From Aurantiacibacter aquimixticola (lineage in GTDB: Bacteria; Pseudomonadota; Alphaproteobacteria; Sphingomonadales; Sphingomonadaceae): a stretch of DNA of 64,000 nt. This document shows, one piece after another, positions 1-64,000 of the stretch. The position numbers and the translations under genes were made by a program. The DNA lies in assembly GCF_003605475.1 (NCBI RefSeq), contig NZ_RAHX01000001.1, forward strand, positions 1,674,001-1,738,000. Direction: 5' to 3'. Below the pieces are notes generated by a model that saw only the letters and a program-made list of their open reading frames with translations, was not told where the DNA came from and did not search any database. Position 1 is the first letter of the stretch, and the number at the start of each line of letters is the position of its first letter.

Positions 1-1783
<1,783 letters not shown>

Positions 1784-1795
1784 GGCACGCACCTG

Positions 1796-2875
1796 ATGAG
1801 CACGAAGGAGGGCCGCGCGCAGCTCGAAAGCGGAGGGTATCTCGTTTTCCTCGCGCTGGTGACGATCGCCTTCATCGCGATCATCTGGCCCTTCGTCATG
1901 CCGATACTGTGGGCGACACTCGCGGCGATCATGTTCCAGCCGCTCTACCAGTGGTTTCACCGCCGCATGGGCGGCGAAAACCGTGCGGCCATTATGACGC
2001 TGCTGGTGATCACTGTCGCGATCATCATCCCGGCGCTGCTGATCGGCGGCGTAGTGGTAGAGCAGGCGACTTCGCTGATCGTCGCCTTTCGCGAAGGGCG
2101 GATCGATCTCGCCGGATGGTTCGATGCCGTGCACGATGCCTTGCCTGCGGCCGTGCAGGCCAATCTCGACCTGCAGGGCTTCGGCACGGCGGAGCTAGTG
2201 CAGGAGCGCGCGCGCGAACTGGCGTTGGAAAGCTCCGGCCTGATCGCGCGCGAGGCACTGGCCATCACCGAAAGCGCGCTGGGCTTCCTGCTGGCCTTCG
2301 GCGTCGGCCTTTACGTCGCCTATTTCCTGCTTCGCGACGGGCACGAGATCGGCGAACGGGTGAAAGCGCACTTGCCCGTCGCGGGCGGAATTGCCGAGCG
2401 ACTGGCGGAACGGTTCCTTGCCATCACCCGCGCGACCATCAAGGGCTCCATCGTCGTCGGACTGGTGCAGGGTGCGCTGGGCGCGGCGACCTACTGGATC
2501 GCGGGCGTGCCCTCGGTCGTGCTGCTCGGCCTGCTGACCGCGCTCTTCTCCCTGCTCCCCGCCATCGGGCCGGCCATCGTCTGGCTGCCCATCGCCATCT
2601 ATCTGCTGGCGACGGGCGATATCTGGCAAGGGGTGCTGGTCCTCTTCTCCGGCGTCGCGATCATCGGGATGGTCGATAATGTCCTTCGCCCGATATTGGT
2701 GGGCCGGGACACCGGCATTCCCGACTGGATGATCCTGATCTCCACGCTTGGCGGCATCGCCGCGCTGGGGCTGGCCGGGATCGTGATCGGCCCGATGCTG
2801 GCGGGGCTGTTCCTTGCCGGATGGTCCATCCTCAACGAAACGCGCGACACCCGTATCGAAGCGCCCGCCGCCTGA
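1796..2875 (+). CDS. AI-2E family transporter (PerM/YdiK-type membrane protein)
   Basis: A 359-residue polytopic inner-membrane protein of the AI-2E exporter/PerM family, members of which export autoinducer-2 or act as ion/solute permeases. The substrate here is unknown. An N-terminal hydrophobic pair (about residues 15-60) is followed by a soluble stretch (about 90-160) and then by at least five helices. The typical family glycine-rich segments GLLTALFSLLPAIGPAIVW (about 240-260) and GPMLAGLFLAGW near the C terminus are present. It lies 12 bases after gyrB on the same strand and its stop overlaps the next start (TGATG), so it is probably co-transcribed with the protease gene behind it. Confidence 0.9.
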   Translation: MSTKEGRAQLESGGYLVFLALVTIAFIAIIWPFVMPILWATLAAIMFQPLYQWFHRRMGGENRAAIMTLLVITVAIIIPALLIGGVVVEQATSLIVAFREGRIDLAGWFDAVHDALPAAVQANLDLQGFGTAELVQERARELALESSGLIAREALAITESALGFLLAFGVGLYVAYFLLRDGHEIGERVKAHLPVAGGIAERLAERFLAITRATIKGSIVVGLVQGALGAATYWIAGVPSVVLLGLLTALFSLLPAIGPAIVWLPIAIYLLATGDIWQGVLVLFSGVAIIGMVDNVLRPILVGRDTGIPDWMILISTLGGIAALGLAGIVIGPMLAGLFLAGWSILNETRDTRIEAPAA

Positions 2876-3591
2876 TGCGCGTTCAGCCCGGAAGCCAGGA
2901 AGAAAAGGTCGGACGGCTGATTCTCGCCGCCGTGCTCGTGATGTTCCTGCCGACGATTCCGCTCGGCAATTACCTGATCTATCCCTTCGTCATCCTGTCG
3001 ACCTGGTTCCACGAGATGGGACACGGCCTTACCGCGCTGGTATTGGGACAAGACTTCGAACTGCTGGTCATCAATTCCGACGGATCCGGCTACGCCCAGT
3101 CGCGCGCCGATATGGAAGCCTCGGGCCTGTCGATGGCGCTGATCGCTGCGGGAGGCCCATTGGGTCCGAGTGTCGTCGGATCGGTCCTGATTCTGGCGAG
3201 CGCGGTGCGCAAATATTGGCGACCCGCGCTTTACGGCTTGGCAGGCGCACTGGCGATTTCAACCGTGATCTGGGTGCGCAGCACCGTGGGCTGGATCGTC
3301 CTTCCGGCACTGGCCGCCGCTTTCGCGTGGGTTGCATGGCGCGGGCAGGACTGGCTGCGCCTCTTCGCCCTGCAATTCGTCGGCGTGCTCGCCGCACTCA
3401 GCATGTTTCGCGATTTCGACTACCTGTTCTCGGAAAGCGCGGTGATAGGCGGGCAGCCGATGCTCTCGGACACCGGCGCGATGGAGCAGGCGCTGGCCTT
3501 TCCCTACTGGCTGTGGGCCATTCTCATAATCGTCGTGTCGGGCGGGATGATCGGGGCGAGCCTGAAATACGCCCTCAATCGCGACGGCTGA
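2875..3591 (+). CDS. M50-like (M50B) membrane zinc metallopeptidase
   Basis: A 238-residue integral membrane protein with an HExxH zinc motif, HEMGH, at residues 46-50 inside an early transmembrane helix. It is followed by a short segment containing GSGYAQSR, where M50B proteins usually have a conserved Gly/Thr strand. About five further hydrophobic helices follow. I choose the ATG at 2875, which overlaps the previous stop by one base; an in-frame ATG at 2821 would lie inside the AI-2E gene. The family resembles site-2 proteases but is shorter, and proteolytic activity is not shown by the sequence alone. The gene ends 3 bases before the stop of the convergent MFS gene. Confidence 0.8.
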   Translation: MRVQPGSQEEKVGRLILAAVLVMFLPTIPLGNYLIYPFVILSTWFHEMGHGLTALVLGQDFELLVINSDGSGYAQSRADMEASGLSMALIAAGGPLGPSVVGSVLILASAVRKYWRPALYGLAGALAISTVIWVRSTVGWIVLPALAAAFAWVAWRGQDWLRLFALQFVGVLAALSMFRDFDYLFSESAVIGGQPMLSDTGAMEQALAFPYWLWAILIIVVSGGMIGASLKYALNRDG

Positions 3592-3594
3592 TCG

Positions 3595-5028
3595 TTAACT
3601 CGCGATTTCCTCTTCGCTGACGGTGAACCACACAGCCGCCGACGCAGCCAGCGCGAGCGCAGCGCACACCCATGCAGTCGCTGCGAAGCCGGAGACGAGC
3701 GCGCCGCTATCCGCCGCTCCGCCCGTCAGCACGAAGCCGAGAAGCGCGGTCGCGATCAGACCGGCGGTGCGCGAAATGGCATTGTTTATGCCAGAGGCAA
3801 CGCCGGTGAAGCGCGCCTCCACCGCATTCATCACCGCCGTGGTGAGCGGGGCGACGCTGGTCGCCATGCCGATCGCCATCACGACGAGGCCGGGCAGAAT
3901 GCCTGTCCAATACGTCATGTCCGCACTTGTCCGCCATGCCATCAATGCGAAGCCCGCCGCCACCAGCAGCGGCCCTGCCGTGAGCATTCGCCGCATGCCG
4001 AATTTGGTCGCCAGCCCGCCGATCCGGCGCGAAAGCGAGCCCATGATCAGCGGAAACGGCAACATCGCCGCGCCCGCCGCCGTCGCGCCGTATTCGAACG
4101 TGTTGATGAGCATGTAAGGCAGCAGCACCAGCAGCGCGCCGAGCGCCGCGTAGAGCAGCAGGGTCAGGAGCGAAATGCCGCTGAACGATGCGGAAGCGAA
4201 GACGCCGAGCGGCATCATCGCCTCCTCCCCGCGCCGATGCTCGATCCAGAGAAACGCTGCGAGCGCGGCCAGGCCGAGCGCCAGCGGGCCAATTGCCGAG
4301 AGCTGCGCGCCCGCATCGGGAAGCGCGATCAGGCCATAGACGGTCCCCGCAAGGCCGAGCGTCACCAGCGCCGCCCCTGCGGTGTCGAGCACGGGGCGAT
4401 CCTTGGCATCCTCCCGGCTCTCCGCAATCGAACGCGCGCCGATTACCCAAGCACTCATTGCCAGCGGAAGAACGATGGCGAAGGCCCAGCGCCAGTCGAG
4501 CAGATCCACCACCACGCCGCCCGCCAGCGGAGCCGCGGCCCCCGCGATCGCGCCTGCCGCCGCCCATGTGCCGATGGCCTTGCCGCGCGCCTCGCCCGAA
4601 AAAGCATCGGCCAGGATGGCGAGGCTGTTGGGCGCCAGCAGCGCGGCACCCACGCCCTGCACCACCCGCGCGGCGAGCAATAGCGACAGGCTTGGCGCGA
4701 GCGCGCACGCCACTGTCGCCGCGGCATAGAGGGCCAACCCCAGCATGAAGAGCCGTTTGCGGCCGTAGCGATCGCCCAGCGCACCACCGACCAGCACCAA
4801 CGCGGAAAGCGGCAGGAGGTAGGCGTTGACGATCCATTGCATACCCGCCGCATCGGTACCGAAATCGGACTGCATCTGCGGCAGGGCGACATTGATGATC
4901 GCGCCCATGACGAAGGCGAGGCTGGACCCAAGCACCGTCGCGATCAGCGTGCCAGTCTGCGACGGGCACGTGCCGTTGCCCTCGCGCCCGGCGGTTTCGT
5001 CGCATGGCGGGGCATAGGCGATGGCCAT
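3595..5028 (-). CDS. MFS transporter, DHA2 (14-TM) drug/H+ antiporter type
   Basis: A 477-residue major facilitator protein. The loop 2-3 motif A reads GALGDRYGRKR at about residues 80-90, the signature of proton antiporters. The hydrophobicity pattern fits 14 membrane helices, as in the EmrB/QacA (DHA2) group, so export of drugs or other amphiphiles is the likely role. A family motif C-like segment (GAALLAPNSLAILAD) follows helix 4-5. The start codon overlaps the stop of the DUF1295 gene by one base (TGATG), so it is the last gene of a minus-strand run coming from the leucine-degradation region. The substrate cannot be read from the sequence. Confidence 0.92.
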   Translation of the reverse strand: MAIAYAPPCDETAGREGNGTCPSQTGTLIATVLGSSLAFVMGAIINVALPQMQSDFGTDAAGMQWIVNAYLLPLSALVLVGGALGDRYGRKRLFMLGLALYAAATVACALAPSLSLLLAARVVQGVGAALLAPNSLAILADAFSGEARGKAIGTWAAAGAIAGAAAPLAGGVVVDLLDWRWAFAIVLPLAMSAWVIGARSIAESREDAKDRPVLDTAGAALVTLGLAGTVYGLIALPDAGAQLSAIGPLALGLAALAAFLWIEHRRGEEAMMPLGVFASASFSGISLLTLLLYAALGALLVLLPYMLINTFEYGATAAGAAMLPFPLIMGSLSRRIGGLATKFGMRRMLTAGPLLVAAGFALMAWRTSADMTYWTGILPGLVVMAIGMATSVAPLTTAVMNAVEARFTGVASGINNAISRTAGLIATALLGFVLTGGAADSGALVSGFAATAWVCAALALAASAAVWFTVSEEEIAS

Positions 5029-5825
5029 CAGGCAGGCTCCTTCGGTGGCATCGGGATGAAGGCGGATGTGCGGCGCTTGTAGCGGGCGAAATCATCGCCG
5101 TATTTCTCGTCCATCGCATCCTCCGTCATCGCCGCGCCCGACCATTTGACCAGCGTGAAGGTCAGGAAGATCGGCCCCGGCAGAGTCCAGAGCGCGGCGG
5201 ACAGGTCGACGCTCGCCGCCACCAGCCAGATACCCCACCATGCGCAGGCATCGCCGAAATAGTTCGGGTGCCTAGTGTATCGCCACAGCCCCTCGTTCAT
5301 CACCTTGCCTTCATTGGAAGGATCGGCCTTGAAGCGCGCCAGCTGCCAGTCGCCGACCCATTCAAAAAATATGCCGAGGAGATAGAGCGCGATGCCAGGC
5401 AATGCCCATGCGGTTATCGGCGCATCAGACGCGGCGAGGATCCCGACCTGCGCCGGGCTGCTCACCAGCATGATCAGCGCGGCCTGCAATAGCCAGACTT
5501 TCCAGAGGGAAGTGAGCGCGAAGCTGAAGCGATCCTCGGGCGGTGGCAGCATGTTGCGATACCGCGCGTCCTCGCCATTGCGCCAGTAACGTCGCAGCAG
5601 GTGCACGCCGAGGCGCACGCCCCAGGCCGCCACCATCGCCAGCAGCAACGCCGCCGCGCTTCCCTGGTCCGTCAGCTGCATGAACGAAGCGAGCGCGAGG
5701 CCTGCCATCGCAAAGCCCCACACGCTGTCGACGAAGCTCGCTTTTCCGATTGCCGCAGAGATCACCCAGAGCCCGAGCACGGCGCAAACTAGCAGCGCGC
5801 CGTTGACGGTCAGCGCGTCAGTCAC
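5028..5825 (-). CDS. DUF1295 domain membrane protein (steroid 5-alpha-reductase-like fold)
   Basis: A 265-residue polytopic membrane protein. The C-terminal half carries WRYTRHPNYFGD, the cofactor-binding signature shared by DUF1295 proteins, steroid 5-alpha-reductases and isoprenylcysteine methyltransferases. These are NADPH- or SAM-dependent membrane enzymes acting on lipids; the specific reaction is unknown. I choose the GTG at 5825 because the longer open frame (to 5939) begins inside the acyltransferase gene with non-hydrophobic sequence. With this start the gene overlaps the acyltransferase stop by 8 bases, which suggests translational coupling with a lipid-modifying neighbour. Confidence 0.85.
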   Translation of the reverse strand: MTDALTVNGALLVCAVLGLWVISAAIGKASFVDSVWGFAMAGLALASFMQLTDQGSAAALLLAMVAAWGVRLGVHLLRRYWRNGEDARYRNMLPPPEDRFSFALTSLWKVWLLQAALIMLVSSPAQVGILAASDAPITAWALPGIALYLLGIFFEWVGDWQLARFKADPSNEGKVMNEGLWRYTRHPNYFGDACAWWGIWLVAASVDLSAALWTLPGPIFLTFTLVKWSGAAMTEDAMDEKYGDDFARYKRRTSAFIPMPPKEPA

Positions 5826-6435
5826 GCCGTCTCGGAATATCGGGCAATTCGTCCCGCGCCTGCCGGGCGAGCACTTCGAACCGTTCACAATCAGGCCGGT
5901 TTTTCCGATAGAACTCCGCCAACTTGGCAAGGTCGGCATGGAAATCGCCGGTCGGCATGATCGGTTCGCCCACGCCGCCCCGGCGCGTATCGTGGTTCAC
6001 CCAGGCGGGCACGATCGGCACGCCAGCTCCGTGCGCGATGTGGTAGAACCCGCTGCGCCAGCGGCCGTCACTCGTCCGGCTGCCTTCGGGCGCGACGACC
6101 AGCGCCAGCGCGTCCGCAGCCTCGAACGCGCCGATCACCGCCTGGACATAGCCACCCTTGCGCGATCGATCGACCGGCATGCCGCCCATATCGTGCATGA
6201 ACCGCGTCATCGGCCATTTGAACAGCGTGTGCTTGCCGATGAAGCTGGGCGTCACGCCAAGCTCTCGCACCGCTCCTGCAAAAAACACGAAGTCCCAGTT
6301 CGTCGTATGCGGCGCGCCGACAAACACGAATTTCGCGGCCGATGGCACGCTTCCCTCGAGCTTGTAGCCACGCATCCGGTACAGCCCGCGCAAAATGCGC
6401 CAGACGATGCGCGAGAGGAGGGTGGGTTTTGTCAT
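5818..6435 (-). CDS. Lysophospholipid (1-acyl-glycerol-3-phosphate-type) acyltransferase
   Basis: A 205-residue PlsC-superfamily acyltransferase. The HX4D catalytic motif is seen as PHTTNWD near residue 55. The glycerophosphate-binding block appears as APEGSRTSDG near residue 115. The product is short for the family and has one hydrophobic N-terminal segment, so it is probably a peripheral or monotopic inner-membrane enzyme. The ATG at 6435 (MTKPTLL) is preferred; the open frame extends to 6492 without family-like sequence. The acyl acceptor is not known: members act on lysophosphatidate, ornithine lipids or other lipids. It sits between the DUF3088 and DUF1295 genes on the same strand. Confidence 0.85.
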   Translation of the reverse strand: MTKPTLLSRIVWRILRGLYRMRGYKLEGSVPSAAKFVFVGAPHTTNWDFVFFAGAVRELGVTPSFIGKHTLFKWPMTRFMHDMGGMPVDRSRKGGYVQAVIGAFEAADALALVVAPEGSRTSDGRWRSGFYHIAHGAGVPIVPAWVNHDTRRGGVGEPIMPTGDFHADLAKLAEFYRKNRPDCERFEVLARQARDELPDIPRRRD

Positions 6436-6457
6436 AAAGGCCGGTGCTACCCCTGCC

Positions 6458-6760
6458 TCATGACGAACGGATTGGAAAGCCGTGCCTTTCATGCAGCGCC
6501 GCGAGCAGCGCGTCCTGCGTGTTCACGAAACCGCCTTCGGCAAAGGCAAGCGCCGGGCAATTCTGGTTCGCTTCGCCCAGCGCATCCACCACCTGTGTAC
6601 GCGGCTTCGCCCAGGCCACACGGACGACATCGATTTTCGCGGCAAGCTCTGGAAACAGACCAAGCAGCCCGTCCACCTCGATACAGTCGCGGCAATAGAA
6701 CGCCGTGCCCTCTTCATCGAAGTAGCTACGTTCGAGGATGAAAAGCGTGTCCGTTGCCAT
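6458..6760 (-). CDS. DUF3088 family small cytoplasmic protein
   Basis: A 100-residue soluble protein beginning [10 protein letters not shown] and carrying FYCRDC (residues about 20-25), a CxxC pair in the position usual for DUF3088 proteins, which have a thioredoxin-like look. Its function is unknown. The ATG at 6760 overlaps the stop of the carboxylase gene (TGATG); a GTG one codon further upstream is also possible. Position in the operon right behind methylcrotonyl-CoA carboxylase beta suggests co-expression but does not prove a role in leucine breakdown. Confidence 0.75.
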   Translation of the reverse strand: MATDTLFILERSYFDEEGTAFYCRDCIEVDGLLGLFPELAAKIDVVRVAWAKPRTQVVDALGEANQNCPALAFAEGGFVNTQDALLAALHERHGFPIRSS

Positions 6761-8361
6761 CACATCCGGAACACGCCGAAGCGCGGTGTTTCGGGGATCG
6801 GCGCTTCGAGACAGGCGGCAAGGCTGAGGCCAAGCACGTCGCGGGTCTGAACAGGGTCGATCACCCCGTCATCCCACAGCCGCGCGGTGGCGTAATAGGG
6901 ATTGCCCTCGTCTTCGTATTTCTGGCGGATCGGGGCCTTGAATTCCTCGGCCTGTTCGTCGGTCCAGCTGTCGGCATCGCGGTGGACGGTGGCGAGCACG
7001 CTCGCGGCCTGTTCGCCGCCCATCACCGAGATACGCGCATTGGGCCAGGTGAACATGAAGCGCGGCGAATAGGCGCGGCCGCACATGCCGTAATTGCCCG
7101 CGCCGAAGCTGCCGCCAATGACCACGGTGATCTTGGGCACCTGCGCGGTGGCGACGGCAGTCACCAGCTTCGCGCCGTGCTTGGCGATGCCTTCCGCCTC
7201 ATACTTCCCGCCGACCATGAAGCCGGAGATATTCTGCAGGAACAGCAGCGGGATGCCGCGCTGGCAGGCAAGCTCGATGAAATGCGCGCCCTTCTGCGCG
7301 CTTTCGGAAAACAGCACGCCATTATTGGCGAGGATCGCCACGGGCATGCCCCAGACATGCGCGAAGCCGCAGACCAGCGTGGAGCCGTACTCGCGCTTGA
7401 ACTCGTGAAACTCGCTGCCGTCGACGACGCGGGCGATCACCTCATGCACGTCATATGGAGCGCGCACATCCTCGGGGATAATGGCGTAGAGGTCTTCTGC
7501 GTCGAATTTCGGCGCGCGCGGTTCGCGAATATCGAGCGTCGCACCATCGCTCGCTCCGAGACGCGAGACGATATCGCGCACGATGGTGAGCGCATGCTCG
7601 TCATTCTCGGCGAGGTGATCGACCACGCCCGATTTCTTCGCGTGCAGAGCACCCCCGCCCAAATCCTCGGCGCTGATTTCTTCGCCCGTCGCCGCCTTCA
7701 CCAGCGGCGGTCCGGCAAGGAAGATCGTCCCCTGCTCGCGCACGATCACGCTTTCGTCGGACATGGCGGGCACATAGGCCCCGCCCGCCGTGCAGCTGCC
7801 CATCACGCAGGCGATCTGCGGAATACCCTTCGCAGACATGTTCGCCTGATTGTAGAAAATGCGCCCGAAATGGTCGCGGTCGGGAAACACCTCTGCCTGG
7901 AACGGCAGGTTCGCCCCGCCGCTATCGACGAGATAGATGCATGGCAGGTGGTTCGCTTCGGCAATCTCCTGCGCACGCAGATGCTTCTTCACCGTCATCG
8001 GATAGTAGGAACCGCCCTTCACGGTCGGATCGTTGCAGGCGATCATGACCTGCCGCCCGCTGACGCGCCCGATGCCCGCGATCATCGACGCGCCGCTGAC
8101 GTCCCCGCCATACATGCCGTTCGCCGCCAGCTGCCCGATCTCGAGAAAAGGCGAACCCGGATCGAGAAGGCGCTCCACCCGCTCTCGCGGCAGCAGCTTG
8201 CCGCGCGCCACATGTCGCTCGCGATGCTTCTCCGAGCCGCCCAGCGCCGCTTCGGCGACTTTGGCGCGAAGCTCTTCGGAGAGCGCCTTGTTATGCGCAA
8301 AGCGCGCCTTCGCATCGGGCGCTTCGCGGTCGAGGGTGGAGGTGAGAACGGGTGCGGTCAT
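6760..8361 (-). CDS. mccB: Methylcrotonyl-CoA carboxylase beta subunit (carboxyltransferase)
   Basis: A 533-residue acyl-CoA carboxyltransferase subunit. It transfers the carboxyl group from biotin to 3-methylcrotonyl-CoA in leucine catabolism. Two crotonase-like halves are visible: the N-terminal half with [21 protein letters not shown] and [16 protein letters not shown], and the C-terminal half with [12 protein letters not shown] and [16 protein letters not shown]. Both oxyanion-hole Gly-rich stretches are intact. Substrate assignment rests on overall sequence style, on the family's typical length (about 535), and on the isovaleryl-CoA dehydrogenase gene just upstream. The biotin-carrying alpha subunit is not in the adjacent minus-strand genes seen here. 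Confidence 0.93.
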
Positions 8362-8798
8362 ATTTTTCGATCAACTCTTTCGTTTCCTGCCAAGATGCCC
8401 TGCTCGTGCAGAACTCGAAAGCAGCGCTCGTCGTCAATGCGGTCGGTCATGCCCGCAAGTTCATCGGGAGAAACTGCAGAACATGGTTCTGCAGGCGCTG
8501 TGATTTCGAGTCTGCAATATGCGCATTCGGAGACACCTGCTTCCCATTCTGTCTTTCCTGGGTCCAGTTCGATTTCCCGCCCCGGTAGAAACCAGATAGC
8601 GCGCACTAGGTAGCCGAGCGCGCAAAGAAGCACGCCCAGCCCGATACCCAGGTAAGCAATGAGCAATGCGACCTGAAATCCGACCGCTGTCTCGGCGGAA
8701 CCGACAAAGAAAATCGCTATGATACCGACTATGATCAGGCCGCTCCCGATGCCGGTGACATGCGACCCGTCTGGCCTGCCAAGCGTATTGGCACTCAT
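8358..8798 (-). CDS. Hypothetical small membrane protein with cysteine-rich tail
   Basis: A 146-residue protein that I do not recognise. Residues about 18-70 form two adjacent hydrophobic segments ([17 protein letters not shown] and [15 protein letters not shown]). The C-terminal half is soluble and holds a CAYC pair plus two more cysteines (PC and RC), a pattern compatible with metal binding. The ATG at 8798 is chosen because the longer frame runs through the hairpin repeat and into the dehydrogenase gene. It overlaps the mccB start by 4 bases, so it interrupts the leucine-degradation genes within one transcript. It could be a misplaced accessory gene. Confidence 0.6.
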
Positions 8799-8810
8799 TG
8801 AAAATCCCCC

Positions 8811-8853
8811 TCGACCGCTCTGCGAGCGGTCCCCCTCCCCGTGCCGGGGAGGA
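8811..8853. repeat. REP-like pair of hairpins
   Basis: Two consecutive perfect inverted repeats fill the gap between the isovaleryl-CoA dehydrogenase stop and the small membrane protein. Hairpin one is ACCGCTC at 8814-8820 paired with GAGCGGT at 8824-8830, with a 3-base loop. Hairpin two is CCTCCCC at 8834-8840 paired with GGGGAGG at 8846-8852, with a 5-base loop. There is no T-tract after either on the minus strand, so a classical terminator is unlikely. Short GC-rich palindromes of this kind are typical of REP-like intergenic elements, which can stabilise or attenuate polycistronic mRNA. Confidence 0.6.
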
Positions 8854-8857
8854 TTAC

Positions 8858-10024
8858 TCACCCCGTCGCCCCGATCAGTTCGCGGCCGATCAGCATACGC
8901 CTGATCTCGTTCGTGCCGGCGCCGATATCGAGCAGCTTCGCATCGCGCAGGTAGCGCTCCACCGGCCAGTCGGTCGTATAGCCCGCGCCGCCGAGCGCCT
9001 GGATCGCCTCTCCCGCCACGCGGAAGGCGTTTTCCGATGACAGCAGGATCGTGCCCGCCGCGTCGAAGCGGGTCGTCTTGCCGTTGTCGCAAGCCTTGGC
9101 CACCGCATAGGTATAGGCGCGGGCCGATTGCAGGGCGACATACATGTCGGCGACCTTCGCCTGGATCAGCTGGAAATCGCCGATGCGCTTGCCGAACTGG
9201 GTGCGCTCCCGGACATAGGGGATGACGGTGTCGAGGCACGCCTGCATGATGCCGAGCTGCACGCCCGAAAGCACGACGCGCTCGTAATCGAGGCCGCTCA
9301 TCAGCACTTGCACGCCGCGACCGACGTCGCCGAGCACATTCTCTTCCGGCACGTGGCAATCCTCGAACACCAGCTCGCTGGTGATGGAGCCCTTCATGCC
9401 CATCTTCTCGATCTTCTGGCCGGGCGAGAAGCCCTCCATGTCCTTTTCGATCAGGAAGGCGGTGATGCCCTTGCTGCCGCCCGCCGCATCGGTCTTGGCA
9501 TAGACCACCAGCGTTTCGGCGGCGTGGCCATTGGTGATCCAGAATTTCGTGCCGTTGAGCAAATATCCGCCCTGCACCGCGTCGGCTTTCAGCTTCATGC
9601 TCACGACGTCCGACCCAGCCGCAGGCTCGCTCATGGCCAGCGAACCGACATGCTCGCCGCTAATGAGGCCAGGCAGGTATTTCGCCTTCTGCTCCGCATT
9701 GCCCCAGCGCGCGATCTGGTTGACGCAAAGATTGGAATGCGCGCCGTAGCTGAGGCCCACCGAAGCGCTCGCGCGGCTCACTTCCTCGATGGCGATGGTG
9801 TGTTCGAGATAGCCGAGGCCGGTGCCGCCATCCTCTTCGCTCACCGTCATGCCGTGCAGACCCAGCTTGCCCATTTCCGGCCACAGCTCGATCGGGAACC
9901 AGTCCTCCGCATCCACCTTCGCCGCCAGCGGAGCGATACGCTCATCGGCAAAGCGGGCGACGCTCTCGCGGATCATCTGGGCTTCGTCCGTCAGGCCGAA
10001 ATCGAAATCTGGGGTGGCGCGCAT
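8858..10024 (-). CDS. ivd: Isovaleryl-CoA dehydrogenase
   Basis: A 388-residue FAD-dependent acyl-CoA dehydrogenase converting isovaleryl-CoA to 3-methylcrotonyl-CoA, the step before MccB in leucine breakdown. The N-terminal helical domain, the middle FAD-binding segment (AMSEPAAGSDVVSMK) and the C-terminal helical domain are all present. The catalytic Glu lies in MSGLDYERVVLSG, its position in isovaleryl-CoA dehydrogenases, which separates this enzyme from most other acyl-CoA dehydrogenases. The ATG at 10024 gives the usual N terminus MRATPDFDFGL; the longer frame to 10084 has no homology-like sequence. It is divergently transcribed from the sensor kinase gene. Confidence 0.93.
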   Translation of the reverse strand: MRATPDFDFGLTDEAQMIRESVARFADERIAPLAAKVDAEDWFPIELWPEMGKLGLHGMTVSEEDGGTGLGYLEHTIAIEEVSRASASVGLSYGAHSNLCVNQIARWGNAEQKAKYLPGLISGEHVGSLAMSEPAAGSDVVSMKLKADAVQGGYLLNGTKFWITNGHAAETLVVYAKTDAAGGSKGITAFLIEKDMEGFSPGQKIEKMGMKGSITSELVFEDCHVPEENVLGDVGRGVQVLMSGLDYERVVLSGVQLGIMQACLDTVIPYVRERTQFGKRIGDFQLIQAKVADMYVALQSARAYTYAVAKACDNGKTTRFDAAGTILLSSENAFRVAGEAIQALGGAGYTTDWPVERYLRDAKLLDIGAGTNEIRRMLIGRELIGATG

Positions 10025-10062
10025 TCTCGGAAAGCTCCTGTTCAGGCCGTGCGGCGGCAATA

Positions 10063-10114
10063 GCAACCGCACCGGTGAAGGCAAACCGGTTGCATCGGAA
10101 ACTGCGATATCGCA
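10063..10114. promoter_or_regulatory. Candidate operator region in the ivd/sensor-kinase divergent gap
   Basis: The 138-base divergent gap contains two inverted repeats. GCAACC at 10063-10068 faces GGTTGC at 10088-10093. TGCGATATCGCA at 10103-10114 is a perfect 12-base palindrome. Leucine-degradation genes in alphaproteobacteria are often controlled by a MerR-type regulator (LiuR), which binds palindromes in such promoters, but no regulator gene is nearby and I cannot match the site to a known consensus. Treat as a candidate only. Confidence 0.3.
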
Positions 10115-10162
10115 TCCGCTTTTCGCGCAGGGAAATTCCGGCTAGACGACCGGGCAAAGGGG

Positions 10163-11689
10163 TTGCATCGCTTGAATACGCAAGATCTGTCGCTCAAAGG
10201 CGCGCTGCCAGAGCCGTCGCCGCTCGAGATCGAGGAAAGCGAACGCCTCGCCATCGTGCGCAGCTTCCAGAGCGATGCGCTGGAAGACGATGCGGAATTG
10301 CAGGCCATCGTCGAATTTGCGGCAAAGCTTTGCGACGCGCCCGTCTCTCTCGTGACCCTCCTCGAAGCCGACCGGCAGCGTTTCCTCGCCCGCGAAGGTT
10401 TGGAGGAGCGGGAGACGCCGCGCGACATCGCTTTCTGCTCGCTGACATTGGGCCAGGGCGAGCTGCTGGAAATTCAGGATGCGACCGCCGATCCGCGCGT
10501 CGCGAACAATCCGCTCGTCACCGGTGAAAAGCATGTCCGTTACTACGCTGGACAACCGCTGCTTTCGAGCGAGGGCGCGTCGCTGGGCACGCTCTGCGTG
10601 CTCGACACCGAGGTTCGTGACCAGCCGCTAAGCGATTTGCAGCGCGAAGGGCTGGCGGTTCTGGCACAGGCTGCCATGCGGCGGCTCTCCGCCCGGCGCG
10701 AAAACCTGCAATCAAAACGCACCATTGCCGAGCGAGAAGATCGCCTGCGCCGGATGATCGATGGCGTGCCCGCCATCGCCTGGTCCGCCGATGCGGAAGG
10801 CAATTTCGATTATTTCAATTCTCGCTGGGAAGAAGCGACGGGCCAATCGCCACCCAAAGTTGCCGATGACTGGCGCCCGTTCGTGCATCCCGACGATGCC
10901 GAAGCAGCCCTCGCCGCATGGGGAGAGAGTTTCAGGAATGGCGAGGAATTCGAAGTCGAATATCGCCTCAAACAGGCCGACGGGTCTTGGATCTGGGTGC
11001 TGTCGATGGCGGTTCCGGTGGCCGAACGCGATGGCGACGCCGTGCGCTGGTTCGGCACGCTCACCGATATCGACGAGACGCGCAATGCTTTGAACGAGCG
11101 AGATCTGCTGGCGCGCGAATTGTCGCATCGGATCAAGAACATCTTCGCGGTGGTCACCGGTCTGATCGCGCTCAAATCGCGCCGTGCGCCGGAAAGTGCG
11201 GATTTTGCTGTCGAGCTGACCGACCTTTTGCGTGCGCTGGGCCGGGCGCATGAATTCGTGCAGCCCGACGCATTGGGCGCGCAGGAATGCCTGAAGCAGA
11301 TGCTCGAAGCGCTCTTTACGCCGTACCAGAATGCCGACGGCGAAGCGCGCGTGCGGGTCGCCGGGCCGAATGTCGAAACCTCGCAGCGTGCCGCCACGCC
11401 GTTTGCGCTGGTCTTCCACGAACTGGCGACCAATTCGGCGAAATATGGCGCGCTCTCGAACGATACCGGCCACATCACGCTCGACATTCACGAGAGTGGC
11501 GATGACCTCACTCTGACCTGGACCGAGCATGGCGGACCGCCGGTCGAAGAGCCGCCGGAAACCGGCTTCGGTTCGCGCCTGGTCGAAATGAGTATCACCG
11601 GCCAGTTGCAGGGCACATGGCAGCGGCGCTTCCCGCCAGAAGGCATGGTGATGACACTCACGGTTCCCAAGGCGGCGATCGCCCGTTAG
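10163..11689 (+). CDS. GAF-PAS sensor histidine kinase, HWE/HisKA_2 type
   Basis: A 508-residue soluble sensor kinase with no membrane segment. A GAF domain spans about residues 45-165, a PAS domain about 195-305, and an HWE-type dimerisation/phosphoacceptor segment follows with His at about 322 in ELSHRIKN. The ATPase N-box is HELATNSAKYGA at about 419-430. HWE kinases commonly feed alphaproteobacterial general-stress or light responses, but no response regulator is adjacent, so this is an orphan kinase. Start is uncertain: TTG at 10163 or TTG at 10172. The AAAGGGG at 10156-10162 is better spaced from the second. Confidence 0.9.
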   Translation: MHRLNTQDLSLKGALPEPSPLEIEESERLAIVRSFQSDALEDDAELQAIVEFAAKLCDAPVSLVTLLEADRQRFLAREGLEERETPRDIAFCSLTLGQGELLEIQDATADPRVANNPLVTGEKHVRYYAGQPLLSSEGASLGTLCVLDTEVRDQPLSDLQREGLAVLAQAAMRRLSARRENLQSKRTIAEREDRLRRMIDGVPAIAWSADAEGNFDYFNSRWEEATGQSPPKVADDWRPFVHPDDAEAALAAWGESFRNGEEFEVEYRLKQADGSWIWVLSMAVPVAERDGDAVRWFGTLTDIDETRNALNERDLLARELSHRIKNIFAVVTGLIALKSRRAPESADFAVELTDLLRALGRAHEFVQPDALGAQECLKQMLEALFTPYQNADGEARVRVAGPNVETSQRAATPFALVFHELATNSAKYGALSNDTGHITLDIHESGDDLTLTWTEHGGPPVEEPPETGFGSRLVEMSITGQLQGTWQRRFPPEGMVMTLTVPKAAIAR

Positions 11690-11702
11690 CCTTGTCGCTC
11701 CG

Positions 11703-12470
11703 ATGGAGCGTTCCGCCCAACCTTTTCTCCGCTTCGATGCCGTCCGCAAAAGCTATGGCGCTGTGCGCGCGGTCGACGACGTGTCTCTCGATGTCGAGCG
11801 GGGCGTATTCGTGGCGCTTGTCGGCGCGTCGGGCTCGGGGAAATCGACGCTCCTGAAAACGGTCAACCGGCTGGTCGAACCCGATGGGGGCCGCGTGCTG
11901 CTCGACGGGGCGGATACCGCTCAAGTCCCCGCGCCCGCGCTGCGCCACGGCATCGGCTACGTGTTTCAGGGCGTCGGCCTGTTCAACCACATGACGGTGG
12001 GCGAGAATGTCGAAATGGTCCCGCGGCTCGAAGGTCGGCGACTGGATGCCGGTCGCATTGCCGAGCTGCTTGAACTGGTCGAGCTCGATGCGGAGATGGC
12101 TGCGCGCTATCCCGATGCGCTTTCCGGCGGGCAACGCCAGCGGGTCGGTGTGGCGCGCGCGCTGGCCGGAAGCCCCCGCCTGCTGCTGATGGACGAGCCG
12201 TTCGGCGCGCTCGATCCGATCACCCGGGACTCGCTGGGAGAGCGGGTGAAGCGGCTGCATGGCGAGCTGGGACTGACCACCGTCATGGTGACGCACGACA
12301 TGGCCGAGGCGCTGCTGCTGGCGGACCGTGTGCTGGTGATGGAAGCGGGGCGCATTGTGGCCGACGCAACGCCCGAGGCACTGCTGGCGGGCGATGGCGG
12401 CGAAGTCGCGCAAGCTCTCGTCGCCGTGCCGCGCGATCAGGCGAAAGCGCTTGCGGGGATGACCCGGTGA
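11703..12470 (+). CDS. Osmoprotectant/glycine betaine ABC transporter, ATP-binding subunit
   Basis: A 255-residue ABC ATPase. The Walker A motif is GASGSGKST near residue 40, the signature motif is LSGGQRQRVGVARAL near 140, and the Walker B segment is LLLMDEPFGALDP. The overall sequence resembles OpuBA/ProV-type ATPases but lacks the C-terminal CBS pair found in OpuAA, so its length is that of the short type. It is coupled by a 4-base GTGA overlap to the permease/binding-protein fusion. Together they should import a quaternary amine such as choline, glycine betaine or carnitine; the exact ligand is unknown. Confidence 0.9.
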   Translation: MERSAQPFLRFDAVRKSYGAVRAVDDVSLDVERGVFVALVGASGSGKSTLLKTVNRLVEPDGGRVLLDGADTAQVPAPALRHGIGYVFQGVGLFNHMTVGENVEMVPRLEGRRLDAGRIAELLELVELDAEMAARYPDALSGGQRQRVGVARALAGSPRLLLMDEPFGALDPITRDSLGERVKRLHGELGLTTVMVTHDMAEALLLADRVLVMEAGRIVADATPEALLAGDGGEVAQALVAVPRDQAKALAGMTR

Positions 12471-14005
12471 AAGGCCTGCTCGATGCGCTCCTGAAGCTCG
12501 GCCCGCAGCTTGCCGAACATGTCCTGCTGAGCGCGGCGGCGGTCGCGCTTGGCATCGCCGTCGCCCTGCCGCTCGCCGTCTGGGCCGGGCGCTCGCCATC
12601 GGTCGCGCGGATATCGCTCGGCTTCGCGAGCCTCGTGCAGACCATACCCGCGCTCGCTTTGCTGGCGCTTTTCTTCCCGATCCTCCTTGCCGCCCGCACC
12701 GTGTTCGGCGAAGGGCTGCCCACGCTCGGCTTTCTGCCCGCATGGCTGGCGCTCGCGCTTTACGCGCTGTTGCCGATCCTGCGAAACGCGGTGACCGCAC
12801 TTACCAATGTCGACGCCGAAGCGTTGGAGGCAGCCGACGGGCTCGGCATGACCGGCTGGCAGCGGCTGCGACTGATCGAGGCCCCGCTCGCCGCGCCGTA
12901 CGTGATGGCGGGCATTCGCACCGCCAGCGTCTGGACCATCGGCGCGGCGACGCTGGCGACCACGATCGGCCAGCGCAGCCTCGGCGATCCGATCTTTGCC
13001 GGACTGCAGACACAGAACTGGGTGCTGGTGCTGGCGGGCTGCATCGCCTCTGCCGGGCTCGCGCTGATCGCAGACGCGCTGCTCGGCCTGATCGAGCGCG
13101 GCTTTGCCCTTCGTCGCCCCCGCCAGGCCCTTCTCGGTGCCTTTCTGGCCCTTCTCGGCATCGCTGCCGCTGCCCTTTCGCTTGCCGACTGGCGCGAAGA
13201 TAGCGGTGAGGCCGTCGTGATCGGTGCGAAGAGCTTTTCCGAGCAATACATCCTCGCCCGCGCCATCGGCACGCTGCTGGAGGAGGAAGGCTATGCGGTC
13301 GAATATCGCGACAGCCTCGGCTCTGCCGTGGCGCATAATGCGGTGGCGAGCGGGGAGATAGACATCCTGGTCGATTACACCGGCACGATCTGGACCAACC
13401 AGCTCGGTCGCACCGACAGTCCGGACCGCGAAGCGATGTATGACGAGCTGGTGCGCTGGGAGGCGGAGACATCCGGCACCCGCATCCTCGGCCGGCTTGG
13501 CTTCGAGAACGCCTATGGCCTTGCCATGCGGCAGGAACAGGCGCGCGCCTTGCAGATCGCCTCTATCGCGGACCTCACCAACTCAGCCGCGCAGCTGACC
13601 ATCGGCGGCGATCCGGAATTCTTCGAGCGGCCCGAATGGATGGCGGTGCGCGGAGCCTATTCGCTGCGCTTCGGTGAACGGCGCACATTCTCTCCGACGC
13701 TGATGTACAGCGCGCTCGGTTCGGGCGCGGTCGATGTCATCAGCGCCTACACATCGGATGGGCGCATCGCCGCCGACAATCTTACCGTGCTGGCTGATCC
13801 GCGCGGCGCATTCCCGAATTACGACGCGATCCTGCTCGTCTCGCCGACCTTTGCCGAGGACGAGCGTCTGGCCGCGGCCTTGCAACCCCTGATCGAAAGC
13901 GTCGATGTCGAGGCGATGCGGGAGGCCAATTACCTGGTCGATCGCGAAGAGGAAAAACGCACACCGCAGCAGGCCGCCGACTGGCTGCTGGAGCGGATCC
14001 GCTAG
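12467..14005 (+). CDS. Osmoprotectant ABC transporter permease fused to substrate-binding protein
   Basis: A 512-residue fusion. Residues about 1-215 form a ProW/OpuBB-type permease with the ATPase-contact loop EAADGLGMTGWQRL. After a linking hydrophobic helix (about 215-235), residues about 245-512 are an OpuBC/OpuAC-type ligand-binding domain beginning VVIGAKSFSEQYILA and containing the typical VDYTGTIWT segment. The tether probably keeps the receptor at the periplasmic face of the inner membrane. The GTG start overlaps the ATPase stop. The stop overlaps the convergent methyltransferase gene by 4 bases. Confidence 0.9.
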   Translation: MKGLLDALLKLGPQLAEHVLLSAAAVALGIAVALPLAVWAGRSPSVARISLGFASLVQTIPALALLALFFPILLAARTVFGEGLPTLGFLPAWLALALYALLPILRNAVTALTNVDAEALEAADGLGMTGWQRLRLIEAPLAAPYVMAGIRTASVWTIGAATLATTIGQRSLGDPIFAGLQTQNWVLVLAGCIASAGLALIADALLGLIERGFALRRPRQALLGAFLALLGIAAAALSLADWREDSGEAVVIGAKSFSEQYILARAIGTLLEEEGYAVEYRDSLGSAVAHNAVASGEIDILVDYTGTIWTNQLGRTDSPDREAMYDELVRWEAETSGTRILGRLGFENAYGLAMRQEQARALQIASIADLTNSAAQLTIGGDPEFFERPEWMAVRGAYSLRFGERRTFSPTLMYSALGSGAVDVISAYTSDGRIAADNLTVLADPRGAFPNYDAILLVSPTFAEDERLAAALQPLIESVDVEAMREANYLVDREEEKRTPQQAADWLLERIR

Positions 14006-15084
14006 CCTGCGGGAAAGCCCGCGCCGTCGGGCCAGGTCGGGGCGGCAAGCCCCATGACCTTGAACAGTTCGCCCATCTGGTCAGATGCAGTGAGCCGCGC
14101 CTTGGCTTTCATCAGCATATCCCGGTGCTGCGGCGCGCTCGCAGCCAGTGCGTCGGCGCGCGGATCTATGCCGAGCGCGGTCAGGAATTCGCCCTGCGTC
14201 AGCGTGCCGAACACCTTGCATTCTTGCGAGCGGGCGACCAGTGCCATTTGCGCGAAATCGACATGGGCGGAGAGGTCCGCTTCACCCGGCGCATCGAACA
14301 CGCCCACCTTCTGGTGGTTGCGCACCGCCTGCAGGGTCGAGCCGCTGCGACCATGGCGATAGCCGTAATCGATGAAAAGCGCGGCGCCGCCCTGCTCCGC
14401 GAGACGTGTCGCGACCTCGCTTACCACTGCAGCGCAGGCCGGGCTCGTCTCGATCACAGTGCCTTTGGGGTCGCTCCGGCGCTCCTCCGGCACAGCGGAG
14501 TCCATCGCATGCCTGCCAGGCGTCTCGGCGAAAGCACCCTCGGCATCGACCCCGACCATCACTTCGCGCCAACCCTGCGACGTCCGCACGATCTGGCGTA
14601 CGGGCAGCGCGTCGAGGAACTCGTTCGCCACGAGCAGGATGGGGGCGTCTGCCGGGATCGAGCCCAGATCGTCATGGTGGACGACATCCGGCACAGCCTG
14701 AAGCTGCGCATCGCGCATGCGGGGCGACGTTTCCACGAGGTGGACTCGCGGCGCGAGACCGTGCTGCTTCATCGCCCGCAGGGCATCGCGCGCAAGCGTT
14801 CCCCTGCCAGGCCCTAGCTCCACGTAATGAACGAGGTCCGGACTGCCAGCACGCGACCACATGTCTGCCAGCCACAGCCCGATCAGTTCCCCGAACATCT
14901 GGCTGATTTCTGGTGCGGTCGTGAAGTCTGCGCCTTCGCCGCCGATAGCCTCGCGCGTGGCGTAATAGCGGGCGTTCGATTCGGCCATGAAATGCGCCAG
15001 GCTGATCGGCCCGGTGGCGGCGATCAGGCGGCGAAAGGTCTCGCCGAGATTGCGCTTCGCATGTTCGTCACGCGGGTCGCCCAT
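14002..15084 (-). CDS. MidA/NDUFAF7-like SAM-dependent methyltransferase (DUF185)
   Basis: A 360-residue class I methyltransferase of the MidA/NDUFAF7 family. The SAM-binding motif I is VELGPGRGTLARD near residue 96. The N-terminal block with DFTTAPEISQMFGELIG is characteristic of the family. The mitochondrial homologue dimethylates an arginine of a complex I subunit during assembly; bacterial members may do the same, but the substrate here is unproven. It is followed on the minus strand, 9 bases upstream, by lgt, so the two are likely co-transcribed. Confidence 0.9.
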   Translation of the reverse strand: MGDPRDEHAKRNLGETFRRLIAATGPISLAHFMAESNARYYATREAIGGEGADFTTAPEISQMFGELIGLWLADMWSRAGSPDLVHYVELGPGRGTLARDALRAMKQHGLAPRVHLVETSPRMRDAQLQAVPDVVHHDDLGSIPADAPILLVANEFLDALPVRQIVRTSQGWREVMVGVDAEGAFAETPGRHAMDSAVPEERRSDPKGTVIETSPACAAVVSEVATRLAEQGGAALFIDYGYRHGRSGSTLQAVRNHQKVGVFDAPGEADLSAHVDFAQMALVARSQECKVFGTLTQGEFLTALGIDPRADALAASAPQHRDMLMKAKARLTASDQMGELFKVMGLAAPTWPDGAGFPAG

Positions 15085-15093
15085 TGCGCCCGC

Positions 15094-16038
15094 CTAGCTG
15101 TCGATCTTCGGCGGAGCGCCCTTCACCGTCGGCTTGGCGGTCAGCGAAGACTTGCCGCTCGCCTGCGCCGGACGGCGCAGGGCGTAAATCACGAGGCCGA
15201 GGCCGAGGATGAGCAGCGGTATGGTCAGCCACTGGCCCATGGAAAGCCCGGTATTCTCGGCCAGCTTGGTCAGTTGCGCATCGGGCTGGCGATAGAATTC
15301 GACCGTAAAGCGGGCGATGGCGATCAGCGCGGTGAAGACGCCGACAAGCAGGCCGGGCCGGAAACGCGCGCGCGTCAGCCAGAACAGGCTCATCATCACC
15401 ACCAGCACCATCAGCCCTTCGCCGAAGGCCTGGTAAAGCTGGCTGGGGTGGCGCGGAAGCTGTTGTGGATCGGTCGGGAAGATCATCGCCCATGGCAGGT
15501 CGGCCGAGGCGACACGGCCCCACAACTCGCCATTGACGAAATTGGCCAGCCGCCCGAGCAGCATGCCGACCCCGACATTGACGCTGATATAGTCGCATAC
15601 GCGCAGGAACGGCAGCCCGGCGCGCCAGCTCACGAACGCGATGGCCGCGACCACGCCTGCGAGGCCGCCATGGAAGCTCATGCCCCCGTCCCAGACGCGC
15701 AGCGCGCGCCAGCTGATGAAGCCATCGCCGGAAAAATCGGTCAGCAGTGCCGGTTCGTAGAAGAACAGATATCCCAGTCGTCCGCCCAGGATGACGCCAA
15801 GCGTGCAATAGAAGAACAGGTCGTCGACATGGATCTGCGCCATCGGCGCGCCCGGCGCCTTGATCATTTGCGAGGTGTGCCAATAGGCAAAGATCAGGCC
15901 GATCAGATAGGCGAGCGAATAGTAGCGCAACTGGAAGAAGCCGAGATCGATGCCGGGTGAAAAACCGAGCTCGCTCCAGCGGATGACCTCGCCAGATGCC
16001 TCCGGTGCCCCCGCTGCCATCATCAGCATATCAAGCAT
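15094..16038 (-). CDS. lgt: Phosphatidylglycerol--prolipoprotein diacylglyceryl transferase
   Basis: A 314-residue inner-membrane enzyme that transfers diacylglyceryl from phosphatidylglycerol to the lipobox cysteine of prolipoproteins. Seven membrane helices are expected. Family motifs seen include GGRLGYLFFYEP, the WDGGMSFHGGLAG block, GRLANFVNGELWGR (the Lgt signature with the essential Arg/Asn) and HPSQLYQAFGEG. The C-terminal 25 residues are Lys/Pro-rich and unconserved. Several genes in this window encode likely lipoproteins that would need this enzyme. It is divergent from glnD with a gap of 137 bases. Confidence 0.97.
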   Translation of the reverse strand: MLDMLMMAAGAPEASGEVIRWSELGFSPGIDLGFFQLRYYSLAYLIGLIFAYWHTSQMIKAPGAPMAQIHVDDLFFYCTLGVILGGRLGYLFFYEPALLTDFSGDGFISWRALRVWDGGMSFHGGLAGVVAAIAFVSWRAGLPFLRVCDYISVNVGVGMLLGRLANFVNGELWGRVASADLPWAMIFPTDPQQLPRHPSQLYQAFGEGLMVLVVMMSLFWLTRARFRPGLLVGVFTALIAIARFTVEFYRQPDAQLTKLAENTGLSMGQWLTIPLLILGLGLVIYALRRPAQASGKSSLTAKPTVKGAPPKIDS

Positions 16039-16175
16039 GAAATTCGCGCCCCTCGGCCTTTCGGGCCACCCCGGCCCGTTTCGCGCCGCGCTCTATGCCA
16101 AAGCTGACTGCGGCGAAACCCCCGCCGCGCCTTTCTCGCTTTGCATAAGATGCGCACCGCGCCTATTTCCGGGGA

Positions 16176-18944
16176 GTGAGCCTTCCCCGCATCCGCAAAC
16201 AGCGCAAGATCATCGACCGTCGCGCTCTGTCCGCCGCGATCGCGCAGGTCGTGGCGGATCAAGGCGCGCTCGGCGGACGACAGGACGTGGTCGCGGCGCT
16301 GCGGAAGGCGCTCGATGCCGGACGGGAGACGCTGCGTCGGCGCCTCGCCAAGCGGCCCGGCGCGGGGCACGAGCATGCCAATGGGCAGGCCTTCCTGATC
16401 GATCAGCTGATCCGCGTCGTGCACGATCATGTGATCGAGGATATCTACCCCGCCGCCAATCGCTCTTCCGGGGAGCGGATCGCACTGCTCGCCGTCGGTG
16501 GATACGGGCGCGGAGAGATGGCACCGTTTTCGGACATCGACATCGCCTTCATCACGCCGGGAAAGCCCACCAGCTGGTGCGAGCAGGTTATCGAGGCGAT
16601 CCTCTATTACCTGTGGGACCTCGGCCTGAAGGTCGGCCATTCGACGCGCTCGCTCGATGAAGCGGTGCGAATGGCGAAGGCGGATTTGACGATCCGCACT
16701 GCGCTTCTGGAAGCGCGCTTCCTGTGGGGCGACCAGGATCTTTACGACGCGGCGAGCGCGCAATTCTGGAACGAGATCGTGCCGGGCTCGGAAGGCAGCT
16801 TCGTGCAGGAAAAGCTCGCCGAACGAAACGCGCGCCACAAGCGCATGGGCGATTCGCGCTACGTCGTGGAACCCAATGTGAAGGACGGCAAGGGCGGCTT
16901 GCGCGACCTGCAGACGCTGTACTGGATGGGCAAATATGTCCACCGTGTGCGCAGCGCGGCGGAGCTGGTGCAGAAGGGTCTCTTCACCGAGAAGGAATAT
17001 CGCAGCTTCCGACGCGCGGAACGGTTCCTGCTGGCCGTGCGCGCGCATCTGCATACGATCGCCAAGCGCGCCGAGGACCGGCTGACCTTCGACCTGCAGC
17101 GCGAAGTCGCCGCACGCATGAATTATGCCGACAGGCCGGGCAAGAGCGCAGTCGAGCGCTTCATGCAATTCTACTTCCTGCAGGCGAAGCATGTCGGCCA
17201 CCTGACGGGCGTGTTCCTCGCGCAGCTGGAAGAACAGACGGCAGAACGCAGCCGATTGTCCGATTTCGTATCCGCGATCACGCCGCGCCGCACGTGCAAG
17301 GTCGAAGGCTATCTGGTGGAAGCGAACCGCATCGCCGCGCCGTCCGACGACTGGTTCCAGCAGGACCCGGTGCGGCTGCTGGAGATCTTCGCCATTGCCG
17401 AGCGTGAAGGGCTGGAAGTCCACCCTGCCACCATTCGCATTGCCCGGCGCGATGCGGCGCTAGTTACGGCGGAGGTGCGCAAGGATCGCCGTGCGAACGA
17501 TCTGTTCATGCAGGTGCTGGCCGGCAGGAACGATCCCGAAACCGTGCTGCGCTGGATGAACGAGGCGGGCGTGTTCGGGCGCTTCGTCCCGGATTTCGGC
17601 AAGGTGGGCGGGCAGATGCAGTTCGACATGTATCACCATTACACGGTCGACGAGCACACGATCCGCGCGATCGGCCTACTGAGCGCGATCGAGCGCGGTG
17701 CGCTGAAGGAGGATCACCCGCTTGCCAGTCGCATCCTGCAAAAGCTGGGCAATCGACGGGTGCTGTTCCTGGCCGTCCTGCTCCATGATATCGCGAAAGG
17801 CCGCGGCGGGGATCACTCTGTGCTCGGCGCCGATGTCGCGCGCAAGCTCTGTCCGCGGCTCGGGCTGGATGCGAAGGAGACCGAGCTCGTCGCTTGGCTG
17901 GTGCGCTACCACTTGCTGATGAGCGCCTTCGCCTTCAAGCGCGACTTGTCCGACCCGAAAACGATAATCGATTTCGTCGCCGAAGTGCAGAGCCTCGAGC
18001 GGCTGAGGCTGCTCACCGTGCTCACCATCGTCGATATCCGCGCAGTGGGGCCGGGCATCTGGAACAGCTGGAAACGCCAGCTGCTTGCCGACCTGTTCGA
18101 TGCCGCGCAGGAACGGCTCCGCCTCGGCCACAAGAGCCACGGACGTGCCGAGCGCGTGGCCGCCAAAAAGGCACGGGTCCGCGACCTGCTGGGTGATAAG
18201 GCCGGGCTGGTGGAGGACCTGGCCGAGGCCTTTGCCGATGCCTACTGGATTGCCGAGCCGGAGGACGTGATCGCGCTCAACCTGCCGCATTACGCGGCGG
18301 CGCAGGAAATGCAGCACACGCTCTCGATCCACACCGAATACGATGCCGCGCTCGGCGCGACGCTGGTAACGGTGATCGGGGACGATCATCCCGGCCTGTT
18401 CTATCGCATTGCGGGCGCCATCCATCTTGCCGGTGGCAACATTATCGATGCGCGCATTCACACTAACAGGGCGGGCAAGGCGCTCGACAATTTTGTCGTA
18501 CAGGATCCGATGGGGCGGCCGTTTCGCGAAGAGACGCAACTGGCCCGCCTGAAGACTTCCATCGCCGACGCGCTGGCGGGCAAGATCGACATGGTGCCGC
18601 GCCTTGCGAAAAGGCCGCTGAAGCAGATGCGCGCGGAAAACTTCCGGATCGCGGCGGATGTCAGTTTCGACAATGCCGCATCGAATCGCTTCACCGTGAT
18701 CGAGGTCAACGCGACCGATCGCCCCGCTTTGCTCAACCGCTTGACCCGCGCGCTTTACGAACAGAGCCTGCTCGTCAATTCGGCGCATATCACCCACTAT
18801 GGCGAGCGCGCGGTGGATACCTTCTACGTCACCGACCTGACCGGCATGAAAGTGGACTCGCCATCGCGGCTCAAGAAGGTCGCGCGCGCACTGCTCGATG
18901 CAATCGCCGCCGGTGAAGGCGAGCTGGCCGACGCCGCTGCCTAG
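16176..18944 (+). CDS. glnD: Bifunctional uridylyltransferase/uridylyl-removing enzyme GlnD
   Basis: A 922-residue nitrogen sensor that uridylylates PII when glutamine is low and removes UMP when it is high. The nucleotidyltransferase domain shows GGYGRGEM at residues 108-115 followed by the metal-binding SDID at 119-122. The HD hydrolase domain has LLHDIAKGRGGDHS near residue 540. Two ACT domains close the protein, beginning LVTVIGDDHPGLFYRI and FTVIEVNATDRPALLNR. The GTG at 16176 gives the expected start SLPRIRKQRK, although the Shine-Dalgarno-like GGGGA is immediately adjacent rather than well spaced. The stop overlaps the convergent PilZ gene by 4 bases. Confidence 0.97.
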   Translation: MSLPRIRKQRKIIDRRALSAAIAQVVADQGALGGRQDVVAALRKALDAGRETLRRRLAKRPGAGHEHANGQAFLIDQLIRVVHDHVIEDIYPAANRSSGERIALLAVGGYGRGEMAPFSDIDIAFITPGKPTSWCEQVIEAILYYLWDLGLKVGHSTRSLDEAVRMAKADLTIRTALLEARFLWGDQDLYDAASAQFWNEIVPGSEGSFVQEKLAERNARHKRMGDSRYVVEPNVKDGKGGLRDLQTLYWMGKYVHRVRSAAELVQKGLFTEKEYRSFRRAERFLLAVRAHLHTIAKRAEDRLTFDLQREVAARMNYADRPGKSAVERFMQFYFLQAKHVGHLTGVFLAQLEEQTAERSRLSDFVSAITPRRTCKVEGYLVEANRIAAPSDDWFQQDPVRLLEIFAIAEREGLEVHPATIRIARRDAALVTAEVRKDRRANDLFMQVLAGRNDPETVLRWMNEAGVFGRFVPDFGKVGGQMQFDMYHHYTVDEHTIRAIGLLSAIERGALKEDHPLASRILQKLGNRRVLFLAVLLHDIAKGRGGDHSVLGADVARKLCPRLGLDAKETELVAWLVRYHLLMSAFAFKRDLSDPKTIIDFVAEVQSLERLRLLTVLTIVDIRAVGPGIWNSWKRQLLADLFDAAQERLRLGHKSHGRAERVAAKKARVRDLLGDKAGLVEDLAEAFADAYWIAEPEDVIALNLPHYAAAQEMQHTLSIHTEYDAALGATLVTVIGDDHPGLFYRIAGAIHLAGGNIIDARIHTNRAGKALDNFVVQDPMGRPFREETQLARLKTSIADALAGKIDMVPRLAKRPLKQMRAENFRIAADVSFDNAASNRFTVIEVNATDRPALLNRLTRALYEQSLLVNSAHITHYGERAVDTFYVTDLTGMKVDSPSRLKKVARALLDAIAAGEGELADAAA

Positions 18945-19270
18945 TCGGCGCTCCCCACGATATGATCGAAGACGTAATCGCCGAGCGGTACGGCGAAGCG
19001 ACAACCGGCGACGTCCGACTTGGCCCAGGCGACTTCGGCCTGCAGCATCTGCAGGCCGGCGAAACGCATTTGCACCGGCGTGCCGCGTGCAGGCATGTCG
19101 AGAACGGTGACTTGGAAGCCCTGAGGCGTCAGATCCGCGATCCGTGCCTTGCGCCAGGCGCGCCCGGCGATGCGAATGTCGCAATCGATATCGACATTTG
19201 CGCGCGTCGAAACGGCGCGCTTCTCCGGCTGCGTGCCGGAAACAGGCCGTGCTCCATTGTCCATCATCAT
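18941..19270 (-). CDS. Single-domain PilZ protein
   Basis: A 109-residue protein that is little more than one PilZ beta-barrel. The segment ARIADLTPQGFQV matches the second PilZ motif ([D/N]x[S/T]xxG). The first motif, usually RxxxR, is off by one: the N terminus has RAVSTR, with four residues between the arginines. Cyclic-di-GMP binding is therefore possible but uncertain. There are three adjacent start candidates in MMMDN. It is not in an operon with a cyclase. A second PilZ gene lies about 0.6 kb away on the same strand, with one exported-protein gene between them. Confidence 0.8.
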   Translation of the reverse strand: MMMDNGARPVSGTQPEKRAVSTRANVDIDCDIRIAGRAWRKARIADLTPQGFQVTVLDMPARGTPVQMRFAGLQMLQAEVAWAKSDVAGCRFAVPLGDYVFDHIVGSAD

Positions 19271-19365
19271 TCTGTTGACCCCGCAGCGACGGTGAAAACC
19301 GTTGCGTGGGCGTCTACGACAAGAAGGTTACCATCGCATTGAGGGCAATTTGGCCGCGCATCTCG

Positions 19366-19839
19366 CTACCGCAATCGGGCGACGCGAAGATAACCTGAGC
19401 GCCCCTCGAACCGCATTTCGTAAGCACCGCTCCAATGCTGCGTCACCGTGGCGACCCAGCCATCGCGCACGCGGTTGCGAAGCGTGGAGCCGCTTATTTC
19501 GCGCCAGAGCTGGCCGTTATCCAGCAGCAGCACTTGCGAGCGACGCTGGCCCTGCAGCACTTCGCTCACCGTAGCGGTAAGCGTCGCCTCGCTCTCCTGC
19601 TGCTCGATCGCGCGGTCTTCTCCGCGAAAGCCGAAGACCTCTTCGCGCTGCTCCTCCTCGCGCGCTTCCCGTTCGGCAACGACCACACGCTGGCGGGCAT
19701 AGGTCGCGTCGAAACAGGCAAGGCGCTCGGTATCATCGGTGATTGTTACACAGGAGGCGTAGGGGTCGTCCTGTGCGGTGGCGGACAGCGGTATGAATGT
19801 GGTGGCGATCAAGCCGATGCATGGAATGAAGAATTTCAT
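19366..19839 (-). CDS. Hypothetical exported protein with CxxxxDDxxRLxCxD motif
   Basis: A 157-residue protein with a clear Sec signal peptide (MKFFIPCIGLIATTFIPLSATAQ, cleavage after about residue 21). The mature N terminus contains C-VTITDDTER-LACFD, a two-cysteine motif common to several small periplasmic proteins; the two cysteines could form a disulphide. A charged coiled-coil-like stretch (about 50-80, rich in Glu/Arg) precedes a beta-rich C-terminal domain. The ATG at 19839 is preferred over a TTG two codons earlier. The function is not recognised. Confidence 0.7.
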   Translation of the reverse strand: MKFFIPCIGLIATTFIPLSATAQDDPYASCVTITDDTERLACFDATYARQRVVVAEREAREEEQREEVFGFRGEDRAIEQQESEATLTATVSEVLQGQRRSQVLLLDNGQLWREISGSTLRNRVRDGWVATVTQHWSGAYEMRFEGRSGYLRVARLR

Positions 19840-19891
19840 CCGCAAGCAATCCTACGTGGCATGCCTGCGTGTCAAGCGTCCGCCACCGTCG

Positions 19892-20212
19892 CTAGGCCTG
19901 CACGGACCAATGTGACCTCATGATGTGCTCGTACACATACACCGATAGCTTCTGTTCGAACTGACAACCGATTTGTGGACGCCTGATCCAGCGCACCTGC
20001 GCCCGCAATGTCTCGAGGCCGGCAAGCCGGACGTAGATCAATGCATTATTTTCGACCGCCTCGCTCGTATGCAGCCGAAACCCTTCGCAGGTCAGATCGG
20101 AAATCCTGGTGCGCCGCCATTGTCCTGTGGCGAGACGCGCTTCGCAAGCAATGTTGACCATTGGCCGCTGGCTGCGACCGGAGAAAATTTCATCGGAGGG
20201 ATCGTAACGCAT
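19892..20212 (-). CDS. Single-domain PilZ protein
   Basis: A 106-residue PilZ protein, paralogous in layout to the one at 18941-19270. The second PilZ motif is seen as RISDLTCEGFRL. The first motif is degenerate: the arginines before VNIACEARL are arranged as RSQR rather than RxxxR. Two cysteines flank the motif. Its 5' region (20213-20280) is unusually AT-rich and carries a direct repeat, so it probably has its own promoter. Whether it binds cyclic-di-GMP cannot be told from the sequence. Confidence 0.78.
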   Translation of the reverse strand: MRYDPSDEIFSGRSQRPMVNIACEARLATGQWRRTRISDLTCEGFRLHTSEAVENNALIYVRLAGLETLRAQVRWIRRPQIGCQFEQKLSVYVYEHIMRSHWSVQA

Positions 20213-20280
20213 GGAAGGGCGGGTAGGTCTCAGCCCTTAATTATTCACGAAGCCCTTGAGAGAAAACGGTTTAATATAAA
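20213..20280 (-). promoter_or_regulatory. AT-rich promoter region with direct heptamer repeat before PilZ gene
   Basis: The gap between the YggS stop and the PilZ start is AT-rich in a GC-rich surrounding. On the plus strand the heptamer AGCCCTT occurs at 20232-20238 and again at 20251-20257, a 19-base period (about two helical turns). A TTAATATAAATC stretch at about 20271-20282 could supply a -10-like element for minus-strand transcription. This looks like a regulated promoter, but no binding protein can be named. Confidence 0.35.
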
Positions 20281-20955
20281 TCAATTTGCAGCGTCGCGCG
20301 CTCCGAACAGCGCCGTTCCCACCCGTATATGCGTCGCACCAAGCATGATGGCAGTCGCATAATCGCCGCTCATGCCCATGCTGCGCCCCTCCAGTCCGTG
20401 ATCGTCGGCCAGCTTTGCCATGAGTGCGAAATAGAGTGCGGGCTCGATCCCGTGTGGCGGCACACACATCAGCCCGGCGAGAGGGATATTGGCGGAACGC
20501 GCCTGGCCCAGCAGCGCCGGAAGATCGGCAATGGCGCATCCGCCCTTCTGGTCCTCCGCACCGATATTGACCTGGATGAAGCAGGGCACTTGCTGCCCCA
20601 CCTTGTCGAACGCCTTGGCGAGCGCTTTCACCAGGCTTGGCCGGTCGAGCGAGTGAATGCTGTCGAAAAGCGCCGCCGCGTCCTCCGCCTTGTTGGATTG
20701 CAACTGACCGACCAGGTGCAGTTTCACGTCTTCGTAACGCTCGCGCAATTCAGGCCACTTGCCCTGCGCTTCCTGCACGCGGTTTTCGCCGAAGACGCGG
20801 TGACCGGCATCGAGCAGAGGTGCGATCGTCTGAGCATCGTGCATCTTGCTGACGGCGACCAGTGTCACATCGTCGGGTTCACGCCGGGCGATCTTGCAGA
20901 TGCGGGCGATTTCCGCGTGGACGGCGGCGAGGCGATCGGTGGCATTTTCGCTCAT
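20281..20955 (-). CDS. YggS family pyridoxal-phosphate homeostasis protein
   Basis: A 224-residue fold-type III PLP-binding protein of the YggS/PLPBP family. These are not known enzymes but keep PLP and amino-acid pools balanced. The PLP lysine is in TLVAVSKMHDA near residue 33. Later family blocks GENRVQEAQGKWPEL, HLVGQLQSNKA and MGMSGDYATAIMLGATHIRVGTALFG (phosphate-binding Gly/Ser segment) are present. The ATG at 20955 (MSENATDRL) is the natural start; the frame open to 21105 overlaps the divergent ThiE-like gene. Confidence 0.93.
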   Translation of the reverse strand: MSENATDRLAAVHAEIARICKIARREPDDVTLVAVSKMHDAQTIAPLLDAGHRVFGENRVQEAQGKWPELRERYEDVKLHLVGQLQSNKAEDAAALFDSIHSLDRPSLVKALAKAFDKVGQQVPCFIQVNIGAEDQKGGCAIADLPALLGQARSANIPLAGLMCVPPHGIEPALYFALMAKLADDHGLEGRSMGMSGDYATAIMLGATHIRVGTALFGARDAAN

Positions 20956-20975
20956 GCGCGCGCTATAGCGAAGGC

Positions 20976-21515
20976 GTGACACAGGGCCACCCTCTACCCG
21001 ATCTCTGGCTGCTTTCTGACGAGCGCAATGCGCATCGGCTGCACATTGCCTTGCGAAGTTTTCCCGTGCCCGTCGGCTTCGTCTACCGGCACTACCACCT
21101 GCCACCCGCAGAGCGTTTCGCCGAATATCGCCGTCTCGCCCGGATCGCCCGGGCCGAGGGTCACCTTGTCATCCTTTCGGACAGCGCGATGACGGCGCGC
21201 GAATGGGGCGCGGACGGGATTTATGGCGCGCCGCTCTCCCTCTATCCGCGGCGAGCCGACCTGCTGCGCATCGCCACCGCGCACGATATGCGGGAAATTG
21301 CGCAGGCGACCCGGATCGGTGCCGATGCGGTGATGCTGTCCCCAGTCTTCCCTACTCGCTCCCATCCCGGCGCGAAGACCCTCGGCCCGCAGCGCTTCCT
21401 GCATATGGCGAAGCATGCGCAAATGCCGGTCATCGCGCTCGGCGGAATGACGGCACGGCGCGAGCGCCGACTGCGCCGTGTCAAATGGGCCGCTATCGAC
21501 GGGCTCTCCGACTGA
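20976..21515 (+). CDS. Thiamine phosphate synthase/TenI family protein
   Basis: A 179-residue TIM-barrel protein of the ThiE/TenI family. The family signature lies in AVMLSPVFPTRSHPGAKTLG, which matches the phosphate-binding and substrate loop, followed by MPVIALGGMTARR (second phosphate site). ThiE joins the pyrimidine and thiazole halves of thiamine. The N-terminal third is less typical and no other thiamine gene is nearby, so a TenI-like or diverged role is possible. GTG at 20976 is chosen: it lies 20 bases from the divergent yggS start, and longer frames would run into that gene. Confidence 0.7.
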   Translation: MTQGHPLPDLWLLSDERNAHRLHIALRSFPVPVGFVYRHYHLPPAERFAEYRRLARIARAEGHLVILSDSAMTAREWGADGIYGAPLSLYPRRADLLRIATAHDMREIAQATRIGADAVMLSPVFPTRSHPGAKTLGPQRFLHMAKHAQMPVIALGGMTARRERRLRRVKWAAIDGLSD

Positions 21516-21809
21516 TCTTTCGCCATTTGCGCCGACCTCCGTCGGAGCGTCCTCGCTAGGCGCGCAGCAAGCCGCCCCCGCTGCGGACGGGCGTTTGCCC
21601 TCGCCTCGCTTCGCTCGGAGCTCCGCAGAGCTTCTGAAATGTCGTGCTGGGATCGGTCGCGATAGCGGCTGACAGCCTGCGAATTGCAGGCCCGCAGCTG
21701 CCCCGCAGCCGGAACTAATCCCGGCGGAGGGAATAGCAGCGAGGACGTCCGCGCGGATGCGCGGGCACAGAGAAAGCAAATGCGGAGGCCGGATCGAAAG
21801 ACAAAAAAT
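21516..21809. other. Hairpin-rich intergenic region upstream of ftsK, no gene seen
   Basis: About 300 bases without a convincing reading frame. It contains several perfect short inverted repeats: CTCCG/CGGAG around 21537-21547; GCCTGC/GCAGGC at 21675-21680 and 21686-21691; GCCGG/CCGGC at 21708-21712 and 21721-21725; and CCGCGC/GCGCGG at 21749-21754 and 21759-21764. The 21590-21630 part has a CCTCGCTTCGCTCGGAG-type palindromic sequence like the GC-rich dispersed repeats of sphingomonads. It could be a REP-type element next to a structured RNA leader. No known riboswitch fold was matched with confidence. Confidence 0.4.
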
Positions 21810-21838
21810 TTGACCCTCGAGTCCCGCTGTGGGATTCT
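21810..21838 (+). promoter_or_regulatory. Candidate sigma-70 promoter for ftsK
   Basis: TTGACC at 21810-21815 is followed after exactly 17 bases by GATTCT at 21833-21838. The -35 matches well and the -10 weakly. Transcription would start about 27 bases before the ftsK ATG. A GTCCC/GGGAC-type inverted repeat lies just downstream in the short leader. This is based on visual match only. Confidence 0.4.
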
Positions 21839-21870
21839 CCGTCCCGGGACGCAGACGAAAGGGATCGATC

Positions 21871-24216
21871 ATGGCCACGCGGGCCGCAAATCAGGGCGCG
21901 GATTGGAAGGCGGCCTTCCGCCGCTCGCTCGCGCGGGCGAGCCAGCTGACAGGCGCGGTGCTGCTTTACGCCTTCACCGCCTTCCTCGCCATTGCTCTCA
22001 TCAGCCACAGCCAGACGGACCCGTCGCTCTCCACCGCAGCGGGAGACGTGGTCGACAACTGGATGGGCAAGCCCGGTGCCTTCGTCGCCGATCTCGCGCT
22101 GACCGGCTTCGGTCTCGTAGCCGTGCTGTTCCTTCCCCTCACTTATGTTTTCGCCCGCAAGCTCTGGCGCGATGCCGATGAGGACGAGCAGTGGGGCGGC
22201 GCGTGGTGGCGCACGGTCGCGCTGATGCTGCTCGCGATGGCGCTGCTGGCCATCGTCCTCTCGCTCGTCACGTCCCCGCGCGAATGGAGCCTCCCTGCGG
22301 GCACGGGCGGCCTTGCGGGGCTTCTCGGCGACGCGGGCATCCGCGCGCTTGCCGGACTTCTGCCCGAAGCCGCGCGCTTCTGGGCGATTCTTGCCGCCGG
22401 CATCGCCGCGCTTATCGGCGGAGCCGCGCTGGCGGGCCGGGTGCTGGCGCTCGACTGGGCGAGCCTGCTCACGATACCCGACTGGATCCGCAACCGCCCG
22501 CAGCTTGTCGCCCCGGCCAATCCGTTCAAGCCCGAAAAGCCGCGCAAGTCCCGGCGCAAACCCGATATTTCCGCGCAGGACAATGACGGGGATGCGCCCG
22601 ACAATCCGCTGGCCAAGCGGGCTCCGCCGACGATCAGCGATGCCGCTGCGCCGCCGCGCCGGGCGAAGCCTGCGGCCAAGGCTGCGCAAAAGGACATGTT
22701 CGCCGATTACGATCTGCCGAGCATCGAATTGCTGGAAGAAAATGGCGCCGACAATGCGCCGCCGCTCGACAAGCTGGCGCTCGAACGCAACGCTCGTCTC
22801 CTTGAAACCGTGCTCGACGATTTCAACGTCAAAGGCGAGATTACCGCGGTAAAGACCGGCCCGGTTGTCACCATGTACGAACTGGAACCCGCCGCGGGCA
22901 TCAAGGCCAGCCGCGTGGTCGGCCTGGCCGAGGATATCGCCCGCAACATGTCGGCGATCAGCGCCCGCGTCGCGCCGATCCCGGGCAAGACGGTAATGGG
23001 CATCGAATTGCCCAATGCGGACCGGCAGATGGTGTCTTTTCGCGAACTGGTGGAAAGCGAAGCCTTCGTCGGCTCGAAGGGCGGGCTGCCGATCATTCTC
23101 GGCAAGGGCATTTCAGGCGATCCGATCGTCGCCGATCTTGCTGCCATGCCGCATCTGCTGGTGGCGGGCACCACCGGATCGGGCAAGTCGGTGGGCCTGA
23201 ATGCGATCCTGCTGTCGCTGCTCTACCGCTTCACGCCCGCCGAGTGCCGCCTGATCCTGATCGATCCCAAGGTGCTCGAACTCAAGAGCTACGACGACAT
23301 CCCGCACCTCCTCGCTCCGGTGGTTACCGAGCCGCACAAATCGGTACGCAGCCTGAAATGGGCGGTGGAGGAAATGGAGCGCCGCTATCGCATGATGAGC
23401 GAGATCGGCGCGCGCAACCTCGGCGGTTTCAACGAGCGGGTCGCGGCCGCCGCCGCCAAGGGCAAACCGCTCAAGCGCACGGTGCAGACCGGTTACGATC
23501 CCGAAACCGGCGAGGCCGTGGTCGAGGAGAAGGAACTCGATTACGAGGTGCTGCCGCAGATCGTGCTGATCGTGGACGAACTCGCCGATCTGATGGTCAC
23601 CGTCGGCAAGGAAATCGAGGTGCTGATCCAGCGCCTCAGCCAGAAATCGCGCGCGGCGGGCATCCACCTCATCATGGCGACGCAACGCCCATCGGTCGAT
23701 GTCATTACCGGCGTCATCAAGGCGAACCTGCCCACCCGCATCAGCTTCAACGTCACCAGCCGGATCGACAGCCGGACGATCCTGGGCGAACAGGGCGCGG
23801 AGCAGCTGCTCGGCAAGGGCGACATGCTCTACAAGCCGAACACCGGCGCGCTGAAGCGCGTGCACGGGCCGTTCGTGTCCGACGAGGAAGTCGAAAAGGT
23901 CGCCGATCACTGGCGCGGCCAGGGCGAACCCGCTTACGTCGACAGCGTGACCGAAGAGCCGGAAGACGGCGGCTTCGGCTTCGAAGACGAATTCACCGCG
24001 TCGGACAATCCCGAGGAGCGCAAATACCGCCAGGCGATCCAGATCGTGTGCGAGAACCAGAAGGCGAGCGGCAGCTGGCTGCAACGCCAGCTCGGCATCG
24101 GCTACAACACGGCGGCGAAGCTGATCGAGCGGATGGAAAGCGACGGCATTGTCGGTCCGGCGAACCATGTCGGGCGGCGGGAGATTTTCCGGGACCGGGA
24201 CGGGAATCCGATTTGA
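21871..24216 (+). CDS. ftsK: DNA translocase FtsK
   Basis: A 781-residue septal DNA pump that moves chromosome termini during division and activates XerCD. Four N-terminal membrane helices (about residues 20-210) are followed by a Pro/Ala/Lys linker and the alpha domain. The RecA-like motor has Walker A GTTGSGKSVGLNA, Walker B LIVDELADLM (near base 23570) and LIMATQRPSVDVITG. The C-terminal gamma winged helix that reads KOPS sites is intact (SWLQRQLGIGYNTAAKLIERM). The ATG at 21871, with AAAGGGA upstream, is preferred over the frame start at 21829. Confidence 0.97.
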   Translation: MATRAANQGADWKAAFRRSLARASQLTGAVLLYAFTAFLAIALISHSQTDPSLSTAAGDVVDNWMGKPGAFVADLALTGFGLVAVLFLPLTYVFARKLWRDADEDEQWGGAWWRTVALMLLAMALLAIVLSLVTSPREWSLPAGTGGLAGLLGDAGIRALAGLLPEAARFWAILAAGIAALIGGAALAGRVLALDWASLLTIPDWIRNRPQLVAPANPFKPEKPRKSRRKPDISAQDNDGDAPDNPLAKRAPPTISDAAAPPRRAKPAAKAAQKDMFADYDLPSIELLEENGADNAPPLDKLALERNARLLETVLDDFNVKGEITAVKTGPVVTMYELEPAAGIKASRVVGLAEDIARNMSAISARVAPIPGKTVMGIELPNADRQMVSFRELVESEAFVGSKGGLPIILGKGISGDPIVADLAAMPHLLVAGTTGSGKSVGLNAILLSLLYRFTPAECRLILIDPKVLELKSYDDIPHLLAPVVTEPHKSVRSLKWAVEEMERRYRMMSEIGARNLGGFNERVAAAAAKGKPLKRTVQTGYDPETGEAVVEEKELDYEVLPQIVLIVDELADLMVTVGKEIEVLIQRLSQKSRAAGIHLIMATQRPSVDVITGVIKANLPTRISFNVTSRIDSRTILGEQGAEQLLGKGDMLYKPNTGALKRVHGPFVSDEEVEKVADHWRGQGEPAYVDSVTEEPEDGGFGFEDEFTASDNPEERKYRQAIQIVCENQKASGSWLQRQLGIGYNTAAKLIERMESDGIVGPANHVGRREIFRDRDGNPI

Positions 24217-24226
24217 GTAGAGCGGC

Positions 24227-25483
24227 GTGAGGGTATGGCTGGGTCCAATCTTGGCGCTGGCGACTTGCGCGCCGGCTGCGCAAGCTCAGACCGCGACTGC
24301 GTCCGAGACAAGCATTGGCGACATTTTGCCGATGGTGCTCGACGATCAAATCATGCCTGCGCTGATCATACTCGAACAGATCATCGCGGAGGATGAGCGG
24401 GCGAGCCGGATCGGTGCGCAGTATTGGTCTTTAAGCGGTGATCTCGGAACCGCCGACGAGCTCTGGGTGCGTACCGTTGACCCCCCGTCCGGTGCGTTGC
24501 CAGACCTGTCGCAAGCACAGCCGATGCCTGCGATAGAAGAGATCGTACGCCAATCTGCAGGCAAGCGTGTGGTAATTATCAACGAAGCACACCACTCGCC
24601 GCGTCATCGCGCGTTCACGCACCACTTGATGCTCGCATTGCGCGAAGAGGGCTTCACCCATTTCGCAGCAGAAGCCTTTTGTTCGGGAGCGCATTGTGGC
24701 TCGCTTTTAATGAACGGCGCTCCAATGGGAGGCGGAGATACAGGGTTTTATGTGATTGAGCCGGTATTCGGCGATCTCGCGAGGCAGGCGGGCGCTACCG
24801 GCTACAGTTTGGTCGGCTATGAAATGACGCCGGAGCAAAAAGCAAATGCAGGCGCAAATCCAGATATCGATTCGATGAACTTTCGCGAACTTGCGCAAGC
24901 CGAAAATCTCAAGGCGGCGCTCGATGCTGATCCGGACATGCGTGTGTTGATCCATGTGGGCTTCGGACACGTGGAAGAGAGCTTGCCAGAGCGGCCGCTG
25001 CATCTCTTTGCCGGACGGCTCAAAGAATTGACAGGTGAAGACCCGCTGACGATCGATCAGACTCTGGGAACCCCGCAACCGGGCAACCATGATAACCTGT
25101 TGTACCAGGCGTTTATGGAAGAATTTGGCGCTCCGTCATCGTCAATGGCGATTGCGTATGGCCAAGATCGGCCCTCAGGAATTTACCGTACAGACCTCAG
25201 TGTCTTTCATCCAGAGTCGCAGATGGTGAACGGGCGTCCCGATTGGCTCTCCATGACGGGTTATCGCAGATCGCATACCATCGCTCTTGAACCACTTAGC
25301 CAGCGGAGCTTGGTCCGTGCTTTTCTCGTTGGCGAGCCTGCTGGAGCGGTGGCGATGGACCAGATGCTGACGAACCCAAATGCCGATGCCGTTACACTGA
25401 TGCTGCCGCGTGGCGAATACAGGTTGATGCGTCAGAACGAGGCGGGCGACAACATACCTCTCGGAAGTGTCAGCATCGACTAG
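24227..25483 (+). CDS. Unrecognised exported protein, Tiki/ChaN-like in part
   Basis: A 418-residue protein with a signal peptide (MRVWLGPILALATCAPAAQA). The central part has VVIINEAHHSPRHRAF followed by a helix and THFAAEAF, and later VLIHVGFGHVEE. The spacing of an acidic residue and histidines before a helix, with a second His motif, is reminiscent of ChaN/Tiki/EreA-type folds, but the match is weak and I would not assign a function. The base composition is visibly lower in G+C than the flanking genes, with many A/T-ending codons, suggesting transfer or relaxed selection. A GTG start follows ftsK by 10 bases. Confidence 0.6.
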   Translation: MRVWLGPILALATCAPAAQAQTATASETSIGDILPMVLDDQIMPALIILEQIIAEDERASRIGAQYWSLSGDLGTADELWVRTVDPPSGALPDLSQAQPMPAIEEIVRQSAGKRVVIINEAHHSPRHRAFTHHLMLALREEGFTHFAAEAFCSGAHCGSLLMNGAPMGGGDTGFYVIEPVFGDLARQAGATGYSLVGYEMTPEQKANAGANPDIDSMNFRELAQAENLKAALDADPDMRVLIHVGFGHVEESLPERPLHLFAGRLKELTGEDPLTIDQTLGTPQPGNHDNLLYQAFMEEFGAPSSSMAIAYGQDRPSGIYRTDLSVFHPESQMVNGRPDWLSMTGYRRSHTIALEPLSQRSLVRAFLVGEPAGAVAMDQMLTNPNADAVTLMLPRGEYRLMRQNEAGDNIPLGSVSID

Positions 25484-25517
25484 CCCCGCCATGCACATCG
25501 TGCTTTAAGCGTCGCCG

Positions 25518-25976
25518 ATGAACACCAAACGCGAAATGCGCATCGTCGGCTGGCGCGAGCTGGTCGAATTGCCGGAGCTCGGCCTCAGCGGCATACCCGC
25601 CAAGATCGACAGCGGGGCGCGCACGTCCTCGCTTCATGCCGAACTGCTCGAGGAATTCGAGCGGGACGGCGAGCGCTTTGTGCGTTTCTGCGTAGACTGG
25701 GGCGGGGAGAGGCACGAATGCGAGGCGGTGCATGTCGATATTCGCGGCATCACCAGTTCCAATGGCGAAACGCAGCGCCGCTACGTCATCAAGACGCCGC
25801 TGAAGATCGGCACGCTGACATTCCGCGCGGAAATCAGCCTGGCCGATCGATCCGACATGAAATTCCCGATGCTGATCGGCCGGTCGTCTCTGCGCCGCCG
25901 CTTCGTCGTCGATTCCGGCCATAGCTGGCTGCAGACCCCCGGCAAGGCGCCGGTCAAAGGACACAAACCGGTATGA
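25518..25976 (+). CDS. RimB-like 'ATP-dependent zinc protease' family protein (retropepsin-like)
   Basis: A 152-residue protein of the family annotated as putative ATP-dependent zinc protease (RimB/RloA2-type). It starts with a strand-rich region, and [13 protein letters not shown] places Asp31-Ser-Gly-Ala in the position of the aspartyl-protease DT/SGA active loop; FVVDSGHSW near the end is typical of the family. The fold is therefore predicted to be retropepsin-like. These genes usually accompany ATP-grasp ligases, as here: the stop overlaps rimK by 4 bases (ATGA). A role in trimming or regulating peptide tags made by the ligase is a reasonable inference. Confidence 0.85.
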
Positions 25977-26878
25977 AAATCGCAATGCTAGCCCGCAATC
26001 CTAATCTCTATTCGCACAAGCGACTGGTGGAGGCTGCGGAGGAACGCGGTCACACACTCGATATTCTAAATACCACGCGCTGCACGGTGAATATCGCCAG
26101 CCATCGTCCGACGCTCACTTATAATGGCGAAACTCTGTCGGGTTACGAAGCGGTGATCCCTCGCATCGGCGCGTCGATCACGAATTACGGCCTTGCCGTG
26201 CTGCGCCAGTTCGAAATGAGCGGTGTGTGGCCGCTCAATGAAAGCGTCGCCATCGGCCGCAGCCGGGACAAGCTGCGGAGCATGCAGATCCTCGCCAAAT
26301 ACGGCCTCGGCCTGCCGCTGACAGCCTATGCCAATGACCCCAAGGCGGCCGAAGAGATCATCAAGGCCGTGAATGGCCCACCCGTGGTCATCAAGCTGCT
26401 CGAAGGTACGCAGGGCATCGGTGTCGTGCTCGCCGAAACGATGAGCAGCGCGAAATCGGTGATCGAGGCGTTCCGCGGCGCGAACGTCAACATCCTGGTG
26501 CAGGAATTCATCAAGGAAGCGGGCGGCACCGATATCCGCGCGCTCGTCGTCGGCGGGAAAGTCGTGGCGGCGATGAAGCGTACCGGCGCGGCGGACGACT
26601 TCCGTTCCAACCTGCATCGCGGTGGCAGCGCGCAGCTTATCAAGATCACGCCGGAGGAACGCTCCACCGCCGTGCGCGCGGCCAAGCATATGGGCCTCAA
26701 CGTCTGCGGTGTCGATATGCTGCGATCCAATCATGGGCCCGTAATCATGGAGGTGAACTCCTCCCCCGGCCTCGAAGGGATCGAGAAAGCGACCGAGAAG
26801 GACGTTGCCGGCACGATCATCGACTACATCGCCGCCAACGCGAAGGCGGGAGCGACCAAGACGCGCGGCAAGGGATAA
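25973..26878 (+). CDS. rimK: RimK family ATP-grasp alpha-L-glutamate ligase
   Basis: A 301-residue ATP-grasp ligase of the RimK group, which adds glutamate residues to the C terminus of ribosomal protein S6 or makes poly-alpha-glutamate. The N-terminal domain (about 1-95) precedes the ATP-grasp core with [36 protein letters not shown] and the Mg-binding [15 protein letters not shown] near residue 265. Length matches RimK. It is translationally coupled to the retropepsin-like gene in front and followed, after about 100 bases, by a beta-barrel protein, a 7TM protein and another ATP-grasp enzyme. Confidence 0.93.
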
Positions 26879-26979
26879 CCCGTAGCCCGCGCAAACCCTT
26901 TCGCTTTAGGGTTAGCGTTTCCTAAACCACTCGCTCCGTAATGGCCCTGAGGATGAACGGGGCCGCCATCATTTCCGCC

Positions 26980-27891
26980 ATGTCGCGCAAGCTTGCGCCT
27001 GCGATTGCCGTGCTTGCGTTGTTTGGCGCGCCAGCGGCGGCGCAGGATGCGCTTGAGGTCGATCCCTATGCCCGGCTCGAAACTGGCATCGTCCTGTCCG
27101 AAAGCGCGGACCGCGAGGACGATCTCATCATCAATGGCAATGGCGGCTATCTGCGCGGACAGATCGGAATGGATTTCGATCTGGCCGACACGAAGCTGCG
27201 ACTGGAGGCCGACCGTATCGAGGTCCAGCGCTTCGACAGCGCAACGGGGCGGGGTAGCTTCAACCGGGACCGGCTGACGGCCGCGATCTCTCATGAGATC
27301 GGCGAGGATTGGGAAGTCGAGCTGGGCGGACGCATCTATGACGATCTCGTCACCGTCGAAGCGGCCGATACGGACGAACGCCAGGTCTCTCTGCAAGTCG
27401 AATACGAGCCTGTGCGCGCACATCGCTTTCAGCTTCGCGGCACTTGGCGGGATCGCGAATATGATGACGGAGAAGGCGTGGATGGCGCATCCTCCACCGG
27501 AGACGGCCCGCGCGTCGATGCGGGATATCGCCTTCGCATCGGGCGCTATCACTATGTAAATGTCGATCTGCGCGCCGAAGAGATCGGTTCCGCCAATCCA
27601 CGCCGCGCTTACACGCGTGAAAGCGTGAGCGCGTCCTACACCCGGCCGATCACCTCGACGCTTCGCGTGCGCCCGGCTGCGGAGCTACGCCACAGCCGTT
27701 TCGATGGACGCATGACCGATGCGCTGGAAGCGCGCGAAGACACGCAATTCGTGCCCGAAGTCGAATTGCTGTGGTGGCCGGGCCGTTGGCGGGTGGAGGC
27801 AGAGGCGAAATACCTCTTCTCCAGCAGCAATGACGCTTTGCGAGAGCGTGAAGGATACCGCTTCAGCCTGAGCGTCGGTTATGTCTTCTAG
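26980..27891 (+). CDS. Predicted outer-membrane beta-barrel protein
   Basis: A 303-residue exported protein. From the ATG at 26980 it has a clean signal peptide (MSRKLAPAIAVLALFGAPAAAQ); earlier in-frame ATGs at 26941 and 26953 add an odd N-terminal extension. The mature part consists of repeating amphipathic strands with alternating charged and aromatic or aliphatic residues, for example RLEADRIEVQRFDS and YHYVNVDLRAEE. It ends in a terminal strand finishing ...SVGYVF, the aromatic C-terminal residue expected for BAM-assembled porin-like barrels. No family is recognised. Its stop overlaps the 7TM gene by 11 bases. Confidence 0.75.
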   Translation: MSRKLAPAIAVLALFGAPAAAQDALEVDPYARLETGIVLSESADREDDLIINGNGGYLRGQIGMDFDLADTKLRLEADRIEVQRFDSATGRGSFNRDRLTAAISHEIGEDWEVELGGRIYDDLVTVEAADTDERQVSLQVEYEPVRAHRFQLRGTWRDREYDDGEGVDGASSTGDGPRVDAGYRLRIGRYHYVNVDLRAEEIGSANPRRAYTRESVSASYTRPITSTLRVRPAAELRHSRFDGRMTDALEAREDTQFVPEVELLWWPGRWRVEAEAKYLFSSSNDALREREGYRFSLSVGYVF

Positions 27892-29095
27892 GTGGTGGCG
27901 CAAATGGCGCTTGTCCCGCTGGCGAAAATTCCAGCGCGTGATGGCGAAGGCTACGCCGCAGGTAAAACGGCCCGCCCTGCTCGGCGCGGCCGTTTTCGGC
28001 GTGATCGGCCTGCTCGCCGCGCTCGGCATCTCGAACACCACCAATGTCTGGTATATGCCGCAATCTCAGGGGGAGACGGCGGTGTCCTTCCAGGTGTGGG
28101 GCATGCGTCCGTCCAACCTGCTGATGGCGCTGCCGATCGGGGCTTTCCTCGTGGTGCTGGCGCGCAGTTTCGTGGGGATGAAGGCGTTCGGGCTGTTTAC
28201 GCCCATGCTGATCGCCATCGCCTTCCTGCAGATCGGCCCGATCTTCGGACCGATCGTGCTGGGGTCGGCCGTCGGCGTCGGCATGCTGGTCGCGCCATTG
28301 CTGCTGAAGCTACACATGACGCGCGTGGGTTTCCTGGGCGTGTTGATCAGCTTTGTGGTGTTCGTGCTCGCCGGTCTGCAGGTGGTGCTGAACACCGAAT
28401 TGCAGGTCGATGCCTTTCCGGTGGTGGTGACTGCGCTGGTGGTCGAACGCTGGTATCGCCAGTGGGAAAGGGATGGCTGGAAGGAAGCCGCCTGGATTGC
28501 CGGAAGCACCTTCGTGCTCGCGCTGATGATTCAGTTCGTGATGGTCAGCCGGGTTGCCCTCACCCTTATCGAAATCTCGCCTCTGGTGCTGCCCGGTTTC
28601 GCCGGTCTCGCGATCGCGCTGCTCGGCCGATATCGCGGGCTGCGCCTGTCGGAAATCAAACGCTTCGCCCCAATCTGGCTGGAAGGAAGACGCAATGCTC
28701 GGATTCGTGAAATGGTTCAGGAAGGAGCAAAGGCAGCAGAGCTCGATCCTGTCGAGTCAGATTTCGATGCTGGCTTCGGAGGAGACGCCCTCGACGCTGC
28801 CCCTGCGCCCGTCCCGGCGATCGAGAGCGCGAAGAAAATTTTCGCGCTTCGCCCGCTCCCAGTATTTCCGGAACCGCTTTTCGGGCGTGCGTTTGCGTTC
28901 GCCGGTGCCCAGGGTGGGGGACCTGGACGAGATTCTCGGCATCAACCAACGCAACGCGATTATCGCGAAATACAATCCGCGCTCGGCGATCGAGGAAGCG
29001 CGGGACAAAGTGGCGGCCAAGGTCGCCTTAAACGCCGGCGGCGTGACAACCACGGGCACGATCTGCGTAATCTCCAGCTATGGCGACCTGCTTGA
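27881..29095 (+). CDS. 7TM protein of the transglutaminase-7TM family, lacking the transglutaminase domain
   Basis: A 404-residue frame whose conserved part is residues about 30-265. One membrane anchor (34-51) is followed by a six- to seven-helix bundle starting ETAVSFQVWGMRPSNLL and ending RYRGLRLSEIKRF (255-262). This matches the 7TM half of proteins annotated as inactive transglutaminase fused to 7 TM helices, but the roughly 250-residue periplasmic transglutaminase-like domain expected between anchor and bundle is absent. The frame stays open after residue 272 and runs 401 bases across the next gene in a different frame; that tail has weaker codon bias and may be spurious. The real stop may be lost or shifted. 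Confidence 0.75.
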   Translation: MSSRWWRKWRLSRWRKFQRVMAKATPQVKRPALLGAAVFGVIGLLAALGISNTTNVWYMPQSQGETAVSFQVWGMRPSNLLMALPIGAFLVVLARSFVGMKAFGLFTPMLIAIAFLQIGPIFGPIVLGSAVGVGMLVAPLLLKLHMTRVGFLGVLISFVVFVLAGLQVVLNTELQVDAFPVVVTALVVERWYRQWERDGWKEAAWIAGSTFVLALMIQFVMVSRVALTLIEISPLVLPGFAGLAIALLGRYRGLRLSEIKRFAPIWLEGRRNARIREMVQEGAKAAELDPVESDFDAGFGGDALDAAPAPVPAIESAKKIFALRPLPVFPEPLFGRAFAFAGAQGGGPGRDSRHQPTQRDYREIQSALGDRGSAGQSGGQGRLKRRRRDNHGHDLRNLQLWRPA

Positions 29096-29780
29096 TTTCG
29101 ATCCGGTGCGCGACCTGCCGGAAAGCTGGGCAATCAAGCCCGCGCGTGGCAGCCAGGGCGACGGTATCCTGCTCGCCCTGCGACGCGAGGGAAACAACTG
29201 GTTCAAGGGTTCCGGCACGAAGCTGACGCCGACCGACGTGATGAACCACCTGCGCCGCATCGTCGATGGCGGCTTTTCGGGCGACGGCGCAGCGGAAGAC
29301 GCGGCACTGATCGAGCCGCTGATCCGCGCCGACAAGCGCATTACCCAGCTTGTGCCGGAAGGCCTGCCCGACGTGCGGGTCATTTCCCTGCGCGAGCATC
29401 CGCTTATGGCGATGATGCGTATCCCCACCAACGCATCGGATGGGAAGGCCAACCTTCACCAGCGCGCCATCGGCGCCGCGGTCGACATCGAAACCGGCAT
29501 CATCACCCGCGCCATGTGCGTGGGCGAGGAACTGACGCATCACCCCGACTCGGATGCGCTGCTGATCGGCTTCACCGTGCCCGAATGGGACCGCGTGCTG
29601 GACATCAGCTCGAAATGCAGTGCCGCCATCGGTCTCGGCTATCTCGGCGTCGATATCATCCTGGACGAAAATGACGGCCCGATGGTGCTTGAGGTGAACG
29701 CCCACCCCGGCATCGAAATCCAGAACATCAACCAGAAGGGCCTGCGCCGTCAGATGATCCTGGCTGGCGAGAAGATGTGA
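28695..29780 (+). CDS. Alpha-L-glutamate ligase-like ATP-grasp protein
   Basis: A 361-residue ATP-grasp enzyme of the family found next to the 7TM/transglutaminase protein. The conserved region starts at LGINQRNAIIAKYNPRSA (residues 81-98) and contains the lysine-bearing WAIKPARGSQGDG, an insertion of about 60 residues, and the metal-binding MVLEVNAHPGIEIQNIN near the C terminus. Residues 1-75 are an Arg/Ser-rich extension that I do not know from the family. The ATG at 28695 has a good ribosome site (GGAAGGAAG). It probably joins amino acids to a peptide or small molecule; the substrate is unknown. It overlaps the convergent hydrolase by 53 bases. Confidence 0.87.
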   Translation: MLGFVKWFRKEQRQQSSILSSQISMLASEETPSTLPLRPSRRSRARRKFSRFARSQYFRNRFSGVRLRSPVPRVGDLDEILGINQRNAIIAKYNPRSAIEEARDKVAAKVALNAGGVTTTGTICVISSYGDLLDFDPVRDLPESWAIKPARGSQGDGILLALRREGNNWFKGSGTKLTPTDVMNHLRRIVDGGFSGDGAAEDAALIEPLIRADKRITQLVPEGLPDVRVISLREHPLMAMMRIPTNASDGKANLHQRAIGAAVDIETGIITRAMCVGEELTHHPDSDALLIGFTVPEWDRVLDISSKCSAAIGLGYLGVDIILDENDGPMVLEVNAHPGIEIQNINQKGLRRQMILAGEKM

Positions 29781-30561
29781 TCGCGCGCTCCGTCGCATCC
29801 AGAATGACCTGAACCGTCTCCTGCGGCTGATCCCACATCGGAAAATGTCCGCTATGTTCGAACCAGTGCAGCTCTGCATCGGGGAAGGCCGCCATGGCGC
29901 GTCGTGCCTGCTGGGGCAGACACAGCCGATCCTTTCGGCCCCATCCGATCACGATCGACTTCTGTGTGTCTGGAGGGCCCTGCTGGTTTGCACCGGTGCC
30001 GAGATCTTTCACAAGGGCATTGAATGTGCGGGTATCGGCAAAAGACCGCAATTCACCGGAAATAATTGCAGGATCGAGGGCCCACGGCCTTGCCGACAGC
30101 TGGGCCATCAGGGCGGTTCGCCCCGCGACATTCCTCAAGATCGTTGGAAGGGCCGGTCGCAGAGCCCGAACCAGACCGATGGATGCCGTTATGGTCGTTC
30201 TGAAGAAAGTGCGCTCCCACCCTTTCCAGAAACCACCCGGATCCAGAGCAACGACTGCGCCCGCACTTCCTCGCCGGGCCATTTCGAGGACGAGCCGGGC
30301 GCCCAGCGAGCTGCCCACCATATCGATCCCGCGCAAATCTTCTTCCGCGAGCCATGTGTGGAGGCTCCGCGCCAGACCGTCGAACGTGCCGCTGTCGTTC
30401 TCTTCGGGCGTCTGGCCATGTCCGGGCAAGTCCACGGCAATGACCTCCCTGACCTGCGATAGCTGAGGTGCGATCGTATCCCAGGAATGGCTGCTTCCCC
30501 CCAGCCCGTGGACAAGGAGAAGCGGTCGGCCGCGCCCGGCGCGCGTGTGGTGCATAGGCAT
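29728..30561 (-). CDS. Alpha/beta hydrolase
   Basis: A 277-residue cytoplasmic alpha/beta-hydrolase. The oxyanion block is LLLVHGLGGSSHSWD. The nucleophile elbow is VGSSLGARL (GxSxG, Ser near residue 86). The catalytic His is in WFEHSGHFPMWDQP near residue 240, with an Asp in GRKDRLCLP. The sequence resembles general esterase/lipase or haloperoxidase-like hydrolases; the substrate cannot be named. Its 3' end overlaps the ATP-grasp gene by 53 bases on the opposite strand, so the last 17 codons may be dispensable. Confidence 0.85.
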   Translation of the reverse strand: MPMHHTRAGRGRPLLLVHGLGGSSHSWDTIAPQLSQVREVIAVDLPGHGQTPEENDSGTFDGLARSLHTWLAEEDLRGIDMVGSSLGARLVLEMARRGSAGAVVALDPGGFWKGWERTFFRTTITASIGLVRALRPALPTILRNVAGRTALMAQLSARPWALDPAIISGELRSFADTRTFNALVKDLGTGANQQGPPDTQKSIVIGWGRKDRLCLPQQARRAMAAFPDAELHWFEHSGHFPMWDQPQETVQVILDATERAITSSRQPGSSDGAGPSG

Positions 30562-30786
30562 ACAAGGACAACGCTTCGGAACGAACTATGGCCCGGTCGT
30601 GTAGGTAAATCGTTCGGGTTCACCTCGGTGGCCGACAATGGACCACCCTCTGACGGCCGGATTTCCAACCCGCAAAGGACACGCACGCCGAAGGTCGCTC
30701 TGCTCCGCCCGCCGGATCGAAATCGACGCTGGATAAATCGCCCGCGCCGCTAGGCCGCGGCGGATCGAGTGCCTATCGTCGGGCGC
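30562..30786. other. Divergent intergenic region with degraded-looking sequence
   Basis: About 225 bases between the divergent hydrolase and HerA-like genes. No convincing reading frame was found. A GC-rich hairpin (CGCCGC at 30745-30750 with GCGGCG at 30757-30762) lies just before the GTG at 30769 and would cover its ribosome site. The stretch 30590-30740 has mixed codon signal on both strands and may be a decayed gene fragment or dispersed repeat. Confidence 0.3.
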
Positions 30787-32232
30787 ATGGGCGCAACCAT
30801 CGACATCGGCACGGACGCACACGGCACGCCTGTGCCTATCGATGTCGAGGAATTGCTCGCCACGCGGCTGCTGGTGCAGGGCAATTCGGGCAGCGGGAAA
30901 TCGCACCTGCTGCGCCGGCTGCTCGAACAAAGCGCGGGGCTGGTGCAGCAGGTGGTGATCGATCCGGAGGGGGATTTCACTTCGCTCGCCGACCATTTCG
31001 ACCATGTGGTGATCGAGGGCGCGAATTATTCGCCGCGCGAGATCGAGGCACTGGCTGGACGCATCCGCCAGCATCGCGCCAGCGTGGTGCTTGCGCTTGA
31101 AGAGCTCGAGGTCGAGCAGCAGATCCGCTGCGCCGCGCAATTCCTAACTGCGCTGTTCGATGCGCCGCGCGAACATTGGTATCCCGCGCTCGTTGTGGTG
31201 GACGAAGCGCAGATGTTCGCGCCCTCCGCCGCGGGTGAGATGGCGGAAGACACGCGCCGCATGACGCTTTCCGCCATGACGAACCTCATGTGCCGCGGCC
31301 GCAAGCGTGGCCTCGCGGGTATCGTTGCCACGCAGCGTCTGGCCAAGCTCGCCAAGAACGTCGCAGCAGAAGCCAGCAACTTCCTGATGGGGCGCACCTT
31401 CCTCGATATCGACATGCAGCGCGCGGCGGACCTGCTCGGCATGGACCGCAAACAGGCCGAGCGTATCCGTGATCTGCAGCGTGGGCATTTCCTCGGCCTC
31501 GGCCCGGCGGTCAGCCGCCGCCCGGTCGCCGTGCATATCGGCAGCGTGAAATCAGGCGGAAGGAATGGGGCAAGTGCGCTCACCCCGCTGCCCCAGGCCG
31601 ATGCGGAGGAAATGGGCGCGCTGCTCCATGGCGGGCTGGCGGAGGAAGCGGCAGAGCCGGTGCGCACGCCGGCGCCCCGTCCGCCTGCGCCCGATCTCGA
31701 CACTGTGGCCGAAGCGATAGCCGCAAAGGGAGACAGCGCACCTGACGATACGCAGGAACATCCTCGGCCCGTGTCGGCAGGGAGCGTCGACGATGTGCTC
31801 GCCGCCATGCTGGCAGAGGAAGGCGCGAGCTTCCGGCAAGCAAGCGCGCTGTTCCGCGATTTCGCGACGCGTTGCCGAGAGCGCGGGGTGCCTAGCGCGC
31901 ATATCGACATGCCCGCCTTCCGCCGCCTGTTCGCCTTTGCCAGCGCCGGGGTCGCGCGGCTGGACGATGGGCAGCGCACTGCGGTGGAGCGAATGGCGCA
32001 AGACGTCCCTGAAGACGTGCTCGCGCCCTATCTCGCCATCGTGGTCGCCGCCGCCGAAGGCCGCCGCGCGCCCGACGAGGACACGCTCGCTCGCGTCTAC
32101 GGCACCGCCAGCCCGGGCCGCATTCGTCGCCTGCTCGAACATCTTGAAAAGTGCGGCCTGATCGCCGTCCACGAGGATTTCGGCGGAGAGCGGACAATCA
32201 CGGTGCCGGGGATCGAGGCGGTGGCGGCTTAG
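30787..32232 (+). CDS. HerA-like (DUF87) P-loop ATPase with C-terminal winged-helix region
   Basis: A 481-residue ATPase of the HerA/FtsK superfamily. Walker A is VQGNSGSGKSHLLRRL, Walker B is VVVDEAQMFAP, and the sensor region RGRKRGLAGIVATQRL follows. After residue 260 an Ala/Pro-rich low-complexity linker leads to an acidic helical region and a final winged-helix-like segment (GRIRRLLEHLEKCGLIAV). HerA proteins usually pair with the NurA nuclease in end resection or with effectors in defence, but no partner gene is adjacent. The start could also be the GTG at 30769. A second HerA-like gene is at 43.0 kb. Confidence 0.8.
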   Translation: MGATIDIGTDAHGTPVPIDVEELLATRLLVQGNSGSGKSHLLRRLLEQSAGLVQQVVIDPEGDFTSLADHFDHVVIEGANYSPREIEALAGRIRQHRASVVLALEELEVEQQIRCAAQFLTALFDAPREHWYPALVVVDEAQMFAPSAAGEMAEDTRRMTLSAMTNLMCRGRKRGLAGIVATQRLAKLAKNVAAEASNFLMGRTFLDIDMQRAADLLGMDRKQAERIRDLQRGHFLGLGPAVSRRPVAVHIGSVKSGGRNGASALTPLPQADAEEMGALLHGGLAEEAAEPVRTPAPRPPAPDLDTVAEAIAAKGDSAPDDTQEHPRPVSAGSVDDVLAAMLAEEGASFRQASALFRDFATRCRERGVPSAHIDMPAFRRLFAFASAGVARLDDGQRTAVERMAQDVPEDVLAPYLAIVVAAAEGRRAPDEDTLARVYGTASPGRIRRLLEHLEKCGLIAVHEDFGGERTITVPGIEAVAA

Positions 32233-32306
32233 AACGGCCAGTCAAATCGCTTCGCTTGCGCGGAACTGGTCTCAACTGTAACGGCTCGGCCCGAAGGAGA
32301 TTCCCC

Positions 32307-33422
32307 ATGCGCATCGGCTGTCCACGCGAAATCAAGAACCGCGAATATCGCGTCGGCCTGACGCCGGAAAGCGCCGGGGAACTCGTCATGCACGGCCATG
32401 AAGTGTGGATCGAAACCTGTGCTGGCGAAGGCATCGGCGCGTTCGACGATTCCTATCGCGAGCGCGGTGCCAGAGTGATCGATACTGCCGAGGAAATCTT
32501 TGCCGAATGCGAAATGATCGTGAAGGTGAAGGAACCGCAGGCGGAGGAAATCGCCCGACTGCGCGAGGGACAGGTGCTCTACACCTATCTCCACCTCGCT
32601 CCCGATCCGAAGCAGACCGAAGGCCTCGTCAAATCGGGTGCGACCTGCATCGCCTACGAAACCGTCACCGGGCGGCGCGGCGGACTGCCGCTGCTCACCC
32701 CGATGAGCCAGGTTGCCGGGCGCATGAGCATCCAGGCGGGCGCGACCGCGCTGGAGAAAGCGCATGGCGGGCGCGGCGTGCTGCTGGGCGGCGTACCGGG
32801 CGTGATGCCGGGCAAGGTCGTCATCATCGGTGGCGGCGTGGTCGGCTTCAACGCGGCACAGATGTCCGCCGGGCTGGGCGCGGACACCGTGATCATGGAT
32901 CTCGACCCGACAGTGCTGGAAAAGGTCGGCACCCATTTCGAAGCCCGCGCCAGCACGCGTTTCGCGTCTCGCGCCAATGTCGAGGAATCGGTGGCGGAAG
33001 CGGATCTGGTCGTCGGCGCGGTGCTGGTGCCGGGGGCCGCCGCACCCAAGCTCGTCAGCCGTGATATGTTGAAGACCATGAAGCCCGGCGCGGTTCTGGT
33101 GGACGTGGCCATCGATCAGGGCGGCTGCTTCGAAACGAGCAAGGCGACCACGCATGACGATCCGACCTATGTGATCGACGATATCGTGCATTATTGCGTC
33201 GCCAACATGCCGGGCGCGGTCAGCCGGACAAGCACCTATGCGCTCAACAATGTCACCCTGCCCCACGCCCTGCGCATCGCCGATCTCGGCTGGAAGCAGG
33301 CGATGAGCCTCGATCCGCATCTGGCGCAGGGTCTGAACGTCCATGCCGGGCGCGTGACCTATCCCGCCGTGGCGCGCGAACTGGGCTACGACCTGCTGTC
33401 GATCGAGGACGCGATCGCCTGA
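32307..33422 (+). CDS. ald: Alanine dehydrogenase
   Basis: A 371-residue NAD-dependent alanine dehydrogenase that interconverts L-alanine and pyruvate plus ammonia. Diagnostic features are the N terminus MRIGCPREIKNREYRVGLTP, the catalytic Lys/His region KVKEPQ and YLHLA, the Rossmann fingerprint VVIIGGGVVGFNAAQ, and the substrate loop near VDVAIDQGGCFET. Full family length. The ATG at 32307 is preceded by GAAGGAGA. It stands as a single gene with a 74-base upstream gap. Confidence 0.97.
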   Translation: MRIGCPREIKNREYRVGLTPESAGELVMHGHEVWIETCAGEGIGAFDDSYRERGARVIDTAEEIFAECEMIVKVKEPQAEEIARLREGQVLYTYLHLAPDPKQTEGLVKSGATCIAYETVTGRRGGLPLLTPMSQVAGRMSIQAGATALEKAHGGRGVLLGGVPGVMPGKVVIIGGGVVGFNAAQMSAGLGADTVIMDLDPTVLEKVGTHFEARASTRFASRANVEESVAEADLVVGAVLVPGAAAPKLVSRDMLKTMKPGAVLVDVAIDQGGCFETSKATTHDDPTYVIDDIVHYCVANMPGAVSRTSTYALNNVTLPHALRIADLGWKQAMSLDPHLAQGLNVHAGRVTYPAVARELGYDLLSIEDAIA

Positions 33423-33498
33423 CGCTAGGGGCGTTCTCAACCGAATCGTAAGCACGCGGATTAATGTCGCTCTAAGCCAAATACCGTAATGTCCCCCG

Positions 33499-35241
33499 AT
33501 GGAATGGGGAGTTCGCGTCTGGTTGAAATGGGTGCTGCTGGCAGCGCTTGCCGCCGTGTGGATGCCCGCCAGTGCCGCCGCGCAAACCGCGCCTGCATCC
33601 CCTGTCGAGCGCTGTCACGCGGCGAGCACGGTGGACACGCCGCTGGCATCCTCTCTCACATCGCTTCGCTGGAACTGCACCGGTTCCGCGCCATCGCACA
33701 CGCCGGAAAGGGTGATCCTGCGCTTCGACGCCAGCGTTTATGGCGGCGCAGATGAGCGTCCGCTCGAACTTACCACGCGCCGCGCTCCGCTCGAGACTCT
33801 GCACATCCTCGTGGAGGCGGATGACGGGTCTATGCGGATGGCCAGCTATGCGTATGACGACATGCGTCCGACGCTGCACGATGCGGATGTGGCGGCGAGC
33901 GTGCCGCCGCTCTTCGACGCCGCGAAATTCATCTACGTCGCCTTCGATGCCCCGACCAATGCGATGACGCTTTCGGAAGCGCGCCTGGCGGAGGAAGGCG
34001 TGGCCATGTCGGCCGACGAAATCCTCACGCTCTTGTGGCTGGCCGCATTGTGCGGCGCTCTTGCCATGCCGCTGATCTTCAATGCGTCGGCATACCGGGT
34101 GCTGCGCGAACCCTTCGTGCTCTGGCACGCCGTCCTCTCGCTTGCGCTGCTGTTCACCGTCATTCTCGATTCCGGCTTCAGCGCGCATCTCTTCGGCTGG
34201 CCCCCCAGCATGCTGAGCGCGCTCAATTCGTTGTGCGTCGGCGTGTCGGTGACGGCGGCGGGGATGTTCTGCCACAGCTTCGTCGAACCGGGTCGGATGA
34301 GCCCGGCGCTGCGGCGCGCGATACCCTTCGCCGGCCTGTGGACGCTGCTGGTGACCGCCTGGCATGTCTCGGCCCCGTTCGCGCTTCGCCCTGTCCATAC
34401 CGAGCTTTTCCACCTGGCCTTCGTCCCGGTGCTATCGCTTTACCTGGCCGCGCTTGTCAGTGCACTCCTGCGCGGCAGCCGGGCGGCGCGCTTCCAGCTT
34501 ATCGGCTGGCTGCCGCTCCTTATGGTCGGCGCGGTGCGCATCGGCAGCCAGACAGTGCCGGACATTGCTCCAGCCGACGTCCAGACGCTGTTCTATATCG
34601 GGTGCTTCGTCGAAGTGGTGGCGACCGCGCTGGGTGTCGCCGATCGCTTCATGATCCTGAAACGCCAGCGCGACCGGGCCCGCGCCAAGGCGAATGTGCT
34701 GGAAGAGGTATCGGAACGCGATACACTGACGGGCCTCTACAACCGCCGCATCGTCGAAGGCCGCTTCGATGAATTGCGCCGGCAGGGTTTCACCACGCTC
34801 GCCGTGATCGATCTCGATCATTTCAAGTCGATCAACGACACCTTCGGCCATGCCCAGGGCGACGAGGTGCTGCGCAGCGTTGCGGGAGCCCTCGAAGGCG
34901 ATGACGACACGACAGCCATGCGCATGGGCGGCGAGGAATTCGTGCTGCTGCTGCGCGGCGAGAATGCCGAGCAACGCGCCGAGGACAGGCGCACGGCCAT
35001 CCCCCGCGCCGTCGCCCGCGATACCGGCCTGCCGACCCGCGTCACGGCCAGCATGGGGCTGGTTGTGGCTCCGATCGCGACGATGCCGAATGCCAGTTTC
35101 GAGCAACTCTACGCCCGCGCTGACCGACTGCTCTACGAGGCAAAACATGCCGGCCGAGACCGGACGATGAGCGAGCGTTTGCAGGCTTTCAGTCCGCTGG
35201 CCCGGAAGGCCCGCAGCCCGCAGGACCGCGCCGCGGCGTAG
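33499..35241 (+). CDS. Membrane diguanylate cyclase (7TMR-DISM-like sensor + GGDEF)
   Basis: A 580-residue protein. A signal-like N terminus (ending ASAAAQ) is followed by a periplasmic domain (about 30-170), then about seven membrane helices (about 175-385), and a cytoplasmic GGDEF domain (about 405-560). The active loop is GGEEF at about 477-481, a catalytically competent form. The inhibitory RxxD site is missing: the residues at the usual distance are DxxT, so product inhibition may not occur. The architecture is like 7TMR-DISM diguanylate cyclases, and the periplasmic part presumably senses an unknown ligand. It is convergent with the thioesterase gene, 2 bases apart. Confidence 0.9.
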   Translation: MEWGVRVWLKWVLLAALAAVWMPASAAAQTAPASPVERCHAASTVDTPLASSLTSLRWNCTGSAPSHTPERVILRFDASVYGGADERPLELTTRRAPLETLHILVEADDGSMRMASYAYDDMRPTLHDADVAASVPPLFDAAKFIYVAFDAPTNAMTLSEARLAEEGVAMSADEILTLLWLAALCGALAMPLIFNASAYRVLREPFVLWHAVLSLALLFTVILDSGFSAHLFGWPPSMLSALNSLCVGVSVTAAGMFCHSFVEPGRMSPALRRAIPFAGLWTLLVTAWHVSAPFALRPVHTELFHLAFVPVLSLYLAALVSALLRGSRAARFQLIGWLPLLMVGAVRIGSQTVPDIAPADVQTLFYIGCFVEVVATALGVADRFMILKRQRDRARAKANVLEEVSERDTLTGLYNRRIVEGRFDELRRQGFTTLAVIDLDHFKSINDTFGHAQGDEVLRSVAGALEGDDDTTAMRMGGEEFVLLLRGENAEQRAEDRRTAIPRAVARDTGLPTRVTASMGLVVAPIATMPNASFEQLYARADRLLYEAKHAGRDRTMSERLQAFSPLARKARSPQDRAAA

Positions 35242-35243
35242 AA

Positions 35244-35663
35244 CTAGCGCGCCGTCGCCCAGCCGCCTTCGGGCATGAACGGCGCCGCCACTTCGCCCGG
35301 CACGCGCATCAGCTTGCCCGTGGCCTTGTCCACCATCGCCCAGGTCGTTTGCGCACGCACCAATTCCTTCCCTTCGGTATCGGTGAATGTGAAATGGCGC
35401 ACGAAACGAGGCCCGCGCGGCCCCTCGTGGATCGCCGTTTCACCGGTGGTCTCCTCGCCCTCCACGATATTGCCGCGATAGTCGATCTCGTGCCGCAGGA
35501 CGAGCCAGACATAGAGGTCGCGATCTTCCTCGCGCGCATCGCGCTCCCAATGTTCGCCGGACAATTCCTCCATCCAGCGCAGCCAGACCGCATTGTTCAC
35601 ATGGCCGTTCACGTCGATATGCTCAGGCCGCGCAACAAAAGTGCGCGCGTAAGTGTTGCTCAC
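35244..35663 (-). CDS. Acyl-CoA thioesterase (4HBT hotdog)
   Basis: A 139-residue hotdog-fold thioesterase. The motif HIDVNGHVNNAVWLRWMEE near residues 14-32 carries the catalytic Asp/Asn position of the 4HBT family (YbgC-like). It should hydrolyse acyl-CoA thioesters in the cytoplasm; chain length is unknown. The GTG at 35663 is chosen because it overlaps the S9 peptidase stop by the usual 4 bases (GTGA); the longer frame lies wholly inside the peptidase gene. The two are likely co-translated. Confidence 0.88.
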   Translation of the reverse strand: MSNTYARTFVARPEHIDVNGHVNNAVWLRWMEELSGEHWERDAREEDRDLYVWLVLRHEIDYRGNIVEGEETTGETAIHEGPRGPRFVRHFTFTDTEGKELVRAQTTWAMVDKATGKLMRVPGEVAAPFMPEGGWATAR

Positions 35664-37819
35664 TCCTCCACCCCCAGCTGCCAGAGGATGAAGGCCACTT
35701 CCTCCGCGGTTTCGCGCAGGCCCTCGAACCGGCCCGACTTGCCGCCATGGCCCGCGCCCATATTGGTCTTGAGCAAGAGAATGCGGTCGTCGGTCTTCAG
35801 CTCGCGCAGCTTGGCCACCCATTTGGCGGGCTCCCAATAGGTCACGCGCGGATCGTTGAGCCCGGCGGTCACCATCAGCGGCGGATAATCCTGCGCCGTC
35901 ACCTGGTCGTAAGGCGAGTAGCTGAGGATGTGGGTGAAGGCCGCCTTGCTCTCCACCGGATTGCCCCATTCGGGCCACTCACCCGGCGTAAGCGGCAGGC
36001 TTTCATCGAGCATCGTGTTCAGGACATCGACGAAGGGGACGTGCGCCACCACCGCGCCGAACAGCGCCGGATCCTGGTTGATGACGGCGCCCATCAGCTC
36101 GCCGCCCGCAGAGCCGCCGCTGGCACTGATGCGCCCCTCGGCGGTGTAGCCGCGCTCGACCAGCCCACGTCCGACATCGACGAAGTCGTTGAAGGTGTTG
36201 GTGCGCTCTTCCATCTTGCCTTGCAGATACCATTCGCGCCCCAGATCGTCCCCGCCGCGAATATGCGCGATGGCATAGGCGACACCGCGATCGACGAGGC
36301 TCAGGCGGCTGGTGGAAAAGCCCGGCGGCACGGCATAGCCATAGGCGCCATAGGCGTAGAGATGCAGCGGCCCGCCCATCGCGCGATCCGCACGGTAGAG
36401 GATGCTCACCGGCACCATCGCCCCGTCGCGCGCGCGCACCTGGATGCGCTCCACCCGGTATTGGGAAGGATCGAAGCCGGAAGGGATTTCCTGCACCTTC
36501 AGCGTTTCCAGTTCGCCGCTCGCCACATGGTAATCGTAGACGGTGTCGGGCGTTATCGGGCTTTCATAGCCGAGCCGCAGGCGGTCCACCGCATATTCAG
36601 GGTTGTTGCCGAGGCCCGCCGAATAGGCGGCTTCGGGAAAGGTGATCGCCCGCATCTGCGACGGTTCGCCATATTGCCGGATCTGCACCTGATCGAGCCC
36701 GGCCAGCCGCCCTTCGGTGACGTAGAAATCGGCAAACAGGTCGAAATCGGTGAGGTAGAACTCGTCCGATCCGGCAATCAGCGTCGTCCATTCGCCCGGG
36801 CTCGCGAGCGGCGCGGTGACGAGGCGGAAATTGACGTGCTGATCATTGGTCAGGACGAACAGCGTGTCGTCGCGGACGTCGACTTCGTATTCGACGCCGG
36901 TCACCGCTTCGCGCACGACAGTCTGCTCGCCCAGCGGGTCGCCTGCCGGGATCAGGCGCACCTCGCTCGTCTCGTTGTCGCCGGTCGCCAAGATCAGCCA
37001 GTCCTTCTGCGCCGAAAGGCCGGGCGATACGGTGAAGCCGGTGCGCTCTTCATGGAAGATCTGCGTGTCCTCGCCGGTCTCGCCCAGCCGGTGCGCGAAG
37101 ATGCGGTCGACGCGCCAGTTCTCGTTCGCCCGGCCATAGACGATCATGCTGTCGTCTGCCGCCCAGACGAGGCCGGAATTCACGTTCGCAATCCGGTCGG
37201 GCAGCAATTCGCCGGTCTGCAGATCCTTGATGAAGCCGGTGTAATACTCGCCGCCCGTCGTGTCGGTCGAGTAAGCGAGATAACGCCCGTCCTCGCTCAC
37301 CGAAAGCGCGCCGAGGCTGAAATATTCCAGACCATCGGCCAGCGCCGGTCCGTCGAGGATCAGTTCGCGCGCATCGGAGCCTGCCCGGCGGCGGTAATAT
37401 TTGCGATATTGCCCGCCTTCCTCGAATTCGGACCAGTATTCGTACTCCCCATCGCGCTGCGGCACGGTGGCATCGTCCTCCTTGATGCGCGCGCGCATTT
37501 CCGCGAACAGCTCGTCCACCAGCGCCTGCCGCCCCGCCATCTGCGCTTCGAAATAGGTGTTCTCGGCGCGGAGATATTCGAGCACGTCCTCGTCGTCGAT
37601 CTCAGGGTAACTCTGGTCGCGCAACCAGTTGTAGGGATCGGAAATGGTGATGCCGTGTCGCGAATATTCGTGGGGGCGCTGCTCGGCGCGCGGCGGCTGG
37701 ATGCTGGTGTCGTAATTCGCTGTCGATCTCACGGGCTGGCTGTCGCTTTCTTGCGCAAGTGCGGGAGTGGAGACGGCAAGTAGGGCCGCGAGCGCCCAGA
37801 TGAAACTCGTAAATCGCAT
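35660..37819 (-). CDS. S9 family prolyl oligopeptidase (oligopeptidase B type), exported
   Basis: A 719-residue serine peptidase with a signal peptide (MRFTSFIWALAALLAVSTPALAQ), so probably periplasmic. The N-terminal beta-propeller (about 60-440) shields the alpha/beta-hydrolase catalytic domain. The nucleophile lies in SASGGSAGGELMG, the acid in the TAGLNDPRV segment and the His in NMGAGHGGKSGR, a complete triad. It cleaves short peptides after Pro or basic residues. It is divergently arranged with the aminopeptidase P gene, a functional match in peptide turnover. Confidence 0.95.
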   Translation of the reverse strand: MRFTSFIWALAALLAVSTPALAQESDSQPVRSTANYDTSIQPPRAEQRPHEYSRHGITISDPYNWLRDQSYPEIDDEDVLEYLRAENTYFEAQMAGRQALVDELFAEMRARIKEDDATVPQRDGEYEYWSEFEEGGQYRKYYRRRAGSDARELILDGPALADGLEYFSLGALSVSEDGRYLAYSTDTTGGEYYTGFIKDLQTGELLPDRIANVNSGLVWAADDSMIVYGRANENWRVDRIFAHRLGETGEDTQIFHEERTGFTVSPGLSAQKDWLILATGDNETSEVRLIPAGDPLGEQTVVREAVTGVEYEVDVRDDTLFVLTNDQHVNFRLVTAPLASPGEWTTLIAGSDEFYLTDFDLFADFYVTEGRLAGLDQVQIRQYGEPSQMRAITFPEAAYSAGLGNNPEYAVDRLRLGYESPITPDTVYDYHVASGELETLKVQEIPSGFDPSQYRVERIQVRARDGAMVPVSILYRADRAMGGPLHLYAYGAYGYAVPPGFSTSRLSLVDRGVAYAIAHIRGGDDLGREWYLQGKMEERTNTFNDFVDVGRGLVERGYTAEGRISASGGSAGGELMGAVINQDPALFGAVVAHVPFVDVLNTMLDESLPLTPGEWPEWGNPVESKAAFTHILSYSPYDQVTAQDYPPLMVTAGLNDPRVTYWEPAKWVAKLRELKTDDRILLLKTNMGAGHGGKSGRFEGLRETAEEVAFILWQLGVEE

Positions 37820-37932
37820 ATCGTGCCCCCCTCAGGAACGGCTCGCCCCGCATGACTGGAAAGGGGCAGAGCGAAGGTCTATGTTCGGCGGCGTAAATCA
37901 AAGAATACCGAGTAGGAAAGCGAAAACACGCC

Positions 37933-39738
37933 ATGCTGATGCAAACTCACGAAGCCCGCCTGTCCGCCCTGAGGGAGGAGCTCGCCCGCCGCGAGCTCGA
38001 CGGTTTCGTGGTGCCGATCAGTGATGAGCACCTGTCCGAATATGTCGGCGACTATGCCCAGCGCCTCGCCTGGCTGACCGGCTTCGGCGGCAGCGCTGGC
38101 GGCGCGGTCGTCCTGAAGAACGACGCGGCGATGTTCGTCGACGGGCGCTACACCATCCAGGTGCGCGACCAGGTCGACGGCAAGCTGTTCGATTACAAAT
38201 CCGTGCCGAAAGACACGATGGGCGACTGGATTGCCGAAAAGAGCGCCGAGGGCGCGCGCATCGGTTTCGACCCGTGGCTGCACACGCGCGGCTGGGCGCA
38301 GGCGATGGAAAAGCGCCTTGCCAAAGCGGGCGTTGAACTCGTCGCGGTGAACGGCAATCCGATCGACGCCGTATGGGCCGATCAGCCAGAACCTTCCCCT
38401 GCCAAGGCCTTCGTGCAGGACGACGAACTGGCAGGCCGTTCGAGCGCGGAAAAGCGCGCCGAGATCGCCGATTGGCTGAAGAGCGAGAAGCTGGACGCGG
38501 TGGTTATCAGTGCGCTCGATTCGGTCGCCTGGACGCTGAACATTCGCGGCGCGGACGTATCGCATACGCCGGTCGCGCTGAGCTACCTCATGGTGCAGGC
38601 GGACGGCACGGCGGATTGGTTCATTGCGCCCGACAAGGTGCCGGGTGAAGTCGCCAGCGCGCTCGGCAATGCGGTGCGCATTCGCCCGAAGGACGGATTT
38701 TCCGATGCCTTTGCCGCACTCGCCGGAAAGCGCGTCGCCGCCGATCCGGAGCGCAGCGTGTATGCGATTTTCGACCGGCTGGACGAAGTCGGCGCTCAGA
38801 TCGCGCTCGAGACCGATCCCGCGGTCCTGCCCAAGGCGATCAAGACGCCCGCCGAGCAGCAGGGCCACCGCGACGCGCAAGCCCGCGACGGTGCAGCCGT
38901 CAGCCGTTTCCTCCACTGGCTCGAAAACGAAGGGCCGAAGGGAATGGTGGACGAGCTTTCCGCCGCCGCGCGCCTGCACGATTTCCGCAAGGAAAACAGC
39001 GAGCTCGTCGATCTCAGCTTCGACACGATCTCGGGCGCGGGCTCCAACGGCGCGCTCTGCCACTATCGGGTGAGCGAGGAGACGTGCCTGCCGCTCGAGC
39101 CGAACAGCGTCTACCTCGTCGATAGCGGCGGGCAGTACCGCGACGGCACGACCGATATCACGCGCACCGTCTGGATCGGCCCGGACGCGCCACCGCAGGA
39201 AGTGAAGGATCGATTCACTCGCGTCCTGAAGGGCCACATCGCCCTCGATACGCAGACCTTCCCCACCGGCACGCCGGGCAGCGCGCTCGACGTGCTGGCG
39301 CGGCAATTTCTTTGGCAGGCAGGCGTCGATTACGCCCACGGCACCGGCCACGGCGTCGGCGCCTTCCTCGGCGTCCATGAAGGCCCGCAGCGCATCGCCA
39401 AGGGCCGCGGCGGGCAGGCCGGCACCGATCAGGAGCTGATGGCCGGCATGATCCTTTCCAACGAGCCCGGCTATTACAAGGCGAACGAATACGGCATCCG
39501 CATCGAGAACCTGGTGCTGGTGGAGCAGCGGCAGATCGAAGGCATGGAAGGCGAGTGGCTCGGCTTCGAAACGCTGACGCTGGTGCCGATCGATCGCACG
39601 CTGGTCGACAAGGCAATGCTAAGCGAAGCCGAAATCGCCTGGTGGGACGATTATCATGCGAAGGTTCGCGAGGTGCTTGCGCCGAAACTCGATGGCGAAC
39701 AGCTCGCATGGCTCGAAAAGGCCTGCCAGCCGCTCTGA
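37933..39738 (+). CDS. Aminopeptidase P family protein (M24B, Xaa-Pro aminopeptidase, long form)
   Basis: A 601-residue metallopeptidase. Two N-terminal creatinase-like domains (about 1-300) precede the M24 pita-bread domain. Metal ligands are visible: Asp in LVDSGGQYRDGTTDITR (two Asp), His in GTGHGVGAFLGVHEGP, Glu in ILSNEPGYYK and Glu in GIRIENLVLV. Length and domain plan match the large, eukaryotic-XPNPEP1-like form rather than E. coli PepP. No signal peptide, so cytoplasmic. It removes N-terminal residues before proline. The sequence TAGGAAAGCG before the ATG provides a ribosome site. Confidence 0.95.
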   Translation: MLMQTHEARLSALREELARRELDGFVVPISDEHLSEYVGDYAQRLAWLTGFGGSAGGAVVLKNDAAMFVDGRYTIQVRDQVDGKLFDYKSVPKDTMGDWIAEKSAEGARIGFDPWLHTRGWAQAMEKRLAKAGVELVAVNGNPIDAVWADQPEPSPAKAFVQDDELAGRSSAEKRAEIADWLKSEKLDAVVISALDSVAWTLNIRGADVSHTPVALSYLMVQADGTADWFIAPDKVPGEVASALGNAVRIRPKDGFSDAFAALAGKRVAADPERSVYAIFDRLDEVGAQIALETDPAVLPKAIKTPAEQQGHRDAQARDGAAVSRFLHWLENEGPKGMVDELSAAARLHDFRKENSELVDLSFDTISGAGSNGALCHYRVSEETCLPLEPNSVYLVDSGGQYRDGTTDITRTVWIGPDAPPQEVKDRFTRVLKGHIALDTQTFPTGTPGSALDVLARQFLWQAGVDYAHGTGHGVGAFLGVHEGPQRIAKGRGGQAGTDQELMAGMILSNEPGYYKANEYGIRIENLVLVEQRQIEGMEGEWLGFETLTLVPIDRTLVDKAMLSEAEIAWWDDYHAKVREVLAPKLDGEQLAWLEKACQPL

Positions 39739-39861
39739 TCGGTCGGACAATGTCCCCTTCCCGTCCTTTCCTCGCCCCTCATCGAAACGGCGGATGAACG
39801 GCCTCTCCGGCGCGCGACAATTTGCGACAAAAGACGCGTTTCTGGGCAAAACCCTGCGACA

Positions 39862-39936
39862 TCGGCACCCTAGAACGGCTCTCATGGAGCAGCGGGGTGC
39901 CGATCATCCCCTCCTCCCCTTCAAGACGGCACCCCG
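39862..39936 (+). promoter_or_regulatory. Alternative-hairpin leader upstream of the EF-hand/two-component operon
   Basis: Three copies of one sequence in alternating orientation lie in the 231-base gap before the EF-hand gene. TCGGCACCC is at 39862-39870, GGGTGCCGA at 39895-39903, and CGGCACCCCG at 39927-39936. The middle arm (extended as CGGGGTGCCG, 39893-39902) can pair perfectly with either the first (9 bp) or the last (10 bp), each with a 24-base loop. The stems are mutually exclusive, as in attenuators or riboswitches; equally it may be a three-site DNA operator. There is no T-tract. Confidence 0.45.
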
Positions 39937-39969
39937 TTGCTCTACCCACCCAATACGGAGAGCAAAAAC

Positions 39970-40515
39970 ATGAAAAAGACCCTGATCATCGCCCTCGCCG
40001 CGACCGGCCTGACCGTCGGCGGCACCGCCATCGCCCAGGACATGCAGCGCGGCGGCGACACGACCCGCGCCGAAGCACAGGAACGCGCCGCAGAGCGGTT
40101 CCAGCGCATGGACGCCAACAATGACGGCCAGCTCGACGCCGCCGACCGCGAAGCCAAGGCGCGCGAGCGGTTCGCCGAAGCCGACGCCAACAATGACGGC
40201 ATGCTGAGCTTCGAGGAAATGCAGGCAAGCCGTGAAGAGCGACGCGCCAATCGGCAGGAACGCCGTGCCCAGCGCGGAACCGAAGCCGGTGAACGCGAAG
40301 GCCGACGCGGCCGCATGGGTCGCCGCGGCAATCGGGGCGAGCGCATGCTCGGCAATGCCGATGCCGATAACAATGGCGTGATCTCGCAGGCGGAATTCAC
40401 CGCAGCGGCGATGACGCGCTTCGATCGGGTCGATGCCGACAGTGACGGCATCGTCACTGCCGAGGAACGTCGCGAGCAGCGCGGCGAGCGTCGTGGCGGA
40501 CGCGGCCGCCGCTAA
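39970..40515 (+). CDS. Exported Arg-rich EF-hand protein
   Basis: A 181-residue protein with a signal peptide ending GGTAIAQ. Four canonical EF-hand calcium loops are present: DANNDGQLDAAD (48-59), DANNDGMLSFEE (72-83), DADNNGVISQAE (131-142) and DADSDGIVTAEE (155-166), in two pairs. Between them, residues about 88-125 are extremely Arg/Glu/Gly-rich, and the C terminus is also Arg-rich. It is likely a periplasmic calcium binder. ATG at 39970 has GGAGAG upstream; the open frame to 39937 lacks a signal. The stop overlaps the response-regulator start (TAATG), so it is the first gene of a three-gene operon. Confidence 0.88.
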   Translation: MKKTLIIALAATGLTVGGTAIAQDMQRGGDTTRAEAQERAAERFQRMDANNDGQLDAADREAKARERFAEADANNDGMLSFEEMQASREERRANRQERRAQRGTEAGEREGRRGRMGRRGNRGERMLGNADADNNGVISQAEFTAAAMTRFDRVDADSDGIVTAEERREQRGERRGGRGRR

Positions 40516-41252
40516 TGTCGGAAGAGCAGATCAAACTGCTGCTGGTGGATGACGAAGCCAGCCTGCGTGAACCCCTGGCGGAATATCTGACCCGCCAGGG
40601 GTTCGACGTGCGCGAAGCCGAAGATGCTTCCAAGGCGCGCGCCGCGCTGCTCGATTTCACACCGCATCTGGTTCTGCTCGACATCATGATGCCCGGCGAG
40701 GACGGCCTGGCGCTCTGTCGGCACCTTACCGAGGCAAGAGACCTGCCGGTCATCCTTCTCACCGCCAAGGGCGAGGCGACCGACAGGATCGTCGGCCTCG
40801 AAATCGGCGCCGACGATTATGTCACCAAGCCATTCGAACCGCGCGAGCTGGTCGCCCGCATTCGGTCCGTCCTGCGGCGGATAGGTAAGGGTGCGAACAA
40901 CGGCGACGCTGCGAATGAAGCGCATTACGAATTCGACGGCTGGCGGCTGGATCCGCTCAAGCGCCGTCTGGCCGATCCCGATGGCACGGTGGTGCCGATC
41001 TCGTCGGCGGAATTTCGCCTCCTCGTCGCTCTGCTCGAGCATCCCGGCCAGGTGATGGACCGGGATCGCCTGCTCGACCTGGTGCAAGGGCGCGAGGCGC
41101 ATCTTTTCGATCGCGCGGTCGATAACCAGGTGAGCCGCCTTCGGCGCAAAATCGAGGAGGACTCGCGCGATCCAAAGCTGATTCAGACTGTCTGGGGCGG
41201 TGGCTACCGTCTGGCAGCCGAAGTACGCCGCGTCATGCCGAGCAACGGCTGA
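40515..41252 (+). CDS. OmpR/PhoB-type response regulator
   Basis: A 245-residue transcription factor. The receiver domain has the acidic pocket DDEAS, phosphoacceptor Asp at about residue 56 in LLDIMMPGEDG, and the conserved Lys in VTKPFEPRE. The C-terminal winged helix contains DRLLDLVQGREAHLFDRAVD and ends in the typical TVWGGGYRL. It is overlapped by the EF-hand gene upstream and followed by its kinase after 8 bases. The operon arrangement suggests it controls its own promoter, possibly including the repeated sites at 39862-39936. Confidence 0.95.
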   Translation: MSEEQIKLLLVDDEASLREPLAEYLTRQGFDVREAEDASKARAALLDFTPHLVLLDIMMPGEDGLALCRHLTEARDLPVILLTAKGEATDRIVGLEIGADDYVTKPFEPRELVARIRSVLRRIGKGANNGDAANEAHYEFDGWRLDPLKRRLADPDGTVVPISSAEFRLLVALLEHPGQVMDRDRLLDLVQGREAHLFDRAVDNQVSRLRRKIEEDSRDPKLIQTVWGGGYRLAAEVRRVMPSNG

Positions 41253-41260
41253 CGTACAGT

Positions 41261-42628
41261 ATGCGCCGATTCCTGCCGAAGAGCCTACTGGGCCAGATGC
41301 TGCTGGCCGTCGCGCTCGCGCTGCTGGTGGCGCAAGCGCTGTCGGCTGTCCTGCTTTATCGCGCCGAGCAACAGCGCAGCGAAGCGGGCATCGTCAACGC
41401 GCTGGCCTTCCAGCTGATCGCCGAACCCCGGCGCGAGCGTGGGCGCGAGCGAATGCGGCGGCGCGCGGTCCGCACGCTGGAAAATGCGGACATTCGCGAA
41501 GGCTGGCGCGCACCGGGACGCGAGGCGGCACTGCGCAGCGTGCTGGAGCGTGAGGGCGTCGTAATCGCGGAACTGGTCGTGGTCATAAGGCCGCCCGACG
41601 CGGCGCGAGCTCTGGCCGCCATCGATGGCCTCGATGCGCAGCGTATTCGCCCCTGGCTTGAACGCGACAGCGGCGTCGTTTTCGCCGGTCTCAAGCGCGA
41701 AGGCGAGGATCGCTGGCGCATTGCCCGCGTGCCGCAACCGCCGCCCGGCAGCCGAGCCTTGCGTGGCATAGTGCTCCAGACACTTATCCTTTATCTCGTG
41801 CTCGTGGGCGGCCTCGCTCTACTGCTGCGACGGCTGACCCGCCCGCTGGCAGCACTTACGAAGCGCGTCGAGACATTCGGAGGGATGCTCGATGCGTCGC
41901 TCGCTCCGCTGCAGCCGGAAGGCCCGCAGGACGCCCGCCGCCTGATATCCGCGCACAACGCCATGGAGGCGCGGATCGCCGCACTGCTGGACGAAAAGAA
42001 CGTAATGCTGGGCGCGATCGGCCACGACCTGAAAACACCGCTGGCCGCCTTGCGCGTGCGGATCGAAGGCGTCGAAGACGACGCAGAGCGCGAGCGGATG
42101 GCGGCCACCATCGAAGACATCACCTCGTCCCTCGACGACATTCTCTCGCTTGCCCGCGTCGGCAGGCCGACCGATCCGGTGGAGCGCACCGACCTCTCGG
42201 CGCTCGTGGCCGGTGTGGTCGAGGAATATGAGGATATGGGCGAGGACGTGGCCCTCGGTCGCATCGACAAGGTGGCACTGCCACTGCGCGCAACCTGGCT
42301 TCGCCGTGCCATCCGCAATCTCGTCGGCAACGCGCTGCGCTACGGAAAGCGCGCGCGGATCGCCGTGCTGCACGAAAATGGCAGCGCCGTCATTCGAGTC
42401 GCAGATGCAGGGCCGGGCATTCCCGAGGACAGCATCGCGGCCATGCTCGAACCCTTCGCCCGGGGGGAAACCTCGCGCAATCGGGAAACGGGCGGCGCGG
42501 GTCTTGGCCTGACACTTGCGCGCGCGATTGCGGAGCAGCACGGCGGCACGCTGACGCTGGCCAATCGCATTGGCGAGAATAGCGACGTCGAAGGATTGCT
42601 TGCCGAGATCAGCCTGCCGCTCGGCTAG
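41261..42628 (+). CDS. Membrane sensor histidine kinase (EnvZ-like)
   Basis: A 455-residue kinase. A membrane helix (about 12-33) leads to a small Arg-rich periplasmic domain (about 35-165), a second helix (about 170-190), a HAMP segment, and HisKA with His at about 255 in GAIGHDLKTPLAALR. The HATPase domain has the N-box LVGNALRYGKRA, G1 DAGPGIPED and GGAGLGLTLA. It is partner of the response regulator just upstream. The sensor domain is too short for PAS or Cache folds, so ligand type is unknown; the calcium-binding first gene hints at divalent cations. Confidence 0.93.
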   Translation: MRRFLPKSLLGQMLLAVALALLVAQALSAVLLYRAEQQRSEAGIVNALAFQLIAEPRRERGRERMRRRAVRTLENADIREGWRAPGREAALRSVLEREGVVIAELVVVIRPPDAARALAAIDGLDAQRIRPWLERDSGVVFAGLKREGEDRWRIARVPQPPPGSRALRGIVLQTLILYLVLVGGLALLLRRLTRPLAALTKRVETFGGMLDASLAPLQPEGPQDARRLISAHNAMEARIAALLDEKNVMLGAIGHDLKTPLAALRVRIEGVEDDAERERMAATIEDITSSLDDILSLARVGRPTDPVERTDLSALVAGVVEEYEDMGEDVALGRIDKVALPLRATWLRRAIRNLVGNALRYGKRARIAVLHENGSAVIRVADAGPGIPEDSIAAMLEPFARGETSRNRETGGAGLGLTLARAIAEQHGGTLTLANRIGENSDVEGLLAEISLPLG

Positions 42629-43019
42629 ACCAGAAATCGAACGCCTGCTTTTGCAGCCGCTCGACGAAGCCCCGCGCCTTTGTGCCCGTCCATTCACCCG
42701 TATAATCGCGCCGACCAGTCCACCAGCCTTGCCCCGGCAACCCATCGCTTTCGCGCACGACAAGCACTGCAAGTTCCGGCTCGCCAGCCTCGGCGGCAGC
42801 GCGGTCCACCGCATCCAGCGTCTTGCACAGCGCCCGCATCTTTGGCCGCGTGAACCGATAGCCGAGCTTTCCCAGCGCTTCGGAATAGCTGAGCGCGCGG
42901 CCATCGCGCGCCGCATCGCGCACCATTTCGGTTACACGCGCGACATCGTGCAGCGCACTCCAATCGTCCGGTTTCGCCAGCCCGCATTCATCCAGAAATT
43001 CGGCGAGCGAGCGGTCCAT
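42609..43019 (-). CDS. Conserved hypothetical protein
   Basis: A 136-residue soluble protein I cannot assign. The N-terminal two thirds are helical, with YSEALGKLGYRFTRPKMRALCKTLDAV resembling a small DNA- or nucleotide-binding helical domain. The C-terminal part is Trp-rich (GQGWWTGRRDYTGEW) and could be a separate small fold. The ATG at 43019 lies 1 base after the stop of the HerA-like gene on the same strand, so the two are in one operon and may work together. The 3' end overlaps the kinase gene by 20 bases on the opposite strand. Confidence 0.7.
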   Translation of the reverse strand: MDRSLAEFLDECGLAKPDDWSALHDVARVTEMVRDAARDGRALSYSEALGKLGYRFTRPKMRALCKTLDAVDRAAAEAGEPELAVLVVRESDGLPGQGWWTGRRDYTGEWTGTKARGFVERLQKQAFDFWSSRAAG

Positions 43020-43020
43020 G

Positions 43021-44547
43021 TCAGCGCATCAACCCGCCGATAATATTTCGCACGAAGGCGGTCGCGCCGGTTCGCATCGGATTGGCGCGCGATTTCTTGC
43101 CCAGCGCCGCGGCAACGGCGATGGAAGTCAGCGAACCTGCCGCGGCGCGCACCGCCGCCTTTCCGGATTTCTCCCACAGGGAGGTGGACTTGCGCTCTCG
43201 CTTGGCGACCTCATCGCGGCCCTTCGCCTCGACCTCCTGCGCCGTTTCGGCGGCGTCCTCGGTTTTCTTTGCAAGCACCTCTTCGGCACTTTCGCGGTCG
43301 ACCGCCTCGTCATATTTCCCCTCGTAAGGGCTGACCGATTGGATGATTGCGCGTTCCTTGGCGCTGACCGGCCCCAGCCGGCTGCGCGGCGGCTTGATCA
43401 ATGTGCGCTGCACGATCGTCGGCGCACCCTCCTCGTCCAGCGTGCTCACCAGCGCTTCGCCCACACGCAGTTCGGTAATCGCGGTCTCGACATCGAGATC
43501 GGGATTGATGCGAAAAGTTTCCGCCGCTGCCTTGATCGCCCGCTTGTCGCGCGGAGTGAAGGCCCTCAGGGCGTGCTGGACGCGGTTGCCCAGCTGCCCG
43601 GCAATTTCCTCCGGGATGTCGATGGGGTTCTGCGTGACGAAGAACACGCCCACACCCTTTGATCGGATCAGGCGGACCACGCGCTCGATAGTATCTTCCA
43701 GCGCGTCCGGCGCATCGTCGAAAAGCAGGTGCGCCTCATCGAAGAAGAAGACCAGCTTCGGCTTTTCGGGATCGCCCACTTCCGGCAGGGTCTCGAAAAG
43801 TTCGGCAAGCAGCCAGAGCAGGAAAGTGGCGTAGAGTTTGGGGCTGCGCATCAGCTGGTCTGCCGCCAGCACATTGACGGTGCCGCGCCCGTCCTCATCG
43901 ACATGCAGGAAATCGGCGATTTCCAGCGCCGGTTCGCCGAAGAACTTGTCCGCCCCCTGGCTCTCGAAACTCAGCAACTGGCGCTGAATGGCGCCGACCG
44001 ACTGTTTCGAGACGTTGCCATATTCGCCCGACAACTCCTTGGCATTGTCATAGGACCAGGCGAGGATCGCGCGAAGATCCTCGAAATCGAGCAACAGTAG
44101 GCCGTTCTCGTCCGCATAGCGGAAGACGATGTTGAGCACGCCCTCTTGCGTTTCATTGAGATCGAGCAGGCGAGAGAGCAGCAAGGGCCCCATTTCGGAC
44201 ACCGTGGTGCGGATCGGGTGCCCCTGCTCGCCATAGAGGTCCCAGAACACCACCGGATTGTCCGAATAGGCGTAGTCGTCCATGCCGAGCTCCTTCGCCC
44301 GGCCTTCCAGCTTGTCGGCATGCTTGAAGTTCGGCGAGCCGGGCATGGCGATGCCGGAAAGATCGCCTTTAACATCGGCCACGAAAACAGGAACACCGTG
44401 CGCAGAGAAGCTTTCCGCCATGCCCTGCAGCGTCACCGTCTTGCCCGTGCCGGTCGCGCCCGCAATCAGGCCGTGGCGGTTGGCGCGGGAGAGATCGAGC
44501 GCCTGCCGATTGCCGTCCAGATCGTTGCCGAGAAAGATATCCGCCAT
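43021..44547 (-). CDS. HerA-like ATPase, DUF853 (YjgR) family
   Basis: A 508-residue P-loop ATPase of the DUF853/YjgR family. Walker A is [15 protein letters not shown] near residue 30, and Walker B is [16 protein letters not shown]. The block [36 protein letters not shown] is typical of the family, as is the C-terminal acidic/Ala-rich tail with a hydrophobic end. Family members are hexameric ATPases of unclear role, sometimes linked to DNA processing. The ATG at 44547 (MADIFLGND) is preferred; the frame open to 44613 overlaps the divergent pabB gene. Confidence 0.88.
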
Positions 44548-44602
44548 TCGCCCGCCTATTCGATTGTTGCCGTAATGCGGCACCGACCGTAGAGCCGGGC
44601 GG

Positions 44603-46399
44603 ATGGATGGCAAGACCCCCTTCGTCCTGCTCGACGATGCGCGCGCCGATGGTGCGAGCGACGCGCAATATTATGCCGCGCCGCGCGAGGTCTTCGTGGC
44701 GCGCGAGCCGAGCGAGGTCGAGGAAGTACTGAAAGCGTCCGAAGCGGCGCAGAAAGCTGGCGGCGGTCATCTGGCGGGCTATATCGCCTATGAAGTCGGT
44801 CTGGCGCTGGAAGAGCGGTTGCAGAGCCTCGCATCCGGCCGCGGTGGAGCCGATGGACCACTCCTCTGGCTCGGCCTATTTGACAGCGTCGAGATCATTC
44901 CCGCGAACGAAATGCCGGACTGGCTTGCCACGCGGGCGCAGGGGCAGGCCAGTATCGGTCCGATGGGTCCGCAGATTTCGCCCGGCGCCTATTGCGAGGC
45001 GTTCGATCGCCTGCAGGACGCAATCCGGGCCGGCGATGTCTACCAGGCCAATCTCACCTTTCCGCTTGCCGGCCCGGCGAACGGCGATCCACTGGCGCTG
45101 TATGCCGCGATCCGGCCGAGCGCGGAGGCGGGTTACGGCGGACTGATCTTCGACGGGTCGCATTTTCTGCTCAGCTTCAGCCCGGAACTGTTCGTGTCGC
45201 TCAAGGGACGGGAAGCGAAGGTGAAGCCGATGAAAGGCACACGCCCGCGCGCCGCCGAGGAAGGCGAGGACGCAGCCATTGCCGAGGAGCTGGCGACATC
45301 GGTGAAGGACAAGGCCGAAAACCTGATGATCGTCGACCTGATGCGCAACGATCTCAGCCGAGTGGCCGAAGCAGGTAGCGTGCGGGTGGAGGATGCCTTC
45401 GCGGTCGAAAGCTATCCCACCGTGCACCAGATGGTCAGCACGGTGCGCGCTCGCCTGGCAGACGGACACGGCGCGATGGACATGGTGCGTGCGCTCTTTC
45501 CCTGCGGCTCGATCACGGGTGCGCCGAAGATCCGCGCAATGGAATTGATCGCCGAGGTCGAGCGCGATGCCCGCGGCCCTTACTGCGGCGCGATCGGGCG
45601 CATCGGGCCGGACGGGGATGCGGCTTTCAATGTCGCGATCCGTACCATCCGCCTCACACCGGGAGAAAACGCGCGGCACAAGGTGACGCTGGGCGTCGGC
45701 GGCGCGATCGTGGCCGACAGCGATGCAATGACGGAATGGCGCGAATGCCTCGTCAAAGCCGCATTCGTTCGCGGCGCGGCGGGCGGGCACGACCTGATCG
45801 AGACCATGCGCTTCGAGGCTGAAAACGGGATCGTATTGCTTGAATTGCATCTCGAGCGAATGAAAGCGAGCGCCGGCGAGCTGGGCTTCAGCTTCGACCG
45901 GCACGAGACGCGCAATCGCATCCAGGCGCTCTGTTTCGAACTTGAGCAGGATGCAAAGGTACGACTGGTGCTGTCCCGCTCCGGTGCCATCACGCTGGCG
46001 AGCGAACCGCTGCCGGAAGCTCCGCCAAACCCTGCGCCCTGCATCGCGCTGCCGCATCCCACCGTCGCGCATGACTGGCGATTGCGGCACAAGAGCACGG
46101 ACCGCCACTTTTACGAGAATGCGCTCGAAGCGGCGCGTGAGGCAGGCGCCTTCGAAGCGATCCTGGTGCGCGAAAACGGTTTGGTGACGGAGGGCAGCTG
46201 GACAAACATCTTCGTGCGAGCCGATGATGGCACACTCCTTACCCCACCTGCCGATCTCGGCCTGCTACCGGGTATTTTGCGCCGCTCCCTCATCGAAAGC
46301 GGCGAAGTGCGCGAGGCCGAGTTGACGCTGAGTGATCTTGCCGGCGGCTTCTTTATCGGCAACGCCCTTCGCGGCCTGCAGCCAGCCGAACTGAAATGA
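44603..46399 (+). CDS. pabB: Aminodeoxychorismate synthase component I fused to aminodeoxychorismate lyase (PabB-PabC)
   Basis: A 598-residue fusion that should make p-aminobenzoate for folate. Residues about 70-385 are the chorismate-binding domain, with [33 protein letters not shown] and the [15 protein letters not shown] signature. Residues about 395-598 are a fold-type IV PLP transaminase-like domain (ADC lyase) with the [10 protein letters not shown] lysine segment and a [12 protein letters not shown] block. The glutaminase PabA is supplied elsewhere. It is coupled to the RluA-type gene by a 4-base ATGA overlap. Such fusions are common in Alphaproteobacteria. Confidence 0.93.
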
Positions 46400-47052
46400 C
46401 GGACATATCCGTCCTTTACGAAGACGGCGAAGCGCTCGTCATAGACAAGCCTGCCGGTCTCCCGATCGAACGGCCACGCCGTGGCGGGGCCAGCCTGGAA
46501 GATCACGTCGAAGCGCTGAAACTGGGCTTCCAGCGCGCGCCCGTCGCCGTGCACCGGCTCGATACCGATACGTCCGGCTGCCTGCTGCTTGCGCGCAATC
46601 CGAAGGCGCTGAAACGCTTCAACGCGGCCTTTCAGGACAAGCTGGTGGGCAAGACCTATCTCGGTATCGTTGCGGGAGCGGTGCAGGACGATGAGGGGTC
46701 GATCGACCTCGCGCTAAAGAAGATCAGCTCGAAAGAACGCGGCTGGCGGATGATCGTGGCGCGGGCGGGCAAGCCCTCGATCACGCACTGGACCAAGCGG
46801 GCCGAACTGCAAGGTGGGCTCACCCTTGTCGAGTTTCGCCCCGAAACTGGCCGAACGCACCAAATCCGCGTCCATGCGGAACACGCCTTCGGCTATGCCC
46901 TGCTCGGCGATCCGGTCTACGGGCACAAAGATGCGCGCGTCGGCCGGACAATGCTGCATGCAAGCGCGCTCGTCGTCGAGCGGCCCGGAAAGCCCGACAT
47001 CACTGCACAGGCCCCGCTGCCAGAGGATTTTGCGAGGCTGGGCGCGGGCTGA
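46396..47052 (+). CDS. RluA family pseudouridine synthase
   Basis: A 218-residue RNA pseudouridine synthase. The catalytic Asp is in VHRLDTDTSGCLLLAR near residue 55, and the TGRTHQIRVH motif near residue 150 supports the RluA family. There is no N-terminal S4 domain, so it resembles RluA/TruC-size enzymes rather than RluD. The target RNA position is unknown. Overlaps with pabB upstream and arfB downstream (TGATG) place it in one operon with them. Confidence 0.93.
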   Translation: MTDISVLYEDGEALVIDKPAGLPIERPRRGGASLEDHVEALKLGFQRAPVAVHRLDTDTSGCLLLARNPKALKRFNAAFQDKLVGKTYLGIVAGAVQDDEGSIDLALKKISSKERGWRMIVARAGKPSITHWTKRAELQGGLTLVEFRPETGRTHQIRVHAEHAFGYALLGDPVYGHKDARVGRTMLHASALVVERPGKPDITAQAPLPEDFARLGAG

Positions 47053-47456
47053 TGAGCAAGACGCTCGACCGGGCGAACGCCATCGCAGAAGAGAGCTTCA
47101 TCGCCGCCTCGGGCCCTGGCGGGCAGAACGTCAACAAAGTGGCGACGGCCGTGCAACTGCGCGTCAATATCTACGCGCTCGGCCTGTCGCCGCGCGTATT
47201 TCACCGTTTGAAGGACGCGGCTGGGAATCGTCTGAATACCGCCGGCGAGATCGTCATCGATGCTCGGAATCACCGCACGCAGGAGGCCAATCGCCGCGAG
47301 GCGCGCGAAAGATTGGCAGAGCTGATCGAAAGCGCGCTGAAAGAGCCGAAGAAACGCGCGAAGACGCGGGTCAACCGTGTCGGCAAGCGCAAGCGCCTCG
47401 CCAGCAAGAAGGCGCACGGCCAGAAGAAGGCCCTGCGCGGCAAGGTCGACCTCTAA
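47052..47456 (+). CDS. arfB: Alternative ribosome-rescue factor / peptidyl-tRNA hydrolase ArfB
   Basis: A 134-residue release-factor-like protein with the catalytic GPGGQNVNKVATAV at about residues 20-33 (GGQ motif). A basic tail rich in Lys/Arg follows residue 95, which in this family inserts into the empty mRNA channel of stalled ribosomes. Size and motifs fit ArfB (YaeJ/ICT1) rather than RF1/RF2. It follows the RluA gene with a one-base overlap and precedes rpmG by 126 bases. Confidence 0.95.
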   Translation: MSKTLDRANAIAEESFIAASGPGGQNVNKVATAVQLRVNIYALGLSPRVFHRLKDAAGNRLNTAGEIVIDARNHRTQEANRREARERLAELIESALKEPKKRAKTRVNRVGKRKRLASKKAHGQKKALRGKVDL

Positions 47457-47582
47457 GACAGCGCGGCGGCGCTTGACTTTTAACCGATTCTCTAGCAGAG
47501 GCGCGCACCGTGAGGGCGGCGCCGTGCGTCGCCCATGTTTTTTCGGGCCGCTGAGGCCTCTCAAACCTTTACGAGACAGACC

Positions 47583-47750
47583 ATGGCGAAGCCCGCAACC
47601 ATCAAGATCCGCCTGAACTCGACCGCGGATACCGGCCACTTCTACGTTACCAAGAAGAACCCGCGCAATCACACCGATAAGTTCGTGTTTCGCAAATACG
47701 ATCCGGTCGCGAAAAAGCACGTCGAGTACAAGGAAGGCAAGATCAAGTGA
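47583..47750 (+). CDS. rpmG: 50S ribosomal protein L33
   Basis: A 55-residue ribosomal protein starting [18 protein letters not shown] and ending EYKEGKIK. It is the cysteine-free (zinc-independent) L33 form, shown by [22 protein letters not shown]. The ATG at 47583 is chosen over the open frame start at 47535. A TTGACT at 47473-47478 in the gap upstream could be a -35 element, but I see no matching -10. No clear terminator follows. Confidence 0.97.
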
Positions 47751-47853
47751 TCTGCCCTTCGCGGCGCATCTGAAAAGTGCTGCGATCAAGCTGAATGCCG
47801 GGAACGCGCCGGGTTCACCGATGGTTCAACGCTCCATGACTATTTGCAGGAGC

Positions 47854-48522
47854 ATGAACGCTTTGAAACGCATTATCTCCAAGCCCGTCGCCGCCGCCAT
47901 TTTCGGTGCTGCGACGCTTGCCGTTCCCGCCTCGCTGGCTGTGCCGGAGGCACCCGCCGTCGCCAGCACGCAGGCGAACGACCTGGATCGCGCCGTGCGC
48001 GCTCTTCGGGCGATCACCACCATGCGCGCCGATTTCGTGCAGACGGACCGCGCCGGCAACGCCCTTCGCGGGGAACTGACGCTGCGCAATCCGGGCCGTA
48101 TCCGCTTCGAATACGACGGCGATACCAATATGCTCGTCGTGTCCGATGGCCGCGCTCTGACGCTCGTCGATTACGATGTAAGCCAGGTCGAACGCTGGCC
48201 AATCAGCAATTCGCCATTGGGCGCGCTGCTCGATCCGGATCGCGACATGCGTCGCTACGGCACCTTGCAGTCTTCGGGCAGCGACAATGTGATCAGCGTC
48301 CTCGTACGCGATCCCAATCGCCCCGAATTCGGTACGATCACGCTGATCTTCCAGGAAAATGCCAACGCACCGGGCGGTTTGCAGCTCGCGAGCTGGGTGG
48401 CGCTCGATTCGCAGAACACCCGGACGACGGTTCGCCTGCGAAATCATCGCTACGGCATGTCCGTGCCTAACAGCGCGTTTACCTATCGCGATCCGCGCCG
48501 TTCGTCCCGTCGCCCGGGATAA
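47854..48522 (+). CDS. lolA: Outer-membrane lipoprotein carrier protein LolA
   Basis: A 222-residue periplasmic chaperone that shuttles lipoproteins from LolCDE to LolB. From the ATG at 47854 there is a signal peptide of about 35 residues ending PAVAS. The mature protein has the LolA half-barrel pattern: MRADFVQTDRAGNALRGELTLRNPGRIRFEY, then WPISNSPLGALLD, and ends with a strand of basic residues. Earlier in-frame ATGs at 47821 and 47836 would put polar residues in front of the signal and are less likely. It is needed for the lipoproteins seen elsewhere in the window. Confidence 0.88.
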   Translation: MNALKRIISKPVAAAIFGAATLAVPASLAVPEAPAVASTQANDLDRAVRALRAITTMRADFVQTDRAGNALRGELTLRNPGRIRFEYDGDTNMLVVSDGRALTLVDYDVSQVERWPISNSPLGALLDPDRDMRRYGTLQSSGSDNVISVLVRDPNRPEFGTITLIFQENANAPGGLQLASWVALDSQNTRTTVRLRNHRYGMSVPNSAFTYRDPRRSSRRPG

Positions 48523-48555
48523 ACGGACGCGCGGCGGTGCGTTGTAAATTTGCGA

Positions 48556-48733
48556 CAAGCGCCTGTCGAAAAACGTTGGAGAGTCGAGCAGGTCGGCTTA
48601 CTTTGCAGATACAGGACGTGGTGAGGCGGGTTTCCCCCCTGTTGCCTTAGCCTCGAAAGAGCCCGGCCTGCGAAGCGTGACGAACGCTCGATAATGAACC
48701 CCCGCCGCAATGCCCCCGCGGTGGGGGTTTTTA
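48556..48733 (+). ncRNA. Probable structured small RNA, 6S-like
   Basis: The gap between lolA and xth has no reading frame but shows RNA features. GCAGGTCGG at 48588-48596 pairs over 9 bases with CCGGCCTGC at 48663-48671. Inside it, TGAGGC at 48622-48627 pairs with GCCTTA at 48644-48649, flanking a C-rich loop. A strong intrinsic terminator ends the unit. A long irregular helix with an open middle and a terminal hairpin, about 170-190 nt with its own terminator, is like 6S RNA (SsrS), but I cannot confirm the family. The start is approximate; no clear promoter was found. Confidence 0.5.
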
Positions 48734-48736
48734 TAT
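48697..48736 (+). terminator. Strong intrinsic terminator
   Basis: A 12-bp stem, AACCCCCGCCGC at 48697-48708 and GCGGTGGGGGTT at 48718-48729 (one G-U pair), with a 9-base loop. It is followed by TTTTTATAT. The T-tract is on the plus strand only, so it ends a plus-strand transcript, either the small RNA or lolA read-through, ahead of xth. Confidence 0.9.
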
Positions 48737-48793
48737 GCAGCGACGAGCCCACGGGCCTTGCCGCCCGCCGCGCCGCTCCCTATCCCCCGCGCC

Positions 48794-49585
48794 ATGCTTT
48801 CTGTCGCCACCTGGAACATCAATTCCGTCCGCCTGCGCATGCCCATCGTAGAGCGTTTCCTGAAAGAAGAAGCGCCGGACGTCCTCTGCCTGCAGGAAAT
48901 CAAGTGCCAGGAGGACCAGTTTCCCTACAAAGCGTTTGAGGCGCTGGGGTACGACCAGATCGCGGTCCACGGGCAGAAGGGCTATCACGGCGTCGCCACG
49001 GTCAGCCGCGTGCCGCTGCGCGAATTCTCGCGACATGACTGGCAGGATAATGGCGAGGCGCGCCATGTCGGTATCGAGCTGCCCGATCACCAGGGAATGG
49101 TGGTCGAGAATGTCTACGTCCCCGCGGGCGGCGACATCCCGGACCGCGAGCAGAACGTGAAATTCGGCCAGAAGCTCGATTTCCTCGAGCGGATGACGCG
49201 CTGGGCGGACAAGGTGGATCGCCCCACGCTGATCGTCGGCGATTTCAACATCGCGCCCCTCGAAAGCGATGTCTGGAACCACAAGCAATTGCTAAAGGTC
49301 GTCAGCCACACGCCGGTAGAGGTCGACACGTTGCAGCGCTTCAAGGATGCGCATGGATGGACCGATATCGGACGCGAGCACATTCACGACCCGGAACGCT
49401 ATTACAGCTGGTGGAGCTACCGCTCGAAGGACTGGAAAGTGAACGATCGCGGACGGCGATTGGACCATATGTGGGCAAGCCCTCAGTTGGCGGCGCAGTC
49501 GACCAGGCACTGGCTGCGCGAGGATGCGCGCGACTGGGAAAAGCCGAGCGACCACATCCCGCTGATCACGGAGTTCGACATCTGA
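48794..49585 (+). CDS. xthA: Exodeoxyribonuclease III
   Basis: A 263-residue AP endonuclease/3' exonuclease for base-excision repair. Catalytic blocks are all present: LSVATWNINSVR, VLCLQEIKCQE (metal-binding Glu), NVYVPAGGD, LIVGDFNIAPLESD (Asp/Asn) and the C-terminal RLDHMWAS and KPSDHIPL (Asp/His). Full length for the family. The ATG at 48794 is chosen; the frame start at 48710 lies in the terminator. The stop is directly against the ribA frame. Confidence 0.95.
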   Translation: MLSVATWNINSVRLRMPIVERFLKEEAPDVLCLQEIKCQEDQFPYKAFEALGYDQIAVHGQKGYHGVATVSRVPLREFSRHDWQDNGEARHVGIELPDHQGMVVENVYVPAGGDIPDREQNVKFGQKLDFLERMTRWADKVDRPTLIVGDFNIAPLESDVWNHKQLLKVVSHTPVEVDTLQRFKDAHGWTDIGREHIHDPERYYSWWSYRSKDWKVNDRGRRLDHMWASPQLAAQSTRHWLREDARDWEKPSDHIPLITEFDI

Positions 49586-50649
49586 GCGAGCGGGCGTCTC
49601 CTACAAGGCGCGTTGCGCAGGCGGTGGACGCGCTGCGCCATGGCTGGCCGGTGCAGGTGGGAAGTTCGCCTGCGCTGTTGCCGGTTGAAACGGCTCCGAA
49701 CCGCGCTGCCGCCTCGCGGCGCCTGCTCATCAGCGCCGCGCGGGCAGAAACCCTCAAGCTCACCAACCAGCGCGAGGCAGCCGGCGGGCACGCGCCAGTG
49801 CTGATGCGCGCGCCGGAACTGCTAGACCTTACGGGGGCGCTGCCGATCGCCGATCCCGCGCTCGACCTTGCCAATCCGCTCAAAGGCCCGTTCCGCGCGG
49901 AACCGCTGGAATGGCAGGACGAAGCGGTGGCTGCCATGGCGCTGGCCCGGATTGCAGGCGTGCTGCCGGCATTCCTGGTCGATCCCCGACCGGAGGGCGA
50001 AGCGGTTGCGCTCGAGGCGGGCGATCTGGCCGAATGGTCTTCGCCAGACAATCTCTCGATAGCTACCCGCGCGCACCTTCCGATCGCGCGCGAAGAAGAG
50101 GCCGAGATCGTTGCCTTTCGCAGCGTCGACGACATGCGCGAGCATGTGGCGCTGATATTGGGGGCGCCGCATTCCGACCGGCCTCCGCTCGTCCGACTGC
50201 ATTCCGAATGCCTGACGGGCGATATCTTCGGCAGCCTGAAATGCGATTGTGGCCCTCAACTTGACGGTGCGCTGGGCGCGATGAGCGCGGAGGCGGCGTG
50301 GGATGGCTGGGGCGTGCTTCTCTATCTGCGGCAGGAGGGCCGCGGCATCGGCCTTGTCAACAAGCTGCGCGCCTATCGCCTGCAGGATGAAGGGGTGGAC
50401 ACACTGGAGGCCAATCGCCGCCTCGGCCTGCCCGAGGAAGCGCGCGACTTCCCGCTCGCGGCGCGTATGCTGGATTTGTTGGGGGTCGGCTCTATACGGC
50501 TGATGACGAACAATCTCGAAAAGGTGGTCGCGCTGGAGGATGCGGGCGTGAAAGTGATTGAGCGCGTGCCGCACGAATTGCCTGCCAACCCGCACAATGT
50601 CCGCTATCTCGCCACCAAGCGCGACCGGGCGGGCCATCTGCTCACATGA
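49582..50649 (+). CDS. ribA: GTP cyclohydrolase II
   Basis: A 355-residue protein. The C-terminal 200 residues are GTP cyclohydrolase II, the first step of riboflavin synthesis, with zinc ligands in SECLTGDIFGSLKCDCGPQ, the LRQEGRGIGLVNKLRAY block, and NPHNVRYLATK. The N-terminal 150 residues are a diverged domain with no DHBP-synthase active site that I can see. The start is unclear: homology-like sequence SERASPTRRVAQAVDALRHG begins right after a CTG at 49582 that overlaps the xth stop. The next standard start is GTG at 49624. The stop overlaps the GNAT gene by 4 bases. Confidence 0.9.
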   Translation: MSERASPTRRVAQAVDALRHGWPVQVGSSPALLPVETAPNRAAASRRLLISAARAETLKLTNQREAAGGHAPVLMRAPELLDLTGALPIADPALDLANPLKGPFRAEPLEWQDEAVAAMALARIAGVLPAFLVDPRPEGEAVALEAGDLAEWSSPDNLSIATRAHLPIAREEEAEIVAFRSVDDMREHVALILGAPHSDRPPLVRLHSECLTGDIFGSLKCDCGPQLDGALGAMSAEAAWDGWGVLLYLRQEGRGIGLVNKLRAYRLQDEGVDTLEANRRLGLPEEARDFPLAARMLDLLGVGSIRLMTNNLEKVVALEDAGVKVIERVPHELPANPHNVRYLATKRDRAGHLLT

Positions 50650-51143
50650 GCTGTTCGATCCGGGACGAAGCGGCTTGCGATGCGGATGCCATACGTGGCG
50701 TCGTCGAGCGGGCCTTCGCGGGCCACGCCCACTCGGACGGGACCGAGCCGGACATCGTGGAACGCCTGCGCCGCGATCGCTCACCGAGCGTCTCGCTGGT
50801 GGCAGAGGATGCCGGTAACATCGTCGGTCATATTGCCTTCTCGCCGGTGACCATAGACGACGGCGCGATCGGATGGTTCGGTCTGGGCCCGGTCTCGGTC
50901 GACCCGTACCGGCAGGGTGAGGGCATCGGCAGCGCACTGTGCCGTCACGGACTGCTGCGTATCAGGGAACAAGGCGCGATGGGCTGCGTGGTGCTTGGCG
51001 ATCCCGGGTTCTATGCCCGCTTCGGATTCGCTTGCGATCCTGCACTCACCTTTCCGGGCGTGCCGCCGGAGTATTTCCAGCGTCTGCGCTTCGGCGGGCG
51101 GGCACCGCGCGGCGAAGTGACTTACGCGCCCGCTTTCGGCTGA
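50646..51143 (+). CDS. GNAT family N-acetyltransferase
   Basis: A 165-residue acetyltransferase. The acetyl-CoA-binding loop is VDPYRQGEGIGSALCRHGL, matching RxxGxG/A with QGEGIG near residue 95. Later, GCVVLGDPGFYARFGFACD is typical of the GNAT subgroup that has YHxxGF near the C terminus. Substrate unknown. An ATGA overlap couples it to ribA. The last 22 bases overlap the convergent psd gene. Confidence 0.88.
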   Translation: MSCSIRDEAACDADAIRGVVERAFAGHAHSDGTEPDIVERLRRDRSPSVSLVAEDAGNIVGHIAFSPVTIDDGAIGWFGLGPVSVDPYRQGEGIGSALCRHGLLRIREQGAMGCVVLGDPGFYARFGFACDPALTFPGVPPEYFQRLRFGGRAPRGEVTYAPAFG

Positions 51144-51982
51144 ACCCAGCGCCCCAGCGCCTCGCCCATCTTAACGCTGTCGCCCGCCGACAGAGCGGCA
51201 TCCCATTCGACCCGGCCCGGCTCGAACAGCAAGACCACCGTGGAGCCGAGAAAGAAACGGCCCATCTCGTCACCCGCTGCAAAACGGTGCTCACCTTCCG
51301 CGAATGTCGCGCTGCGTACGCGCGGCGCATGCGCGTGCTCGCGTCCGCCCCAGACCGTTTCGATGCCGGCCACGATCATTGCACCGACCATGACGCTCGC
51401 AAAACTGCCATGTGGTCCATCGAACATGCAGGCGAGGCGCTCATTGCGTGCGAAGAGGTCGTCGACATTCTCCGCCGTTACTTGGTTCACGCTGAACAGG
51501 TCGCCCGGAACGTAGATCGTCCCGAGCAGCTCGCCCGCGGCGGGCATATGCACCCGGTGATAGTCCTTCGGGCTGAGATAGATTGTGGCGAAGCTGCCGC
51601 CGTTATAATGCTCCGCAAGCGCAGGATCGCCGCCGAGCAGCTGGGTGGCCGTAAATTCGCGACCTTTCGCCTGAAACACGCGGCCCTTCTCGATCCGCCC
51701 GATCTGGCTGATCGCGCCGTCGGCGGGCGAGAGCACATGCGTGTCGGCATCGGCGAAGGGCCGGGCACCGGGCTTCAGCTCGCGCGTGAAGAAGTCGTTG
51801 AAGCTTGCATAGGTCTCCACGGGGCGCGCTGCTTCGCTCATGTCGACATCGTATGCGGCGATGAAGCGGCGGATGAGGCGATCCTTGATCCATGGCTTTT
51901 CGGACTTGGCGAATTTGCCGGCGAGCCGGGACACCGCGTGGTGCGGCAGCGCGTGCTGCAGTCTGATGAAAGAATTCGACAT
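51122..51982 (-). CDS. psd: Phosphatidylserine decarboxylase proenzyme
   Basis: A 286-residue membrane-associated enzyme that forms phosphatidylethanolamine from phosphatidylserine. The self-cleavage site is LGST in RFFLGSTVVLLFEPG near residue 248, which gives the pyruvoyl group of the alpha chain. VLSPADGAISQIG and YLSPKDYHRVHMP carry the Asp/His of the triad. This is the E. coli-like long type rather than the short alphaproteobacterial form. The ATG at 51982 is preceded by a GGGGCACTTTCC gap; the open frame to 52144 extends over the DksA-like gene. Confidence 0.95.
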   Translation of the reverse strand: MSNSFIRLQHALPHHAVSRLAGKFAKSEKPWIKDRLIRRFIAAYDVDMSEAARPVETYASFNDFFTRELKPGARPFADADTHVLSPADGAISQIGRIEKGRVFQAKGREFTATQLLGGDPALAEHYNGGSFATIYLSPKDYHRVHMPAAGELLGTIYVPGDLFSVNQVTAENVDDLFARNERLACMFDGPHGSFASVMVGAMIVAGIETVWGGREHAHAPRVRSATFAEGEHRFAAGDEMGRFFLGSTVVLLFEPGRVEWDAALSAGDSVKMGEALGRWVQPKAGA

Positions 51983-51993
51983 GGAAAGTGCCC

Positions 51994-52257
51994 CTAGCGC
52001 AGCTGGCTGTCCTTGGAACCGCGGCGATTGATCGACGAGTGGCGCAACGTGCTGTCCCTGCCCGCCTGGCATTCGACACAGGTGCGTACCCCGGGCACAG
52101 CCATGCGGCGCTTCTCCGGAATATCTTCCCCGCAAATATCGCAATATTCCGCGCTCTCGCCACGCGGCAAACGTGCGCGAGCGGCGGCGACCGCATCTTT
52201 TACACTATCGTCGATCTGGTCCTGAACCGCGCCATCGCGCGCCCATCCGCCTGCCAT
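51994..52257 (-). CDS. DksA/TraR-type C4 zinc-finger protein
   Basis: An 87-residue protein with a four-cysteine zinc finger: CDICGEDIPEKRRMAVPG followed by TCVEC. A preceding amphipathic helix (DDSVKDAVAAARARLPRGES) is as in short DksA/TraR-like proteins, which lack the long coiled coil of DksA and may bind RNA polymerase's secondary channel. The ATG at 52257 gives MAGGWARDGAVQDQ, the usual family N terminus. It lies 11 bases upstream of psd on the same strand. Confidence 0.88.
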   Translation of the reverse strand: MAGGWARDGAVQDQIDDSVKDAVAAARARLPRGESAEYCDICGEDIPEKRRMAVPGVRTCVECQAGRDSTLRHSSINRRGSKDSQLR

Positions 52258-52309
52258 TGCAAAGCTCCTTTGCCCCCCAACGGGCGTCGGATGCATGCAG
52301 TTCCGCCGC

Positions 52310-53290
52310 TCAGCGAACCTCGTAAGGCGTCAGACCGCGACCGAGGCGATTTTCATCCACGCCGCCCATCTGCCCGGACCAATCGGCGACGAACACCGTA
52401 TTGCGCTCGACACCGGGCGCGAGCCGTGCGTCGTTGCCGACCACGCGCAGGTCGGAGGAATTGTTACCGCCTCCTTCCGCTGCGACTGCGATGAAGGCGG
52501 AATAGTTCTCCTTGTCCTGCCCCTGCACGAACCAGTTGTTGCTGATCTGGCCGGAAGCGCCACCTGGCAGGTCGATCATGTAATTTGTCGCGCGGCCCGC
52601 GGCATCATCGAAGCTGTTCGCCGCGATAGCGACCTGCGCCGCGCGCGACTTGACGTAATGCCCTCCGCGACCCTGCTCGAAGCGCGAATTCGTGATCCGC
52701 ACCTGCCCGAGATCGCCGGTATAGACCGAATGCGCACAGCCGCCCGCGCCCTCGCACGTGCCCAGCCGGGTGAAGGTCGAGCGGTCGATAATGAGTTGCG
52801 CCGACGAGTCGCTGGCGGTCAGAATGCCCTGCTGACTGTCGCGGAACCAGCTTTCGGCAACGGTCAGATTGCCGGTTTCGAGCCGAATGCCCGCACCGTT
52901 GAAATCGGGCACGCGCATGTTTTCGAACACGAGGCCGGAGATTTCCGCGCCGCGCCCGCGCAACACGAGCGCGGCCTTCCCCTCACATGTCACGCCGTCG
53001 AACACGGCCGAACCGATATCGCTCGCGAGATAGGAGATCGTCCCCGCCGTTTGCACTACGCATTGTTCATGGCGACCTGGCGCAATGGCAATGGTGCCTC
53101 TTGCATCGCCGATCGCGTCGACCGCATCCTGTAGCCGGTCGAAGCTTTGGCCCGTCTCGAGGACGCGGTAGGGCGCGGGACGATCCTGCGCCAATAGCGC
53201 CGCCGCCGGAATGGCGATCACCGCCATGGCCGCGATGGCAAGCGTCGCGCGCAGGTGCCGCCGTGTGGCTTGGGGACAGGCCAGTGTCAT
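52310..53290 (-). CDS. Exported right-handed parallel beta-helix protein
   Basis: A 326-residue protein with a signal-anchor or signal peptide (about residues 12-35, ending AALLAQ). The mature part has repeated short strands with periodic Asn/Gly/Val turns, for example FENMRVPDFNGAGIRLETGN, ITNSRFEQGRGG and ISNNWFVQGQD, matching a right-handed beta-helix (pectate-lyase-like) fold. Four cysteines near the middle (TCEGAGGC and others) may form a disulphide. Catalytic residues are not identifiable. It could be a polysaccharide-binding or -cleaving surface or periplasmic protein. Confidence 0.7.
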   Translation of the reverse strand: MTLACPQATRRHLRATLAIAAMAVIAIPAAALLAQDRPAPYRVLETGQSFDRLQDAVDAIGDARGTIAIAPGRHEQCVVQTAGTISYLASDIGSAVFDGVTCEGKAALVLRGRGAEISGLVFENMRVPDFNGAGIRLETGNLTVAESWFRDSQQGILTASDSSAQLIIDRSTFTRLGTCEGAGGCAHSVYTGDLGQVRITNSRFEQGRGGHYVKSRAAQVAIAANSFDDAAGRATNYMIDLPGGASGQISNNWFVQGQDKENYSAFIAVAAEGGGNNSSDLRVVGNDARLAPGVERNTVFVADWSGQMGGVDENRLGRGLTPYEVR

Positions 53291-53345
53291 TGCGAGGCTC
53301 GGCCTAGCGGATAATGGTTAACGCCCCGGTATCATCCGGGCGGCC

Positions 53346-53594
53346 TTATCCGCGCCAGCGCCAGCCACCACGGGTGTGCCGCTTGGCAAGCCAGAGGAAC
53401 GGGATGGTGAGCGCGAGGATGGCGGCCATGCTCACCACAAGGCCGATGCGCTGCGCCGACATGGCGATGAAGATTACGCTCGCCAGGTAAGCGACGAGAA
53501 GCACCCATCCTTGCCACGCGCAAGGCAGGCCCGCCCCGTAGCCGAATGCCTTCGGCTCAAACCACGGCTCCGTGCCTGTCAGGGCTTTCCACAC
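53346..53594 (-). CDS. Small hypothetical membrane protein
   Basis: An 82-residue protein with two membrane helices (about 28-47 and 50-70) separated by a short polar turn. The N terminus is Trp/Pro-rich (WKALTGTEPWFEPKAFGYG), and the C terminus is basic (AKRHTRGGWRWRG). The GTG start at 53594 sits at the stop of the ribbon-helix-helix gene, and both follow the SPFH gene closely, so the three form one operon. The function is unknown; association with the SPFH protein in the membrane is a possibility only. Confidence 0.65.
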   Translation of the reverse strand: MWKALTGTEPWFEPKAFGYGAGLPCAWQGWVLLVAYLASVIFIAMSAQRIGLVVSMAAILALTIPFLWLAKRHTRGGWRWRG

Positions 53595-53595
53595 A

Positions 53596-53802
53596 TCACT
53601 CTCCTTTTGTGGGGCGTCCGCGCTTCGCGCGCGGCGTCACCGGCACGTCAATGCCGCGCTTCTTCAGCGCTTCGCGCATCAGGACTTCGATCTCGGCGTT
53701 CACCGAGCGCAGTTCCTTGGCAGCGAGACGCTCCACCGCATCGTGGAGCGCCGGATCGAGCCGCAGCGCGAACGCTTTCGTTGGTTTCGGCTTCGCGGCC
53801 AT
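53596..53802 (-). CDS. Arc-type ribbon-helix-helix DNA-binding protein
   Basis: A 68-residue protein. The pattern AFALRLDPALHDAVERLAAKELRSVNAEIEVLMREALKKRG fits the ribbon-helix-helix fold, with a beta strand (FALRLDP) that contacts DNA and two helices, followed by a basic tail. It resembles Arc/MetJ/HicB-C-terminal proteins but no toxin partner is present. It lies 6 bases after the SPFH gene, and an AT-rich palindrome before that gene would be a natural site for autoregulation. Confidence 0.75.
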   Translation of the reverse strand: MAAKPKPTKAFALRLDPALHDAVERLAAKELRSVNAEIEVLMREALKKRGIDVPVTPRAKRGRPTKGE

Positions 53803-53808
53803 TGGCAG

Positions 53809-54720
53809 CTACTGGTAAAGCGACCCTGCATTGACGACCGGGTTCACATCCCGCTCGCCGCACAGCACCACCATGAGGTTCGACACCATGGCCGCGCGCC
53901 GTTCGTCATCGAGATGCACGATATCGTCGGCGCTCAGCTTCTCCAGCGCCATTTCTACCATGCTGACCGCGCCCATCACCAGCTTGGCACGCGCAGCGAT
54001 CACCGCTTCGGCCTGCTGACGGCGCAGCATCGCTCCGGCAATCTCGCTCGCATAGGCCAGGTGTGTCAGGCTGGCTTCGTCCACCACGACGCCGGCGGGG
54101 GCCAGCCGCTCGTTGAACTCGGCCTGCAATTCGGAATTCACGACGTCCGGGCTGCCGCGCAGCGTTGTCTCGTTTTCCTCGAAATCGTCATAGGGATGGC
54201 GCGCACCGACCGTGCGCAGGCCCGCCTCGATCTGGATGTTCACGAATTCCTTGTAATCATCGACATCGAACACCGCCTGTGCCGTGTCCTTCACGCGCCA
54301 CACCACGTTGCAGGCAATGTCGACCGGGTTGCCGCGCTTGTCATTGATTTTGATCCGTTCGGAATGGATATTGTGCGCGCGCACGCTCACCTTCTTCTTG
54401 CCCATCCACGGCCAGATCCAGCGAAGGCCTTCGGTACGATCGGTTCCACGATATTCGCCGAATAGCGTGATGACTGCGCCCTGATTGGGCTGGATCATGT
54501 AGAAACCGATGGAAGCGAATAGGCTGACGAAGAAGGTGATCACGCAGGCCCACATCGGCACGGCAAAGGCGGCGCCCATGTCTTTCAAATCCATCGCCAT
54601 CACGAACAGCCAGACGGCCACGCCAAGCAGGGCGAGCGTGACTGCCAGCATCAGAAATCCGTTGAAGCCGCTCGCCGAGCGCTCCCGGCTACGCACCATT
54701 GGCGTGTGTTCGTCGATCAT
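53809..54720 (-). CDS. SPFH/Band 7 domain membrane protein
   Basis: A 303-residue protein of the SPFH (stomatin/prohibitin/flotillin) superfamily. Two membrane helices lie at about residues 20-45 and 55-75, followed by the SPFH domain (about 75-240) with FYMIQPNQGAVITLFGEYRGT and CNVVWRVKDTAQAVF, and a helical oligomerisation tail (LRRQQAEAVIAARAKLVMGAV). Such proteins form membrane microdomain scaffolds or chaperone complexes. The ribosome site AGGAGG is 7 bases before the ATG. It heads an operon with the RHH and small membrane genes. Confidence 0.9.
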   Translation of the reverse strand: MIDEHTPMVRSRERSASGFNGFLMLAVTLALLGVAVWLFVMAMDLKDMGAAFAVPMWACVITFFVSLFASIGFYMIQPNQGAVITLFGEYRGTDRTEGLRWIWPWMGKKKVSVRAHNIHSERIKINDKRGNPVDIACNVVWRVKDTAQAVFDVDDYKEFVNIQIEAGLRTVGARHPYDDFEENETTLRGSPDVVNSELQAEFNERLAPAGVVVDEASLTHLAYASEIAGAMLRRQQAEAVIAARAKLVMGAVSMVEMALEKLSADDIVHLDDERRAAMVSNLMVVLCGERDVNPVVNAGSLYQ

Positions 54721-54779
54721 CCCATGTCCTCCTGTTCAATAAATATGATATCACTATTATATCGCTTATCAGGTTTTGG
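54721..54779 (-). promoter_or_regulatory. AT-rich promoter/operator of the SPFH operon
   Basis: An island of A+T in a GC-rich chromosome directly before the SPFH ribosome site. TGATATCA at 54746-54753 is a perfect palindrome. GATAT at 54747-54751 and ATATC at 54759-54763 form a wider inverted repeat, with another TTATCA at about 54767-54772. This could bind the RHH protein encoded in the same operon or a PadR/Xre-type regulator encoded elsewhere. Confidence 0.5.
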
Positions 54780-54800
54780 CAAGGATGATCGCTTCAATCT

Positions 54801-56600
54801 TCAGTGGTCCCGCACCGCTTTCAGAAAAGCGCCTCCATAGGCGGCAAGCTTTTTCTCTCCCACGCCCGGCAGTGCGGAGAGTTCGGCCAGCGAGGAAGGC
54901 CGGGTGGCGGCGATTTCGCGAAGCACCGCATCGTGGAAGATCACGTAGGGTGGGACGCCCGCTTCCACCGCAAGATCGCGGCGCAAGGTGCGCAGTGCAT
55001 CGAACAGCGGATCGCCAACCGGATTCGGCGTCTGATCGCCACGGCTCTTGCGCCGACGCTCTCGCTTGGGCGGCAGGACGATTTCGACCTCGCGCTCGCC
55101 TGTCAGGATGGCGCGGGCCTCGCCCGCCAGCTCGAGCCCGCCATGGGCATTCGCCACCAGCGCGCCCTGAGCCTGCAGCGCGCGGGCGAGCGGCTTGAGT
55201 AGCGGGGCGTCTTCTTCCGCGACGATGCCGAAGACCGATAGATCGTCATGTCCGCGCTGGCGCACTCGCTCATCCGCATCTCCCGTTAGCACCTTGGCCA
55301 GATGGCCGAGGCCGTAGCTCTGGCCCGTGCGATAGGCGGCGGAGAGCAGCTTGCGCGCCAGCTCGGTGGCGTCGGCAACCTTGGGCGGATTGAGGCAATT
55401 GTCGCAATTGCCACAGATCTGCGGCGGATCTTCGCCGAAATGGCGCAGCAGCACCGCTCGGCGACATCCCGGCGTCTCCACGAGGCCCGCCAGCGCATCA
55501 AGGCGAGCGCGCTCGCCGGCCTGCCGTGCATTTTCCATCTCTCCGAGGCGCTGACGTGCGGTGGCGAAATCGCCAGCGCCCCACAGCATGACGGCGCGCG
55601 CGGGATCGCCATCCCGCCCGGCTCGCCCCGTTTCCTGGTAATAGCCCTCGATGGATTTCGGAATGCCCGCATGCGCGACGAAGCGGACATCCGGTTTGTC
55701 GATCCCCATGCCGAACGCCACTGTGGCGACGATCACCATGTCCTCGCTGGCGACGAAAGCGGCCTGGTTCTCGCTGCGGACCTGCGGATCGAGTCCGGCG
55801 TGATAGGGGCGCACCGGCCTTCCAGTCTGCTCGCCGAGCTGCTGGGCCAGTTTCTCGACCCGCGCCCTGGTGGGGGCATAGACAATGCCCGGCCCGGGCG
55901 TCGCCGCCATCAATTCTGCGACTTGTTTGGCCGCATTCGTGCGCTGGCCGATCTCGTAGCGGATATTGGGCCGGTCGAAGCCCGCCAGCACGAGGCCGTC
56001 TTCAGGGACACCCAGCTGGGTGAGGATGTCGGCCCGAGTGTGCGCATCCGCGGTCGCGGTCAGGGCCAGGCGCGGGACATGCGCGAACGCGTCCATCAAC
56101 GGGCGCAGCTGGCGATAGTCCGGGCGAAAATCGTGGCCCCATTCGGAAACGCAATGGGCCTCGTCCACTGCGAAGAGCGCCAGCGGTGCGCTCTTCAACA
56201 GATCGCGAAATCCGGGCTGCGAAGCGCGTTCGGGCGCCACATAGAGCAGGTCCAGATCGCCTGCCCTGAAGGCATCCATGGTCTCACGCCAATCGGCATC
56301 GACGCTGGTGAGTGTCGCTGCCCGAATCCCGTTCGCCCGGGCGCTGCGCAGCTGATCGTGCATCAAGGCGATCAGCGGCGAAATGACGATGCAGGTGCCC
56401 TCGAGCATGACGGCGGGAAGTTGATATGTCAGCGATTTGCCCGCGCCCGTTGGCATGACAGCCAGCGTCGATTCCCCGCCGAGCACGCGCGCCAGCACGT
56501 CCTCCTGCGCGCCGCGAAAGCTCTCATAACCGAAAATTCGCCTCAGTTCCTCGCGCGCGTTGTCGAGATTGGGCGAGGCAAGGCTGGCTGTGGAGGACAT
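54801..56600 (-). CDS. recQ: ATP-dependent DNA helicase RecQ
   Basis: A 599-residue 3'-5' helicase of recombination and fork repair. Motif I is MPTGAGKSLTYQLP, motif II is DEAH within FAVDEAHCVSEWGHDFRPDY, and the second RecA-like lobe has the RecQ QETGRAGRDG motif VI. The zinc-binding RQC part shows CRRAVLLRHFGEDPPQICGNCDNC, and the HRDC domain near the C terminus has LFDALRTLRRDLAVEAGVPPYVIF. All three RecQ domains are complete. The ATG at 56600 (MSSTASLASPN) is the likely start; the longer frame to 56732 lacks homology. It is divergent from the lipoprotein pair. Confidence 0.96.
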   Translation of the reverse strand: MSSTASLASPNLDNAREELRRIFGYESFRGAQEDVLARVLGGESTLAVMPTGAGKSLTYQLPAVMLEGTCIVISPLIALMHDQLRSARANGIRAATLTSVDADWRETMDAFRAGDLDLLYVAPERASQPGFRDLLKSAPLALFAVDEAHCVSEWGHDFRPDYRQLRPLMDAFAHVPRLALTATADAHTRADILTQLGVPEDGLVLAGFDRPNIRYEIGQRTNAAKQVAELMAATPGPGIVYAPTRARVEKLAQQLGEQTGRPVRPYHAGLDPQVRSENQAAFVASEDMVIVATVAFGMGIDKPDVRFVAHAGIPKSIEGYYQETGRAGRDGDPARAVMLWGAGDFATARQRLGEMENARQAGERARLDALAGLVETPGCRRAVLLRHFGEDPPQICGNCDNCLNPPKVADATELARKLLSAAYRTGQSYGLGHLAKVLTGDADERVRQRGHDDLSVFGIVAEEDAPLLKPLARALQAQGALVANAHGGLELAGEARAILTGEREVEIVLPPKRERRRKSRGDQTPNPVGDPLFDALRTLRRDLAVEAGVPPYVIFHDAVLREIAATRPSSLAELSALPGVGEKKLAAYGGAFLKAVRDH

Positions 56601-56716
56601 GGCGCTCCGTCTGCCAGATCGGTCCTCTCGCCGCCAGCCGGGCATAAGCGCGTTTCCACGTGCGGCGCGCCGCGCTATGGCGGTGCCGGACCCACCACAG
56701 GATGAGAGTACCTGAC

Positions 56717-57040
56717 ATGAAGAAACTTGCATTCGCCACCGTCGCCGCCGCTTTCGCGCTCAGCGCATGCGGGGAGTCCACCGATGCTTCCGAAGAAGCG
56801 GTGCCCGACACGGTCGAAGTGGAAGCCGATGAAGCCATGGCCGACATGCCCGAGCCCGTCGAGGACGACGCAGGCACTGCGATGACCGACGAGGAAGTCG
56901 AAACAAACTTGAATGTCGGCGAGGAAGAGGCTGAGGCCGCTGCCGACCGCGCGACCGAGACCGTCGACGATGCACTCGCCGCGGCAGAAGCCGCAAGCGC
57001 CGAGATGGAAGGCGAAACCGAGGTCGAAGCCGAAGACTGA
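56717..57040 (+). CDS. Small acidic lipoprotein
   Basis: A 107-residue protein. Its N terminus MKKLAFATVAAAFALSAC has a lipobox (LSAC, Cys at about residue 18), so it is a predicted lipoprotein. The mature part is very acidic (Glu/Asp/Ala-rich: EAVPDTVEVEADEAMADM and similar) with no hydrophobic core, and looks disordered or a loose coiled coil. No family recognised. The stop overlaps the next small lipoprotein by one base (TGATG). Alternative outer- or inner-membrane sorting cannot be judged. Confidence 0.7.
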   Translation: MKKLAFATVAAAFALSACGESTDASEEAVPDTVEVEADEAMADMPEPVEDDAGTAMTDEEVETNLNVGEEEAEAAADRATETVDDALAAAEAASAEMEGETEVEAED

Positions 57041-57210
57041 TGCCACCGCGCCGCACCCTCGGTCTGCTGGCCCTGGGTGCGGCGCTGGCCGCATGCGGCG
57101 ACACGGCTGCGCGCGAACCTGCCGTGGAGCCGGTGCATGAAAACGAGAGCCGCGCCCTCGCCGATGCCGCCGCCATGCTCGAAGAGCGGCCCGAGGATGG
57201 TATCGAGTGA
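57040..57210 (+). CDS. Very small predicted lipoprotein
   Basis: A 56-residue frame starting at the ATG overlapping the previous stop. MPPRRTLGLLALGAALAAC gives a lipobox (LAAC), followed by about 37 residues rich in Glu, Ala and Pro, ending GIE. Third codon positions are mostly G or C, as in real genes here. The pair with the upstream acidic lipoprotein suggests they are made together, but neither function is known. It is close enough to phhA (36 bases) to share its transcript. Confidence 0.55.
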   Translation: MPPRRTLGLLALGAALAACGDTAAREPAVEPVHENESRALADAAAMLEERPEDGIE

Positions 57211-57246
57211 AACTGGATCGCAAGTTTTGCGTATGATAGACTGCGC

Positions 57247-58209
57247 ATGATGACCGAGCTTGCCGAAAAAGAGCGCCTTGGCGCCGATCGCGCGGAAGAT
57301 TATTCCGCGCTTCCCGAAATTTCGCTCGACGTCTTCACCGCGCCGCTGAAGCGGCCAGAGCATGTCGGGCATGACTGGCTCGAACCGAAGCAGACCGAAT
57401 ACACGTCCGAAGACGACCGCATCTGGGACGATCTGTTCGCTCGCCAGATGGGGATACTGCCCGGGCGCGCTTGCTCCGCCATGCTCGAAGGGCTGGAGAA
57501 ACTCGATCTCGGCAAGGGCGGCGTGCCCGATTTCGGTGAGCTTTCCGAAGAGCTCGGCAAGCGCACCGGCTGGAGCGTCGTGCCGGTGCCAATGCTCATC
57601 CCCGATCACGTGTTTTTCTGGCATCTTGCCAACAGGCGTTTCCCGGCAGGCAATTTTATTCGCACACGCGAGACATTCGATTACATCCAAGAACCGGACG
57701 TCTTTCACGACGTCTTCGGGCACGTGCCGCTGCTGACCGATCCGGTGTTTGCCGACTACATGCAGGAATATGGCCGCGCCGGATGGAAGGCGATGCGCTA
57801 CAACCGGCTGAAAGCACTCGGTGCCCTCTACTGGTATACGGTCGAATTCGGTCTGATCATGGAAAATGGCGAGCCGCGCATCTTCGGCGCGGGCATATCG
57901 TCAGGGCCCACCGAGGCAGTTTTCGCGCTGGAAGCGGAAAGCCCCAATCGCATCATGCTGAACGTGGACCGCGTTATGCGTACCGATTATGTGATCGACG
58001 ACCTGCAACCGACTTATTTCGTGATCGAGAGCTTCGACGACCTCTATCGGCAGACGGTGGAGCGCGACTTCGACCGACTTTATCGCAGTCTCGGCCCAAG
58101 CTTTACCTACGCCAATTCGGCCATCATCGATGTCGACAATGTGCTGCAGCGCGGCACGCAGGAATATTTTCTTCGTGGCGGTCGTGGTTCTTCGGCGGAT
58201 CCCGTCTGA
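57247..58209 (+). CDS. phhA: Phenylalanine 4-monooxygenase
   Basis: A 320-residue iron- and pterin-dependent hydroxylase converting phenylalanine to tyrosine. Iron ligands are visible: His154 and His159 in VFHDVFGHVP, and Glu200 in LYWYTVEFGL. There is no N-terminal ACT regulatory domain, as usual for bacterial enzymes. Two adjacent ATG codons (57247 and 57250) are possible starts. The C-terminal extension after about 290 is slightly longer than in the short bacterial type. It ends at a bidirectional terminator facing a small lipoprotein gene. Confidence 0.96.
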   Translation: MMTELAEKERLGADRAEDYSALPEISLDVFTAPLKRPEHVGHDWLEPKQTEYTSEDDRIWDDLFARQMGILPGRACSAMLEGLEKLDLGKGGVPDFGELSEELGKRTGWSVVPVPMLIPDHVFFWHLANRRFPAGNFIRTRETFDYIQEPDVFHDVFGHVPLLTDPVFADYMQEYGRAGWKAMRYNRLKALGALYWYTVEFGLIMENGEPRIFGAGISSGPTEAVFALEAESPNRIMLNVDRVMRTDYVIDDLQPTYFVIESFDDLYRQTVERDFDRLYRSLGPSFTYANSAIIDVDNVLQRGTQEYFLRGGRGSSADPV

Positions 58210-58234
58210 GGCAAAGCGAAGTTCGACACGGCGA

Positions 58235-58272
58235 CAAAAAACCGGCGCTGGATCGCTCCAGCGCCGGTCTTT
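58235..58272. terminator. Bidirectional intrinsic terminator between phhA and an acidic lipoprotein gene
   Basis: A perfect 12-bp stem: ACCGGCGCTGGA at 58241-58252 and TCCAGCGCCGGT at 58257-58268, with a 4-base loop. On the minus strand it is followed by TTTTTT, so it efficiently ends the 58294-58539 gene. On the plus strand only CTTTC follows, a weaker end for phhA. Confidence 0.9.
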
Positions 58273-58293
58273 CGTAAGTCGGAAAAACCGAAC

Positions 58294-58539
58294 TTACATT
58301 TCGTCGATTTCGTCGGCCTGCTCTTCCATGGACTCTTCCATGGCGTCGGTCTGGTCGTCCATCGCGTCGGCCTGCTCGTCGGTGATGGCACCTTCGGCTT
58401 CCATCTCGTTGACCTGCGCGTCGCGGGTATCTTCCATCTCTTCGATGTTTTCTTCGGCTTCGTTTTCGGCGGCGCTGTCACAAGCGGCAACACCGAGGCC
58501 GAGAGCGGCGGCGGAAGCGAAAGCAATAATCTTCTTCAT
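58294..58539 (-). CDS. Small acidic lipoprotein
   Basis: An 81-residue protein with a signal sequence and lipobox GVAAC (Cys near residue 20). The mature part is highly acidic and Met/Glu-rich with quasi-repeats (EEMEDTRDAQVNEMEAEG, DAMDDQTDAMEESMEEQ), suggesting a helical or disordered anionic tail. It resembles the 56717-57040 lipoprotein in style and may be a paralogue. A strong terminator follows it. The function is unknown; an anionic surface coat, cation binding or stress role is speculation. Confidence 0.7.
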   Translation of the reverse strand: MKKIIAFASAAALGLGVAACDSAAENEAEENIEEMEDTRDAQVNEMEAEGAITDEQADAMDDQTDAMEESMEEQADEIDEM

Positions 58540-58554
58540 TTTTATTCCCCTTCA

Positions 58555-58585
58555 AAAGGCGAGGCGGCCCAACCGGGTCGCCTCG
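58555..58585 (-). terminator. Candidate terminator downstream of the GlsB-like gene
   Basis: CGAGGCG at 58560-58566 pairs with CGCCTCG at 58579-58585, extended inward by a CCC/GGG pair around a 4-base loop. On the minus strand the hairpin is followed by CCTTTTGAA, a short T-run. It lies between the stop of the 58624-58896 gene and the start of the small acidic lipoprotein. Confidence 0.6.
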
Positions 58586-58623
58586 AAAAAGAATGACCCG
58601 GCTTCCGGGCATTCCCGACTCGC

Positions 58624-58896
58624 TTAACGCAAAATGCGTCGTTGCAACAGGTTCAGGAAAAAAAGTGCGATGAGTGCGCCGAAAACGGACACGAACAGAG
58701 CGCCGACACTGTAGCGAGCCGACACCAGATCGCCGGCACCGATGGCGGGGGCGAACAGCAATCCCCCCAGTAGTGCACCCGCTACGCCCGAAGCAAGATG
58801 CTGCTGCATGCATCCCATGTCGCCCTCACGGCACTGCAGAAAAGCGGTGAGCCATCCCAGAATACCTCCGACAACAATCATGAACACAATGCCCAT
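58624..58896 (-). CDS. Small membrane protein, GlsB/YeaQ/YmgE-like
   Basis: A 90-residue protein with three hydrophobic segments: FMIVVGGILGWLTAFL, ASGVAGALLGGLLFAPAIG and YSVGALFVSVFGALIALFFL. A Gly-rich spacing similar to transglycosylase-associated (GlsB/YeaQ/YmgE) proteins is seen. Two cysteines (QCREGDMGC) in the first loop are unusual for that family. The ATG at 58896 has AAGGA upstream; an earlier start at 58935 would add a charged extension. The function of this family is not established. Confidence 0.7.
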   Translation of the reverse strand: MGIVFMIVVGGILGWLTAFLQCREGDMGCMQQHLASGVAGALLGGLLFAPAIGAGDLVSARYSVGALFVSVFGALIALFFLNLLQRRILR

Positions 58897-58984
58897 CGGG
58901 CCAATTCCTTGTGATACCTTCCTTCGCTCAAACACGTGCGAAAGTCGGTAGTTCCAAGCAATTGCGACGAATGGAGTGCGCAGA

Positions 58985-59830
58985 TCAGAAGAAAGCCAGC
59001 AGCGCGGCGCCCATCGCGATGCGATAGACGACGAACACCATCATCGACGCTTTCTTCAGGAAATTCATGAGGAACGCCATGGTGAGGAACGCCGCGACGA
59101 AGGTCAGCGCGCCGGTAATGATCGCTTCCTGCAACAATGCACCATCGGCCGCCAGCAGGTCTGGGACGATCAACACGCCCGCACCAGCCACGGCAGGGAT
59201 CGACAGGAGAAAGGAGAAGCGCGCCGCCTCCACCCGCTCGAAACCGAGCGCGCGGGCAGCCGTCATCGTCACGCCGGAGCGGCTGGTGCCGGGAATCAGC
59301 GCAAGTGCCTGCGCAATGCCGACGAGCAGTCCGTCCTTCCACGTCATGTCTTCATAACTGCGGTGGGTCGGGCCGAACTTGTCCGCGAGGCCAAGCAGGA
59401 TCCCGTAAACGATGAGGTTCACCGCGATCAGGTCCGTGAAACGCAGCGAAGCGAGCAGGTCGTCATCGACGACGGTCAAGCCGAACCAAGCCTCGGCAAT
59501 CGAATTCAGAAAACCCAACTTGATGGAGAGGCCGAGGATGACCGCCGGAATCGTGCCGAGGATGATCCACCAGAAGAGCCGCTTTTCCCGCGGAGCGCTG
59601 CCGATGCCGATCGTGGCGAAACCTCCGCGCGCCAGGCCCGCCACGTCCTTGAAGAAATACACGATGATCGCGAGCAGCGAGCCGACATGAACCGCGATGT
59701 CCAGCATCGGGCCCTGATCTTCCGCTCCGGTGAAAACCGGCACCAGGATCAAGTGGCCGGAGGAGGAGATCGGCAGAAATTCGGTGACCCCCTGCACGAT
59801 GGCGAGAATCAGCATCTGGAGGAAAGTCAT
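58985..59830 (-). CDS. uppP: Undecaprenyl-diphosphate phosphatase
   Basis: A 281-residue inner-membrane phosphatase that recycles the lipid carrier of cell-wall synthesis and confers bacitracin tolerance. The two active-site motifs are present: VQGVTEFLPISSSGHLIL (Glu/Ser-rich, about residues 13-30) and LIPGTSRSGVTMTAARALG (PGxSRSxxT, about 165-183). About eight helices. Length is close to E. coli BacA. It stands alone on the minus strand. Confidence 0.96.
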   Translation of the reverse strand: MTFLQMLILAIVQGVTEFLPISSSGHLILVPVFTGAEDQGPMLDIAVHVGSLLAIIVYFFKDVAGLARGGFATIGIGSAPREKRLFWWIILGTIPAVILGLSIKLGFLNSIAEAWFGLTVVDDDLLASLRFTDLIAVNLIVYGILLGLADKFGPTHRSYEDMTWKDGLLVGIAQALALIPGTSRSGVTMTAARALGFERVEAARFSFLLSIPAVAGAGVLIVPDLLAADGALLQEAIITGALTFVAAFLTMAFLMNFLKKASMMVFVVYRIAMGAALLAFF

Positions 59831-59884
59831 GCGCGGGCGGCGTCCCTGATAGTCGGCGCTTTCGGAAGTCTCAGCGCCTCATAC

Positions 59885-59914
59885 GAGAAGGGGGCGAAGT
59901 CAACCCTCGCCCCC
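59885..59914 (-). terminator. Candidate terminator after the M13 peptidase gene
   Basis: GGGGGCGA at 59890-59897 pairs perfectly over 8 bases with TCGCCCCC at 59907-59914, with a 9-base loop. On the minus strand the following bases are TTCTCG, only weakly T-rich, so it is a moderate terminator candidate for the peptidase transcript. Confidence 0.4.
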
Positions 59915-59940
59915 TCCGATCGATATTCCGTTCGATACAC

Positions 59941-62061
59941 TTACCAGATGCGGATGCGATCTTGCGGCGCCAGGTACAGATCGTCGTCAGCCGTCACGTT
60001 GAACGCATCGTACCACGCGTCGAGGTGACGCACCGCATTGTTGAGGCGGAATTCGCCCGGCGGGTGGTTGGCCGTCATCACGCGGTTGCGCAGCGATTCC
60101 TCGCGCTCCATCGAACGCCAGATCTGTGCATAGCCGAGGAAGAAGCGCTGGTCGCCGGTCAACCCGTCGATCACAGGGGCCTCCTCGCCATTCAGCGAAA
60201 GGCGATAGGCGTTATAGGCCATCTGCAAGCCGACCACGTCGCCCAGCGTTTCGCCCATGGACTGGCCGGCACGCAGGCAGACCGGGCCTTCCGGGCTGTC
60301 GACCGGGCAATAGCTTTCAATGAATTCGCCCATCCGCTGGGTGAACTGCTCGAAGCCTTCGCGGTCTTCGTCCTGCCACCAGTTCCGCAGCGTGCCTGAT
60401 GCATCGTATTGCGAACCCTGATCGTCGTAGCCGTGGCCGATCTCATGACCGATCACCGCGCCGATACCGCCATAGTTCACGGCCGGATCGTTGTCCGCAT
60501 CGAAGAAAGGACGCTGCAGGATCGCGGCCGGGAAGACAATGCGATTGGTCAGCGGAGAATAATACGCATTCACCGTCTGCGGCAGCATGCCCCACTCGCT
60601 GGGGTCCACCTTCGTGCCGAGGCGCGAAAGGTTGTCGGCAATGCCCCATGCGCGCGCATTGATGGCATTGGCCAACGGGTCGTCCGCCGAGATCTCGAGG
60701 CCTTCATAGGTCTCGAACTCGTCCGGATAGCCGACCATCGGCACGAAGCCCTCGAGCTTGCCCCGCGCTTCGGTCACGGTCGCGGGCGTCATCCACTCGT
60801 TCGCGTCGAGCGACATGGACATGGCGCGCGAGAGATTGCCGACGAGCTCCTCCATCTGCGCCTTGCTGGCAGCGGGGAAATACCGCTCGACATAGAGCGC
60901 GCCGAGCTGCTCGCCCAACTGGCCCTGTACGGCAGAGATTGCACGCTTCCATCGGTCCTGCTGCACTTCCTGGCCGCCGATGGTGCGGCCGTAGAAATCG
61001 AACACCGCCTCGTCGAGATCGCTGCTGAGCAGGGACGCATTCCCGGCGAGAAACTGCACGGCCATGTAGGCTTTCAGGGTCGCCAGCGGTGTCTCGGTCA
61101 GCAGCTCCATCATGGCCGGCAAGCCGCCGCCCATCATTGCCAGCTGCGCTTCGGTGAGGCCGAGTTCTTCGACCTCCTCCTCGGTCGGAAGGATCTGACT
61201 GGTAAGGAAGCGCGTTTCATTGCCGAAACCGCCGGTCTCGATCACGGTATCGATAGGGAAATCCCCGGCCATCTCGCGCAGCTGATCCGGCGTCAATTCG
61301 TTGTAGATCAGCTGCGGCAGGCGCAGCATCTGGCGCGCCCATTCCAGCTCCGCCACGTCGCGCTCGAAAGCGTAGACCGAGCGGGCCGCTCCGGCGGCGT
61401 CCTCGTAACCGGCAGCGGTGAGCATCGTGGTCAGATAATCGACATATTTCTCGCGGATTTCCAGATTGCTCTCGGAATCGATGAGATAATAGTCGCGATC
61501 GGGCAGGCCCATGCCATCGAACCCGACTCGCGCAACATATTCGGTCGGGTTGCGGGCATCTGCGCCTACGCTCAAGCTGACGAGACCGGCATAGGCGGGC
61601 TCTTCGAACAGGGCGGCCAGTTCGGTCAGGTTCTGGGCCGAGTAGATTTCCTGTAGATAGGGCTGCGCCGGAGCGAGACCCGTGGCGTCGATCGCTTCGA
61701 CGTCGTAATATGCGTTATAAGCGTCGACGATGCGGCGGGCGGTGGTGCCTTGCGCGGGGTTCGAAGCGAGCAAGTCGTTCATCAGCGTGCGAACGTCCTC
61801 GCGCGACTGCTCGCCCAGCAGATCGAAGGCCCCGAAGCGGGATCGGTCCGCCGGAATTTCGTTCTCGCGGATCCACTTGCCGTTGACATAGGCGTTGAAA
61901 TTGTCGCCCGGATCCACCTCGGTGTCGATGGCGTCGAGCCCGACGCCCCACGTACCGAAGTTCATTTCCGGCAGTTCGTTCGTGTCGTCCTGCGCCATGG
62001 CGGGCGCGGCAAGCATCAGCCCGACGGCGGATACGGTAGTCGTAAGCATTGTGCGGATCAT
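59941..62061 (-). CDS. M13 family zinc metallopeptidase (neprilysin-like), exported
   Basis: A 706-residue endopeptidase with a signal peptide (MIRTMLTTTVSAVGLMLAAPAMAQ), so probably periplasmic. The zinc-binding HEIGH is at about residues 539-543 in VIGHEIGHGYDDQG. The third ligand Glu sits in GETLGDVVGLQMAYNAY. The N-terminal NAYVNGKWI and the NAYYSPLTNRIVFPAAILQ block are family hallmarks. It ends in the RIW tail typical of M13. A TTG five codons upstream (62076) is an alternative start. It cleaves peptides below about 40 residues. Confidence 0.95.
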   Translation of the reverse strand: MIRTMLTTTVSAVGLMLAAPAMAQDDTNELPEMNFGTWGVGLDAIDTEVDPGDNFNAYVNGKWIRENEIPADRSRFGAFDLLGEQSREDVRTLMNDLLASNPAQGTTARRIVDAYNAYYDVEAIDATGLAPAQPYLQEIYSAQNLTELAALFEEPAYAGLVSLSVGADARNPTEYVARVGFDGMGLPDRDYYLIDSESNLEIREKYVDYLTTMLTAAGYEDAAGAARSVYAFERDVAELEWARQMLRLPQLIYNELTPDQLREMAGDFPIDTVIETGGFGNETRFLTSQILPTEEEVEELGLTEAQLAMMGGGLPAMMELLTETPLATLKAYMAVQFLAGNASLLSSDLDEAVFDFYGRTIGGQEVQQDRWKRAISAVQGQLGEQLGALYVERYFPAASKAQMEELVGNLSRAMSMSLDANEWMTPATVTEARGKLEGFVPMVGYPDEFETYEGLEISADDPLANAINARAWGIADNLSRLGTKVDPSEWGMLPQTVNAYYSPLTNRIVFPAAILQRPFFDADNDPAVNYGGIGAVIGHEIGHGYDDQGSQYDASGTLRNWWQDEDREGFEQFTQRMGEFIESYCPVDSPEGPVCLRAGQSMGETLGDVVGLQMAYNAYRLSLNGEEAPVIDGLTGDQRFFLGYAQIWRSMEREESLRNRVMTANHPPGEFRLNNAVRHLDAWYDAFNVTADDDLYLAPQDRIRIW

Positions 62062-62227
62062 GCGATCTGTCCCCAAAACAAGTTGTGCGTTGAATTTTCT
62101 GGCTTCGGCCCGGCTGCTGCCTTGGTCGCGAAGAGCGTGCAGGCGCGCCGGTTTCTGTCGTTACCTTATCGATTAAGCGTCGATTCTACTCGGCGCAAGC
62201 TTTACACGGCCTGACGCGGGCGCGCCT

Positions 62228-64000
62228 TCAGGCGACGGCGGCTTCGTCGAATTGCAACGAGGCGAGCCGGGCGTAGAGACCGCCCGCACCAGTCAGAGTG
62301 GCATGATCGCCCTGCTCGACAATGCGGCCATCCTCCATCACGACGATCCGATCCGCGGCCCGGACCGTGGCAAGGCGGTGGGCGATGACGAGCGTGGTGC
62401 GATCCGCCATCAGCTTTTCCAGCGCATCCTGCACCAGCCGCTCGCTTTCGGCATCGAGCGCGCTCGTGGCTTCGTCCAGCAGCAGGATCGGCGCATCGCG
62501 CAGCAAGGCGCGGGCGATGGCAAGGCGCTGGCGCTGTCCACCGGAAAGGCGCGCGCCCCCTTCGCCCAGGAAGGTCTCGAGCCCGTCCGGCAAGGCGCGC
62601 AGGAAGTCCTCCGCATTGGCCGCGCGTGCCGCACCCCAGATCGCATCCTCCGTCGCGTCCCACGCGCCGTAACGCAAATTGTCGCGCGCGCTGGCAGCAA
62701 ACAGGATCCCTTCCTGCGGCACGATCGCCATGCGGCGGCGAATATCCGCGGGATCGGCCTCGGTCAGCTTGACGCCGTCGAGCTTGATGGTGCCGTGCTG
62801 GGGATCGTAGAACCGCTCCGACAGCTGGAAGATCGTCGATTTGCCGGCACCCGATGGGCCGACGATTGCGACCGTTTCCCCCGGCTCCACCGTCAGCGTG
62901 AAGTCGCGGATCGCGCACTCATCTGGGCGTGTGGGGTAGCAGAAAGTGACATTGTCGAAGGCGAGCGCGCCGCGCGGCGGCTCCGGCAGCGATTGCGGGC
63001 GGGCGGGTGCAAAGATCTCCGGCTCGGCGTCGAGCAATTCGCGCAGGCGACTGGCCGCACCAGAACCACGCAGCAGGTCACCGAACACCTCTGTGAGCGC
63101 CCCGGCAGACCCGGCGACTACCATACTGGCAAAAACGAATGCCGTTATTGTGCCACCCGTGAGCTCGCCCGTCGTTACCAGAATTGCACCACGCCACAGC
63201 AGGAGAGTGATCGCTCCCATAATCAGCGTCATCAGGATTGCCGTCATCAAAGCGCGAATGATTATGCGGCGACGCGCTACATCGAAGGTTTTTTCCACTG
63301 CGGCGCCGAAGCGCGAACCTTCGCGTCGCTCCTGATTGAAACCCTGCACGATCTTCATCGCGGACAGTGTCTCCGTTACCATTGCGCCAACATCGGCCAC
63401 TCGATCCTGACTCGTTCGGCTGATATCCCGTAGCTTGCGCCCGAATATAGCGATTGGCGCGACCACCAAGGGTATTCCTGCCACCAGCCAAACAGCCAAT
63501 TGCGGAGCGAGCCAGAAGAGGGCACCGGTGCCAAGCACAGCTGTAATGACGTTACGCAAAGCAACGGAGATGGTCGTCCCTACCACCATCTCGATGATAG
63601 CCGTATCGGCGACCATGCGGCTTGAAATCTCTTTGGGGCTGTTCCCTTCGAAAAATCCCGGAGATAGGCGCAACAGGTTATCGTAAACCTTTGTGCGGAT
63701 GTCTGCGACCACCCGCTCGCCCACCCAACTTACGAAATAGAAGCGTACCGCCGTCGTCGCGCCGAAGATGACAACCAGCCACAGCAGATAGCTGAACCAG
63801 CGGTCGATATCGCCATCGCCGGTGAACCCGCGATCCACGATCAACCGGATCGCATTCGGCAACGCTAGCGAGAATATCGTTGCGGAGATCAAAAGAGCGG
63901 CCAACGCGATACCGACCTGAACGGGATACTTCTTCGCTTCGCGCCATATCATCCGCAAAGGGCCCAGCGTCTTGGCGGGCTTGGCGTCGTCGATGGGGTG
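62228..64000 (-). CDS. ABC exporter, fused permease-ATPase (5' end outside the window)
   Basis: At least 590 residues of a half-transporter ABC exporter. Six membrane helices (about the first 310 residues) precede the ATPase with Walker A GPSGAGKST, Q-loop, signature LSGGQRQRLAIARALL and Walker B ILLLDEATSALD, plus the H-loop. It is related to lipid/multidrug MsbA-like exporters. The frame is open through the right edge (DDAKPAKTLGPLRM before the first internal Met-like codon at 63958), so the true start lies just beyond position 64000. Substrate unknown. Confidence 0.92.
   Translation of the reverse strand, partial: HPIDDAKPAKTLGPLRMIWREAKKYPVQVGIALAALLISATIFSLALPNAIRLIVDRGFTGDGDIDRWFSYLLWLVVIFGATTAVRFYFVSWVGERVVADIRTKVYDNLLRLSPGFFEGNSPKEISSRMVADTAIIEMVVGTTISVALRNVITAVLGTGALFWLAPQLAVWLVAGIPLVVAPIAIFGRKLRDISRTSQDRVADVGAMVTETLSAMKIVQGFNQERREGSRFGAAVEKTFDVARRRIIIRALMTAILMTLIMGAITLLLWRGAILVTTGELTGGTITAFVFASMVVAGSAGALTEVFGDLLRGSGAASRLRELLDAEPEIFAPARPQSLPEPPRGALAFDNVTFCYPTRPDECAIRDFTLTVEPGETVAIVGPSGAGKSTIFQLSERFYDPQHGTIKLDGVKLTEADPADIRRRMAIVPQEGILFAASARDNLRYGAWDATEDAIWGAARAANAEDFLRALPDGLETFLGEGGARLSGGQRQRLAIARALLRDAPILLLDEATSALDAESERLVQDALEKLMADRTTLVIAHRLATVRAADRIVVMEDGRIVEQGDHATLTGAGGLYARLASLQFDEAAVA

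Follow-up and report, generated by a model that had tools for sequence, protein, structure and literature searches.

Do the five genes located between positions 25518 and 29780 of the 64,000-nucleotide stretch of Aurantiacibacter aquimixticola DNA analyzed here, which we refer to as the window, form a single pathway? The initial annotation described them as one run of overlapping, same-strand genes for a retropepsin-like protein, RimK, a β-barrel, a 7TM protein and a second ATP-grasp ligase. The open reading frames of the window confirmed the existence of all five genes on the forward strand, downstream of an ftsK-like gene (21829..24216, forward strand), a landmark named by eye and from similarity in the loci of relatives. 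However, the overlaps were not uniform. The gene for the RimB-like retropepsin of 152 amino acids (25518..25976) overlapped by 4 nt with the rimK gene for a protein of 301 amino acids (25973..26878), which was followed by a gap of 62 nt (26879..26940). Beyond the gap, the gene for the predicted outer-membrane barrel (26953..27891) overlapped by 11 nt with the gene for the 7TM protein of 404 amino acids (27881..29095), the reading frame of which overlapped by 401 nt (28695..29095) with that of the ATP-grasp ligase of 361 amino acids (28695..29780). The gap could form a hairpin with a predicted energy of -15.3 kcal/mol and had no T-run, and neither a terminator-like nor a same-strand promoter-like site was found in it by a scan. 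Across positions 25400 to 29900, the scan gave no terminator-like sites and a single promoter-like site, on the opposite strand, a count not above that in shuffled sequences. The run consists of two adjoining units, rimB-rimK (unit 1) and barrel-7TM-ATP-grasp (unit 2, here called the trio).

A total of 69 named loci was fetched with the 7TM profile, 53 of which were of the trio type, and the ftsK-like gene was located upstream of the trio in many relatives. In 51 of the 53 trio-type loci, the barrel gene immediately preceded the 7TM gene, and the contigs of the remaining 2 started within the 7TM gene. The barrel gene also adjoined the 7TM gene in all 10 loci with a full-length short 7TM protein in a survey of gene order, a count that omits a fragment of 39 profile positions with no barrel (G151). 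The barrel is thus anything but a rare neighbor of the 7TM and ATP-grasp genes, and because the same arrangement recurs in relatives, their order and adjacency are above what is expected by chance. One locus (L153), absent from the list of A loci for the trees, was placed with the trio type on its ligase score, and a related 7TM-ligase pair (L154), with 1.4 kb of sequence available ahead of it, had no barrel.

A second, paralogous trio (B) has kept the barrel-7TM-ATP-grasp order, and both trio clades were recovered in the trees of all three genes. From the list of 43 A loci, 24 entered the trees, or 23 in the case of the barrel, together with each of the 9 B loci from the scan and an outgroup of 9 rows. 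The trees were inferred with a quick method in which SH-aLRT was the sole measure of support, and some branches were flagged as long. The co-inheritance seen in both neighborhoods and trees rules out that the barrel is a chance neighbor; it is a conserved partner of the 7TM protein and the ligase, as RimB and RimK are not. It was also noted that a glycosyltransferase gene beside the B trio belonged to the same family in just 2 of the 10 B loci (L048, L149), and this gene was not used as evidence. A P-loop (MobB/DUF1611-like) and ABC-like gene pair was located upstream of the B trio in 3 of the 10 B loci, corresponding to 3 of the 6 loci with at least 3 kb of upstream sequence, and represents a lead.

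The RimB-like protein matched PF05618 (Zn_protease/RimB) with 109 bits (cutoff 27) and was the sole PF05618 match in the genome that contains the window. Its score against the NCBIfam RimB model NF052261, the best among the four retropepsin models listed, was 128 bits, which is below the cutoff of 200, and a signal peptide was not seen by eye. The RimK protein matched PF08443 with 215 bits and the NCBIfam model PRK10446 with 401 bits, above the cutoff of 331, which assigns it to the S6--glutamate ligase type; the S6 protein of the window genome has no glutamate run at its end. The rimB-rimK pair was identified in all 10 relatives searched, 8 of which also contained unit 2. It was located beside the trio in 2 of the 9 trio genomes of the survey, namely in the window and in one relative (G025), and elsewhere in the other 7. 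Furthermore, it was located directly upstream of the trio in 4 of the 51 barrel-positive named loci (L103 to L106), and it adjoined ftsK in 2 genomes of the same genus that have no trio (G174, G164). Hence, all five genes as a conserved unit can be rejected, since rimB-rimK is separable: it forms a unit of its own, of the S6-modifying type, which has been placed beside the trio in a part of the genus.

The second part of the question concerns the function of the trio. The initial annotation pointed to a known recurring theme of retropepsin, 7TM-transglutaminase and ATP-grasp genes, a theme later reported under the name of the rlo operon (PMC12239564). According to that study, RloABC of Pseudomonas aeruginosa includes secreted RloA retropepsins that cut polyglutamate and a 7TM protein, RloB, with an inactive transglutaminase domain. 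The same study reports that loss of RloB or RloC suppresses loss of the RloA protease, that the system has a role in hypoosmotic tolerance, and that the authors found no genome-encoded candidate substrate of RloA (PMC12239564).

The theme holds for the window in part. The ligase matched PF14397 with 201 bits (cutoff 31.4) and TIGR02291 with 252 bits, below the cutoff of 314, and was the sole PF14397 match in the window genome; not one of the 6 records from a plasmid search with the ligase spanned 80% of it. The gene located directly upstream encodes a protein that matched PF14402 with 98.6 bits (cutoff 25) over profile positions 58 to 247. This was its sole family match, and the transglutaminase domain expected from the theme was not found; accordingly, its score against the NCBIfam RloB model was 64 bits, with a cutoff of 900. 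The 7TM profile had no sequence relative among solved structures, and a tail pattern of the 7TM protein was present in 7 of the 10 loci given. The protein contained hydrophobic runs, and the assignment of its sides from charge is a guess. A secreted RloA-like retropepsin was not found in the window genome either, the single PF05618 match being the rimB-like gene of unit 1.

Our preferred reading, to which we assign a probability of about 40%, is that unit 2 represents a variant Rlo envelope system, the ligase product of which exits across the outer membrane instead of undergoing cleavage in the periplasm. The cytoplasmic RloC-like ligase would act on the inner side of the RloB-like 7TM protein and link amino acids (most likely glutamate) to one another in a chain or to a carrier, and the 7TM protein would pass the product across the inner membrane. 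The absence of both the transglutaminase domain and RloA, combined with a channel that is tied to the operon, suggests that the product is probably released through this channel untrimmed.

The barrel gene itself comprises 316 codons when read from position 26941 and 312 when read from the ATG at position 26953, rather than the 303 first annotated. It had no Pfam or NCBIfam match above cutoff, and no PF04338 (DUF481 outer-membrane protein) row at E-values up to 0.01, a family that was matched at this level by 16 of the 54 aligned barrel relatives. An AlphaFold2 model based on a 54-row alignment predicted 14 strands (mean pLDDT 87.8, pTM 0.80), preceded by an N-terminal helix that was interpreted by eye as a signal peptide. 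A profile search of solved structures gave nothing at E-values up to 0.1, the single row being a flagellin (E 0.79), and the closest solved folds to the model were CymA and OmpG. We predict that the barrel is a CymA/OmpG-like 14-strand monomeric channel by fold, a likeness that shows neither function nor descent.

CymA and OmpG are passive channels that let sugars in, which speaks against exit and would instead fit a barrel that serves as an entry channel for outside peptides or oligosaccharides, with the 7TM protein and the ligase handling or reporting the solute. Nine distant barrels adjoined response-regulator/Hpt-type proteins, so sensing fits these as well. Genes for TonB receptors were located near some trio loci, which would also suit uptake, but they were missing at others, and an uptake gene common to all trio loci was not found. 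Since ATP-grasp ligases consume ATP in linking amino acids, uptake or sensing seems an unlikely role for the trio. The pore gives no clear path for a polyanion, a further point against exit: at inward positions, as set by strand parity without coordinates, the window protein has 25 basic and 24 acidic residues, and the mean inward net charge was +5.1 for 45 trio barrels and +10.2 for the 9 distant barrels. A polyanion-selective pore was not supported, the conserved inward charges being of both signs. The barrel-free L154 pair also argues against the exit model.

The barrel might instead be the target or regulated partner of the other two proteins, which would act on it by modification or by control of its opening, for instance upon osmotic change, and thereby adjust outer-membrane permeability. 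The co-inheritance data apply equally here. In P. aeruginosa, the rlo genes are reported to affect low-salt survival and beta-lactam sensitivity, and the authors raise porin regulation as a possibility (PMC12239564); likewise, disruption of an RloB-type gene is reported to have raised the vesicle output of Shewanella (PMC12096838). However, the relatives of the ligase are cytoplasmic enzymes, the barrel belongs to another membrane, and a modification site is not evident. In addition, the 7TM-ligase pairs of Patescibacteria lack a barrel, and other Alphaproteobacteria have such pairs together with RloA, so that we give this explanation little credence.

The 9 Patescibacteria loci (L162 to L169, L171), in which a 7TM protein is followed by a PF14397 ligase, had no barrel match. 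All 9 ligases were fused to a peptidase, which was a PF05618 retropepsin in 6 and a MATCAP peptidase in 3, and genes for RimK-like ligases were located downstream of the 7TM-ligase pair in 6. Both peptidase families remove glutamate elsewhere, and the fusion of two such families to the ligase strengthens the view that RloC-type ligases add residues that a partner peptidase removes. These loci give some independent support for a tie of the retropepsin and RimK-like ligases to the 7TM protein and RloC. They thereby favor the single tagging pathway proposed initially, in which RimK and the second ligase would build or attach glutamate, RimB would trim it, the 7TM protein would move it and the barrel would export or anchor it, as does the adjacency of all five genes in the window, G025 and L103 to L106. 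Against this stand the location of rimB-rimK away from the trio in most trio genomes of the survey and beside ftsK in 2 genomes with no trio, the gap between the two units, and the report that a rimB deletion in Pseudomonas had no genetic interaction with RloA mutants (PMC12239564). A five-part pathway is not the best reading, because RimB-RimK is separable and because the secreted retropepsin and the transglutaminase domain are absent, and we regard it as improbable.

The trio offers a concrete handle on what Rlo makes and where the product goes. A variant that has a co-inherited outer-membrane channel but neither the secreted protease nor the transglutaminase domain suggests that the product has to be cleared from the periplasm or delivered beyond it, and as the hosts of the trio are culturable marine bacteria, the product could be sought in the medium.

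Of the known systems, RimABK/RimB-RimK (PMC11957791) resembles unit 1 only, in its adjacent genes for a rimB-like retropepsin and rimK with a 4-nt overlap, although here the RimB score falls below the NCBIfam cutoff and S6 has no terminal glutamate run. CymA and OmpG share the fold of the barrel, with about 10% sequence identity and different genetic partners. One of the Patescibacteria loci (L168) has a short 7TM protein with no recognized outer domain, as in the window, whereas the Patescibacteria ligases differ in their fused peptidase, in the RimK-like genes nearby in two-thirds of the loci and in the lack of a matched barrel. No description of a barrel with a 7TM-ligase pair was found in the literature searched, a scope outside which most subscription papers fell. 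RloABC and unit 2 have in common an operon in which a PF14397 ligase comes directly after a 7TM membrane part of the RloB type, whereas unit 2 has no transglutaminase domain in the 7TM protein and includes a co-inherited barrel that the rlo study does not describe (PMC12239564). It is possible, if somewhat doubtful, that unit 2 represents a glutamate-type ligase with its own exit, by 7TM carriage and a dedicated 14-strand channel, and that the channel and the periplasmic retropepsin are lineage alternatives for the same product. The trio, a conserved envelope module in Erythrobacter-related bacteria, resembles a rewired version of the recently described Rlo stress-tolerance system.

The plus strand of the window, which belongs to a genome of 2.55 Mb, contained open reading frames for an ftsK-like gene (21829 to 24216), a protein of 418 amino acids (24227 to 25483), a rimB-like gene, rimK, an outer-membrane barrel, a 7TM protein (PF14402) and an ATP-grasp ligase (PF14397), in that order. 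Of the five genes from rimB onward, all assignments except the barrel were backed by domain scans. The barrel, whose fold is predicted, matched only outer-membrane-protein families, all below the cutoffs, and its closest named records were from Aurantiacibacter and Erythrobacter. The 418-amino acid protein showed a weak ChaN/Tiki-like match below the cutoff and had no counterpart among the listed matches in the named loci of relatives.

The initial annotation had proposed the five genes from rimB to the ligase as a candidate peptide-tagging system. We found that rimB-rimK adjoins the barrel-7TM-ligase trio in the window, yet is separable from it. The rimB gene was adjacent to rimK in all 10 genomes searched, namely the 8 trio genomes besides the window genome, G151 and G191. 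Among the 9 trio genomes of the order survey, the pair adjoined the trio only in G025 and the window genome, and was located far away or on a different contig in the other 7, which argues against one conserved five-gene system. Four genomes of the same genus without the trio contained ftsK-rimB-rimK together (G174 and G164), rimB-rimK with ftsK absent from the fetched stretch (G019), or no close rimK (G100). In the named loci, rimB-rimK was located directly upstream of the trio in L103 to L106 only, and about 3 kb away in L114. The ribosomal protein S6 of the window genome (L180, G000:C1:992468-992731) ends with SDREDRN, without a glutamate run; the rimB-rimK pair is compared here with the ribosome-modification system of PMC11957791.

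In the order survey of 196 sampled genomes, PF14402 was identified in 14 and barrel relatives in 22. A full-length short 7TM protein was encoded by 9 genomes, which were exactly those containing a barrel of at least 50% identity, and the barrel gene was located directly upstream every time; G143 contained a second trio. The remaining 5 PF14402 carriers were G191, with full RloB, retropepsin and RloC; G002, G045 and G081, with larger or fragmentary 7TM matches adjoined by RloC, no barrel match in this survey and, in G002, a retropepsin match as well; and G151, in which a fragment of a short-7TM gene covering 39 profile positions (L014, G151:C1:239457-239573), without a barrel, is probably a relic.

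A profile scan of the GTDB species genomes yielded 69 named loci, 53 of which were of the trio type: 44 in clade A (43 listed and the cut locus L153) and 9 in clade B. Rarity of the barrel beside the 7TM and ATP-grasp genes in relatives would have spoken against the initial proposal, and it was not observed: the barrel adjoined them in 51 of these 53 loci, and the contigs of the other 2 (L137 and L153) start within the 7TM gene. The titles were mostly Erythrobacter, Porphyrobacter, Altererythrobacter or Aurantiacibacter, with a few metagenomes labelled Sphingopyxis, Sphingomonadales or Alphaproteobacteria. In each of the three gene trees, one branch set clade A apart from the rest (support values of 98, 99 and 92) and another did so for clade B (92, 99 and 100). 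Both clades were present in G143 and in five named assemblies (LNED01, JAPZRO01, JAMNXL01, JACESM01 and JAIEOM01). The trees and the co-occurrence thus indicate that the barrel gene was duplicated together with the 7TM and ligase genes. Upstream of 8 of 10 B trios (L048, L144, L146, L147 and L149 to L152) was a porin-like gene on the opposite strand (Porin_4 in L048), followed by a sigma-factor-like gene in 3 loci (labelled by eye) and a second conserved gene in 5.

A candidate 7TM start codon gave an overlap of 11 nt with the barrel stop in 37 of the 51 trio loci (28 of 42 in clade A and 9 of 9 in clade B), and in the remaining 14 it was located one base past this stop; in the window, it lies inside the codons for the final Tyr-Val-Phe of the barrel. 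The 7TM and ligase frames overlap by 401 nt on the plus strand (28695 to 29095), the ligase ATG being preceded by a strong Shine-Dalgarno-like GGAAGGAAG, and overlaps were comparable in other Aurantiacibacter-type loci. Among the 10 loci compared, the 7 with the tail pattern had a 7TM frame extending 166 nt into the ligase core. Codon-position G+C favoured the ligase frame from 28695 onward, and a P-x-P-x-F-G motif was retained, by eye, in the 7TM frame. Fourfold-site differences, from pairs that are not independent of each other, were 0.361 in the first 55 core codons and 0.469 later in overlap loci (21 pairs), versus 0.464 and 0.481 in relatives without the overlap (45 pairs). Both frames may be in use. 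The 7TM C-terminal tails in L041 to L047 are proline-rich with two similar short motifs by eye, G-x-W-V-I-x-S-P-x-D-L and H-N-A-W-I-I-x-S-x-E-D-V, which are possible docking sites for the ligase.

The other 13 barrel carriers in the order survey lacked a 7TM match and had barrels of 24% to 35% identity. Of these barrels, nine (L051 to L059) were adjoined by one gene family, which was a response regulator with Hpt or a hybrid kinase in the three members scanned; in L058 and L059, it forms a fusion with a histidine kinase. Four (L060 to L063) were directly preceded by a P-loop (MobB/DUF1611-like) and ABC-exporter pair; three B trios (L144, L146 and L152) likewise had a member of the P-loop family upstream.

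The 16 non-trio named loci included 6 alphaproteobacterial RloB loci, with 7TM frames of 513 to 539 amino acids and a retropepsin upstream in 5, the sixth being cut; L154, labelled Rubrobacter, with a 7TM-ligase pair and no barrel within its 1.4 kb upstream; and 9 from Patescibacteria. All 9 Patescibacteria ligases carried a C-terminal peptidase (E up to 0.001): a retropepsin (PF05618) in L162, L165 (only just over the cutoff), L166, L168, L169 and L171, and a MATCAP peptidase (PF08014) in L163, L164 and L167, with ranges mapped for L162, L163, L165, L168 and L171 and the other four assigned from length. TMCP1 (MATCAP) and TMCP2 also strip polyglutamylation off tubulin (PMC10499314). RimK-like genes followed the 7TM-ligase pair in 6 of the 9 loci, and the 7TM protein also varied in its outer part, with a PKD domain in L163 and no outer domain recognised by the domain scan in L168. 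The 7TM protein and ligase form the stable core, and the barrel, the outer domain and the peptidase look like add-ons that can replace one another.

In Pseudomonas aeruginosa, the rlo operon encodes a secreted retropepsin (RloA), a transglutaminase-7TM protein (RloB) and an ATP-grasp protein (RloC); RloA cleaves polyglutamate in vitro, and loss of RloB or RloC rescues the low-salt growth of a triple RloA loss fully and its other defects partly (PMC12239564). In Shewanella, vesicle output is influenced by a gene of the RloB type (PMC12096838). Only the trio module and its inheritance are demonstrated here. In the mechanism we propose, the ligase would most likely make a glutamate-type product and the 7TM protein would most likely carry it outward; the product would be cut in lineages with a secreted retropepsin, and may exit via the barrel in trio lineages. 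Of the tagging system first proposed, the trio stands as genuine and conserved, as an Rlo variant separable from RimBK rather than a five-gene unit; no description of this variant was found in the literature searched.

Across the class, 19 of 385 sampled genomes contained PF14402, with frames shorter than 410 amino acids only in the window, G025 and G012, and of 464 to 854 amino acids in the others. The window ligase retains residues common to RimK and other ligases (25 invariant columns in a 7-row alignment). Compared with RloB of P. aeruginosa, the window 7TM protein matches the membrane part only, and in relation to the secreted retropepsin of Rlo, PF05618 occurs just once in the window genome.
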